DNA of 37,920 nt from Herpetosiphonaceae bacterium (GTDB lineage Bacteria; Chloroflexota; Chloroflexia; Chloroflexales; Kallotenuaceae). The translations under genes were made by a program, and so were the position numbers. This document shows, piece by piece, positions 1 through 37,920 of this stretch. The stretch spans positions 1 to 37,920 of the forward strand of contig JACDGP010000046.1 of assembly GCA_013821605.1 (NCBI GenBank), written 5' to 3'. Each line of letters starts with the position of its first letter. Position 1 is the first letter of the stretch. The notes below the pieces were generated by a model that worked only from the letters and a program-made list of their open reading frames with translations, did not search any database and was not told the DNA's origin.

Positions 1-10
1 TTGCATGTTT

Positions 11-1069
11 TTAGCCCCCGAGCTCCGACATTCCACGCAACGTTGGCTTGATGCCGTCTGGAAGCCCATGACCCCATGGCTTCAGAAAGACGGCTTGACG
101 AATCAGTGCTTCGAGATCCTCGTCCGCCGCGCCATTACGTAGGGCCTCGCGCAGATCAAGCTCGTCGTCGCGCAGTAGGCACAGATGCAGCTTGCCGTCA
201 GCCGTAAGCCGCATGCGGTTGCAGGTAGCACAGAAGGGCTCCGTGACCGAGGAGATAAAGCCGAGTTCACCTTGCGCTCCGGCTAGACGGTAGGTCCGCG
301 CGGGATCACTGCCTTTCCAGCCGATGAACTCGAGCGGCCCGAATTCCTGCTCAAGCCGTGCCATAATCTCGGACGAAGAAACAACCGAGGCATCAGCCAG
401 ATCGCCAACACCTGCCAGCGGCATCATTTCGATAAAGCGCAATTGCCAGGGACGGTCAACGGTCAGCCGTGCGAGATCGACCACTTCGTCGTCGTTGAGA
501 CCACGCACCACGACCGCATTTAACTTCAAGGGAGTCCAACCCACCCGCTCGGCAGCATCGATACCGGCCCAAACGCGCGCCAAGTCACCGCCTCGTGTCA
601 TGGAGCGAAACCTATCGGGTTGGAGCGAATCAATGCTGATATTAACGCGTGACAGGCCCGCCTCTTTCAGGGCGTCAGCGATGGGTGCTAGCTTGAGCGC
701 ATTCGTTGTCATGGAGATCTCGCGGATGCCCGACGTTTGCTTGATGCCGCGAATCAACTCAACGAGGTTACGCCGGATGGTTGGCTCACCACCAGTCAGA
801 CGAATCTTCTCGAAGCCTACAGCCGCTGCCGCACCCACCACTCGTAACAACTCGTCGTCGTGGAGCAACTCGTCGCGAGGCGCAAAATGTGCGCCATGCT
901 CGGGCATGCAGTAGACACAGCGAAAGTTACACCGGTCGGTTAGCGAGATGCGCAGGTAGTTAATACGCCGGCCAAACGAATCCAGCGCGGCATCGCGCTG
1001 CCCATAAAAGTGTTCTTCGGCGGGAGCAAATGCACTGGCCGGTGTGTCGAATAGTTGAATCGTTGCCAT
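11..1069 (-). CDS. moaA: GTP 3',8-cyclase MoaA, molybdenum cofactor step 1
   Basis: Radical SAM enzyme that converts GTP to 3',8-cyclo-7,8-dihydro-GTP, the first step of molybdopterin synthesis in the cytoplasm. Seen: the N-terminal SAM [4Fe-4S] motif CNFRCVYC (C47, C51, C54), the LTGGEP motif, and a C-terminal second cluster motif CATC with a third Cys 14 residues later (C280, C283, C297). The protein ends in the family's Gly-Gly tail (SELGG). At 352 aa it carries about 30 extra residues before the usual SFGRRINYLR start, so a shorter start is possible, but no obvious one is present. No clear Shine-Dalgarno lies next to the ATG. No other moa genes are adjacent. The downstream neighbour on this strand lies outside the window. 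Confidence 0.95.
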   Translation of the reverse strand: MATIQLFDTPASAFAPAEEHFYGQRDAALDSFGRRINYLRISLTDRCNFRCVYCMPEHGAHFAPRDELLHDDELLRVVGAAAAVGFEKIRLTGGEPTIRRNLVELIRGIKQTSGIREISMTTNALKLAPIADALKEAGLSRVNISIDSLQPDRFRSMTRGGDLARVWAGIDAAERVGWTPLKLNAVVVRGLNDDEVVDLARLTVDRPWQLRFIEMMPLAGVGDLADASVVSSSEIMARLEQEFGPLEFIGWKGSDPARTYRLAGAQGELGFISSVTEPFCATCNRMRLTADGKLHLCLLRDDELDLREALRNGAADEDLEALIRQAVFLKPWGHGLPDGIKPTLRGMSELGG

Positions 1070-1133
1070 AAGCAGTTGTTTCAGTTCCTAGCTAACGGGA
1101 CACATACGGAGCCCAGTAGCCACGACGAGAACC

Positions 1134-2201
1134 TTATGCTAGCCCTTCCACGCTGATACGTCCCGCCAGGGTGCGTGCTACGGCCCGGAAGGCTTCGGCT
1201 TGGGCTTCGGGAGCCTCGCTGGTAACAGCTGGTTGACCAGCATCACCACCCGAGCGAATGGCTATGCTCAACGGAATCTCGCCCAGGAAAGGGACGTCCA
1301 TACGCGTGCTCGTCCGTTCGCCACCGCCATGGGAGAAGATCTCTGAGCGCTCACCGCAATGGGGACAGGCAAAATAGCTCATGTTTTCAATCACGCCCAG
1401 AATCGGCACGTTCAGCTTGCGGAACATCTCGATACCGCGCACGACGTCAGATAAAGCCACATCCTGTGGCGTGGTGACGATCACGGCACCGGTGAGCGGT
1501 ATCGCCTGAGCGAGGGTAAGCTGGATATCGCCGGTGCCGGGAGGCAGATCGATGATTAGGTAATCAAGCTCGCCCCAGTTCACCTCATACAAAAACTGGC
1601 GTAGCAACGATGAGACCATCGGTCCGCGCCAGATGATCGGCTGATCCGGCGCGACCATGAAGCCGACCGACATGATCTTCAAATCGTAGGCCTCAAGTGG
1701 TTGGAGCTTGCCGTTGACCGGGACCGGTTGGCCAAGCGCCCCAGTCATGAGCGGAGCCGACGGGCCGTAGACATCAGCATCAAGCAGACCGACGCGGGCA
1801 CCATACTGGGCCAAGGCAATCGCCGTATTAACTGCCACCGTCGATTTACCAACACCACCCTTGCCCGACGCGATGGCGACGACATTTTTGACGCCTGGAA
1901 TACCAGCTTTATCAAACAAGCCCGGTCGGGCACGAACGTTGGACGAGAACTTGACCGTCACCTCGGTCACACCCTTGACCTGCAGCACTGCGGCCCGCGA
2001 CTCAGTCTCGATTTCATCTTTCAGTGGACAGGCTGGTGTCGTCAGCTCAACGGTGAACATGACCTGACCGCCTTCGATCACCAGATCCTTAATCATCTTG
2101 CGGCTAACGAGGTCGCCGCCCAGCTCCGGCTCTTGCACAGTGCCAAGCGCAGCCATCACGGCCGCTTCATTGACCCCATCGCGGCGTCCAAAAATACCCA
2201 T
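1134..2201 (-). CDS. mrp: Mrp/NBP35-family Fe-S carrier P-loop ATPase (ApbC-like)
   Basis: Cytosolic ATPase that by family knowledge carries or delivers Fe-S clusters to apoproteins. Seen: an N-terminal MIP18/DUF59 domain (about residues 8-85), the deviant Walker A motif SGKGGVGKS (112-120), the switch-like DADVYGPS segment near 141, DLPPGTGD near 218, and the cluster-binding pair CPHC (C279, C282). Its length of 355 aa is normal for a DUF59-ParA fusion. It ends 64 bp upstream of moaA on the same strand. MoaA needs two [4Fe-4S] clusters, so co-transcription would make sense, but that is inference. A GGAG sits about 10 nt before the ATG. Confidence 0.93.
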   Translation of the reverse strand: MGIFGRRDGVNEAAVMAALGTVQEPELGGDLVSRKMIKDLVIEGGQVMFTVELTTPACPLKDEIETESRAAVLQVKGVTEVTVKFSSNVRARPGLFDKAGIPGVKNVVAIASGKGGVGKSTVAVNTAIALAQYGARVGLLDADVYGPSAPLMTGALGQPVPVNGKLQPLEAYDLKIMSVGFMVAPDQPIIWRGPMVSSLLRQFLYEVNWGELDYLIIDLPPGTGDIQLTLAQAIPLTGAVIVTTPQDVALSDVVRGIEMFRKLNVPILGVIENMSYFACPHCGERSEIFSHGGGERTSTRMDVPFLGEIPLSIAIRSGGDAGQPAVTSEAPEAQAEAFRAVARTLAGRISVEGLA

Positions 2202-2270
2202 TTATCGTGTGCTCCAAGCGGAAGCTATAAAAGCTGTTAAAGTGACATGCTTCTGCGTATGTATCCCGGA

Positions 2271-2279
2271 ATTATAGCA
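2271..2279 (-). promoter_or_regulatory. Extended -10 promoter for the Mrp gene
   Basis: On the minus strand this reads TGCTATAAT, a perfect extended -10 (TG-N-TATAAT). No good -35 lies 17 bp further up. It would give a leader of about 60 nt before the Mrp start, back to back with the polA promoter. Confidence 0.4.
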
Positions 2280-2299
2280 CGCTGCCACAACACATCTGT

Positions 2300-2329
2300 T
2301 TGCTTTGCACGGGTGATGTTCAGTATAAT
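2300..2329 (+). promoter_or_regulatory. Promoter for polA
   Basis: A consensus TATAAT lies at 2324-2329 with a partial -35, TTGCTT, at 2300-2305 (18-bp spacer). Transcription would start near 2336, about 22 nt before the ATG at 2358. This supports the shorter polA start over the in-frame upstream ATG at 2247. Confidence 0.55.
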
Positions 2330-2357
2330 TGCTACCTCAGCGACAAGGACGCACCTG

Positions 2358-5237
2358 ATGGCACAACCGAAACTGATGCTGGTGGATGGACATGCGGTGG
2401 CGTTCCGCGCCTTTCATGCGTTGCGCGATGCGAACTTACGCAGCACTGCCACGGGCGAGCCCACCTATGCCATCTTTGGCTTCCTCCAGATCGTCCTGAC
2501 CCAATTGCAAAAAATGGTGCCCGAGTATGCAGCGGTTTCGTTTGACATGGGACGTACGTTCCGGCACGACGACTTTGCCGACTATAAAGCCGGGCGTGGT
2601 GAGGCACCCGACGAATTTCATGCGCAGCTTGGACGCATCAAGCAGGTGGTCACGGCACTCAATATCCCGATCTATATGGCAGCCAACTATGAAGCCGACG
2701 ATGTGATTGGCACGCTTGGGACGCAGGCAACTGCGCAGCAGGTCAACACGTTTATTCTGACGGGCGATACCGATACACTGCAGTTAGTCAATGAGCAGGT
2801 CCACGTGCTTTTATCGGTGCCCTACCGGCAGGCGCAGGAGATCAAAGAATATGATGTGGCGGTGGTGGCCGAGCGCTACGGCGGCTTACGCCCCGAGCAG
2901 TTAACCGATCTCCGCGGACTTAAAGGCGATGCCTCCGACAATATTCCGGGCGTGAAGGGCATCGGTGAACAGGGCGCAATCACGCTGCTCAACCAGTTCG
3001 GCACGGTCGAGTCGATCTATGATCACCTAGACGAGGTGCCGAAGCGCTATCAAAAGGTACTCACTGGGCAGCGCGAGATCGCGATGTTGTCGAAGCAACT
3101 GGCGACGATCCGCTGTGATGTGCCAGTTGAGCTTGATTTGGAGCACTGCCGATTGCGCGACTATGATCGCGACAATGTGATTGCTTTATTTCGCGAGCTC
3201 GAATTTGGTCGTCTGATATCGAAGTTACCGGAGGTTGGTACGACGGCCCAGGTAGTGCCAGCGGCTGCAGCTCCAGATGCGAAGTATAAACTTAAGCAGG
3301 CGAAGCCCAAGCTTACAAAGACGACCGATCAGATCGATATGTTCGATATCGATTCCGTCTTTGGTGGAGCTGCAGTTCCCGCGGCAACTCCCGTCGCACC
3401 GGTTGCTTCTGGTGGGCATGTCGCATCTGCTTCAGGACACTATCGCAGTGTGACGACCGAGGAGCAACTCAACGAGTTAGTTACTGTGTTGCAGACCGCA
3501 CCCCATGTTGCTTTCGATACCGAGACCAATGGGTTAGACCCATTCCGCTCGGATCTGGTCGGCTTTTCTTTTGCGACCGAGCCGGGGTCAGGCTGGTACC
3601 TGCCCGTCGCACACACCGGGCCCGATATCGAACAACTGCCGGCGGAAACGATCCGAGCGGCGCTCCGCCCAGTACTGGAAGATGGCAAGCGCGCCAAGGT
3701 CGCTCACAACGCCAAGTTCGATCTCATGGTATTGCGCCGTTGGGGCTGTGACGTGCATGGCGTGGTATTCGATAGCATGATCGCTGCTCAACTGCTAGGC
3801 AAGCGTGGCGGCCTCAAAGAGTTGGCGCTCTACGAACTCGATGTAGAGATGACCGAAATCACTACGTTAATCGGCACGGGCAAAGCACAAACCACCTTTG
3901 ATACTGTTCCTTTGGAGCGTGCGACGGCCTACGCCGGAGCTGATGCCGATATGACCTTACGTTTATATCGCCGTCTGGCCGAACAGCTTGGGGCGGTGCC
4001 ACGTATCCAACATATTTTCGAGACGATCGAGATGCCGCTCATTCCGGTTTTGGCGGATATGGAGTGGGCCGGCATTAAGATCGATGTGGAAGTCTTAAAA
4101 GGCCTGTCGACGCAAATGTATCACCGGTTGCAAGAGATTGAGCAGGAGCTCACGGTGCTCGCAGGGCAGCCCTTTAATCCTGGCTCCTCCCAGCAGGTCA
4201 GTGACATTTTGTTCGGCAAGCTGCAGCTACCGACCGCCGGCTTGAGCAAGGTCAAGAGCGGCCACTACTCCATTACCGCCGATGTGCTCGATAAGCTTCG
4301 TGGACAGCATGAGATCATTGATCTGATTCTGGAGTACCGGCAGCTCACCAAGCTCAAGTCAACCTATATCGACGCCCTACCATTATTGGTCGATCAACAG
4401 AGTCGGGTGCATACGTCGTATAACCAGATCGGTTCGAGCACCGGGAGATTATCAAGCCAGAACCCAAATCTCCAAAATATTCCTATTCGTAGCGAGCAAG
4501 GGCGCGAAATACGGCGGGCCTTCGTCTCCGAGCCCGGCTGCCAACTCCTCGCCGCCGACTATTCACAGATCGAGCTGCGCATCCTGGCACATACAACACA
4601 GGACCCGGCCCTGCTTGAGATTTTCAAGCAAGGACTGGATATTCATGCGGCCACTGCCGCGCGCCTGTTTGGTGTACCGCTCGATCAGATTACGAAAAAC
4701 CAGCGTCGAATCGCGAAAATGACAGTATTTGGTACGGTGTACGGCATCTCCTCGTTCGGTCTTTCGGCGCGGACCGACCTTAGTCGTAGCGAAGCACAGC
4801 TACTTATTACAGGATTGTTCGAGACCTACCCAGGGCTCCGTGCTTTTTTTGACCACACGCTAGACGAAGGGCGCAACCGGGGATATGTTGAAACGCTCTT
4901 AGGCCGCCGCCGGTACATGCCCGAGCTCACAGCGACGAATGGCGCGCACCGACAGGCGGCAGAGCGCGAAGCGATCAATGCACCAATCCAGGGGACCAGC
5001 GCCGACTTGATCAAGATGGCGATGGTGCGGCTACATGAGGAGCTACAGCGCCGTGCACTAGCTACCAAGATGTTGCTCCAGGTACACGACGAACTTGTGC
5101 TCGAAGTGCCCGATGCCGAAGTGGACGAGGTGCGTCAGCTCGTCCAAGTTACGATGTCCGATATCTATCCTGAGCTCAATGTGCCGTTGGAAGTCCATCT
5201 CGCGACGGGCACCGACTGGGATTCGATGGAGGAATAA
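2358..5237 (+). CDS. polA: DNA polymerase I with active 5'-3' and 3'-5' exonuclease domains
   Basis: Repair and Okazaki-processing polymerase, 959 aa. Domains in order: 5'-3' exonuclease/FEN (about 1-290, with DGHAVAFRAFHAL, ANYEADD, TGDTDTLQL and the H3TH LKGDASDNIPGVKGIG); a low-complexity linker (about 300-350); a 3'-5' proofreading exonuclease with intact DTET (D387), AHNAKFD and YAGADAD motifs; and a palm/fingers family A polymerase with motif A DYSQIE (D734), motif B RRIAKMTVFGTVYG and motif C VHDE (D911). Unlike Taq or Bacillus Pol I, the proofreading residues are retained. I chose the start at 2358 because homology begins there and the promoter lies just upstream. The reading frame is open back to 2247, but that part looks non-coding. 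It is convergent with the ABC permease, 14 bp away. Confidence 0.97.
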   Translation: MAQPKLMLVDGHAVAFRAFHALRDANLRSTATGEPTYAIFGFLQIVLTQLQKMVPEYAAVSFDMGRTFRHDDFADYKAGRGEAPDEFHAQLGRIKQVVTALNIPIYMAANYEADDVIGTLGTQATAQQVNTFILTGDTDTLQLVNEQVHVLLSVPYRQAQEIKEYDVAVVAERYGGLRPEQLTDLRGLKGDASDNIPGVKGIGEQGAITLLNQFGTVESIYDHLDEVPKRYQKVLTGQREIAMLSKQLATIRCDVPVELDLEHCRLRDYDRDNVIALFRELEFGRLISKLPEVGTTAQVVPAAAAPDAKYKLKQAKPKLTKTTDQIDMFDIDSVFGGAAVPAATPVAPVASGGHVASASGHYRSVTTEEQLNELVTVLQTAPHVAFDTETNGLDPFRSDLVGFSFATEPGSGWYLPVAHTGPDIEQLPAETIRAALRPVLEDGKRAKVAHNAKFDLMVLRRWGCDVHGVVFDSMIAAQLLGKRGGLKELALYELDVEMTEITTLIGTGKAQTTFDTVPLERATAYAGADADMTLRLYRRLAEQLGAVPRIQHIFETIEMPLIPVLADMEWAGIKIDVEVLKGLSTQMYHRLQEIEQELTVLAGQPFNPGSSQQVSDILFGKLQLPTAGLSKVKSGHYSITADVLDKLRGQHEIIDLILEYRQLTKLKSTYIDALPLLVDQQSRVHTSYNQIGSSTGRLSSQNPNLQNIPIRSEQGREIRRAFVSEPGCQLLAADYSQIELRILAHTTQDPALLEIFKQGLDIHAATAARLFGVPLDQITKNQRRIAKMTVFGTVYGISSFGLSARTDLSRSEAQLLITGLFETYPGLRAFFDHTLDEGRNRGYVETLLGRRRYMPELTATNGAHRQAAEREAINAPIQGTSADLIKMAMVRLHEELQRRALATKMLLQVHDELVLEVPDAEVDEVRQLVQVTMSDIYPELNVPLEVHLATGTDWDSMEE

Positions 5238-5251
5238 GGCTGCTGCCATAG

Positions 5252-5989
5252 CTACTTCTTGCCCAGGATCAATTCGCGCTTGCCGAACGACAGCAGTGCT
5301 AGATTAACCAGGAGTAGACTAAGGGCGAACTGCGCCACCAATACAAACAGCCCCCCACTGGTGTAATCACGGCTCACGGCCAGACGTTGGCCGGCAATTG
5401 CCGGCTGAATCAAGCGGCTGAAGAGCGATTGCAACGGCGAAAGATAGCGAAAGACCGGTGACAAATTCCAGGTATTGCTGTACAAGGCAATCGCAAGCAC
5501 CGCGAGTAACAACAAGCGCGGGAGGTTACGTACAACCAGCGACGACAACAGTAATGTCACGGCACTAATAAGGGCTACGTTGAGCAGCAGCGGCAATGAG
5601 CCGTACCACAGCTGTGGCAGACCAAAGCCAGCAGGTCGGTTGAGGATAGCAGTCAAGGCAATCACGATTGCGCCCATGGCCCACACTAGGAGCACCGCTG
5701 CACAATACAGGCCCAACAGAAAACCACGCCGGCCCAGCGGTCGAGTCAGCACAATATAGTTTTGAGCACGGTCACCTAGGCTCAAGATCGACGAGGTGGT
5801 ATACAGGGCCAGTGCCATCGTAAACAAACCGGTCAGCGAAAAAAGCTGCGTGGTCGTCGTATTATATTTTTGGAGAAACAAACCCCACAAGGCAATTGTA
5901 ATCGTCAATTCGATTAGAATTCGGCCGCTCCGACTGTACTCGGTCAAAACAAAGCGCGTCCAATTGGCAATTCGTCGTAGCATCATCAC
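5252..5989 (-). CDS. ABC-2 type transporter permease
   Basis: Integral membrane subunit of a two-gene ABC exporter, 245 aa. Several hydrophobic segments can be read: about 25-45 (ILIELTITIALWGLFL), 50-70, 98-118, 130-155, 160-180 and 215-235. There is no signal peptide. The start is a GTG (then two ATGs) that overlaps the TGA of the upstream ATPase as GTGA, which implies translational coupling. The substrate cannot be told from sequence. The family includes drug, lipid and Na+ exporters. Confidence 0.85.
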   Translation of the reverse strand: MMMLRRIANWTRFVLTEYSRSGRILIELTITIALWGLFLQKYNTTTTQLFSLTGLFTMALALYTTSSILSLGDRAQNYIVLTRPLGRRGFLLGLYCAAVLLVWAMGAIVIALTAILNRPAGFGLPQLWYGSLPLLLNVALISAVTLLLSSLVVRNLPRLLLLAVLAIALYSNTWNLSPVFRYLSPLQSLFSRLIQPAIAGQRLAVSRDYTSGGLFVLVAQFALSLLLVNLALLSFGKRELILGKK

Positions 5990-6969
5990 CGCTCACCGCC
6001 CACGACCAGCGTTTCAAGCAATGCTTCGGGGGTAGGTGGCTCGACAGGAGAAGGAGGTGCCGGATGCGTATGGTGGATCGCGTTCAGGTAAAACTGCTCT
6101 AGGGCATCGGCGGCCGGTGTCATCGCTAGAATATGCACGCCATAGTCAAGTAAGACGGCTAAACAATCATGCTGGAGTTGCTCTGATGCAGGAAAAAGGA
6201 CAACACTGGTGCGCGTACAACGCACGTTAGGTCCGAGTGCCTCAAGCACAGACACCGCTTCCGCCGGCAAATCGGCCACGCGTAGCGTCATACTGCGACC
6301 CTGGCCTTCAAGATCCGCCACGGTAGCCACTCGATCCAGCCGCCCATCGGCCAGGACACCTACGCGATCACATAAGCGCGCCACTTCCGTTAATTGGTGC
6401 GTACACAAAAGAATCGTATGACCGGCTTTGTGCAACTGGGCTAGGAGTTGAGCCATATCTCGCTGGCCACCGGGATCCAGGCCAGAAGCTGGCTCATCCA
6501 CGATCAGCAAGGCAGGGTCATGCAAGATCGCCTGAGCCAGTCCTAATCGTTGCAGCATACCCTTCGAATAGGTACCCAAACGGCGATCAGCCGCACCTTC
6601 TATGCCCACCAGATCAAGCACAGCATCGATCCGTTCACGGAGCTGCGCACCGCGCAGATCTGATAGGGCTCCCAGCATCCGCAGATACTCGTGCGCTGTG
6701 AATTGCAAATGATATGTGGTTCGTTCTGGCAAGTAGCCGATGTTCTTGACGACCAACTCTACATCACGGCTGCCAAAGAGCTTGATCGTGCCCTCATCGG
6801 GCTTGAGCAAACCCAAAAGCGAATGGATGAGCGTCGATTTACCGGCGCCGTTCTGGCCAAGGAGTCCAAACGCCTCGCCTTCATCTATGTCAAGATCAAC
6901 GCCCCGTAATACATGTAGCTGACCATACGATTTATGTAGATTACGAAGTTGTATAACGCTATCGGTCAT
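5986..6969 (-). CDS. ABC-2 exporter ATP-binding protein (CcmA/NatA-like)
   Basis: ATPase that energises the adjacent permease, 327 aa. Seen: Walker A GQNGAGKST (38-46), the signature YSKGMLQRLGLAQA (about 134-147), Walker B LLIVDEPASGLDP (from about 154), and the switch His in LLCTHQ. A C-terminal extension of about 100 residues after the nucleotide-binding domain is typical of drug/lipid ABC-2 exporters. It is the first gene of a two-gene operon and overlaps the permease by 4 nt. It is divergent from the alkyltransferase-like gene. Confidence 0.93.
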   Translation of the reverse strand: MTDSVIQLRNLHKSYGQLHVLRGVDLDIDEGEAFGLLGQNGAGKSTLIHSLLGLLKPDEGTIKLFGSRDVELVVKNIGYLPERTTYHLQFTAHEYLRMLGALSDLRGAQLRERIDAVLDLVGIEGAADRRLGTYSKGMLQRLGLAQAILHDPALLIVDEPASGLDPGGQRDMAQLLAQLHKAGHTILLCTHQLTEVARLCDRVGVLADGRLDRVATVADLEGQGRSMTLRVADLPAEAVSVLEALGPNVRCTRTSVVLFPASEQLQHDCLAVLLDYGVHILAMTPAADALEQFYLNAIHHTHPAPPSPVEPPTPEALLETLVVGGER

Positions 6970-6976
6970 CGAACTC

Positions 6977-7005
6977 TTCGTTCCTTAGTGCTGCGCAGGT
7001 ATAAT
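6977..7005 (+). promoter_or_regulatory. Promoter for the alkyltransferase-like gene
   Basis: Consensus TATAAT at 7000-7005 with a weak -35, TTCGTT, at 6977-6982 (17-bp spacer). It lies in the short divergent gap between the ABC ATPase and the alkyltransferase-like gene. Confidence 0.5.
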
Positions 7006-7052
7006 ACTTGAACCTGTAGTGGCATGGCAACCCCACCGCCAGGGTGAATAAG

Positions 7053-7463
7053 ATGGACGAGCATATGCAACAAGACGTGCCCGAAATATTGAAGCAGCGC
7101 ATTTATGAGGTCGTGAGTTTGATTCCAGCCGGTCGGGTAAGTACCTATGGTGATGTGGCCAAGATCGTTGGTGGCGGCTGTGATGCACAAACCGTGGGCT
7201 TCGCCTTGAACGACATTCCCAAGGATCAAACCGCAACGGTGCCATGGCAACGTGTCATTAATGCCCAGGGTGGCATCAGCACCAAAGGTATTAGCCAACA
7301 ACATCTGCTGATCGAGGAAGGCATCGACTTTACGGCGAAGCAGCACATTGATCTGCCCCGGTTTCGCTGGTCCGGACCAGATGAGGCGTGGGCGACGGAG
7401 CATGGCTTCCATACCTTGCCACCTCCACCAGCAGCCCCCGCTGAACAATTATCGTTACTTTAG
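7053..7463 (+). CDS. Alkyltransferase-like (ATL) DNA-binding protein, MGMT family without active Cys
   Basis: 136 aa, the size of the O6-alkylguanine alkyltransferase DNA-binding domain alone. Seen: the wing-HTH region GRVSTYGDVAKIVGGG and the active-site motif PWQRV (64-68), where true MGMT/Ogt has PCHRV. The nucleophilic Cys is replaced by Trp. By family knowledge, such ATL proteins bind O6-alkylguanine lesions and hand them to nucleotide excision repair instead of repairing them directly. A proline-rich tail ends the protein. The ATG at 7053 has AGGGTGA about 5 nt upstream. A GTG at 7044 inside that site is the alternative start. Confidence 0.88.
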   Translation: MDEHMQQDVPEILKQRIYEVVSLIPAGRVSTYGDVAKIVGGGCDAQTVGFALNDIPKDQTATVPWQRVINAQGGISTKGISQQHLLIEEGIDFTAKQHIDLPRFRWSGPDEAWATEHGFHTLPPPPAAPAEQLSLL

Positions 7464-7507
7464 GAGATGCTGCTCTTGATCATGGTCGGTCATTGATTTG
7501 CTCCATA

Positions 7508-7516
7508 TGTTATAGT
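7508..7516 (+). promoter_or_regulatory. Possible extended -10 promoter for the S9 peptidase
   Basis: TGTTATAGT matches an extended -10 element (TG-N-TATAaT with one mismatch). It lies about 75 bp before the peptidase start, in the gap after the alkyltransferase-like gene. Confidence 0.35.
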
Positions 7517-7591
7517 TTCCATTACCCTTCTTACAAGCAAGCAAAAACTATACCTAGAGGGGCCATCTCCACGTTCCTGAAAGGACCATGT

Positions 7592-9793
7592 ATGCGACGC
7601 CGCTGGATCACGCTCGTTCTGTTGGTCACGTTTGCCGCGAGTGCAGCTCCGGCTGCCGCAAAAATCTTCGTCATTGACCCGCGTAAGCCACCAGTTCCGA
7701 CATTGGCCGCCGACGAAGTCAAGAAGCTTGCCGCTCTGCAAGGTGCGGTATTTCCGCGCATGTTGAGTGACGTAAGCCCGGACGATGCTGTCGTTTTGAC
7801 CGCCGTGGGCCGCCAGGGACACCAACAGCTCGCCTTTGTCGGCGTGAGCGATGGCTCGTTTAAGCCCATCCAGCTTGAGTTCCCGCTGTTGAGTAATGTG
7901 GCCTGGCGCGATGTGCATACCGCCGTCTATATCTCGCAAGATAATGGTAGCGATGGGGCTCCTATTCTGGTAGCACTTAATCGTGACTCGGGCGCCGTCG
8001 TGACCTCGACGCTCAACTTGCCGGGCTTCCCCGTTAGTCTGTCACCTAATGCCACGCGCGTACTGGTGGCACAGGAGAATCAGCCAGCACAGACGAATGC
8101 TGAGCGCTATACGCAATCGCCGTTCACTATCACGCTGCGGCGCTCACCCTTCGACCGTGTGGGGCCGACCTCCTTCGATACCAATCAAGTTGACGTGAAG
8201 GTTTCACCTGCCAAAGTAGCATTAGCCTCATTTGATCTTAACTCGCAAGAGGTTGTGCCCCTAGAAGAATTACCGGAAGGTAGCGGGATTACCAGTCAGG
8301 CTGCATGGAGTGCTGATGGTTCGAAACTCGCGTTTGTACGCATGACGATCCCCCAAATTGGTCGTGAAGGCAATATCTTGTCGGATCTTGCGACCCAGGA
8401 TGGCTTGGGCAATCTCCCGCCGGCCAACAACCCGTTCTTCCAGGGCAACGTTGTCGATGCCTTTGACTTAGCACACCACGATCTCCATCCAGCTTTCCTC
8501 CGGGCTGCGAAGGGCAATGGTGACACCTTCGCAGGCGCTGCCTGGAGTACGGATGGGCAAACCTTGATGACCCAGATGCAGCAGCCAGCGCAGCTCGCCG
8601 GGCGGCGCTATCCTACCTATCTGTTCCCAGATCGCTCGTATCTGCGCTTCTATGACGCCGCTGGCCATCAGCAAAAGACGGTTGATCGCCCCGAGATCGA
8701 CGCGCCAAATGCCTCGTTCCCGACCTTCGTGTCGCCGGACGAAGTGATTATCGATGCAGCCGTTGGATTAAGCTATAAACTGTTCTACTATAATCGTGTG
8801 TCGGGCGAGTTCCGGCAGATCTCACAAGCAGAAGGCACCTACTATCAGGTGCGCGCAACGCACCAGTCGCACGAAGTGGTCTTCAACTACTCCTCGTTCC
8901 AGCAGCCCTATGAACTCTACCGCTTGCAGTGGGACGGGCTAGCATTGTTCGAGCTGACCTTTGTGAACGGTCCAGTTCGTGACATGAATCACATCCGAGC
9001 CGATGCCGTAAGCTTTATGCTGGCAAGCGGTGCCCGACGCACCGGTTACGTTCTGCAACCCGCGAATGCGCCGTTCCCACCGCAGCACACCAACCTCGTG
9101 GTTTGGCAGCAAGGTGGTCCTGGCGGCACAATCACCAATGAGTGGGGCGGCAACGTCGAGCAGCCCTTCAACCTACTGCCAAACTTCGGGTTTGCCGTGT
9201 TAGTATTACCGCTCGCCGGACGCGAAGGCTTCGGCCCGCAGTTCTACGACGATCTGGCGAACGGGCGTAACTTTGGCTCAATCGATATCGATGAGCAAGT
9301 TGAGGCGGTTAATCAGCTGATCAAGCGCAGCTATACCAGCGCGGGGCACGTCGGGATTACTGGCTGCTCCTACGGGGGCTACTTTACCAGCCAAAGCATT
9401 ACCCGTCATCCTGGGGTTTATGCAGCAGCCAATACGCAGTGCACGTTGCTCGATCTGTTCAACGAATGGCAATTTGGCTACACGCCCTTCGTTTCCTACC
9501 TGGAAGGCCGGTCGCCAACCACCGATGGCGCCGAATATACCAAAGACTCGCCGATCTACAACGCCGCTAAGGTCCGTACACCAACCTTGATCTTTGCTGG
9601 GACCAACGACTTCTTACCGGCGCAAATCTCGGCCAACTTCCATGATCAAATCACCGCGAATAACGTGCCCGCCACGTTCTTGCTTTTCAAAGGTGAGGGC
9701 CATGGTCTTAGTGCAGCAGCCAGCCAGCTTGTAGCAGGACAAGCTCAGATCGGCTGGTTCCGCCGCTACTTAAGCGACGCTCCCGCGCATTAG
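7592..9793 (+). CDS. Secreted S9-family (prolyl oligopeptidase-like) serine peptidase
   Basis: 733 aa. A Sec signal peptide is visible (MRRRWITLVLLVTFAASAAPAAA), so the protein is exported. The middle is a beta-rich WD40/TolB-like propeller (repeated AAWSADGSKLAFV- and AAWSTDGQTLMTQ-like blades). The C-terminal alpha/beta-hydrolase domain has the nucleophile elbow GCSYGG (S593), an Asp in GTNDF (D673) and a His in GEGHG (H704), which together give the catalytic triad. By family knowledge it should cleave peptides or act as an aminopeptidase/DPP-like enzyme outside the membrane. The start was chosen for the signal peptide and an AAAGGA 6 nt upstream. The frame is open to 7493, but that part looks non-coding. 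The gene ends at a strong hairpin. Confidence 0.88.
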   Translation: MRRRWITLVLLVTFAASAAPAAAKIFVIDPRKPPVPTLAADEVKKLAALQGAVFPRMLSDVSPDDAVVLTAVGRQGHQQLAFVGVSDGSFKPIQLEFPLLSNVAWRDVHTAVYISQDNGSDGAPILVALNRDSGAVVTSTLNLPGFPVSLSPNATRVLVAQENQPAQTNAERYTQSPFTITLRRSPFDRVGPTSFDTNQVDVKVSPAKVALASFDLNSQEVVPLEELPEGSGITSQAAWSADGSKLAFVRMTIPQIGREGNILSDLATQDGLGNLPPANNPFFQGNVVDAFDLAHHDLHPAFLRAAKGNGDTFAGAAWSTDGQTLMTQMQQPAQLAGRRYPTYLFPDRSYLRFYDAAGHQQKTVDRPEIDAPNASFPTFVSPDEVIIDAAVGLSYKLFYYNRVSGEFRQISQAEGTYYQVRATHQSHEVVFNYSSFQQPYELYRLQWDGLALFELTFVNGPVRDMNHIRADAVSFMLASGARRTGYVLQPANAPFPPQHTNLVVWQQGGPGGTITNEWGGNVEQPFNLLPNFGFAVLVLPLAGREGFGPQFYDDLANGRNFGSIDIDEQVEAVNQLIKRSYTSAGHVGITGCSYGGYFTSQSITRHPGVYAAANTQCTLLDLFNEWQFGYTPFVSYLEGRSPTTDGAEYTKDSPIYNAAKVRTPTLIFAGTNDFLPAQISANFHDQITANNVPATFLLFKGEGHGLSAAASQLVAGQAQIGWFRRYLSDAPAH

Positions 9794-9808
9794 ATCTCGG
9801 CGGCTCCG

Positions 9809-9848
9809 TACAGCAAGGCGGCACAGAGGGCTGTGCCGCCTTGCTGTA
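9809..9848. terminator. Perfect 18-bp stem hairpin between convergent genes
   Basis: TACAGCAAGGCGGCACAG and its exact reverse complement flank a 4-nt loop (AGGG). There is no T-tract on either side. It sits between the S9 peptidase and the deacetylase, which converge here, so it probably ends transcription from both sides. Confidence 0.8.
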
Positions 9849-9854
9849 TCCGGT

Positions 9855-10640
9855 TTAACCGGCCGGGTCGGAGGTATCCTTAGTTCCCCCCAGCGTATCA
9901 ATGAACTCCGGCAGCCCCTGCCCCCCTTTGATGCTCAACCGCGTCCAGGTCCAGCGATTAAGATCATGAATGCGGCCACTGTGCGTCGTCGTCGCTGTTT
10001 TAAAACCGGCGGCCATCACCTGCGCAATCGTGGTTTCGTTGTAGCTGCCATACGGATAGCAAAAGTGGTTGACCCGCCGCCCGATCAACTGCTCAAGTTT
10101 GTGCTTGCTGCCGACGATCTGATCCAGGCTTTGGGTGGTACTTAATGTGGCCAGTGGCGGGTGCGTACGCGTATGGGCACCTACCGTGATTAAGGGCGAA
10201 GCTGCCAAGGCCCGGACCATAGCTGACGTCAGGTAGGGCGGCTGATCGAGGACATCGCTGATCAGAAAGATCGTCGCCTGCATATGGCGCGCGCGCAACA
10301 GCGGCCAGGCGTTGAGATAAAAGTCACGGTAGCCGTCATCAAAGCTCAACACTACCGGCTTGGGTGGCAGCGCGAAGCCAAACTTCAGGGCGTAGTAGAC
10401 ATCATCAAGCGAGACGGTTGTATACCCTTCCTTGATCAGCCAATCGAGCTGCTCGCCGAAGACTTTTGGCTCGACGGCGAGCGCTGTGCGCAACGGATCG
10501 TGGACCGGGTCGGGGTTGACCGAGATATAATGGTAGGTCAGGATCGGCACATTAACCGTCTGCGGCGGCACTGCTTGCTCGGCGGATGTTGGCACAACAG
10601 TTGCGCAGATCAGGAACAGGAGAAGAAACCAACGGCGCAT
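9855..10640 (-). CDS. Secreted polysaccharide deacetylase (NodB/CE4)
   Basis: 261 aa, with a signal peptide (MRRWFLLLFLICATVVPTSA). The NodB domain shows motif 1 SFDDGY (D101, D102), the metal-binding motif 2 HTRTH (H156, H160) and motif 3 FCYPYG. By family knowledge it is a metal-dependent de-N-acetylase of peptidoglycan, chitin-like or exopolysaccharide chains, acting outside the membrane. The ATG at 10640 is preceded by AGGAGG at good spacing. A longer in-frame start at 10727 would cross into the divergent gene and bury the signal peptide, so I reject it. It is divergent from the MutS-like gene. Confidence 0.9.
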   Translation of the reverse strand: MRRWFLLLFLICATVVPTSAEQAVPPQTVNVPILTYHYISVNPDPVHDPLRTALAVEPKVFGEQLDWLIKEGYTTVSLDDVYYALKFGFALPPKPVVLSFDDGYRDFYLNAWPLLRARHMQATIFLISDVLDQPPYLTSAMVRALAASPLITVGAHTRTHPPLATLSTTQSLDQIVGSKHKLEQLIGRRVNHFCYPYGSYNETTIAQVMAAGFKTATTTHSGRIHDLNRWTWTRLSIKGGQGLPEFIDTLGGTKDTSDPAG

Positions 10641-10695
10641 ACTCGTTCCTCCTAGACAGGCGAACAGATTATACTCCACATCTTCAGGAGTTCCC

Positions 10696-12573
10696 TTGAT
10701 CGACATAGACACAGTACCAACCGCCAAGCAACAGGATGCTTCAGCCCCAACAACACAAGCCCTTTACGACGAGCGCTGCAACCAGTACGCGCGAAGCCGT
10801 GATAGTTACCATGCACGCTGGGAGCGTACGGCTAATCTACGGCTGGCATTATTCTTTGGAGCCCTGCTCGTCTGCGGCATAGCCGTCTGGCAGCGGCACC
10901 TCCTCTGGTATGGCCTAGCAGCTTTGCTCACAGCCGGATTTATCGCCGCCATTGCCTATCACCGCCATCTCAGGGGACGAGAAGCGTATTATGCTGCGCT
11001 ATGGGTGCTGAACGACGAAGGCCGGCAGCGCATTGGGCGCCGTTGGTCTACGTTGCCACTGCGCCAACCCTTACAGTTACCCAGCGACCATCTGTATGCC
11101 GCAGATCTCGATCTGCTCGGCCATGCGTCGCTGCAGCATCTACTTAACACACCCCGCACTCATCCCGGCCTCCAGACCCTGCAAGATTGGCTCTTAGCGT
11201 CCGCTACACCAGCAGTCATTATGGAGCGTCAAGCAGCTGCGCAGGAGTTGACCAAGCAGATCGATTTCCGTGACGCCCTGGCACTGGTGGGGCAAGCACT
11301 CGATCCGCGCAACGATCCCGAGCCTTTGCTCCACTGGGCTGAAGTGCAAGGCTGGCTCCGCATGCAGCCCACGCTCGTGTGGCTGACGCGCCTGCTCGCG
11401 GTCTTGACCTTAGGCACCCTAGCAGCGTGGTCGTTAGGTTGGATCGCCTATCCATTGTGGATTGCCGGTATCGTTATCAACCTAGGCTTGATCTTAACCA
11501 CCGGCAGCCGGGCCGACGAGGTGATTGATCGCGTCTCGGCACGCCAAGGAGCGCTGCAAGCCTATGCAGAACTCTTTCGTTTACTGGGCGACCAGCAATG
11601 GCATGCACCCCTCTTACAACAGTTCCACGCGCAGTTGGAGGCCAACGGCCAGCGCGCCGACCGGCAGATGGCGCGTCTTGGCCGCATCATGGCCTTCGCC
11701 GACCTGCGCTTTTCGATGTTTTATTTTCCTATCAAACTTCTGACCTTATGGAACTTTCATGTGCTCTATGCTCTTGAGGGCTGGCAGCAGAGCACCGGTG
11801 GCCAGGCACGCACATGGCTGCAGACGTTAGGGGAGACCGAAGCCTTAAGTGCTCTGGCCACGCTCGCCTTCGACAATCCTAGCTGGAGCTATCCCACGAT
11901 CACCTTGAATCAACCAGCTAAGCTTATGAGCGGGGCATTGGGCCATCCGCTATTGGCCGAGCCGGTGATGAATAACGTTGCGGTCGGACCACCAGGCAGC
12001 TTCTTGTTGGTGACGGGCTCCAATATGTCGGGTAAATCAACACTGTTACGAGCGATTGGCGTCAATGTGGTGCTGGCACAAGCCGGAGGCCCGGTCTGCG
12101 CGGCTGAACTGCAACTCCCACCAGTGGCCCTAGCCACAAGCATGCGGGTACAAGACTCGCTGGAGCAAGGAGTATCCTACTTTATGGCGGAGCTCAAGCG
12201 GCTGAAGGCAGTGGTCGACGCCGCGCAGGCTGCGCAAGCCGAACGACAAACCCTGCTGTTCTTGCTGGACGAGATTTTGCATGGTACCAACACCGCCGAG
12301 CGTCAGATTGCGGCTCGTCAAATTATTCGCTATCTGGTTGACCTCGGCCCAATCGGGGCAGTGTCGACTCATGATCTCACCCTAGCCGAGGACAGCAGCA
12401 TTGCCACATTAGCCCAGCTCGTCCACTTCACTGAAACCTTTACACGCGGCCCCGAAGGTCCTACTATGCACTTTGACTACCACCTCCGGGATGGCCTAGC
12501 AACCTCAACCAACGCACTGAAGCTGATGGAGATCGTAGGGTTACCAGTCGATGAAATGAAGAGCGCTGTGTAA
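10696..12573 (+). CDS. Membrane-anchored MutS-family (domain V) ATPase
   Basis: 625 aa. The C-terminal 200 residues are a MutS-type ABC ATPase: Walker A GSNMSGKST (about 440-448), the SYFMAELKRLK segment, Walker B LLFLLDEILHGTNT, and STHDLTLAE. The mismatch-reading domain I is absent. The N-terminal half instead holds two hydrophobic pairs (about 48-90 and 228-268) that look like four transmembrane helices. This resembles the MutS-related proteins seen in Bacteroidota and Chloroflexota, whose function is unknown to me, so it should not be read as mismatch repair. The start is a TTG, with CAGGAG 5 nt upstream and a possible TATACT at 10670-10675. It converges on the flavoprotein gene, 16 bp away. 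Confidence 0.85.
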   Translation: MIDIDTVPTAKQQDASAPTTQALYDERCNQYARSRDSYHARWERTANLRLALFFGALLVCGIAVWQRHLLWYGLAALLTAGFIAAIAYHRHLRGREAYYAALWVLNDEGRQRIGRRWSTLPLRQPLQLPSDHLYAADLDLLGHASLQHLLNTPRTHPGLQTLQDWLLASATPAVIMERQAAAQELTKQIDFRDALALVGQALDPRNDPEPLLHWAEVQGWLRMQPTLVWLTRLLAVLTLGTLAAWSLGWIAYPLWIAGIVINLGLILTTGSRADEVIDRVSARQGALQAYAELFRLLGDQQWHAPLLQQFHAQLEANGQRADRQMARLGRIMAFADLRFSMFYFPIKLLTLWNFHVLYALEGWQQSTGGQARTWLQTLGETEALSALATLAFDNPSWSYPTITLNQPAKLMSGALGHPLLAEPVMNNVAVGPPGSFLLVTGSNMSGKSTLLRAIGVNVVLAQAGGPVCAAELQLPPVALATSMRVQDSLEQGVSYFMAELKRLKAVVDAAQAAQAERQTLLFLLDEILHGTNTAERQIAARQIIRYLVDLGPIGAVSTHDLTLAEDSSIATLAQLVHFTETFTRGPEGPTMHFDYHLRDGLATSTNALKLMEIVGLPVDEMKSAV

Positions 12574-12589
12574 ATTGCAGGTCGGTGGG

Positions 12590-13504
12590 CTAATCGTCCT
12601 TCAACTCCGCTGGATACAAAAAATAATTGGCTGCTGAGGCTGCTGTCCCGCCTTCATGCACAGCGGTCGTAATCTGATGGGAATGGAGGCGCGTGACGTC
12701 TCCAGCTGCATAAAGACCGGTGACGTTGGTTTTCTGCTCGGTATCGACGCAGATATAGCCTTGTTCCGACAATAAGGCACCCACGCTTTTGGCCAACTCA
12801 GTTTTGGGCGTCGCACCCTGTTGTGAGAAGAGTTGATCGAGTTCAACACGTTGGCCGCTCTTGAGATAAATCGCCTTTAATTCGCCGTTGTCGCCATCGG
12901 CGGCAATAATTTTGTCGTGCAGGAGTGCAATGTTGGCCTTTTTTAACCGCCGCTGAAACTGCTCATCGATCAAGCAGTCGTCACTATTGGTGAGAACCGT
13001 CAGGTTAGGCGTGAAACGCTGGAGCTGTAAGGCTTCCGAGGCCGAAGCATTGGTATTGCCAAGCACCACCACACAAGCGTTTTTGCAGCCATAGCCATCA
13101 CAGGTAATACACCAGAACATTGACCGGCCGACATATTCGTCCCAACCGTCGAAGTGCGGGTAATGATCGATCACGCCGGTACACAAAATCACCGCGCGGC
13201 TGCACCATTCATCGGCTTGCGAAGAGGCATAGAACATACCCTGCTCGCGGCGCAGCCCGTCGATCTTATGCTTGAGCACCTCAACCTGGTCATATTCGGC
13301 CAACTGCTGGTAGCCCCGCTCGCGCAATTCACGTGCTGCTACACCACCGGGAAAGCCTAGGTAGTTATGATTGATCTGGTGCCAGGTTGATCGTCCCTGA
13401 CCGGCATCGAACAGTGCCACCTGTCGATCATAGCGTGCCAGGTACAAGGCCGCCGATAGCCCGGCCGGCCCACCACCAATGACCATGACCTCGTATTCCT
13501 TCAT
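12590..13504 (-). CDS. Thioredoxin-reductase-like FAD disulfide oxidoreductase
   Basis: 304 aa, the length of low-Mr thioredoxin reductase. Seen: the FAD motif GGGPAGLSAALYLARY (10-25), the redox pair CITC (C132, C135) in the TrxR position, and the C-terminal FAD motif GLYAAGDVT. The second Rossmann site is degenerate: TrxR has GGGDSA-EEA followed by HRR, but here it reads LGNTNASASEA (148-158) with no HRR, so NADPH use is doubtful. The disulfide partner is unknown and no thioredoxin gene is next to it. An AAGGTGGAG lies just before the ATG. Confidence 0.85.
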   Translation of the reverse strand: MKEYEVMVIGGGPAGLSAALYLARYDRQVALFDAGQGRSTWHQINHNYLGFPGGVAARELRERGYQQLAEYDQVEVLKHKIDGLRREQGMFYASSQADEWCSRAVILCTGVIDHYPHFDGWDEYVGRSMFWCITCDGYGCKNACVVVLGNTNASASEALQLQRFTPNLTVLTNSDDCLIDEQFQRRLKKANIALLHDKIIAADGDNGELKAIYLKSGQRVELDQLFSQQGATPKTELAKSVGALLSEQGYICVDTEQKTNVTGLYAAGDVTRLHSHQITTAVHEGGTAASAANYFLYPAELKDD

Positions 13505-13599
13505 CGCTCCACCTTCTCAACCTGTATCCATTGTAGAGGGAATAGCGACATTGCCATCGTGGAGGCTTAGGCAGAATATGGGCCAGCAGATTGCCCTAG

Positions 13600-14187
13600 C
13601 TACCTCCTGCTACCTGGTCCACGGTCCAATGGAAGGACCTTATATGTGAGATATGTCCCAGGAGCAAATGTGTCGTCATCATAGTAGAACATGGCAAGAT
13701 GCTCCGGCTGGTACGTGATATCGACCCGCATCTCACCATAGTCCTCCAAGACTTGGTGGTAGCGTGGTGGCTCCTGGACAAGCGCCACTGTCGCATGAAA
13801 ATGATACGTCGCTCCGTCGTACGCGGCCTCAGTTCCCCGAAAGTCGTGGGCGAGTTCAGTATTGAGCCGCTCATGGAGACCTCGGAGTTGTAAGCTCTCC
13901 TGTACCTCTAGCCAAATGACGCCACGACCACTCATCTCGTTAGGGCTGGCAGCTCCACTGACGTGCGTAAGGGTCAGATCAAACGGCGCGATGCTGGCAG
14001 CAAAGCGATCGAAGAAGGTTTCGAGCTCCGGAAGGTCGGCGATCTGGAAGGGCTGCTTGAGCGAAATATGCGGTGGGAGGAGGCCGGCGTGCAAGCCGAT
14101 GTGGTGAGTACGGTGAATCTCAAGTGCCAACCTCCTGATCACATGATGCAGGTGGGGATGGGCAAGGAAAGCGAAGGTTACCAACAT
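13600..14187 (-). CDS. 2'-5' RNA ligase / 2H phosphoesterase family protein
   Basis: 195 aa. The two signature His-X-Ser/Thr motifs of the 2H superfamily are present: HIS (H40) in PPHISLKQPF and HAT (H131) in FHATVALV, about 90 residues apart as expected. Family members ligate or hydrolyse 2'-5' phosphodiesters or cyclic phosphates in RNA and nucleotides. The substrate here is unknown. A strong GAGGAGA precedes the ATG. An aminoglycoside-kinase-like gene lies upstream on the same strand, separated by a hairpin. The last 15 or so residues are Arg/Gly-rich. Confidence 0.85.
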   Translation of the reverse strand: MLVTFAFLAHPHLHHVIRRLALEIHRTHHIGLHAGLLPPHISLKQPFQIADLPELETFFDRFAASIAPFDLTLTHVSGAASPNEMSGRGVIWLEVQESLQLRGLHERLNTELAHDFRGTEAAYDGATYHFHATVALVQEPPRYHQVLEDYGEMRVDITYQPEHLAMFYYDDDTFAPGTYLTYKVLPLDRGPGSRR

Positions 14188-14209
14188 ATCGATCTCCTCG
14201 TTTGTAAAG

Positions 14210-14230
14210 AAGGCAGTCGCTGACTGCCTT
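14210..14230 (-). terminator. Intrinsic terminator-like hairpin downstream of the APH-like gene
   Basis: A perfect 9-bp stem (AAGGCAGTC / GACTGCCTT) with a 3-nt loop. On the minus strand it is followed by CTTTAC. It lies between the APH-like stop and the 2H gene start, so it either ends the first transcript or sits in the leader of the second. The rest of the 140-bp gap shows nothing else. Confidence 0.5.
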
Positions 14231-14327
14231 GACTAGCGTAGAGAAAACATGAGCTAAATCAGGGATACATGTCAACTCTGGTTTGCTCTTCGTGCTGTTG
14301 ATCTTTCAGTATGGAGAAACTGTCTCT

Positions 14328-15143
14328 CTACTCCTGCCGTAGGCGTGCGACTCCGACTATAACCAAGGCTAGGAGACGTGTGTGCTCCGCTGGAACGTTC
14401 TCATCCAGGCGCGCCGCTGCGACCACCACTTGCCACGCTGCTAAGTGCTCGCGTCCCATAGGGCGTAGCCGAAAATAGTGTTTGAGATACATGCGGTGAA
14501 ACCACTGACGAGTTGCCTCGATCATGCTGCGTCTAGGAGTGCCTGGGAGGAGTGCTGTTGTGCTGAGCAGGAGCGAAGTTCTGCCGACATCTGCCAGAGG
14601 ACAGCCATAGGCAGCATTTGCCCAATCGATGATGATCGGACCGCGCCTCGTCAACAAGATGTTATCCGGATGCAGATCGCCGTGTAAGAGCCGCTTGTCG
14701 TCGGGAAGTGCATGGAGGGTATGCAACACTACCTCCTTTATCTCCGCTGGCAGTGATCCGGCCCTACGGATACTGTCTGCTAATTGTTGGTGGCAGGAGG
14801 GGAGCTCCGGCGCGCTCTGCGCATGCAGTGCTGCTTGAAGCTCGGCAAGCAGCCGCGCGAAGCAGAAAAGCCTCCAGGGTTTCTGGGAAAGGGTTGTGAG
14901 CATAGACGGACCATCTACCCGCTCGTAGATCACTCCGTAGCGTGCATCGATCTCAACAATATCGCTGACTGCCGGGACCGGTATACCTGTTGCTACCACG
15001 ATCCTGGCGATCCGCGCTTCATATTCCACCGCTGCCGCAGAATATTCGGGGTAAAACAGTTTGAGCACCTGCCCAGTCTGCCAGGCATACAGTTCAGCTG
15101 TGCGACCCCGCGCGATCAGAACACCGAGGGATGAGGGAGCCAT
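14328..15143 (-). CDS. Aminoglycoside phosphotransferase (APH)-like small-molecule kinase
   Basis: 271 aa with the APH/choline-kinase fold. Seen: an N-lobe lysine in GQVLKLF (K28), the catalytic loop HGDLHPDN (H154, D156, N161) and the metal-binding IIDW (D173). Enzymes of this group phosphorylate antibiotics, homoserine, fructosamine or other small molecules. Nothing here fixes the substrate, so a resistance role should not be assumed. AGGAGG lies 5 nt before the ATG. It is divergent from the kinase-fusion gene across about 205 bp. Confidence 0.85.
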   Translation of the reverse strand: MAPSSLGVLIARGRTAELYAWQTGQVLKLFYPEYSAAAVEYEARIARIVVATGIPVPAVSDIVEIDARYGVIYERVDGPSMLTTLSQKPWRLFCFARLLAELQAALHAQSAPELPSCHQQLADSIRRAGSLPAEIKEVVLHTLHALPDDKRLLHGDLHPDNILLTRRGPIIIDWANAAYGCPLADVGRTSLLLSTTALLPGTPRRSMIEATRQWFHRMYLKHYFRLRPMGREHLAAWQVVVAAARLDENVPAEHTRLLALVIVGVARLRQE

Positions 15144-15263
15144 GGAACCTCCTATTTTCTGCTTGCCTATCTATTGATTACGTAGGAAGAATTTGCCATG
15201 CTGACGAGAGCAATAATACATACCGCATCCAACCGACACTATCGCATACTTTCGTGCATATCG

Positions 15264-15278
15264 GTCATTTTGAATGAC
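15264..15278. promoter_or_regulatory. GTCATT-TTG-AATGAC inverted repeat, possible operator
   Basis: A 6-bp perfect inverted repeat with a 3-bp centre. It lies in the divergent gap between the APH-like gene and the P-loop fusion gene, about 70 bp before the latter's ATG. No clear -35/-10 pair was found around it. Confidence 0.3.
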
Positions 15279-15348
15279 AACCCGAGACGTGAGCGAGACT
15301 TGGCTATGCAGCCACTTAGGTGGTACGCTTGATCGCGGAGGAACGTCT

Positions 15349-16302
15349 ATGCTACACCACTTGATAATGTTTGATGGTTCACCGGGGGCGGGAAAATCGA
15401 CGCTATCATCGTTTCTCGCCCAGCAGTTGACCGCATCTGGAATTACTACCCAATGGTTCTACGAAGAGGCTGCCCCAACTGCGTTCGCCAAATTTTGGCA
15501 GGATCTACGGGATGGTCGTCCTCAAATGATTGACACGTTCCTCGGTGCCACAACGACCTTTGTTGCCACCTGCAGCCGTACGAATGCAACGTACATCACT
15601 GACTCCTTGTTGCCAGGGTATCACTTTTTCGTCGGTGGCTTCTTGCGTCCGCACATTGAAGCATTCGGCGTGGATCTATTTCGTATCATCGAACCACTCC
15701 ATCCATTAGTCATTTATCTTAGTTGCGATGTCGAGGCTGCCCTCGACCGCGCAGTAGCGCAACGCGGAACTGTGTGGCTCGAACGACTGATCTCCCGCAT
15801 AAATGCGTTCTACTACATGCCACTCTACACACATTCACCCTTTCCGTTTAGAGACAAACGTGATCTGATAGCCTATGAAGACTATGTAAACCAGTTCACA
15901 TTAGACCTCTTAGGATCCTGGTCAAAAAACACTCTGATCCTCGATACGACCCTGATGCCAGTTGAACAACTCAAAATAAAGCTCCTTGACCACTTTGAGT
16001 TGATAGAACGTGCAACCGATCCTAGACTGGCCCCTGAACTATTAGACGGCTACGCCGGGACATATGAGCCGCTTTATGAAGCACCAACGGCACGGCCTTT
16101 GACGATCAGCATCGCAGGCAACCGACTGTTTGCGGATACATATTGGCCAAATGGTACGCCACTTGTAGCCGAAAGTGACACAAAGTTTCGCTTGCAGAGC
16201 ACAAGCAATTGGATTGAATTCACTATACAGCCAAATGGGGCTCCCAGTAGGCTTACGTATTTCTTCCGTGGAGAACTCTATGGATACGAGAAGGTAGCTT
16301 AA
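15349..16302 (+). CDS. P-loop kinase fused to a lipocalin-like (DUF3471/Pab87-type) C-terminal domain
   Basis: 317 aa. Residues 1 to about 220 look like a nucleoside/thymidylate-kinase-type P-loop protein: Walker A GSPGAGKST (10-18), a possible LID region around AQRGTVWLERL, and a VIYLSCDVEAAL strand. From about 227 the sequence changes to a beta-rich domain beginning LLDGYAGTYEPL and ending ELYGYEKVA. This pattern resembles the C-terminal domain (DUF3471/Pab87-related) usually attached to beta-lactamase-fold serine hydrolases. Joining it to a kinase is unusual. The start was chosen for GGAGGA 6 nt upstream of the ATG. An in-frame ATG at 15274 lacks such a site. No substrate can be assigned. 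Confidence 0.75.
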   Translation: MLHHLIMFDGSPGAGKSTLSSFLAQQLTASGITTQWFYEEAAPTAFAKFWQDLRDGRPQMIDTFLGATTTFVATCSRTNATYITDSLLPGYHFFVGGFLRPHIEAFGVDLFRIIEPLHPLVIYLSCDVEAALDRAVAQRGTVWLERLISRINAFYYMPLYTHSPFPFRDKRDLIAYEDYVNQFTLDLLGSWSKNTLILDTTLMPVEQLKIKLLDHFELIERATDPRLAPELLDGYAGTYEPLYEAPTARPLTISIAGNRLFADTYWPNGTPLVAESDTKFRLQSTSNWIEFTIQPNGAPSRLTYFFRGELYGYEKVA

Positions 16303-16448
16303 GAAATCGAGTGAACAACCAGAGCAGAAAAGGGTTAGGTAAGGAGACACCTGCTCGTAAAGACATGCCAGAATAGCGATTATTTGCGGGGCATTGCTTC
16401 TTGTGCTACCCTGCGTGGGCCAGTTTGGGCTTAGCGGTCGAGACCACG

Positions 16449-17981
16449 ATGCAGCAACCCTCGGCACTCGAAGTCCGTAACGTCACGAAGCAGTTTCCCG
16501 GCGTGGTGGCGAATGATCATATTTCATTCACGCTGTTGCCCGGCGAGATTCATGCCTTCTTGGGTGAGAACGGCGCGGGTAAGTCCACGTTAATGAATAT
16601 CTTGTATGGTTTGATCGCGCCCGACGAGGGCGCGATTTTCATTAACGGCCGGCAAGTCACCATTCATAATCCTGCCGATGCGATCCGGCAGGGATTGGGC
16701 ATGGTCCACCAGGAATATGCGCTGGTCGATACTCTAACGGCTGCTGAAAATATTATGCTTGGCACCGAGATCGCGCGCAATGGTGTGATCGCGGAGCGCG
16801 AGGCCAACCGGCGCATGGCCGAACTGAGCCGGAGTTACGGCTTAATTGTGCCGGTCGATGTGCTGGTCCAGGATCTGCCGGTCGGCGTTCAGCAGCGCGT
16901 CGAGATTTTGAAGGCGCTGTACCACAACGCAAAGATTTTGATCCTGGATGAGCCGACCGCCGTCCTCACGCCGCAAGAAGCCGAAGATTTGTTTCGGGTT
17001 ATGCGTGAATTGGCAGGGCAGGGGCGCTCGATTATCTTTATCTCCCACAAGCTGAAAGAAGTGTTGAGCATCGCCGACCGCATCACGGTCTTGCGGCGTG
17101 GTGCTGTTGTCGGCACGGTGCTGCCCGCAGCTGCGTCAGAGCGCTCTTTGGCCACGATGATGGTTGGGCGCTCGGTAGAGCTTGAGGTTACCAAAACGCC
17201 GGCCAAGCCAGGATCGGTGGTGTTAGAGGTGCGCGATCTGGTGGTTGAGGATGATCGTGGCCAAGTGATCGTTGATCATCTCGACCTCGACGTATGCGCC
17301 GGCGAAGTTTTGGGCATTGCCGGCGTGCAGGGTAACGGTCAGACCGAACTGGTCGAAGCGATCAACGGACTACGTCCGATTGAGAGCGGCACGATCCGCT
17401 TGCAAGGGCAACCACTGCAGGCCGATCCACGCGCGATTACCGAAGGTGGTGTCGCGTATATTCCGGATGATCGCAAAGGAACGGGCCTGGTACTCGGCTA
17501 TCCGATCGCAGACAACCTGGTCTTGTCAAACTATTATGTGCCGCCCTTTGCGCATGGTATTGTGTTGGACGAAGGACAGATTACGAGCCATGCCGAGCAA
17601 CTGGTCAAGCAGTTCGATATCCGCACGCCCTCGATCTGGACCCATGCGGGCTCGCTATCCGGGGGCAACCAACAGAAAGTGATCGTCGCGCGTGAGTTCT
17701 CGCGCCCGATCAAACTGCTGGTTGCCGCGCAGCCGACACGTGGCATTGACGTCGGTTCCATTGAATTTATCCATCGCTCGATCATTGCACAGCGTGATCA
17801 AGGTGTCGCTGTGCTCCTGGTGTCCGCCGAGCTTGATGAGATTTTGTCGCTGGCCGATCGCATCGCCGTGATGTTTCATGGACGCATCGTTGCTACGCTA
17901 CCCGCCGCACAAGCGAATCGGGAACAGATCGGGTTGTTGATGGCCGGCGTAGCTCACGCCGACGTGGAGAATGGACATTGA
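16449..17981 (+). CDS. Nucleoside/simple-sugar ABC importer ATPase with two NBDs (NupA/YufO-like)
   Basis: 510 aa with two ATP-binding domains in tandem. The first has canonical Walker A GENGAGKST (about 41-49), Walker B LLILDEPTAVL and VGVQQRVEILKALY in the signature position. The second has the degenerate GVQGNGQTE typical of this class, signature LSGGNQQK and a Walker B reading LLVAAQPTRGID, where the catalytic Glu is replaced by Gln. Together with the two following permeases this is the importer class for nucleosides or purines that works with BMP-type lipoproteins. No binding-protein gene is in the cluster. The start follows homology. Only a weak GAG lies upstream. Confidence 0.92.
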   Translation: MQQPSALEVRNVTKQFPGVVANDHISFTLLPGEIHAFLGENGAGKSTLMNILYGLIAPDEGAIFINGRQVTIHNPADAIRQGLGMVHQEYALVDTLTAAENIMLGTEIARNGVIAEREANRRMAELSRSYGLIVPVDVLVQDLPVGVQQRVEILKALYHNAKILILDEPTAVLTPQEAEDLFRVMRELAGQGRSIIFISHKLKEVLSIADRITVLRRGAVVGTVLPAAASERSLATMMVGRSVELEVTKTPAKPGSVVLEVRDLVVEDDRGQVIVDHLDLDVCAGEVLGIAGVQGNGQTELVEAINGLRPIESGTIRLQGQPLQADPRAITEGGVAYIPDDRKGTGLVLGYPIADNLVLSNYYVPPFAHGIVLDEGQITSHAEQLVKQFDIRTPSIWTHAGSLSGGNQQKVIVAREFSRPIKLLVAAQPTRGIDVGSIEFIHRSIIAQRDQGVAVLLVSAELDEILSLADRIAVMFHGRIVATLPAAQANREQIGLLMAGVAHADVENGH

Positions 17982-17999
17982 GTATGCTGCGAGGAATGT

Positions 18000-19217
18000 A
18001 TGGCGGTTGAGATTGGCGTGCCGGTGCGGCCACACCGGCGGAATTGGCTGCTACCCCTGCTTCAAGAAGCCGTCGTGCCCTTGCTGGCAATTCTCACCGC
18101 GCTGATCATCGGCGCGGTTATCATCTGGTTTTCTGCACATAGCGCCCATGACACTCGGCTTCAGACAGTGGGCAAGGCATATCATGGGTTGTTCATGGGA
18201 GCCTTTGGCGGCTGGAACCGGATCTCGGATACGCTGGTCGAAGCGACGCCTTATATTTTCGCCGGGCTGGCTGTAGCGTTGGGCTTTAAGTGCGGCTTGT
18301 TTAACATCGGCGCTGAGGGGCAATTATACTTGGGCTCGATTACCTCGGCGGCAGTCGGCTTTGGCGTCCACGGGCTGCCAACGATCATCCATCTGCCGCT
18401 CGCAATTCTCGCCGGGGTCATCGCCGGTGGGCTGTGGGGTGCGATCCCCGGCTATTTACGCGCCCGCACCGGAGCGCACGAAGTCATCAACACCATTATG
18501 TTGAACTATATCGCGGCGCAACTGCTCGATTATCTGATCCTGAAGCCACTGCGTGACACGCATGCTAGCTCACAGCGCACACCGTTTATCTTAGGTTCAG
18601 CAGCACTGCCACGTTTGATCGGGCCGCGAACTAACCCAAGCTTAAGTGGCGGCAACACGTATACACCGTTGTTCGTTACCAAGAACCCGACCTTTGATCT
18701 GCGGATCCACGTAGGCTTTCTGCTGGCTTTACTTGCTGTTTGGGGCGTGTGGTGGTTTTTACGCCGGACGACGACCGGCTTTGAGATTCGCACCGTTGGA
18801 TCGAATCCCAAGGCCGCACGCTATGCCGGCATGAGCGTAACACGGAGCTTTGTGCTCACCATGTTCTTGTCGGGCGCACTGGCGGGGATGGCGGGCGTCA
18901 CCCAAGTGCTCGGTGTTGAATACAATGTCAAGTCATTATTTTCATCCGGCTATGGCTTCGACAGTATTGCGGTGGCACTCCTCGCCAAAAGCAACCCGAT
19001 CGCGATTATTCCCGCCGCAATCTTTTGGGGGGCCTTGAATAATGGCAAAGGACTGATGCAGTCCGAAACCGGGGCGGCAATTTCGAGCGACCTGATTCGC
19101 ATTATTCAGGCACTAGTGATTATGTTTGTGGCCGCCGATCAGATCGTGCGCTGGATCTACCGGCTGCGCCAACGTGGTGGTGGCACCGCGATCTTTTCAC
19201 GTGGATGGGGGCAGTAG
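18000..19217 (+). CDS. ABC importer permease 1 (NupB/YufP-like)
   Basis: 405 aa inner-membrane subunit of the BPD_transp_2/LivHM-like family. Seen: a long hydrophobic N-terminal segment (about 18-45), family motifs FKCGLFNIGAEGQL and GAHEVINTIMLNYIA, and a C-terminal YGFDSIAVALLAKSNP. About 9-10 membrane segments can be read. GAGGAA lies 3 nt before the ATG. It begins 18 bp after the ATPase stop and its stop directly abuts the next ATG, so the three genes form one operon. Confidence 0.92.
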   Translation: MAVEIGVPVRPHRRNWLLPLLQEAVVPLLAILTALIIGAVIIWFSAHSAHDTRLQTVGKAYHGLFMGAFGGWNRISDTLVEATPYIFAGLAVALGFKCGLFNIGAEGQLYLGSITSAAVGFGVHGLPTIIHLPLAILAGVIAGGLWGAIPGYLRARTGAHEVINTIMLNYIAAQLLDYLILKPLRDTHASSQRTPFILGSAALPRLIGPRTNPSLSGGNTYTPLFVTKNPTFDLRIHVGFLLALLAVWGVWWFLRRTTTGFEIRTVGSNPKAARYAGMSVTRSFVLTMFLSGALAGMAGVTQVLGVEYNVKSLFSSGYGFDSIAVALLAKSNPIAIIPAAIFWGALNNGKGLMQSETGAAISSDLIRIIQALVIMFVAADQIVRWIYRLRQRGGGTAIFSRGWGQ

Positions 19218-20450
19218 ATGTACTGGACACGCGCGCGGATCATTGGGCTGCTCGGCGTCGTCATCACCTTGCTCCTTGCGCTTGCAGTCGCGCGGAACGT
19301 TGGGATAACGCGCATTTCGACGTTGAACATCTCACAACCGAATACGCATCCCGGCACACCACCACTGATCGCCTTCCATCTACCGACGGTGGTGACGGTG
19401 GTCGTATTGCAAGCGATGCTCGGCTTGACCGGCATCTGGTTGTTCGTGCGCCAGCCAGCGCGTTTGGTGGCACCGTATGTGAGCACCTTGATCGGCGCAA
19501 CCTTGCTGACTATTTTGTTATGGGCCATCGCGGGCGACGCCACCGATCTGGTCGATATCTTCGCCCGCGTTGTGCGGTTGGCGACGCCGATCACCTTGGG
19601 GGCCTTGGCCGGCATCTTATGTGAACGCTCGGGGGTTGTGAATATCGGCATCGAAGGCATGATGCTTTTCGGAGCCTGTTTTGCTTATATCGCTGCGATA
19701 ACGACCGGTAACAGTTGGCTGGCCGTCGCCACCGGCATGCTGGTCGGTGCCGTGATTGCGGCGCTTCACGCCGTGCTCTCGATTCGCTTTCGCATTGACC
19801 AGATTATTAGCGGCACCGTGATCAATATTCTGGCAATCGGCACAACCGGCTTTTTACGCGGCAGTTTTATTACCAGCTATCCCAATCCCAAAGGCGGTCA
19901 ACTACCCAACGTGCCCATTCCGCTGTTGTCCAATATTCCGGTGCTCGGCCCGCTCCTCTTCAACCACCAGCCCATCACCTATATTACCCTGATCACCGTT
20001 GGGGTCGTGCATCTGCTCCTCTTCCGGACGATCTGGGGCCTGCGCACGCGGGCGATTGGTGAGGCACCCAAAGCGGCCGATACGGTCGGGATTAACGTCA
20101 ACCAGATGCGCGCAGCGAACGTGATTGTGTCGGGCCTGCTCGCCGGGCTAGGCGGCGCGTGGTTTTCGCTCGAAGCGACCTTTCGCTTCGATGATGTAAT
20201 GACCAATGGGCGTGGGTTTATTGCGCTGGCGGCGATGATCTTCGGCAAGTGGACACCACTGGGGGCGTTTGGTGGCGCCTTACTTTTTTCTTCCGCCGAT
20301 GCCCTCCAGATTCGTATTCAGGGCTTTAACTTCGCGCTACCGCCGCAATTTTTGCAGATGCTGCCGTATCTGGTTACGATGATCGTGCTGGCGGGGGTGA
20401 TCGGGCGAGCTCGTCCACCGGCCGCCGTTGGCAAGCCGTATGAAAAATAA
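19218..20450 (+). CDS. ABC importer permease 2 (NupC/YufQ-like)
   Basis: 410 aa polytopic partner of permease 1. Seen: the family motif ERSGVVNIGIEGMMLFGA, the RFRIDQIISGTVINILAIG region and a C-terminal GRGFIALAAMIFGKW. The ATG immediately follows the TAG of permease 1, so translation is probably coupled. It is longer than many homologues because of an N-terminal part with extra hydrophobic segments (about 8-28 and 58-78) before the conserved core. The gene ends 62 bp from the convergent dehydrogenase, with a hairpin between them. Confidence 0.92.
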   Translation: MYWTRARIIGLLGVVITLLLALAVARNVGITRISTLNISQPNTHPGTPPLIAFHLPTVVTVVVLQAMLGLTGIWLFVRQPARLVAPYVSTLIGATLLTILLWAIAGDATDLVDIFARVVRLATPITLGALAGILCERSGVVNIGIEGMMLFGACFAYIAAITTGNSWLAVATGMLVGAVIAALHAVLSIRFRIDQIISGTVINILAIGTTGFLRGSFITSYPNPKGGQLPNVPIPLLSNIPVLGPLLFNHQPITYITLITVGVVHLLLFRTIWGLRTRAIGEAPKAADTVGINVNQMRAANVIVSGLLAGLGGAWFSLEATFRFDDVMTNGRGFIALAAMIFGKWTPLGAFGGALLFSSADALQIRIQGFNFALPPQFLQMLPYLVTMIVLAGVIGRARPPAAVGKPYEK

Positions 20451-20463
20451 GGCAAAAGAAGAG

Positions 20464-20491
20464 CTGGCCCCTGCTTGGACACAGAGGCCAG
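20464..20491. terminator. Hairpin between convergent importer operon and dehydrogenase
   Basis: CTGGCC (20464-20469) pairs with GGCCAG (20486-20491), and an inner CTG/CAG extends the stem past one mismatch, leaving a loop of about 8 nt. There is no T-tract. Its position between convergent stops supports termination. Confidence 0.5.
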
Positions 20492-20512
20492 ACCAGTTTG
20501 ACTGCTTAGTAG

Positions 20513-21595
20513 CTACTTGGCTGAGGCGTGCAGCTTGGCGATGATGGCATCGGCCATTTGCGAGGTACCAACGGCCGTTGGATCGTCGCGATTGGGCTTC
20601 ATATCGTAGGTCACATCCTTGCCTTCTTCGATCACTTCGGAGACAGCGCGCTCTAGGCGGTCGGCGGCATCCATTTCGCCTAGGTAGCGCAGCATCAGCA
20701 TACCGGACAAGATCAGCGCGGTCGGGTTGACCTTATTCTGGCCCTTGTATTTCGGGGCGCTGCCGTGCGTCGCCTCGAACAAGGCACTGTCCTCGCCGAT
20801 GTTCGCACCGGGTGCCACGCCTAAGCCCCCCACCAGACCCGCGCATAGGTCCGACAGGATATCGCCGTAGAGGTTCTCCATGACCATGACGTCGTAGTTT
20901 TCGGGCTTCTGGACCAGCTGCATGCACATCGCGTCTACCAGCCACTCATCATAGGCGACGCGGCCCTCGTACTCCTTGGCAACCTCGCGCGCGACCTCGT
21001 AGAAGAGGCCGTCGGTGTACTTCATGATATTGGCCTTCGCGACGGCCGTTACTTTTTTGCGATTGTTGGCGAGGGCATATTCAAAGGCATGCTTGACGAT
21101 ACGATGCGAGCCGGTGCGCGAGATCGGTTTGATCGAGATCGCGGCATCGTCGCGGATCTTGCCGGCACCCATGGCGATGATTTGCTTGGCTTCGGCACTA
21201 CCGATGGGAAATTCCACACCCGCATACAAATCTTCGGTATTTTCGCGCACGATCACCAGATCAACATTCTGGTAGCGCGAGCGCACGCCGGGATAGGACT
21301 TGCAGGGTCGCACGCAGGCGAAGAGGTCAAGCTCTTTACGCAACGCCACGTTGACCGAACGAAAGCCAGTACCAATCGGCGTCGTAATCGGTCCTTTGAG
21401 CGCCACTTTGTTTTTGCGAATACTTTCCACAACATTAGGCGGCAACGGTGTGCCCGCCGTTTCCATGATATCGACGCCCGCCTCGACCACATCCCAGTTA
21501 AACTCTACGCCGGTTCCTTCTAGGACGCGGCGGGTTGCTTCCACCAGCTCCGGACCGGTGCCATCGCCACGAATCAAGGTTACGTTATAGGCCAC
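20513..21595 (-). CDS. Isocitrate/isopropylmalate-family dehydrogenase, probably NAD-type isocitrate dehydrogenase
   Basis: 360 aa beta-decarboxylating dehydrogenase. Seen: N-terminal [10 protein letters not shown], the substrate-binding loop with three Arg ([17 protein letters not shown] and [12 protein letters not shown]), the metal-binding Asp region [11 protein letters not shown], and the coenzyme loop [36 protein letters not shown] is more like NAD-dependent isocitrate dehydrogenase than LeuB, and no leu genes are adjacent. Homoisocitrate or isopropylmalate use cannot be excluded. The start is a GTG with AGGAGGG 4 nt upstream, and a good promoter lies about 30 bp further up. Confidence 0.88.
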
Positions 21596-21624
21596 TATGC
21601 CCTCCTGCTATCTTTCGTCAGGTT

Positions 21625-21654
21625 ATTCTACTCGTGAGAGTGGGATGCGTCCAA
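21625..21654 (-). promoter_or_regulatory. Sigma-70-type promoter for the dehydrogenase
   Basis: On the minus strand, -35 TTGGAC (21649-21654) and -10 TAGAAT (21625-21630) are separated by 18 bp. Transcription would start about 20-25 nt before the GTG start at 21595. Confidence 0.6.
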
Positions 21655-21672
21655 CGGATCCCTCACCCCCCG

Positions 21673-21699
21673 CCCCTCTCCCAGTGCGCGGGAGAGGGG
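21673..21699. repeat. Dispersed-type GC hairpin (CCCCTCTCCC...GGGAGAGGGG)
   Basis: A perfect 10-bp stem with a 7-nt loop, preceded by CCTCACCCCCCG. Elements with this wording are known to me as dispersed intergenic repeats in many bacteria, including Chloroflexota. It lies directly upstream of the dehydrogenase promoter. Confidence 0.55.
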
Positions 21700-21716
21700 A
21701 ATGATGATCCGCGATT

Positions 21717-21896
21717 CATTGCTAGCAATGGGAAATTGGGGTTGAGAGCATTCCGCATTGGGACGGGATAAATGGCACTTTGGGAGCAATGAATAACAAT
21801 GTCCCATGCTTGTTCTTTCATTGCTCTTTAAGCAAAAAAGCAATGAAAGAACAATGCGATAACAATGATTTAACAACGTGATCAATGGGAGCAATA
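21717..21896. repeat. Cluster of AGCAATG / CATTGCT palindromes
   Basis: A 14-bp perfect palindrome CATTGCTAGCAATG (21717-21730) is followed by more copies of the heptamer: AGCAATG at 21785 and 21839, CATTGCT at 21819, and AGCAATA at 21890. Additional CAATG words occur at about 21797, 21852, 21863 and 21883. The stretch is visibly AT-richer than the neighbouring genes. It is gene-free and could be a binding-site cluster for a DNA-binding protein or the subterminal part of a mobile element. Confidence 0.6.
21810..21854. repeat. Perfect 16-bp inverted repeat with 13-nt loop
   Basis: TTGTTCTTTCATTGCT (21810-21825) and its exact reverse complement (21839-21854) flank an A-rich loop. No T-tract follows on either strand and no gene ends here, so a simple terminator is unlikely. 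The arm contains the AGCAATG heptamer of the surrounding cluster. Confidence 0.7.
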
Positions 21897-21927
21897 GCGA
21901 GCCGGTGGTGCAAGAATAGCCTCTTCG

Positions 21928-22052
21928 TGTTACACGATTCCACACGTTTTGTTACAGTTCCCGTTCAGTTTGTTACATGTAACAGGGAATTTGTTACAGT
22001 TGAACGAGATTTTGTTACATGTTACACGCGTTTTCGATATTCCTTGTTACAC
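21928..22052 (+). repeat. Iteron-like array of six TGTTACA direct repeats, about 21-bp period
   Basis: TGTTACA begins at 21928, 21950, 21971, 21992, 22013 and 22045. The first five are spaced 22, 21, 21 and 21 bp. From the second copy on, most are preceded by TT (consensus TTTGTTACA). The third copy forms the palindrome TGTTACATGTAACA, and a partial copy (GTTACA) sits at 22021. The spacing equals two helical turns, so all cores face the same side of the DNA. The 14-bp interiors differ, which rules out CRISPR. The pattern fits replication iterons, a multi-site transposon end (5'-TGT) or an operator array. Confidence 0.75.
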
Positions 22053-22131
22053 GTTCTCCGGACGAGGTATGGTACGGGCGACCAAGTCGGCAACAAGTGG
22101 GGTGGATTATACCACAAATACCCCGAAAATG

Positions 22132-22166
22132 CGAACGTATGTTCTAAGGGACCGGGGCGATATAAT
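22132..22166 (+). promoter_or_regulatory. SOS-box-like site CGAACGTATGTTC over a promoter
   Basis: CGAAC-GTAT-GTTC (22132-22144) fits the Gram-positive LexA consensus CGAACRNRYGTTC. It covers the -35 position of a perfect TATAAT at 22161-22166 (17 bp after TATGTT). Transcription would run rightwards into a hairpin-rich segment and antisense to the broken NTPase gene. Which LexA site this organism uses is unknown from the window. Confidence 0.4.
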
Positions 22167-22172
22167 GTCCGC

Positions 22173-22280
22173 AGCGGCAGCCCTGAGCTGAAGCTCGGGC
22201 TGAGTTGATGAAGTCGGCTTCGCCGACTAGGTCGAGGGGTCGGCCCAGACTGAAGAGACGCCGTAGCGAGACGCGGTTGC
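22173..22280 (+). ncRNA. Possible structured small RNA segment
   Basis: Directly after the TATAAT lie two stable hairpins: AGCCC-t-GAGC / GCTC-GGGCT with a TGAA loop (22179-22201) and AGTCGGC / GCCGACT with a TTC loop (22212-22228). No known RNA family was recognised (not RNase P, SRP RNA or tmRNA by their hallmark sequences). It may equally be a dispersed repeat. The 3' end is a guess, and nothing else is visible up to 22316. Confidence 0.25.
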
Positions 22281-22316
22281 CTATTCTGCTGTGCCCTCCA
22301 ATTGATCGAGTAAGTC

Positions 22317-24335
22317 CTATGCCCGATTTCGGAATTGCAGGATCCGTTGATCTCCGGGCGCAATCGCTAGAGATCTCGTCCGCACCTGTATTGCTGACCG
22401 CAGATCCATGAAGCCGTCGTGACTGTCTCCGCTTTGGAGACGGAGCACATTACACCTCATTAGCGCGCTGCCTTTGTTGTTGTGGGCATCCACATCATCG
22501 GGGACACGGGAGAGGGCAGCATCATAAGCCTTGATAGCAGCCGTATAGCTGGCAAGAGCGTCAGCATGCTGCGCTAAACGTGCAAAATACTGGCCCTCTG
22601 AGTTTGATGCATATCCTCTGGAAAAATCATTATTGATCTGCAGTTCTTGCTGCACTTCCAGCAGCAAGCCACACAGTCCATACTGGCTCAACTCGAGTGC
22701 TTTGTCGAATACCGCTACCCATTCGTTGACACCGCGTTGCCAGTCGAGGCGGTTGATATGGTAGACGACCTCCGCAATCGCGTCTTGATTCCCTGCAGCA
22801 ACCTGTTGCCGGTAATAATCCTCCAAGGCTACGTGTGAATCGTGCAGGACCTCTTGGGCATCTTCGCGTTCCGCTAACAGCCGCCGAAGCAGCGCATGGA
22901 CGCGGAACCACTGCTCTCCGCGTTCACGGGCGGCATGCCACATAAATGAAAATCCGGTCAACACCTCAAATGCGGGCCGGGTCGCAGACGCTAGCCTTGG
23001 ATTCTGCTGAAGTGCACGATACGTTTCTTCGCTAAAGGCGCGGCATGCACTCAGGGCGATGACGGCCCGTTTCACCTCTACATCCACGTACCGTAGGAGC
23101 CGGTCGATCAAGATGCGACCCTTGTCCTCGTGGTGTTCTTCAGCTTGAAAATCTTCGGGACGGGGCTGCTTGCCATCGCGCTGGGCCGCCCGTATGACAT
23201 CGACACACAAGCCTAGGTACTGTGGATGAATTTGGTCCCCCGACGCGGGCATATTCGCGCAGGCATTCTTGCATCTCAACCGTACCAACCTTGGCACTTG
23301 CGAGGTAGCGTAGGGCGTATGCGTCAGTAAGATGCTCAACCGGCACTAGTTCGACATATTCCTTGGGAATTTTCGCAGGATATGCCACTGACCAACGCGG
23401 GGGCTCGCGTCCTGCCACGATGACCACGATGCCGTACTTCGGCTCCAGCGACGCGAGCAGACAGCGCAACCATTCGTCGCGTTGGTAAATTCTGTCGCCG
23501 GCCAGTTCTCGTGTTGCCCGGTCGCCCCATAACGATTCATGCGTATCGAAAAACAAGACGACGCGGGGCGGTGCTCCTTCGTCGCGCATGGCAGCATTCA
23601 AATCCTCGGCAAACAGTTCCGGTAATTTAGCCACCAGTTCGCGCTCCGGGTCCAGCCGCATGATCTCCGCCACTCGCTCCTTATTCAACCCGCGTTTCTG
23701 TAGCCAGATCGTCCACTTCTCATTAACGGGCCACCCAAGGTATTTATTGCCCTCGACCAGCACCGCCTTGATGACCGCTCCAACGGCTGTCGTGTGCCCT
23801 AGGCTCAGCCCCAAATCGACTACCGCCGCTACCAAATCCATCTCTTCCGCCGGCAGCAGTGCCTTTAGCTTCTCGCTGTTCAGCCCCCCAGTATGCTGGT
23901 AATACAATAAGCACGCGAAATCGAACAACGGAACCCGTAAACCATGCCCCGCTAGTCCGCGCCGCAACTGTAACAGCCCTGGCAGCGCCTCCTGGTGACT
24001 CTCGCCCCCTCCCGGCAACGGTGCAAAATCAAGCAGCGCTGATGGTATAGGTACTGCTCCCTCCCCTTCTTCAAAAAACGTGCAAATGCCTCCTCGTCGG
24101 ATGCCTTGATCTCCGTCCACTCGCGCGCCGGGAAACATTTGCAATACTGGGTTCGCAAAAATTCGAGCAGGAGCGATTTACCGTTTCCGCCATCACCATG
24201 AAAAAACAGAACACGGTTTTGTGGCTCGCCATGCAGGTACCTAGCTAGCACTCGTCGTGCGTCGAAGCGATCAACAAATAATTCCAGGGCTGTCGGGCCC
24301 TCGGTAACGCTCTTCGTTTCATCGCGGATCGGCAT
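22317..24335 (-). pseudogene. STAND-like NTPase with C-terminal TPR-like region, broken by two compensating frameshifts
   Basis: Read through, this would be about 672 aa. The N-terminal part carries Walker A GDGGNGKS (in RVLFFHGDGGNGKSLLL), and the middle a Walker B-like VVLFFDTHESLWG. The C-terminal third is helical and TPR-like (ALASYTAAIKAYDAALSRVPDDVDAHNNKGSALM). The frame changes within a G4 run (24063-24066 on the plus strand as C4; one G short) and changes back at a G5 run (23237-23241; one G too many), so the two ends share one frame and about 825 bp between do not. Good local coding sense in all three pieces argues for recent mutation, homopolymer sequencing error or phase variation. 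GGAG lies 7 nt before the ATG. STAND NTPases often act in signalling or phage defence. No effector domain is recognisable. Confidence 0.7.
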
Positions 24336-24420
24336 AACTCGTCTCCAAATGTGTTATCAGGTAGGCGGCGTCCAGCAGCTCTTTGTACTGCACCTTTTCA
24401 ACTACATCTGTGCCAATCAT
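24319..24420 (-). CDS. Possible 33-aa ORF overlapping the start of the NTPase gene
   Basis: Starts 8 bp after the methyltransferase remnant's stop and ends 14 nt inside the NTPase gene. The peptide (VVEKVQYKELLDAAYLITHLE in its core) is helical-looking and shares no motif I know. It could be a coupled leader peptide, a remnant of an N-terminal domain, or chance. No good ribosome site was seen. Confidence 0.25.
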   Translation of the reverse strand: MIGTDVVEKVQYKELLDAAYLITHLETSYADPR

Positions 24421-24428
24421 TGGATAGC

Positions 24429-24692
24429 TCACGCCTTGCGCGCAGCTAGGTGAAACTCGAATGGTAGATGCCGTAGTGTCGCGCGGAACTCCTCCGACAG
24501 ATGTGAGTGGTAAACCGAGTCCTCGTAGGGAAACTCTCTGATGCGCTCCAGCTGCATACCGGCCGTAATTATAGCAGTGATGATGTCGCCGAGCGGCCAA
24601 GTGAACAAGTAGTAGTGCTCGGTTGTTGCGACACCGCATGCCAGGTACCCTTCTTTCCTGGTGCGCGCAATCGGCCACTGGTCAAAGGTGTA
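24429..24692 (-). pseudogene. C-terminal remnant of a SAM-dependent methyltransferase
   Basis: An 87-codon open stretch with no start codon near its 5' end, closed upstream by a stop at 24693-24695. The reading includes EHYYLFTWPLGDIITAIITA, then ERIREFPYEDSVYH, and ends FEFHLAARKA. This matches the way class I methyltransferases finish (helix with LGDIITAL..AG, EFPY, then a final FxLxARK strand). The SAM-binding N-terminal half is missing, and the divergent P-loop gene now starts 58 bp away, so the gene looks truncated by a rearrangement. The family call rests on pattern memory only. Confidence 0.5.
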
Positions 24693-24750
24693 TCATAATC
24701 TCCTGACGACCGGCAATGTCTTTTCTCAGCCAGCTTTCAAGAGGATTGCT

Positions 24751-25302
24751 ATGATTTACCTAGTAGGCGGAGCTCCTCGGGCAGGTAAGAGCATCCTGGG
24801 TCAAGGGATCGCCGCCAAACTGAACGTTGGATGGGTCTCCACCGATGTCCTTATGGAACTATTAAGCGTGAAGAATGATACAGGTGTGAAAGTGGGGTGG
24901 AATGCTGCTCCCACAGCAATCATGGCGAATGCTGAATGGTTTTTCCCATACCTTGAGCGATTTATCTGGGGCGTCAGCTCGCTCGCAGACAATTATGTCA
25001 TCGAAGGTGTTGACTTTCTTCCAGCGCAGATTGTGCAGCTTTCTCCGCAGTATCAGATACGCGCGGTGTTTTTGGGGTGTTCCAGCATGACGTTGGAGCG
25101 GTTCACTCATTTCCCAGGACGTTCACGTGGGTATAGCAGTCTGCCCAATGAGAAGCGCCAACAGATCGTTCATGATGTACCACTATGGAGCGAATTCATT
25201 CGACAGGAAGCTGAGCGGTTCGGCTATCCCTATGTCGATACGGTGAGCGATTTTCCCGAATGCCTGCGTACAGCCGAGGCGGTTCTGACTGCCGGTGTAT
25301 GA
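24751..25302 (+). CDS. P-loop small-molecule/nucleotide kinase-like protein
   Basis: 183 aa. Walker A GGAPRAGKS (6-14) opens the protein, as in adenylate-kinase or 2-phosphoglycerate-kinase-like families. A VIEGVDFLPAQI strand and FLGCSSMTLERF follow. The Arg-rich PGRSRGYSSLPNEKR around 125-140 could be a lid. The substrate is unknown. GAGGA lies 5 nt before the ATG. A longer in-frame start at 24661 would overlap the methyltransferase remnant and has no support. It converges on the Uma2-family gene. Confidence 0.75.
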   Translation: MIYLVGGAPRAGKSILGQGIAAKLNVGWVSTDVLMELLSVKNDTGVKVGWNAAPTAIMANAEWFFPYLERFIWGVSSLADNYVIEGVDFLPAQIVQLSPQYQIRAVFLGCSSMTLERFTHFPGRSRGYSSLPNEKRQQIVHDVPLWSEFIRQEAERFGYPYVDTVSDFPECLRTAEAVLTAGV

Positions 25303-25350
25303 CCGTCATTTCCACGCAGTTGCTGCTCTTGAAGTGGGGAATGTGCTGCC

Positions 25351-25968
25351 TTATTGCGCGTCGAGGATGTCGTCGACGCGAACCGTGAAGCCCGGAAGGA
25401 GCACGGATGTCGCTGTCATGCCGCGCTGAAACACGCCGTATTCAGTGTACGCTTCGCCGTGCAACGCTAACACGTTGATGGTTTCGTCCAGCGGGTTGAC
25501 GATCCAGTACTCCGGGATGCCGTTGTCAGCATACTCGTGGCGCTTCGTGATGGTATCGCGTTCCGGAGCATCCGGGTTGACGATCTCCACCACCAGATCT
25601 GCACCGAGCCAGTAGCGGTTTTGCCGCCGTGGAGCAGCGGCTTGGAGGACCAGCAGAAGATCGGGCTCACGAAATGTCCCTCCGTGGAGGCGCAGGCGCA
25701 GCGGCGCAAAGAGCACCTTGCCACCACGCGGGCGAATGAAGGTGAGCAAGAGTTCGTACAGCAAGGCCAGCATCAGTTGATGCTGTTCGGTCGGCAACGT
25801 CAGCATCTCAATACTACCAGCAGTAAACTCCATTGGATGATTCGTCTGGTCGGAGAGCTTGAGGTACTGCTGCTCGCTCCACGAGCCTTGCAGAGGCCCG
25901 AGGTCCACATCGAGACCATCGACGGTTCGCACCAACCGTAGCGCAGCTTCCTCCAGATTGGTTGCCAT
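25351..25968 (-). CDS. Uma2-family (DUF820) putative endonuclease
   Basis: 205 aa. The PD-(D/E)XK-like Uma2 core is plain: FREPDLLLVL, DLVVEIVNPDAPERD and the KRHEYADNGIPEYWIVNP segment. Such proteins are multi-copy in Cyanobacteria and Chloroflexota and are usually annotated as restriction-endonuclease-like, with no firmly known role. Two ATGs are adjacent (25971 and 25968). I prefer the second because GAGGTG is then 5 nt away. It is divergent from the chloramphenicol-phosphotransferase-like gene, and the shared gap has an AGTATACT palindrome that could serve a -10 on either strand. Confidence 0.85.
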   Translation of the reverse strand: MATNLEEAALRLVRTVDGLDVDLGPLQGSWSEQQYLKLSDQTNHPMEFTAGSIEMLTLPTEQHQLMLALLYELLLTFIRPRGGKVLFAPLRLRLHGGTFREPDLLLVLQAAAPRRQNRYWLGADLVVEIVNPDAPERDTITKRHEYADNGIPEYWIVNPLDETINVLALHGEAYTEYGVFQRGMTATSVLLPGFTVRVDDILDAQ

Positions 25969-26124
25969 CATCGCACCTCGTCGTCATCCCCACCTCGGAT
26001 ACGAGGCAGTATACTATCGAATTGAACGGGATTATCGCGGCATCAAAGGGCGCTATTACGCGACGCGTGCCTACCTTCTATATCTTGTAGAAGTGTGCGA
26101 GCGCAATTCGAGGGAGTGAACGAT

Positions 26125-26724
26125 ATGCAGCGAGGCTCGCCGATTGGCAAGATTGTTGTACTTAATGGAGCGTCAAGTGCAGGGAAGACTAGTACGGCGC
26201 GTGCATTGCTCGATCTGATGGGAGCGCCAGCTGTCCACACGGGGCTTGATCATATCTTGGATCGGGTACAACCCTTTGGAGCTGAACCCCATACAGCGCT
26301 TGGTCGGTTGCGGCGCAGTGCGCAGATCGTGTGGTTTCAGCGAACCGACGGACGATTACGATTGTTCAAACAGTTGCATCGTGAAGTCGTGGCGCTTGCT
26401 CAGGCGGGTCGTGATGTCATCGTTGATACGGCTTTGATGGATCCGCGTGCACTGCGAGATGCGGCCGTGTGTTTTGGGCCCGTTCATGGCCTGTTCGTTG
26501 GGATGAAACCACCGCTCCAGGTGTCGGAGCGGTGGGAAGCGATGCGTGGTGACCGAGAGCGTGGGCATGCTCGCAAACACTATGATCTGGTACATGCCCA
26601 CGGCACTTATGATCTTGTCCTTGATCCTTCGGTATTAACACCGCAAGAATGTGCACGTGCTGTTCTGCAGCGGCTTGCGGATGGTCCACCTACTGCATTT
26701 CGTCAACTGCTCACGCAGATGTGA
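26125..26724 (+). CDS. Chloramphenicol phosphotransferase (CPT)-like P-loop kinase
   Basis: 199 aa, similar in size to CPT (about 180). Seen: the N-terminal GKIVVLNGASSAGKTSTA with Walker A GASSAGKT, HTGLDHILDRVQP after the first helix, VIVDTALMD, and VSERWEAMRGDRERGHARKH, a lid segment typical of this family. CPT phosphorylates chloramphenicol. Most homologues have unknown substrates, so antibiotic resistance is not implied. GAGGGAG lies 8 nt before the ATG. A small inverted repeat CTTCTA-N7-TAGAAG (26075-26093) lies just upstream. The gene ends 2 bp from the convergent CAP-protein stop. Confidence 0.85.
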   Translation: MQRGSPIGKIVVLNGASSAGKTSTARALLDLMGAPAVHTGLDHILDRVQPFGAEPHTALGRLRRSAQIVWFQRTDGRLRLFKQLHREVVALAQAGRDVIVDTALMDPRALRDAAVCFGPVHGLFVGMKPPLQVSERWEAMRGDRERGHARKHYDLVHAHGTYDLVLDPSVLTPQECARAVLQRLADGPPTAFRQLLTQM

Positions 26725-26726
26725 AC

Positions 26727-28388
26727 TCAGCGTTTCCCCAATTCCCCGACCCAGTAGTAGTTGTAGCCAGCGGGGTCGTTCTGGAGATAGGTCATGCCTA
26801 CACCAATATCGGTAAACTGTGGATCCAGGATGTTGCCGAGGCTGTTCGGATGGTTCATCCAGTCCGTGACGACATCGTCTGCCGTCGTGTACTGGCCATC
26901 TAGTAATTCGCCGTATGCTACCCAGGGGTACCCAACTGCCGTGAGACGAGAGGCGGTCGTTGAGCCATTGGGTCCGGTGTGGCTCAAGGTGCCCGCTTGA
27001 GCTTCCGTCGCCGAATAATTTTGGGCGGCGGTGTTGAGCGAGGGATAACTTGTAACGGGGCGCAGACCATTACTGGTTCGATACGCATTGATGAAATCGA
27101 TAGTGTCTGAGCGGAACTGCGGCGGTGTCGGGGTGCCGTCAGGGATACGGGGAACGAAGGAGCGCCAAAGCTGACCTTGAGGGTCCATGACGTAGTTGGG
27201 ATCGAAGGCATTCACGTTCGCTTGGTGATCAACCTGATCCTCCGCCGCTGCCTCTGACAATCCAGACTGATACGGCACGTAGCCGCCGAAGAAGGCATCA
27301 AGGCCGAAGAAGTATGAGGTGGCTTGCAACCCTTTCTTGAGGGTTATTTGGTGCCATAGCTCCTCATAGCGTAAGTCCGTTTCGCCCCACTCGGCCCAGG
27401 CATCACGGTTATAAACCTGTTCGTATGAGAGCTGGTGAGCCGCGACTTCTTGAGCACTTTCCTTATAAGGCGAGGTTTGCGTACTGATGGCGATCATTCC
27501 GGCGGCTTGTGCCTGGTCAATCCGTGCGAGCATCCGCTGCCAATATTGCGGGGCGGGTGGGATGATCCCGGCGTTCGCCAATGGGAACGGGTGGAAATCA
27601 AATCTCGTCAGCCCACTCTGGATAGCTGCGGTCGCAAAGTCATCGCTGTCTTGAGGGCTGGCACCTCCGGCATACAAGCTGCGGGTACCCTGCGGTGCGC
27701 CCGCCAGAAGCTGCGTGAAGTGGTTGCCCCAATACTGCGGCGTGAGATTGCTAATATCCGTAATATTCGGGTATTGGCCGAGTAACATCTTGTCACTCCC
27801 GGGCTCTGCGCCAGCGACCACCACATTAGGCTGCAGATGGCTCGCAACCCACCAAGCTTGACGCCGACGACCTTGGAATATCTGGTCAATCGAGCTATAC
27901 CTTGTGTAGTCCACAGCACCCGAGGCCGCGATGCCCGAGGCAAAAACGACGTAGAACCCCTTGCTTTGGGCGTAGGACACGATACTGCTGTAGACCGTCT
28001 GGTAGCGTGATAGGTTAGGATCGGTCGAGTTGGGGTCCAATAAGGGCCAGGCAGCGGTAATCAGGATGCTATTAAAGCCGTTGCGCTGCAGGGTGTCGAT
28101 GTACGCTTTATTCTTGTTAATGGTGTAGTTTACATCGCTCACCAGAGCAGCGCCGATATTCCCATCACAGAAATCCATGGTCATGAGGTAGTGGGAACGA
28201 TCAGGTTGGTTGGTTGATGGCAGGGACGACTCGATTGTGGCGTAAAGGCCGTCGAGCTCGCTTTGCAGCTGAGCATAGGGCCATGTTGAGGTGGCATTGC
28301 TGGCGGCCTTCGTTGCCTTGATATGGATCGGAGCAACGAATGCGGTTACGAGAACCAGCATGACTAAGAGGGGTTGTCGCAGTTTCAC
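26727..28388 (-). CDS. Secreted TIM-barrel-like protein with C-terminal CAP/SCP domain
   Basis: 553 aa with a signal peptide (MKLRQPLLVMLVLVTAFVAP). Residues about 60-395 resemble a glycoside-hydrolase-like TIM barrel of the DUF4038 kind (GFNSILITAAWPLLDP, FYVVFASGI, FDFHPFPLAN, WAEWGETDLRYEELW). The last 125 residues are a CAP (SCP/PR-1) domain: DFINAYRTSNGLRPV, LSHTGPNGST, YGELLDGQYTTADDVVTDWMNHPN, FTDIGVGMTY. CAP His/Glu positions are only partly kept. The protein is probably extracellular. The carbohydrate target is unknown. It starts with a GTG, with AAGGAGA at good spacing. Confidence 0.75.
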   Translation of the reverse strand: MKLRQPLLVMLVLVTAFVAPIHIKATKAASNATSTWPYAQLQSELDGLYATIESSLPSTNQPDRSHYLMTMDFCDGNIGAALVSDVNYTINKNKAYIDTLQRNGFNSILITAAWPLLDPNSTDPNLSRYQTVYSSIVSYAQSKGFYVVFASGIAASGAVDYTRYSSIDQIFQGRRRQAWWVASHLQPNVVVAGAEPGSDKMLLGQYPNITDISNLTPQYWGNHFTQLLAGAPQGTRSLYAGGASPQDSDDFATAAIQSGLTRFDFHPFPLANAGIIPPAPQYWQRMLARIDQAQAAGMIAISTQTSPYKESAQEVAAHQLSYEQVYNRDAWAEWGETDLRYEELWHQITLKKGLQATSYFFGLDAFFGGYVPYQSGLSEAAAEDQVDHQANVNAFDPNYVMDPQGQLWRSFVPRIPDGTPTPPQFRSDTIDFINAYRTSNGLRPVTSYPSLNTAAQNYSATEAQAGTLSHTGPNGSTTASRLTAVGYPWVAYGELLDGQYTTADDVVTDWMNHPNSLGNILDPQFTDIGVGMTYLQNDPAGYNYYWVGELGKR

Positions 28389-28500
28389 AAGGATCTCCTT
28401 CGAGGCTCACGTGACGGCGTGAGCTCCTAGTATCCGCTATGCTGACTTGCCGGTGGGTACGAAACTACCAATGCTGTCCGGATTTCCGCTCCTTTCAGTA

Positions 28501-28530
28501 CCGCATGGCCCTATCACTGGATACATGCGG
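28501..28530. repeat. CCGCATG / CATGCGG inverted repeat in a 300-bp gene-free gap
   Basis: A 7-bp perfect inverted repeat with a 16-nt loop, upstream of the CAP-protein gene. The gap 28389-28686 otherwise holds the 28600-28634 hairpin and two GAAGGATC words 21 bp apart. I see no coding sequence in it. Confidence 0.35.
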
Positions 28531-28599
28531 GGACAAGGAGCAGTGTAGCGGGTGACTACCGAAGGATCTATGATCGAAAGTGAAGGATCAGTAGCGTCA

Positions 28600-28634
28600 A
28601 AAGGTAGTCAACTAGACGGTGGGCGACTACCTTT
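28600..28634 (-). terminator. Terminator-like hairpin after the two-component operon
   Basis: AAAGGTAGTC and GACTACCTTT form a 10-bp perfect stem with a 15-nt loop. On the minus strand the second arm runs into TTTTGACG. It lies about 50 bp past the response-regulator stop, which suits termination of that operon. Confidence 0.5.
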
Positions 28635-28686
28635 AGGTAAGAAGGAGGAGTATCTTTTGGTTAGGGATGAGGGCGTGACGGAACGC

Positions 28687-29337
28687 TTAGATGATGCCCG
28701 TCTCTCGGGCAATCATGACGGCGTGCGCGCGATCACGCGCTTCGAGCTTGCGCCGAATGATCAAAATGTATTGTTTGACAGTGCCTTCGGTAAAACAGAG
28801 GGTATCGCCAATCTCCTGGTTGCTGTAGCCCTGGGCGATCAAACGGAGAATATCGACCTCGCGGCCTAGCATCTGGGGGAGATGGTGTCGTGCTTCCGGG
28901 AGGATTGACGGAGATGGGGCCATCCGCACAAAGTCGACCAGTTTGGTCGCAATGACGGGCTGGAGCACAGCCATCCCTTGCATCGCGGCCTCCAGCACCT
29001 CAACTAAGCGTTGTGTCGTGACATCTTTGAGGACATAGCCAACCGCCCCGGCGCGCATCCCCTGCAAAACATACTCATCATGATCATAGGTTGACAACAT
29101 AATCACACGACAGGCGGGCAGTTGGGCAGATATGCGGCGGGTGGCTTCTACACCGTCCATCTCCGGCATCTGGACGTCCATCAAAATGACATCCGGGTGC
29201 AACTGTTGGGCAAGCGCAAGCGCCTGCTGGCCATTAGCCGCTTCGCCAACCACCGTGATCTGCGGCTGCGTAGCCAAGAGTTGCGCGAGCGCCGTGCGGA
29301 ACAGTGGTTGGTCATCGACCACCAGCACCCGAATCAT
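28687..29337 (-). CDS. NarL/LuxR-family response regulator
   Basis: 216 aa cytoplasmic transcription regulator. The receiver domain (1-120) has the acidic pair D8/D9, the phosphoacceptor D54 in ILMDVQMPEMDG, and K104 in VGYVLKDVT. The C-terminal LuxR HTH (about 150-210) reads LGREVDILRLIAQGYSNQEI followed by FTEGTVKQYILIIRRKL. Its start overlaps the histidine kinase stop by 4 nt (ATGA), so the two are co-translated. Its target genes are unknown. The nearest downstream gene, the CAP protein, is separated by a hairpin. Confidence 0.95.
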   Translation of the reverse strand: MIRVLVVDDQPLFRTALAQLLATQPQITVVGEAANGQQALALAQQLHPDVILMDVQMPEMDGVEATRRISAQLPACRVIMLSTYDHDEYVLQGMRAGAVGYVLKDVTTQRLVEVLEAAMQGMAVLQPVIATKLVDFVRMAPSPSILPEARHHLPQMLGREVDILRLIAQGYSNQEIGDTLCFTEGTVKQYILIIRRKLEARDRAHAVMIARETGII

Positions 29338-30824
29338 AGCGGTACCTCCACTACGATCATAAAGCCGTCAGCGGGAGCCGTGTGAATAGCCAGCATTCCT
29401 CCCAGCAAGGCTACGCGCTCGCGGATGCCGGCGAGACCAAAGCCCTCACTTCCGCTCGTTGTGCCGACGCCGTTGTCCTCGATCACGAGTCGTAGCCAAG
29501 CGGCGTTACTGTAGTCGAGCGTTATGGTAGCCGCGCGCGCGTGCGCATGTTTGAGGATATTGGTGATGCCTTCATGAGCGATCTGGGCAAGGGCCAGTTC
29601 GGTCTGGGGTAACAGGATGTGAGGGTGACCGACCAGCACAAAGGAGGTGAGTGTCATGCTGTGGGTTGCTTCTTGTGCGAGTGCTGTAAGACGGTCTGGG
29701 AGCGGCTGTTGCTCGTCCTGCGAACTACGTAAGGCACCGACCGAGCGGCGGATCGCTTGCAGACCCTGGAGAGTCACGTCTTGGGCAGTTGCCACATGGC
29801 GACCGGCGGTTGGCACATCGCTCCTCAGTAGCAGAGAGGCGAGTTCCAATTGCTTGGTAATGACGGTTAAGTGATGTCCGACATTGTCGTGAATCTCGCG
29901 CGCCAACCGGCTACGCTCACGCTCGACGGCCACATTTTCGGCTTGCGCAGCATAGCTGCGGAGGTGCTGGTAGGCAATTTCGAGTTCAGCGGTCCGGGCT
30001 TGCACCTGCCGATCAACCGTCGCATAGGCCTGCTCAAGTTGCGTGGCGCGGGCATCAGCAGTGTTGAGCGCTGAGTCCAGGGTGCGCGCATAGAGCGCAA
30101 TCAGACCGGCGATCACCGTGAGGAATGCCGAGGCGGTTATCACATGGCTGAGCTGGGGTGTGCCTGATACCAGATGGAGTAGTTGTAAACCGGCCTTGAG
30201 CCAGGGCAACGGGGTGGCGATCGCGAGTGCGGCCCACCACCGCACCAACAATCCGGCAATCACAATCGTTGTGATGAACAGGTAGGGCATCATAGCGTTG
30301 CGCAAAGGGAAACCGATCAGAGCACCAGCGTAGAGTTCAATCAGTATGCTGGTCAGCAGCCAAATTCCTGCGCCGCGTACCCAGCCATGGCGCACGAGCA
30401 GATACCCTTGACTCGCAAACGCGACGTAGGTTGCGACGTAGATCAGACGCGTGAAAACGGGTCGCGGACCAGGCAGCAGCATGAGACAGCTCACCAGAGC
30501 CATCGTGAGCAGGTACAACAGGGCAATCATACGTCCTTGCCGTTGTTGCATGATGGTGGTGGGGTGCCACGCAACCCCCGGCAGCATCCAGATGACGGCA
30601 CCAATGGTGAAGCACGCACGTAGGGTGCCTAGTCCAATGGGTACGTTGAGGTTACCAGGATGGGTGTGCAGATACGGGATGGTCACTTGCTGAAGATAAA
30701 CCAGACCGCACAGTACGCAGATGCTATGCCATATGAGCCATGTCGCCAAGCGTGACTGCCGGAGGGCAAGAGGAACTGGTCCGGGAACGGTGACAAGGCG
30801 GCGTAGAAATAACGGTGCAAACAT
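29334..30824 (-). CDS. Membrane sensor histidine kinase (HisKA_3 type)
   Basis: 496 aa partner of the response regulator. About seven hydrophobic segments lie in residues 27-250 with no large periplasmic loop, suggesting that a membrane or small-molecule signal is sensed. A coiled-coil linker (about 250-300) leads to the HisKA_3 dimerisation box REIHDNVGHH (H312). The HATPase has an N-box-like IAHEGITNILKHAHA, the G1 box EDNGVG and the GFGLAGIRERVALLGG G2 region. It resembles NarX/DesK-type kinases. An AGGAG-TG-CTCCT self-complementary stretch sits just before the ATG. Confidence 0.93.
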   Translation of the reverse strand: MFAPLFLRRLVTVPGPVPLALRQSRLATWLIWHSICVLCGLVYLQQVTIPYLHTHPGNLNVPIGLGTLRACFTIGAVIWMLPGVAWHPTTIMQQRQGRMIALLYLLTMALVSCLMLLPGPRPVFTRLIYVATYVAFASQGYLLVRHGWVRGAGIWLLTSILIELYAGALIGFPLRNAMMPYLFITTIVIAGLLVRWWAALAIATPLPWLKAGLQLLHLVSGTPQLSHVITASAFLTVIAGLIALYARTLDSALNTADARATQLEQAYATVDRQVQARTAELEIAYQHLRSYAAQAENVAVERERSRLAREIHDNVGHHLTVITKQLELASLLLRSDVPTAGRHVATAQDVTLQGLQAIRRSVGALRSSQDEQQPLPDRLTALAQEATHSMTLTSFVLVGHPHILLPQTELALAQIAHEGITNILKHAHARAATITLDYSNAAWLRLVIEDNGVGTTSGSEGFGLAGIRERVALLGGMLAIHTAPADGFMIVVEVPL

Positions 30825-30952
30825 AGTTAGGAGTGCTCCTCACCCGCGTTCTCAGCGACGAGCTGATTCATGTTCGGAGAACTAAGCAAACAGAATATAC
30901 CACATGACAGGTTGACCATCATGCTATAGTAGGAATGGTAAAGGGCGGTTTA

Positions 30953-32680
30953 ATGCGTTCCAATCAAGAAGTTGCTGCCGTATTTCGCAATATCGCTGAC
31001 GCCATGGAGTTGCTTGGCGAAGATCGCTTTAAACAGCAGGCCTACCGCCGGGTGGCCGATGCGATTCAGGCCCTACCATTGAGTGTGGCCGATTATTACG
31101 CGCGGGGCGCTCTGCGAGAGATTCCGGGGGTTGGGCAGGCGATTGCCGCCAAGGTCCAGCAGTTTATCGAGATCGGCCAGATCGACCTGTATGAGCGGCT
31201 CAAAGCGCAAGTGCCCGAGGGTGTGCTGCTTGTGATGCATGTGCCCGGCGTTGGACCAAAGACGGCAATGCGCCTGTACCGCGAATTAGGGATTGTTGAT
31301 CTGGCGGGACTGCAGACGGCGGCTGCGACGGGCCAAATCAGCAGCCTGAAAGGTTTGGGCAAAAAGCTGGAAGTGGCCATCCTGGCCGGACTGCAAGAGC
31401 GTCCGGCGGAAGCCCCCCGCTGGCTGCTGGGTGAAATGCTGCCACTTGCCAACGATTTGCTCGCGGCATTTCGGGCCGCCGACCGAACCATTAGCCTCGG
31501 TAGCATCGCCGGGTCATTGCGGCGCGCCGCGCCGGTGGTGAACGATATTGATCTAGTGCTGTGTGCCGCCGACCCTGGGGCAACCCTGGAACGCTTGCTC
31601 CGATTGCCGCAGATTGCCACGGTCGAAGAACGAACGGCGACGAGTGCTACGGTCACGCTCCATACAACTTGCGGCTGCCATATCCTCGTGACCACGACCG
31701 AGCAATGGGGTGCTGCGCTGGTGATGTGGACCGGCAACGGCGCACATCGGACAGCCTTGCAGAGACGTGCTCAAGCGCGTGGGATGCGTTTGGAGGCAGA
31801 TGGCGTTTGGCAAGGCAGTACACGTCTCCCTACAACCTCCGAGGCCGGGGTCTACCACCTGCTCGATCTGCCCCTGATTCCGCCCGAACTGCGCGAAGGG
31901 TGGGGTGAGATCGAAGCCGCAGAGGCCGGTAGACTACCGCACTTGGTCGAAGCCAGCGATATTCAGGCCGATATGCATATGCATACGGCTTGGAGCGATG
32001 GCACGGGCACCATTGCCGAACGAGCAGAGACTTGTATCGCACGCGGCTATCACTATGCGGTCATTACCGACCATAGTGCCTATATGGGGATGGTGCAGGG
32101 CCTAGACGCAGCGCGCCTGCGGGCACAGCGGGTGGAGATTGACGCAGTCAATGCGGAGTTACAGCGCCGAGGCACCGATTTTCACTTGTTGCAAGGGAGC
32201 GAGGTCGATATCCTCCCAGATGGCTCGCTGGCGCTGCCCGACGATGTACTGGCAAGCCTTGATTGGGTTGTCGCCTCATTGCATGTAAGCTTGAAACAAG
32301 AGCGGGAAGTGGTGACGGCGCGCCTGCTGCAAGCAATCTATAACCCGCACGTTGATTGTATCGGTCATCCTACAGGGCGGTTGCTGCTTAAGCGGGCAGG
32401 GGCCGATCTTGACATGGAAGCAGTGCTGGAGGCAGCAGCGGAAACGGGCACGGTGCTAGAGATCGATGGCGCATATGAACGGCTGGATTTGGATGCGGAA
32501 GTCGTCAAGCGTGCCGTCGACCGAGGAATCAAGCTTGCGATTGATAGCGATGCCCACGCCGATGGCGACCTTGATGGGCTGCGCTATGGTGTGCTCACGG
32601 CCAGGCGGGGCTGGGCGAGTGCTAGCGATATCGTCAACAGTTGGGATTGGGAGCAGGTTCGATTAATACAGAAAGCGTAG
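30953..32680 (+). CDS. polX: Family X DNA polymerase with PHP domain (PolX); third catalytic Asp replaced
   Basis: 575 aa, the usual bacterial PolX length. Order: an 8-kDa HhH region (FRNIADAMELLGEDRFKQQAYRR), further HhH motifs (EIPGVGQAIAAK and VPGVGPKTAM), a nucleotidyltransferase palm with GSIAGSLRRAA and DID (D198, D200), then a C-terminal PHP domain with DMHMHT (340-345), ITDHS, GSEVDIL, ASLH, IGHPTGR and IDSDAH all intact. The PHP part should be an active Mn-dependent 3'-5' exonuclease/AP-endonuclease. At the third carboxylate position (DLRV in homologues) this protein has CHIL, with His243, so polymerase activity is doubtful. The ATG at 30953 has AAGGG about 8 nt upstream. The in-frame ATG at 30935 is less likely. 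The HIT gene follows 6 bp after the stop. Confidence 0.93.
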   Translation: MRSNQEVAAVFRNIADAMELLGEDRFKQQAYRRVADAIQALPLSVADYYARGALREIPGVGQAIAAKVQQFIEIGQIDLYERLKAQVPEGVLLVMHVPGVGPKTAMRLYRELGIVDLAGLQTAAATGQISSLKGLGKKLEVAILAGLQERPAEAPRWLLGEMLPLANDLLAAFRAADRTISLGSIAGSLRRAAPVVNDIDLVLCAADPGATLERLLRLPQIATVEERTATSATVTLHTTCGCHILVTTTEQWGAALVMWTGNGAHRTALQRRAQARGMRLEADGVWQGSTRLPTTSEAGVYHLLDLPLIPPELREGWGEIEAAEAGRLPHLVEASDIQADMHMHTAWSDGTGTIAERAETCIARGYHYAVITDHSAYMGMVQGLDAARLRAQRVEIDAVNAELQRRGTDFHLLQGSEVDILPDGSLALPDDVLASLDWVVASLHVSLKQEREVVTARLLQAIYNPHVDCIGHPTGRLLLKRAGADLDMEAVLEAAAETGTVLEIDGAYERLDLDAEVVKRAVDRGIKLAIDSDAHADGDLDGLRYGVLTARRGWASASDIVNSWDWEQVRLIQKA

Positions 32681-32686
32681 GGCAGC

Positions 32687-33088
32687 ATGGATTGCATTTT
32701 TTGCCAGATCGTCGCGGGAACTGTTCCTTCCTATCGCGTATATGAGGATGAGCATGCGATCGCCTTTCTGGATATTGCACCTTCGTGTCATGGTCATACG
32801 CTGGTCGTGCCACTGCAACACGCAGCTGAGCTTGACGATATCACGGCCGGCGATCTGGCAATGACAGCCCAGGCAACGCAAGCCGTGGCCCGTATTCTGC
32901 GATCAAAGCTGCAAGCAGATGGCTTAAACGTACAACAAAATAATGGCGCGGCGGCGGGTCAACTCGTTTTTCACTATCATGTACACCTGCTCCCGCGGTG
33001 GTCTAACGATGGCGGCGTCTCGTTGCACCGCCGTGGCGAAACTAACCACGCTGAGCTGGCCGAGTTAGCGGCATTCTTAAAATCATAG
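32687..33088 (+). CDS. HIT-family nucleotide phosphohydrolase
   Basis: 133 aa. Starts CIFCQIVAG, the usual opening of HinT/Fhit-like proteins, with the histidine triad HYHVH (H96, H98, H100) followed by LLPRW. These enzymes hydrolyse nucleotide phosphoramidates or dinucleoside polyphosphates. The Cys pair C3/C6 could bind zinc together with His residues, as in some HIT proteins. It is the middle gene of a tight plus-strand trio with PolX (6 bp) and the membrane protein (9 bp). TAGGG lies before the ATG. Confidence 0.93.
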   Translation: MDCIFCQIVAGTVPSYRVYEDEHAIAFLDIAPSCHGHTLVVPLQHAAELDDITAGDLAMTAQATQAVARILRSKLQADGLNVQQNNGAAAGQLVFHYHVHLLPRWSNDGGVSLHRRGETNHAELAELAAFLKS

Positions 33089-33097
33089 GAGCCAGCC

Positions 33098-34186
33098 ATG
33101 GCGACGGAGCGTCAATATACTGACGACGAACGTGCGCGCTACGAGGAAGAGGTAGCGCGGCTACGCCGCGAAGAACTGCCGCGCGTGCGGGAGGAAGAGA
33201 TTCGGGCTGCGGCTCAACGGACGGTGGCACGCGAGGTCGAGATCGAGCGCGATGTGTACCGCGACGAGCTCGATAGCGAAGTCGAGCGGACTGCGGTCGA
33301 AACACCGCAGGAAGACCGCATCGAAGCCTTGCGTACCGTACCAAGTCAGCTGTTGATCGGCTTGCTGCTCCTTTTGATCCTAGCACTGATTATCTCGGTC
33401 ACGCGCCCCGGTGGCTTAAGCAGCTTTTTCCACCGCGGTGCGACGACGGATACGAGCCAAGCCGCAGATACAAAAAAGACCTTAGCGCCGATCCTAGGGC
33501 CAAACGGTGCCACCAATGCCGGCAATAGCGTAGCTGGTGCAGGCAGCCAAACTACCGGCCAATCACAAACTGGGCGCGGGCTCGCGGGAGATGCCGAAGC
33601 AGGGGGGATCGACGCCATCAACAGTGTGCATGGCCTGGGGGGTGCGACCGTCGACCCACTCTTCTGGCCCAACTTTTCGAGCAAGGGTGGTGTGCCCGTT
33701 TGCGGTCTGCCACTGGCACCCGCTCAGAAAACGCAGGGGGGTCGCACGATCCAGTGGTTCGAACGTTGCCGGCTTGAAGCGTGGCCGGAGTACGCCAATA
33801 CCGAAAACCAGGTCCAGCGTGGCTTGCTCGGTAGCGAGTTCACCGGCAATCGGCCGTTTCCGACGCAACAGTATTTTGTGAGTCAGCCCGGCTACCACTA
33901 CTTTGCTGAAACAAGCCATGCTGTTGCGGAGCCATTCTTGAGCTTTTGGGAGCAAAATGGCGGCTTAGCAGTCTTCGGCTATCCGATCAGCGAGGTCGTC
34001 ATGGAAGAGCTTGAAGATGGCAACATTCACCATGTGCAATATTTCCAGCGGGCCCGCATGGAAGAGCACCTTGAAAGTCCAGGCCATCAAGTGATGCTGG
34101 GACTAGTGGGACGTGCGTTGTACCTGCACGAGCCCCAGCCTAAGATCGTCCCACCCCTCCAGCCGACGCCACTACCTCTGCCGTAG
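33098..34186 (+). CDS. Membrane-anchored protein with coiled-coil N-terminus and Chloroflexi-type C-terminal repeats
   Basis: 362 aa of unknown function. Residues 8-70 are highly charged and Arg/Glu-rich (probable cytoplasmic coiled coil). One transmembrane helix follows (84-101, LLIGLLLLLILALIIS), then a Gly/Ala/Thr-rich linker. The C-terminal domain contains YHYFAETSHAVAEPFLSFWEQ, FGYPISE, QYFQRARMEEH and a VMLGLVGRALY segment. I associate this phrase set with repeated domains in many Chloroflexia secreted proteins. The domain is presumably outside the membrane. The Pro-rich tail ends the protein. AGGAGC precedes the ATG. Confidence 0.7.
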   Translation: MATERQYTDDERARYEEEVARLRREELPRVREEEIRAAAQRTVAREVEIERDVYRDELDSEVERTAVETPQEDRIEALRTVPSQLLIGLLLLLILALIISVTRPGGLSSFFHRGATTDTSQAADTKKTLAPILGPNGATNAGNSVAGAGSQTTGQSQTGRGLAGDAEAGGIDAINSVHGLGGATVDPLFWPNFSSKGGVPVCGLPLAPAQKTQGGRTIQWFERCRLEAWPEYANTENQVQRGLLGSEFTGNRPFPTQQYFVSQPGYHYFAETSHAVAEPFLSFWEQNGGLAVFGYPISEVVMEELEDGNIHHVQYFQRARMEEHLESPGHQVMLGLVGRALYLHEPQPKIVPPLQPTPLPLP

Positions 34187-34207
34187 CAAGCTGCAGGGGT
34201 AAGCCGA

Positions 34208-34228
34208 GGGCAGCGGCAAGCCCTGCCC
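34208..34228. repeat. GC-rich hairpin after the PolX-HIT trio
   Basis: GGGCAG and CTGCCC pair around a 9-nt loop. An outer imperfect AGGGG/CCCCT pairing extends the stem. The minus strand begins GTAGGGGCAGGG, the style of dispersed intergenic repeats. It lies 21 bp past the last stop and may terminate the operon. The rest of the gap to 34425 shows no gene. Confidence 0.45.
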
Positions 34229-34425
34229 CTACAAGAGCCCCCGGGCGGCAAAGGGCGCGATGGTCACCACTTGACGCCTGGGGTAGACTAAGAGCAGGCT
34301 ACACTCCTCCATGCTTGTTGATCTGCCTTGCCGTCTCGACCTCGTCGCACCCAGCCGTCACGTCCTACCAGAATCAGCAGCATGGTTGTGGCAGAACGTG
34401 TGTTGCATTGCTAGGGAGGCATGTG

Positions 34426-35238
34426 ATGAATGGCAGGATGATCCGGCGAGTGCTCGAAACTCACGCCCTCGTTGTTGGCCTGGCAGGGTTAGGATTTTAC
34501 TTGTTCCCTAAAGCATTGGGTGGCCTTTGGCCGTGGGCCTTGCCACCATTGGCCGCACGCTTTGTCGGCTCACTCCTGCTCACCAATGCAGTCTATGGTG
34601 CATGTAGTGCCGCTATATCCGGCAGTCGCGCCCGGCTTGGGATGGCACATCTGGGAGTGGGGTATGCACTGTTCGCCTTGGTTGGTCTCTTGGGTATCGG
34701 AGCGATCGGCGCGACGGGCCGCTTAATCATTTGGCTATTAATCTTCGGCAGCATTGCATTAATCTTTACTTTACTTCCAATAGGAGCGAAGCAGAGTATG
34801 GAGCAGGATGGCGGGCATGAGCTGTTGGACACTGAACGCCGCTTGATTCACTCTTATTTTATGGTCCACCTCGTGATCGTCGCGCCGGTTGGAGCAGCGA
34901 TGTACCTGTTCCCAGTGTGGGCTCAGCCGCACTGGGCCTGGATGATGACGCCGATCAACGTGCGGCTGATTGGGACGATCTTCGCCTTCTCCGCCGGCTT
35001 GTCATGGTGGTGTATCCGCCAGCAGCGCTGGAGCGCAGTCTACCCTGCACTCGCGGCCTACGCAGTCTTCACCACCACGGCGCTCCTGGCATCCTTTATC
35101 CACTTTAACCTCTTTAACCCGCACCGGCCAACGACATGGGCATTCGTGGCCTTGTACGTGGTCGTCGCAGCCGGTGCCTGGTTTTTGCTTGCCGGGCACC
35201 TGCGGCAAAACCGGGCAGCAATGGGGGTCGTTGCGTGA
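34426..35238 (+). CDS. Polytopic membrane protein of unknown function
   Basis: 270 aa with about eight hydrophobic segments in two similar-looking halves: each begins with a helix ending GFYLFPKALGG or AMYLFPVWAQP, followed by WPWALPPLAARFVG or WAWMMTPINVRLIG. That internal repetition suggests duplication of a four-helix unit. I do not recognise the family. The ATG at 34426 has AGGGAGG 6 nt upstream. A longer frame from 34315 lacks support. Its TGA overlaps the GTG of the flavoprotein gene, so the two are probably translated together and may work on one membrane substrate. Confidence 0.75.
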   Translation: MNGRMIRRVLETHALVVGLAGLGFYLFPKALGGLWPWALPPLAARFVGSLLLTNAVYGACSAAISGSRARLGMAHLGVGYALFALVGLLGIGAIGATGRLIIWLLIFGSIALIFTLLPIGAKQSMEQDGGHELLDTERRLIHSYFMVHLVIVAPVGAAMYLFPVWAQPHWAWMMTPINVRLIGTIFAFSAGLSWWCIRQQRWSAVYPALAAYAVFTTTALLASFIHFNLFNPHRPTTWAFVALYVVVAAGAWFLLAGHLRQNRAAMGVVA

Positions 35239-36449
35239 GTAACGAAACACGGTGTGACCATTATGACGTGATCGTTGTCGGCGCGGGACCGGGCGGCTCG
35301 GCCGCAGCCTATTACCTGCAACAACAGGGGATTAAGGTCCTGCTGATCGACAAAGCACGTTTCCCACGCGATAAAACCTGTGGTGACGCGCTCACGCCGC
35401 GTGCCGTTACTGTCCTCGACGGCATGGGGCTGTTGCCCACCGTGCAGTCCAGGGCATGGCAGATCAACGGCGTGAATATCGTCGCACCGCGTGGTCATCG
35501 GGTCGTCGCTGCTGTACCACATTCCAAATGCTGGTTGCCCTATATGTTGGTTCTACCCCGCTTCGTGCTCGACGACACGCTGCGCAGGCGGGCGATCGAA
35601 GCGGGAGCAGACTTTCAAGGACAGCTGCAGGTAAAGGCGCTGGCCCAAGCTGGGGACGGCGTGGCTGTAACGGGGGAGGCGCAAGGCCAGACCGTTCGCT
35701 TCAATGCGCAAGCGTTGATCCTTGCGACCGGGGCAAACTCGACGTTGCTGCTTCAAGTCGGCTTATTGCAACGCCGACCGGTGATGGCGTTAGCGGCCCG
35801 CGCTTATTATGAAGATGTGTATGACTTGAGCGACCAGATCGACTTACGCTTTGATGGCGTACCGCTACCCGGCTATGGATGGATGTTCCCGGTAGGCCAG
35901 AGTTCAGCAAACCTCGGGCTCGGTCTTTTTCCCACCCGCTGGGCAAGTAGCCTGCGCCGCCAGCTGACGGCAACCGCAGCTTTCGAGGCGTTCATCCAAA
36001 CTCCGGCACTGCAAGCACGGTTGCGGGGCGCGCGACGGATCGGTCCCATCAAAGGCTTTCCGCTACGGGTCGATTTCCCCGGCGCTCCCACGACCAAAGG
36101 GCGGATCATGCTCGTTGGTGAAGCCGCCGGCTTAGTTAATCCACTGACCGGGGAAGGGATCGACTATGCACTCGAGTCTGGCAAGCTCGCGGGTGAGCAC
36201 TTGGCCACACTCTTCAGGACGGGCCAGCTCTCCCCCGCCCGGATCGCCGACTATGACCGCTTGCTACACGCTCGCTTTGCCCGCTTGTTCCACCTCTACC
36301 GCTGGACACGCCGGCTGTTCGTCAACCCGCTCCTGCTCAACCGAATGGTCCAACTCGCGAACGAGCACACGTATCTCAAGCTCAAACTCGTGAATCTGGT
36401 CCTAGGCACCTCCGCAACGGCACCGGCCATCCAACTGGCACTCCGGTAG
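35235..36449 (+). CDS. Geranylgeranyl-reductase-family FAD oxidoreductase
   Basis: 404 aa. Seen: the FAD-binding VIVVGAGPGGSAAAYYLQQQ (about 13-32), KARFPRDKTCGDALTPRA with the conserved Cys-Gly-Asp, PLPGYGWMFPVG, and LVGEAAGLVNPLTGEGIDYAL, the second FAD motif of this family. Members saturate prenyl chains of chlorophyll, quinones or archaeal-type lipids, or act on other isoprenoids. Without neighbouring pigment or quinone genes the substrate is open. It starts with a GTG overlapping the preceding stop as GTGA. It converges on the DUF456 gene, 10 bp away. Confidence 0.88.
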   Translation: MSNETRCDHYDVIVVGAGPGGSAAAYYLQQQGIKVLLIDKARFPRDKTCGDALTPRAVTVLDGMGLLPTVQSRAWQINGVNIVAPRGHRVVAAVPHSKCWLPYMLVLPRFVLDDTLRRRAIEAGADFQGQLQVKALAQAGDGVAVTGEAQGQTVRFNAQALILATGANSTLLLQVGLLQRRPVMALAARAYYEDVYDLSDQIDLRFDGVPLPGYGWMFPVGQSSANLGLGLFPTRWASSLRRQLTATAAFEAFIQTPALQARLRGARRIGPIKGFPLRVDFPGAPTTKGRIMLVGEAAGLVNPLTGEGIDYALESGKLAGEHLATLFRTGQLSPARIADYDRLLHARFARLFHLYRWTRRLFVNPLLLNRMVQLANEHTYLKLKLVNLVLGTSATAPAIQLALR

Positions 36450-36459
36450 TTGCTGCTTG

Positions 36460-36948
36460 CTAGTGAGCCAGTTGCAGAAACAGCACGATCATCGCACCCG
36501 AGGCCACGATCTGCACCACCAGCGACAACAGCCAGGAAACAAGGAAGCCGCGTCCAATACGGAAGATATGGCCAAGCTCACGCCGGCGTGACCATTCGAT
36601 CGCCAACACGCCCAGCAGCGAACCGAGGACTGTTCCAAAAACCGGAATAGGGATCGCAAACGAGCCAATAATCCCGCCCACGAAGGAGCCGAGGACCGCC
36701 CAAGGCGAACCACCGCTCCCTTTCAGGAACAGGGCATTCAACCACCAATCACTGGTACTACCCACCAATGCAACCGCCAACAACACGAGCAGTAGCAGCC
36801 AACCAATGCCTTGCCAATGCGTCTGCCAGCCATAAAACAGAGCACCGAGCCAGACAATCGGCGGACCCGGCGTGAATGGTAAAACGGCACACACGACGCC
36901 GATCACCATGATGGTCACCGCTAGCGAATAGGCGAGGGGGTCAGTCAT
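36460..36948 (-). CDS. DUF456 family small membrane protein
   Basis: 162 aa with four to five hydrophobic helices. PFTPGPPIVWLGALFYGW near residue 25 and the glycine-rich SFVGGIIGSFAIPIPVFGTV in the middle are hallmarks of DUF456. The function of the family is unknown. Its ATG lies inside the 3' end of the metallophosphoesterase gene (8-nt overlap, ATGACTGA), so it is the second gene of that operon. A longer in-frame start at 37092 would overlap the phosphoesterase extensively and is rejected. Confidence 0.82.
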   Translation of the reverse strand: MTDPLAYSLAVTIMVIGVVCAVLPFTPGPPIVWLGALFYGWQTHWQGIGWLLLLVLLAVALVGSTSDWWLNALFLKGSGGSPWAVLGSFVGGIIGSFAIPIPVFGTVLGSLLGVLAIEWSRRRELGHIFRIGRGFLVSWLLSLVVQIVASGAMIVLFLQLAH

Positions 36949-37852
36949 GCGTGGTATCCAAGGGCGCTGGCGCTTCAGAGAGTGGTTGCGGGCGAGTCGG
37001 CGTGACGACGCGCTCTTGGCGTGGTAAATAATAACTGCCACTTGAACGGCGTGGAAAAACATGCTCGGCGACGGGCACGAAGCGCGCGACATCTTCGATA
37101 AACATGCGCTGCGAGATACGAATCACCTCCTTTTCGATCTCGATCACATTAAAGGAATTTTTGCCGCGTTGCCAGAGGCGACCACGTCGTGACGTTGTCG
37201 TACCACTCTGTGCGATGATCGTGCCCTGCCGCAGCTCGGGATCGAACTCCAGCGTATTGCCGACATAGGAGGTATGAATATGACCGCACAGTACCAGTTC
37301 GGCACCGCCACGATCAAGGGCTTTGAGTGTTTCTTCGGCCCCCTTGATCACCTCTTTGCGAAAGCGCAATGGCCCCGGTGATTGGACCACATGGTGGTGC
37401 ATCACGACCACTTTGCAGGTCGAGGCAGGGAAACGTTTCAGCGTTGTTTCGAGATACGCAATCTTTTCGGGATCCAACTTACCGCCCTCAACCGTGAATG
37501 AACGGGCGGTGTTGAGGCCGATCACGACCATGTCATCACACTCAAAGATCGGTTGTAGGTTCGGGGTAATATATTTGCGGTAGCGCCGGTAGGGCCATAG
37601 GTAGCGAGCAAGCTGGTTGTACTGGGGCATGTCATGATTGCCGGGGACGATCAAGCGCGGCTGAGGCAGCCGGTCGATGAAGGCCCGTACTTGTCGCCAT
37701 TGGGCGCGAAACTCGGCACGCTGGACCAGATCACCTGAGATAACCACGAGGTCGGGTTTGATCTCCTGAGCTTCGCGGACAACCAACTCCGCCTTATCGG
37801 GGTTGAAGGGCGGACCCGCATGCAGATCCGAGATGTGCATGATCGTTTGCAC
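36941..37852 (-). CDS. Calcineurin-like metallophosphoesterase (cAMP phosphodiesterase CpdA-like)
   Basis: 303 aa. All five metal motifs are present: DLH (D9, H11), SGDL (D41), GNHD (N72, H73), the VMHHHVV His, and CGHIHTSY. Such enzymes cleave cyclic nucleotides, nucleotides or phosphodiesters. The substrate is not fixed by sequence. A C-terminal extension of about 45 residues with Pro/Arg-rich composition follows the catalytic core. The start is a GTG with GAGGA about 7 nt upstream. It overlaps the previous gene's TAG by one base. An internal ATG at 37840 is the alternative. Confidence 0.9.
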   Translation of the reverse strand: MQTIMHISDLHAGPPFNPDKAELVVREAQEIKPDLVVISGDLVQRAEFRAQWRQVRAFIDRLPQPRLIVPGNHDMPQYNQLARYLWPYRRYRKYITPNLQPIFECDDMVVIGLNTARSFTVEGGKLDPEKIAYLETTLKRFPASTCKVVVMHHHVVQSPGPLRFRKEVIKGAEETLKALDRGGAELVLCGHIHTSYVGNTLEFDPELRQGTIIAQSGTTTSRRGRLWQRGKNSFNVIEIEKEVIRISQRMFIEDVARFVPVAEHVFPRRSSGSYYLPRQERVVTPTRPQPLSEAPAPLDTTHD

Positions 37853-37920
37853 TAGGCGTCCTCACCGGTCGGTTGCTTGACCGGCTGCTCGGTCGGCTGC
37901 CGGCCACGCGCCATCGGGAT
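37852..37920 (-). CDS. C-terminal end of an upstream gene (partial, cut by window edge)
   Basis: The open frame reads from the window edge to a TAG that shares a base with the next gene's GTG (TAGTG). The last residues are hydrophilic, QPTEQPVKQPTGEDA. The tight overlap is what suggests a real gene. Too little is visible to name it. Confidence 0.45.
   Translation of the reverse strand: MPMARGRQPTEQPVKQPTGEDA

Follow-up and report, generated by a model that had tools for sequence, protein, structure and literature searches.

The window, which is the whole stretch of DNA analysed, comprises 37,920 nucleotides of a contig from a Herpetosiphonaceae bacterium of the Chloroflexota. An open reading frame at 15349-16302 on the forward strand encodes 317 amino acids plus stop, and its product almost certainly consists of a P-loop kinase joined to a barrel of the type carried by S12 hydrolases. 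The gene has the following features:

15337 to 15343, forward strand: Shine-Dalgarno-like GGAGGAA, visible in the sequence itself and separated by 5 bases from the ATG at 15349
15349 to 16302, forward strand: kinase/barrel fusion gene, with full-length homologues found
15349 to 15993, forward strand: N-terminal P-loop kinase, residues 1-215, with a predicted thymidylate-kinase fold
15376 to 15402, forward strand: P-loop GSPGAGKST, residues 10-18, with Gly15 and Lys16 in 15/15 aligned sequences
15463 to 15465, forward strand: Glu39, in 15/15 sequences
15601 to 15606, forward strand: Asp85-Ser86, at the position of the thymidylate-kinase DR motif
15763 to 15768, forward strand: Arg139-Gly140, a probable LID motif by sequence conservation (Arg 14/15, Gly 15/15)
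15994 to 16029, forward strand: linker, about residues 216-227, where the model has no helix or strand (216-228) and a mean pLDDT of 68 (221-230)
16030 to 16299, forward strand: C-terminal lipocalin-like barrel, residues 228-317, related to DUF3471, with a helix (229-235) and eight strands (237-315) placed by profiles and models

An alternative in-frame start at 15274 would give a protein of 342 amino acids. The start at 15349 is preferred because of the GGAGGAA 5 bases upstream and its agreement with the starts of homologues.

Several other genes surround the fusion gene in the window. About 200 bases away, and divergent from it, an APH-type kinase is encoded at 14328-15143 on the reverse strand (PF01636, E 2.6e-22; TIGR02172, 91.4 bits vs 228.2). 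About 100 bases downstream and on the same strand, 16401-20450 encodes an ABC transporter with a double ATPase and two BPD_transp_2 permeases, presumably of the nucleoside-importer type. At 22317-24144 on the reverse strand there are two overlapping frames of more than 330 amino acids, with no Pfam match at 1e-6. A second small-molecule kinase, a chloramphenicol phosphotransferase-like P-loop protein (PF07931, E 3.4e-35), lies 10 kb downstream at 26095-26721 on the forward strand.

The protein is 19-28% identical overall to its aligned relatives, and its kinase domain shares 30% identity at most with the closest of them (L016). With the other fused members, only 16-30% of the residues of the C-terminal domain are shared. 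Residue counts refer to 15 of the 16 aligned rows, the split copy L025 being omitted; among these 15, the window protein is the only one without Trp at residue 68, and it also lacks the HPL motif found in most relatives.

A Walker A motif, GxxGxGK[ST], stands at the beginning of the N-terminal domain, whose fold is of the nucleotide-kinase type. An AlphaFold2 model of the whole protein, built from six sequences, has a pLDDT of 81.4 and a pTM of 0.77. Thymidylate kinases are the best rows when this model is searched with Foldseek, and VIA-align superposes it on 2pbr_A with Z 17.2 (rmsd 3.0, 181 residues aligned), the match stopping at residue 221. Sequence searches are less specific. The whole protein has only weak Pfam matches, to P-loop families and DUF3471; Thymidylate_kin (PF02223) reaches 20 bits where 27 are required, and a kinase profile run against PDB sequences finds matches at the P-loop level only. 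On the model, the domain is an intact-looking P-loop kinase of the thymidylate-kinase fold, and its sequence makes it likely that the protein is an active small-molecule kinase.

Thymidylate kinases carry a DR motif after strand 3. The genome's own tmk, which lies on another contig and scores 141.4 bits, above the family cut-off, has this motif as DRF, and the Glu of its REPGG motif aligns with Glu39 of the window protein. A role for Glu39 in catalysis or in acceptor binding is proposed from this conservation. The likeness of the fusion protein to the thymidylate kinases (TIGR00041 and PF02223) thus comprises the fold, the P-loop and this glutamate. In contrast, the protein scores under both cut-offs (21.4 bits with TIGR00041, where the curated cut-off is 83.25), and residue 85 is Asp or Glu in 15/15 aligned sequences, with the DR arginine in 0/15. 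The missing arginine and the separate tmk rule out a housekeeping thymidylate kinase, and for the same reasons the phosphate acceptor is probably a compound other than dTMP.

Of the NCBIfam families, PRK06761/NF005250 (E 7.6e-12), which consists of hypothetical proteins, fits the kinase part best. The window protein reaches 44.8 bits against a curated cut-off of 270, which was also reached by 0/8 further relatives scanned. A relative without a barrel, found on viral contigs, scores 227 bits, whereas in every fused member scanned the best-matching stretch stops ahead of the barrel.

In a Pfam search of the C-terminal part by itself, PF11954 (DUF3471; E 6.7e-5, 23.7 bits) is the sole match. Since the isolated domain, at 23.5-23.7 bits, stays below the gathering cut-off of 29.3 bits, it is on profile evidence a divergent relative of DUF3471 and not a Pfam member by that cut-off. 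At E <= 0.1, five of ten fused members hit this family too, with no hits to any other in Pfam. When the C-terminal domains of 10 kinases were compared with 28 hydrolase DUF3471 domains by hhalign, the probability was 97.9% (E 3.3e-13), a value with a mild circularity in it, as the cutting motif (aromatic-x-G-x-Y) is common to both sets; with the uncut kinase alignment, A2, the probability remained at 97.2%. The controls gave 1.8 for the best of 30 column shuffles, 1.1 for the reversed alignment and 0.1 for the kinase N-terminal domain against the hydrolase domains. The 28 domains came from 20 of 23 distinct open reading frames; L047 and L054, which are without the cutting motif, and L055, left out by choice, were not cut.

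The relationship can also be recovered in the other direction. A profile of the kinase C-terminal domains alone finds the C-terminus of a 491-amino-acid hydrolase in the window's own genome (E 1.2e-8) and a hydrolase C-terminus in G070 (E 2.7e-10). Over 400 Chloroflexota genomes it matched seven, the matches being seven fused-kinase places and two hydrolases; against PDB sequences it gave no credible match (best E 0.35). The hhalign controls and this reciprocal search exclude a chance resemblance to DUF3471. By these comparisons of profiles, the C-terminal domain is homologous to the DUF3471 domains of Chloroflexota S12 hydrolases.

In those hydrolases, DUF3471 follows a beta-lactamase-type (S12) domain. 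A search of 201 Chloroflexota genomes gave 25 matches in 23 distinct frames, two being a second match in the same frame, and an S12 domain is present in 23/23; it was assigned in 10 by Pfam (for L043 by a partial match) and in the other 13 by a local profile, for which kinases served as negative controls. The window protein has no PF00144 match, and so departs from the usual context. Eight of the hydrolases (L043, L045, L046, L048, L049, L050, L051 and L058) have two tandem barrel-type motifs, and the kinase barrels lie nearer, with weak support, to the second, short-hairpin motif than to the first.

Modelled alone, the C-terminal domain is predicted to form one helix and eight strands (pLDDT 89.1). 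VIA-align puts eight PDB rows from seven proteins first, each of them a barrel at the C-terminus of a penicillin-binding/beta-lactamase-type hydrolase: IS11 (7spn, Z 11.4), D-aminopeptidase (1ei5, 10.9), Ulm16 (8fek, 10.6), SurE (6ksv, 9.6; 6ksu, 9.3), Rv0907 (4whi, 9.2), Pab87 (2qmi, 8.8) and Lip3 (9sn1, 8.1), with the next other barrel at 7.5; these values are moderate in absolute terms, and the claim is borne by the ranking and the sequence evidence. We take Lip3 to be of the penicillin-binding type, the title of its entry being silent on type. In Foldseek alone, no match of the domain counted at <=0.001 (best row shown 1.0e-03, 7spn_B). The first three rows were S12-type enzymes with lipocalins close behind, and for this reason the case rests on the VIA-align ranking and the sequence profiles. 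These hydrolases resemble the window protein in having a helix and an eight-stranded barrel C-terminal to the catalytic domain, in addition to the DUF3471 profile homology, but their partner domain is of the penicillin-binding/beta-lactamase fold and not a P-loop kinase. Likewise, the CubicO peptidase Pab87 shares the helix and barrel, whereas neither the window protein nor the control kinases have an S12 domain match.

It was also considered whether the C-terminus is a piece of the kinase fold. This was rejected because the kinase matches stop at 221 and because six aligned single-domain relatives from Chloroflexota are only 230-243 amino acids long. The first-pass annotation had called a P-loop kinase from GSPGAGKST, followed by a DUF3471/Pab87-type lipocalin-like domain, and had regarded the pairing as unusual. 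The kinase call is borne out by the structural match and the invariant Lys16, and the second call by the profile search, the hhalign controls and the barrel ranking. The separate search that it proposed for the C-terminal part did find DUF3471, though under the cut-off, and the predicted structure sets this part outside the kinase fold. The constant presence of S12 domains beside DUF3471 in the surveyed genomes agrees with its view of the pairing.

What the barrel does can be approached by analogy. The closest characterised domains cover the catalytic cleft like a lid (PMC9972953, PMC11735501); among peptide cyclases, a loop of the PenA barrel covers the cleft in a model, and a tilt of the Ulm16 barrel narrows it (PMC11735501). 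By analogy with the esterase IS11, we give an even chance to the barrel being an acceptor-side lid. In this reading, an acceptor sitting close to Glu39 and Asp85 would receive the ATP gamma-phosphate from the N-terminal domain, and the barrel, folded back within its own chain or across a dimer, would cap the open side where the acceptor binds and narrow the range of what is phosphorylated.

A less probable reading, to which perhaps a quarter of our belief goes, is that the barrel serves chiefly for oligomerisation, with no direct role in substrate choice. Pab87, whose barrel ranks among the eight top rows, is an octamer; its C-terminal domains interlock in a ring at the centre and are crucial for octamerisation (PMC2651629). 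However, for IS11, the closest match, PMC9972953 reports no obvious contacts between lipocalin domains in the dimer, and the kinases also exist as single-domain proteins. It is doubtful that a ligand sits inside the barrel, be it the acceptor, as the first-pass annotation had suggested, or a small molecule with an allosteric effect. The models do have a lipocalin-like topology; the barrel has about 90 residues, though, against the 160-180 of lipocalins given in PMC9972953, and Pab87 has a small recess instead of a tunnel (PMC2651629).

The fusion is found well beyond the window. Ten distinct fused sequences occur in Chloroflexota alongside single-domain versions, so that the survey of domain architectures suggested at the outset shows a recurring form. 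A profile search with alignment A1 matched 12/400 Chloroflexota genomes at E 1e-5. The hydrolases in G070 and G000:C55 and another P-loop protein in G235 are not counted as relatives, and with G070 and G235 removed the kinase is present in 10/400 genomes. Six of these have the barrel-bearing kinase (G000, G210, G267, G366, G377 and G382), four have only the kinase without a barrel (G189, G242, G331 and G357), and G377 has both forms. A set of 60 nearer relatives yielded two further fused genes (G005, G027), and a Chloroflexia MAG one more (L016). The fused genes of Ktedonosporobacter rubrisoli, Ktedonobacter sp. SOSP1-85 and Ktedonospora formicarum have coordinates that match those in G377, G382 and G366 already counted. 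As judged from these sequences, the kinase-barrel pairing is conserved and not a one-off. The open-licence literature gave nothing on the pairing, on DUF3471 or on PRK06761, and print outside that scope is possible; within the literature searched, the pairing is a new, uncharacterised variant of known domains.

Single-domain relatives are also carried by Streptomyces plasmids and by viral contigs. Those on IMG/VR viral contigs (L040 and L041) lie amid phage-like genes, as judged by eye. The search of phages found no match, and viral contigs searched with the window protein itself gave none either. The Streptomyces single-domain relative L011 adjoins an IS701-family transposase gene. On contig 36 of G267 (L025 and L033), the fused kinase gene is split by about 1.6 kb with a DDE_5 transposase frame.

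Such a split copy, together with a patchy distribution in which only 6/400 Chloroflexota genomes have the fused form, is what might be expected of a relic, meaning a P-loop protein that is in decay or not catalytic and whose barrel is a leftover of its history. We consider this improbable. The frame in the window is open, with the P-loop and Glu39 intact, and the fused form persists despite the low identities to the window protein, both in the C-terminal domain and overall.

The neighbourhoods of the relatives vary. The 20 flanking open reading frames scanned in seven loci (the loci hold more) have no shared family next to the kinase; some relatives have integrase or transposase genes nearby. 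A link with the divergent APH-like gene, suggested earlier, found no support, since 0/20 of these frames matched APH at E 1e-6. The patchy distribution and the lack of conserved neighbours suggest an accessory enzyme for salvage or detoxification. The type of the downstream ABC transporter might hint at a nucleoside-like acceptor.

The history of the fusion was examined in trees. The kinase trees, both without the split L025, differ in the rows included. With 18 rows, three changes are needed, and the AU test does not reject a single fused clade (0.074). With 16 rows, that is, without the longest rows L008 and L040, two changes are needed and one fused clade is rejected (AU 0.0244). The window kinase groups with two Streptomyces single-domain kinases in both (96/94 and 93/98, respectively). 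The tree of C-terminal domains (38 rows), in which the window row is a long branch, does not discriminate between single and repeated fusion. These sequence relationships hint at repeated fusion, or loss. It is tempting to go further and propose that the S12 lipocalin-like domain is a portable lid joined to thymidylate-kinase-fold enzymes more than once, here to a kinase lineage whose other members, in Streptomyces, are single-domain, and separately from the fusions in Ktedonobacteria. The acceptor would then possibly be a peptide-like or D-amino-acid compound, which is proposed because the S12 lid meets peptide substrates. As a whole, this proposal is a long shot.

In the window protein, a barrel known as the tail of hydrolases is attached to a catalytic domain of quite different chemistry. 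This speaks for the barrel as a lid or specificity module that can be transferred, rather than as a part of the S12 mechanism. The existence of single-domain relatives indicates that the kinase fold does not need the barrel, and the single-domain and fused forms of this recurrent kinase family are a natural experiment on the effect of the lid. Since the pairing recurs in other Chloroflexota, the barrel may be a lid that is movable between unrelated enzymes.

Follow-up and report, generated by a model that had tools for sequence, protein, structure and literature searches.

A dispersed non-coding element with an apparently SOS-type promoter and two types of phased arrays of putative protein-binding sites in a Herpetosiphonaceae genome

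Phased arrays of sites are typical of transposase-binding ends, and at the ends of Tn7 and Mu several direct recognition sites follow each other at distances of about 20-22 bp. Replication iterons are accompanied by an adjacent rep gene and occur as one origin per replicon, and in CRISPR arrays unrelated spacers separate identical repeats that measure about 25-40 bp. The BOX repeats of pneumococci are interspersed and modular: their ends are constant, and the array in the middle is optional and varies in number. Effects on the expression of neighbouring genes have been reported for them, and they are over-represented between convergent genes (PMC3049150). Correia elements/NEMIS are small dispersed elements of about 107-155 bp with putative promoters and an IHF binding site (PMC2229807). 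The published SOS box of Bacillus subtilis is GAACN4GTTC (PMC4234289).

The window, by which is meant the whole stretch of 37,920 nucleotides analysed here, contains a series of TGTTACA repeats in an intergenic region upstream of icd. The six copies which the initial annotation had described there were reproduced exactly, with steps of 22, 21, 21 and 21 bp followed by one of 32 bp (Table 1). Two further half-sites had been missed, at 21978-21984 on the minus strand and at 22020-22026 on the plus strand. The first of these completes a perfect 14-bp palindrome, TGTTACATGTAACA, at 21971-21984, and the second forms the direct doublet TGTTACATGTTACA together with the half-site at 22013. The window contains nine TGTTACA where 2.43 are expected (largest shuffle 7), and eight of the nine lie within 125 bp. 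The claim that the phasing exceeds chance was borne out in the genome as a whole, where TGTTACA-N13..15-TGTTACA had 31 matches at 8 places and the reversed-pattern control had none. The 14-bp interiors do differ from each other, as had been pointed out; alignment of the copies with TGTTACA-type arrays (T-type) added that they are also conserved between copies (GTTCCCGTTCA.., TGTAACA.., GTTGAACGRGATTT). With a unit of 7-9 bp and conserved interiors the array is not CRISPR, in agreement with the initial annotation. An array of coding origin was rejected because steps of 7, 10, 20, 22 and 32 bp break any reading frame. The array described there is real, and what had been overlooked is the larger repeated unit around it: the TGTTACA array forms the middle module of a dispersed non-coding element, which extends from about 21717 to 22145 of the window.

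Table 1. Position of the element, its modules and the adjacent genes in the window
Feature	Position	Strand	Remarks
Left end, 14-bp palindrome CATTGCTAGCAATG	21717..21730		Conservation in full copies begins here; sequence to the left unrelated; variable in other copies
CATTG/CAATG module, about 180 bp	21717..21897		Imperfect inverted ends (..GATCAATGGGARCAATR); 39 matches in the genome to R1, a sequence model of the CAATG core
TGTTACA array	21928..22051	+	Direct half-sites 21928, 21950, 21971, 21992, 22013, 22020, 22045; inverted 21978; palindrome 21971-21984
Right-end promoter, leftward	22106..22135	-	-10 TATAAT 22111-22106 after TGTGG; -35 TTCGCA/TCGCAT near 22135-22129; from 32-site consensus and promoter scan
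SOS/LexA-like box AGAACATACGTTCG	22132..22145	-	Overlaps -35; pattern GAACATNYGTKY
icd, isocitrate/isopropylmalate-type dehydrogenase	20513..21595	-	PF00180, E 5.7e-104; downstream of element promoter
Native icd -10, TAGAAT within GAGTAGAAT	21625..21630	-	Outside element; similar -10 in relatives L113-L116; from promoter scan
Broken NTPase/TPR gene, right of element	22317..24335	-	ORFs in overlapping frames, weak TPR matches

The element measures about 430 bases in full, and at least 45 scattered loci in this genome carry all or a large part of it. The eight T-type arrays lie on eight contigs, and their alignment revealed common sequence extending well beyond the array. BLAST with window positions 21690-22160 returned about 40 places in the same genome, and a pattern for the related array type, TTTGGTACA-N11..13-TTTGGTACA, had 40 further matches genome-wide with none in the control. 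The search for more arrays which the initial annotation had proposed was therefore productive, yielding about 25 array loci (17 copies with TGGTACA-type arrays, here called G-type, and 8 T-type) besides many copies without an array; the complete lack of a second copy, which it would have counted against a transposon end, was not what was found. An all-against-all comparison of the flanks showed that homology ends sharply at the element borders and that the flanks are unrelated, with the exception of one duplication and one neighbouring repeat. The duplication, at C191 (L020; 432 bp, 84% identical to the window), comprises the array half of the element and a stretch reaching into the 3' end of the NTPase/TPR gene, and the neighbouring repeat, of the GGGGAGAGGG type, adjoins several copies. 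A CCCTCTCCCAGTGCGCGGGAGAGGGG repeat borders the element at window positions 21660-21702 and recurs beside L047 and L022, with similar sequences in L061 and L151.

Sequence model R1 gave no match in 81 other genomes of the order, BLAST found the element in none of 20 relatives, and the spaced-pair pattern occurred in 40 relatives as a single, chance-like pair. BLAST against plasmids and phages returned no match to the element. A GTDB-wide scan for three phased TTTGKTACA units gave 32 matches which were chance-like or tandem repeats, none of them in a record titled Chloroflexi, and scans of IMG/VR gave 9 and 1 matches. The element is thus probably a lineage-specific interspersed repeat that multiplied in one lineage only.

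The order of the parts in the window is CATTG module, short linker, optional array, and constant right end. In one copy (L074) the left end and the promoter are present and everything between them is missing, which amounts to an internal deletion. Within the module CAAYG pentamers follow each other mostly at steps of 11 bp (60 of about 129) or 9 bp (24 of about 129). In two copies, L054 (C153) and L072 (C242), an IS110-type transposase gene (that of L054 named by eye) lies within the CATTG module or adjoins it, close to the same stretch of AACAA in both, which gives the module the look of a preferred target. At L152 (C41) and L153 (C239) a short gene, whose product starts with MPFKKGxSGxPKGR, has a ribosome site and start codon (GGAGGATTGCTAACAATG) that coincide in part with the left palindrome, and this overlap may be close to the ancestral arrangement.

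The promoter of the right end is directed leftward through array and module. Thirty-two aligned sites gave the consensus TTGnnn-17-TGTGnTATAAT, an extended -10 promoter of the sigma70 type; the conservation of the -10 is partly built in because most of its core was part of the search pattern, which included neither the -35 nor the initial T and G of the extension. The -35 of the window copy is weaker than the TTGCAT of other copies. Two promoter types were sorted by eye, and both array types are found with both of them, so either modules have been exchanged between copies or the switch of array type has recurred. In one further copy an apparently DinB-like gene, named by eye, lies between CATTG module and right-end promoter (L045:2140-2980, C133), in the position that a cargo gene would occupy.

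Almost all right ends contain a palindromic box, MGAACATNYGTKCT or GCAC-N4-GTGC. The pattern GAACATNYGTKY had 34 matches genome-wide against 7 for the control; about 17 of these places coincide with right ends of the element. The box lies over the -35 in one promoter type and in the spacer against the extended -10 in the other (C93, C202 and C211 were examined as well), its sequence being kept despite the two positions relative to the -10. The layout of the second type is also that of the recA promoter of this genome, TTGCGT..CGAACAGACGTGCTATACT, with the box CGAACAGACGTGC inside the same spacer. The box CGAACAGGTGTTC is found near the probable -10 of lexA, AGAACATCTGTACT at imuB, and AGAACATTCGTACT at a stand-alone LexA-domain ORF; LexA is encoded in this genome. 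Because its GAAC-N4-GTKY box is like those of recA, lexA and imuB, and overlaps the promoter as in the genome's own recA, the right-end promoter looks SOS/LexA-controlled. A 74-aa ORF at L064:973-1197 consists of a LexA DNA-binding domain (PF01726) only and has its own GAACATTCGTAC box.

Steps between TGKTACA units amount to exactly 21 bp in 65 of about 128 cases, followed in frequency by 22, 23, and 10 bp. Eighteen of 20 copies have direct repeats of one pure type, against 1.3 expected with letters dealt at random. The copies share common ancestry, so the weight of this purity test is lowered, and the statistics of purity, box and promoter cannot be counted as independent evidence. The inverted half-sites go with the type of the array: TGTAACA occurs 9 times and TGTACCA not once in T-type copies, whereas G-type copies have 2 and 5, respectively (p 0.005), and at least one of the two TGTAACA exceptions in G-type copies sits outside the array. 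The full 14-bp palindrome consequently changes together with the direct repeats, from TGGTACATGTACCA in the TGGTACA type to TGTTACATGTAACA in the TGTTACA type. Such a joint change of direct and inverted half-sites is as expected of protein-binding sites that track an altered specificity. Some T-type arrays still show remnants of TGGTAC at their right border, which suggests that the TGTTACA type is the derived one; the tree of the CATTG module is too weak to decide on single or multiple origin of this type. Directly left of an array-less copy, L062 (C84:10700-11100) contains a second, separate TGGTACA array.

The genes to the left of the copies include nuoA, rsmD, a Uma2 gene, miaB, cysK, and others, several of them named by eye. 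No common pathway or SOS theme was recognized among them, and no gene recurs beside the copies except Uma2-type genes and a few common families. In tandem gene contexts the promoter is co-directional with both neighbours in 22 cases and opposed in 3, according to crude ORF calls, and the left gene is oppositely directed in about 10 copies. At L046, L050, L053, and L058 the left end lies within about 60 bp of the likely start codon, which leaves little room for another promoter. Orientation and short distances fit a promoter reading into the neighbour gene, or selection against antisense reading.

The explanation that best accounts for these data, to which a probability of roughly 0.6 may be assigned, is that of a modular interspersed element with an SOS-type right-end promoter and an array of putative binding sites, where binding and transcription are predicted from the sequence. 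LexA would repress the right-end promoter, and DNA damage would induce a leftward transcript running through the array and the CATTG module and often into the left gene. Half-sites spaced by 21 bp, two helical turns, would present themselves on one face of the helix to a dimeric or oligomeric protein, which when bound could control the passage of the transcript or mobilise the element in trans. The two array types might correspond to two related binders, or to one with shifted specificity. A more far-reaching version, put forward as a tentative suggestion, is that dozens of housekeeping loci received an SOS-inducible promoter with operator arrays through the spread of the element, and that the arrays record a switch of specificity from TGGTACA to TGTTACA with both states present in one genome.

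The strongest alternative, possible and clearly less probable than the explanation just given, is a purely selfish, non-autonomous, MITE-like repeat, in which the arrays would be sites of the mobilising enzyme, the promoter the leftover of a lost gene, and a regulatory role for the neighbours would not exist. It overlaps with the modular SOS-type element since the binder may itself be the mobilising enzyme. Many dispersed copies among unrelated flanks, at least 45 places in all, are as expected of a MITE, and internal deletions, modular recombination, absence from relatives, a location upstream of the native promoter that icd has kept, and the resemblance of the phased arrays to transposase-binding ends point in the same direction. 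Some form of mobility is likely because the copies are dispersed among unrelated flanks. Several observations speak against a MITE-like repeat. K-mer matches (k = 4-9) between left and right flanks were no commoner than after shuffling and gave no target-site duplication, the exact right border being uncertain; convincing terminal inverted repeats of the whole unit were not seen, the right end with its promoter being unlike the left end and imperfect inverted ends being confined to the CATTG module; and no transposase was identified for the element, so that movement is inferred from the dispersal only. In addition, array-less copies too have retained promoter and box, and the orientation is biased towards co-directional genes.

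A structured RNA leader, riboswitch- or sRNA-like, made from the right-end promoter is improbable. The CATTG module is placed between promoter and gene, and that of the window copy folds with a z of about -5, yet it does so on both strands, and across copies folding is equally strong on the two (mean z -2.05 and -2.12); inverted DNA sites account for this better than a working RNA does. The consensus RNA structure is weak and consists mostly of pairing of the module ends, structures vary between copies, and a search of Rfam with the element returned nothing relevant.

One end of a Mu/Tn7-type transposon, which the initial annotation had considered and for which the regular 20-22-bp spacing of direct sites speaks, is very unlikely: the array lies between CATTG module and promoter in all full copies, each locus has one array orientation in the stretches fetched, neither an inverted partner array nor rve/AAA genes were identified in the stretches around T-type copies, and there is no target duplication. 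Iterons of an integrated replicon, also considered there, do not agree with the recurrence of the array at about 25 places, nor with the lack of a recognisable rep gene among the flanking genes examined. An operator array specific to the icd promoter is just as unlikely. The upstream position and the helical phasing are in its favour, and of the cooperative operator proposed initially this phasing, together with the coordinated change of half-sites, holds; the array, however, is part of a dispersed element and not a property of icd, as the same array stands before nuoA, rsmD, a Uma2 gene, and others. Conservation of the array in front of the same dehydrogenase in relatives, named in the initial annotation as support for an operator, was observed in none of four relatives (L113-L116; icd proteins 84-89% identical), where nothing of the element is seen in front of icd. 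Their icd genes lack the array and have their own -10 beside the gene, like that at 21625-21630 of the window, so the element was added upstream of a native promoter which was kept, and icd need not depend on it.

Should the proposed steps be correct, numerous unrelated genes would have come under the DNA-damage response through a non-coding repeat, which would be a clear natural example of promoters spread by repeats. With the two array types side by side, about 25 natural loci are available for identifying the DNA-binding protein and for following the change of its recognition site. The searches made, which covered open-licence papers, turned up no interspersed repeat described as having an SOS-type promoter, and to our knowledge no such promoter is known in BOX.

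The element is thus best read as a BOX/Correia-like interspersed repeat with a putative SOS-type promoter and two kinds of arrays of putative protein-binding sites. In its organisation it shares with BOX the modular layout, the constant ends and the optional middle array, whereas it favours the 5' side of co-directional genes instead of the space between convergent ones. Like Correia elements/NEMIS it is dispersed and promoter-bearing with putative protein-binding sites; it differs from them in its length of about 270-430 bp, in the phased arrays, and in lacking terminal inverted repeats of the whole unit and a target duplication. Its direct sites have a spacing similar to those in Tn7/Mu ends, but the array is internal and the partner array, target duplication and transposition genes of such elements were not found. 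The right-end box, finally, has the GAACN4GTTC form of Bacillus subtilis SOS operators and resembles the boxes of the genome's own recA, lexA and imuB; since the box overlaps the extended -10, GTGC or GTGT frequently forms its 3' half, and unlike the B. subtilis operators the box belongs to a dispersed element that lies upstream of unrelated housekeeping genes.
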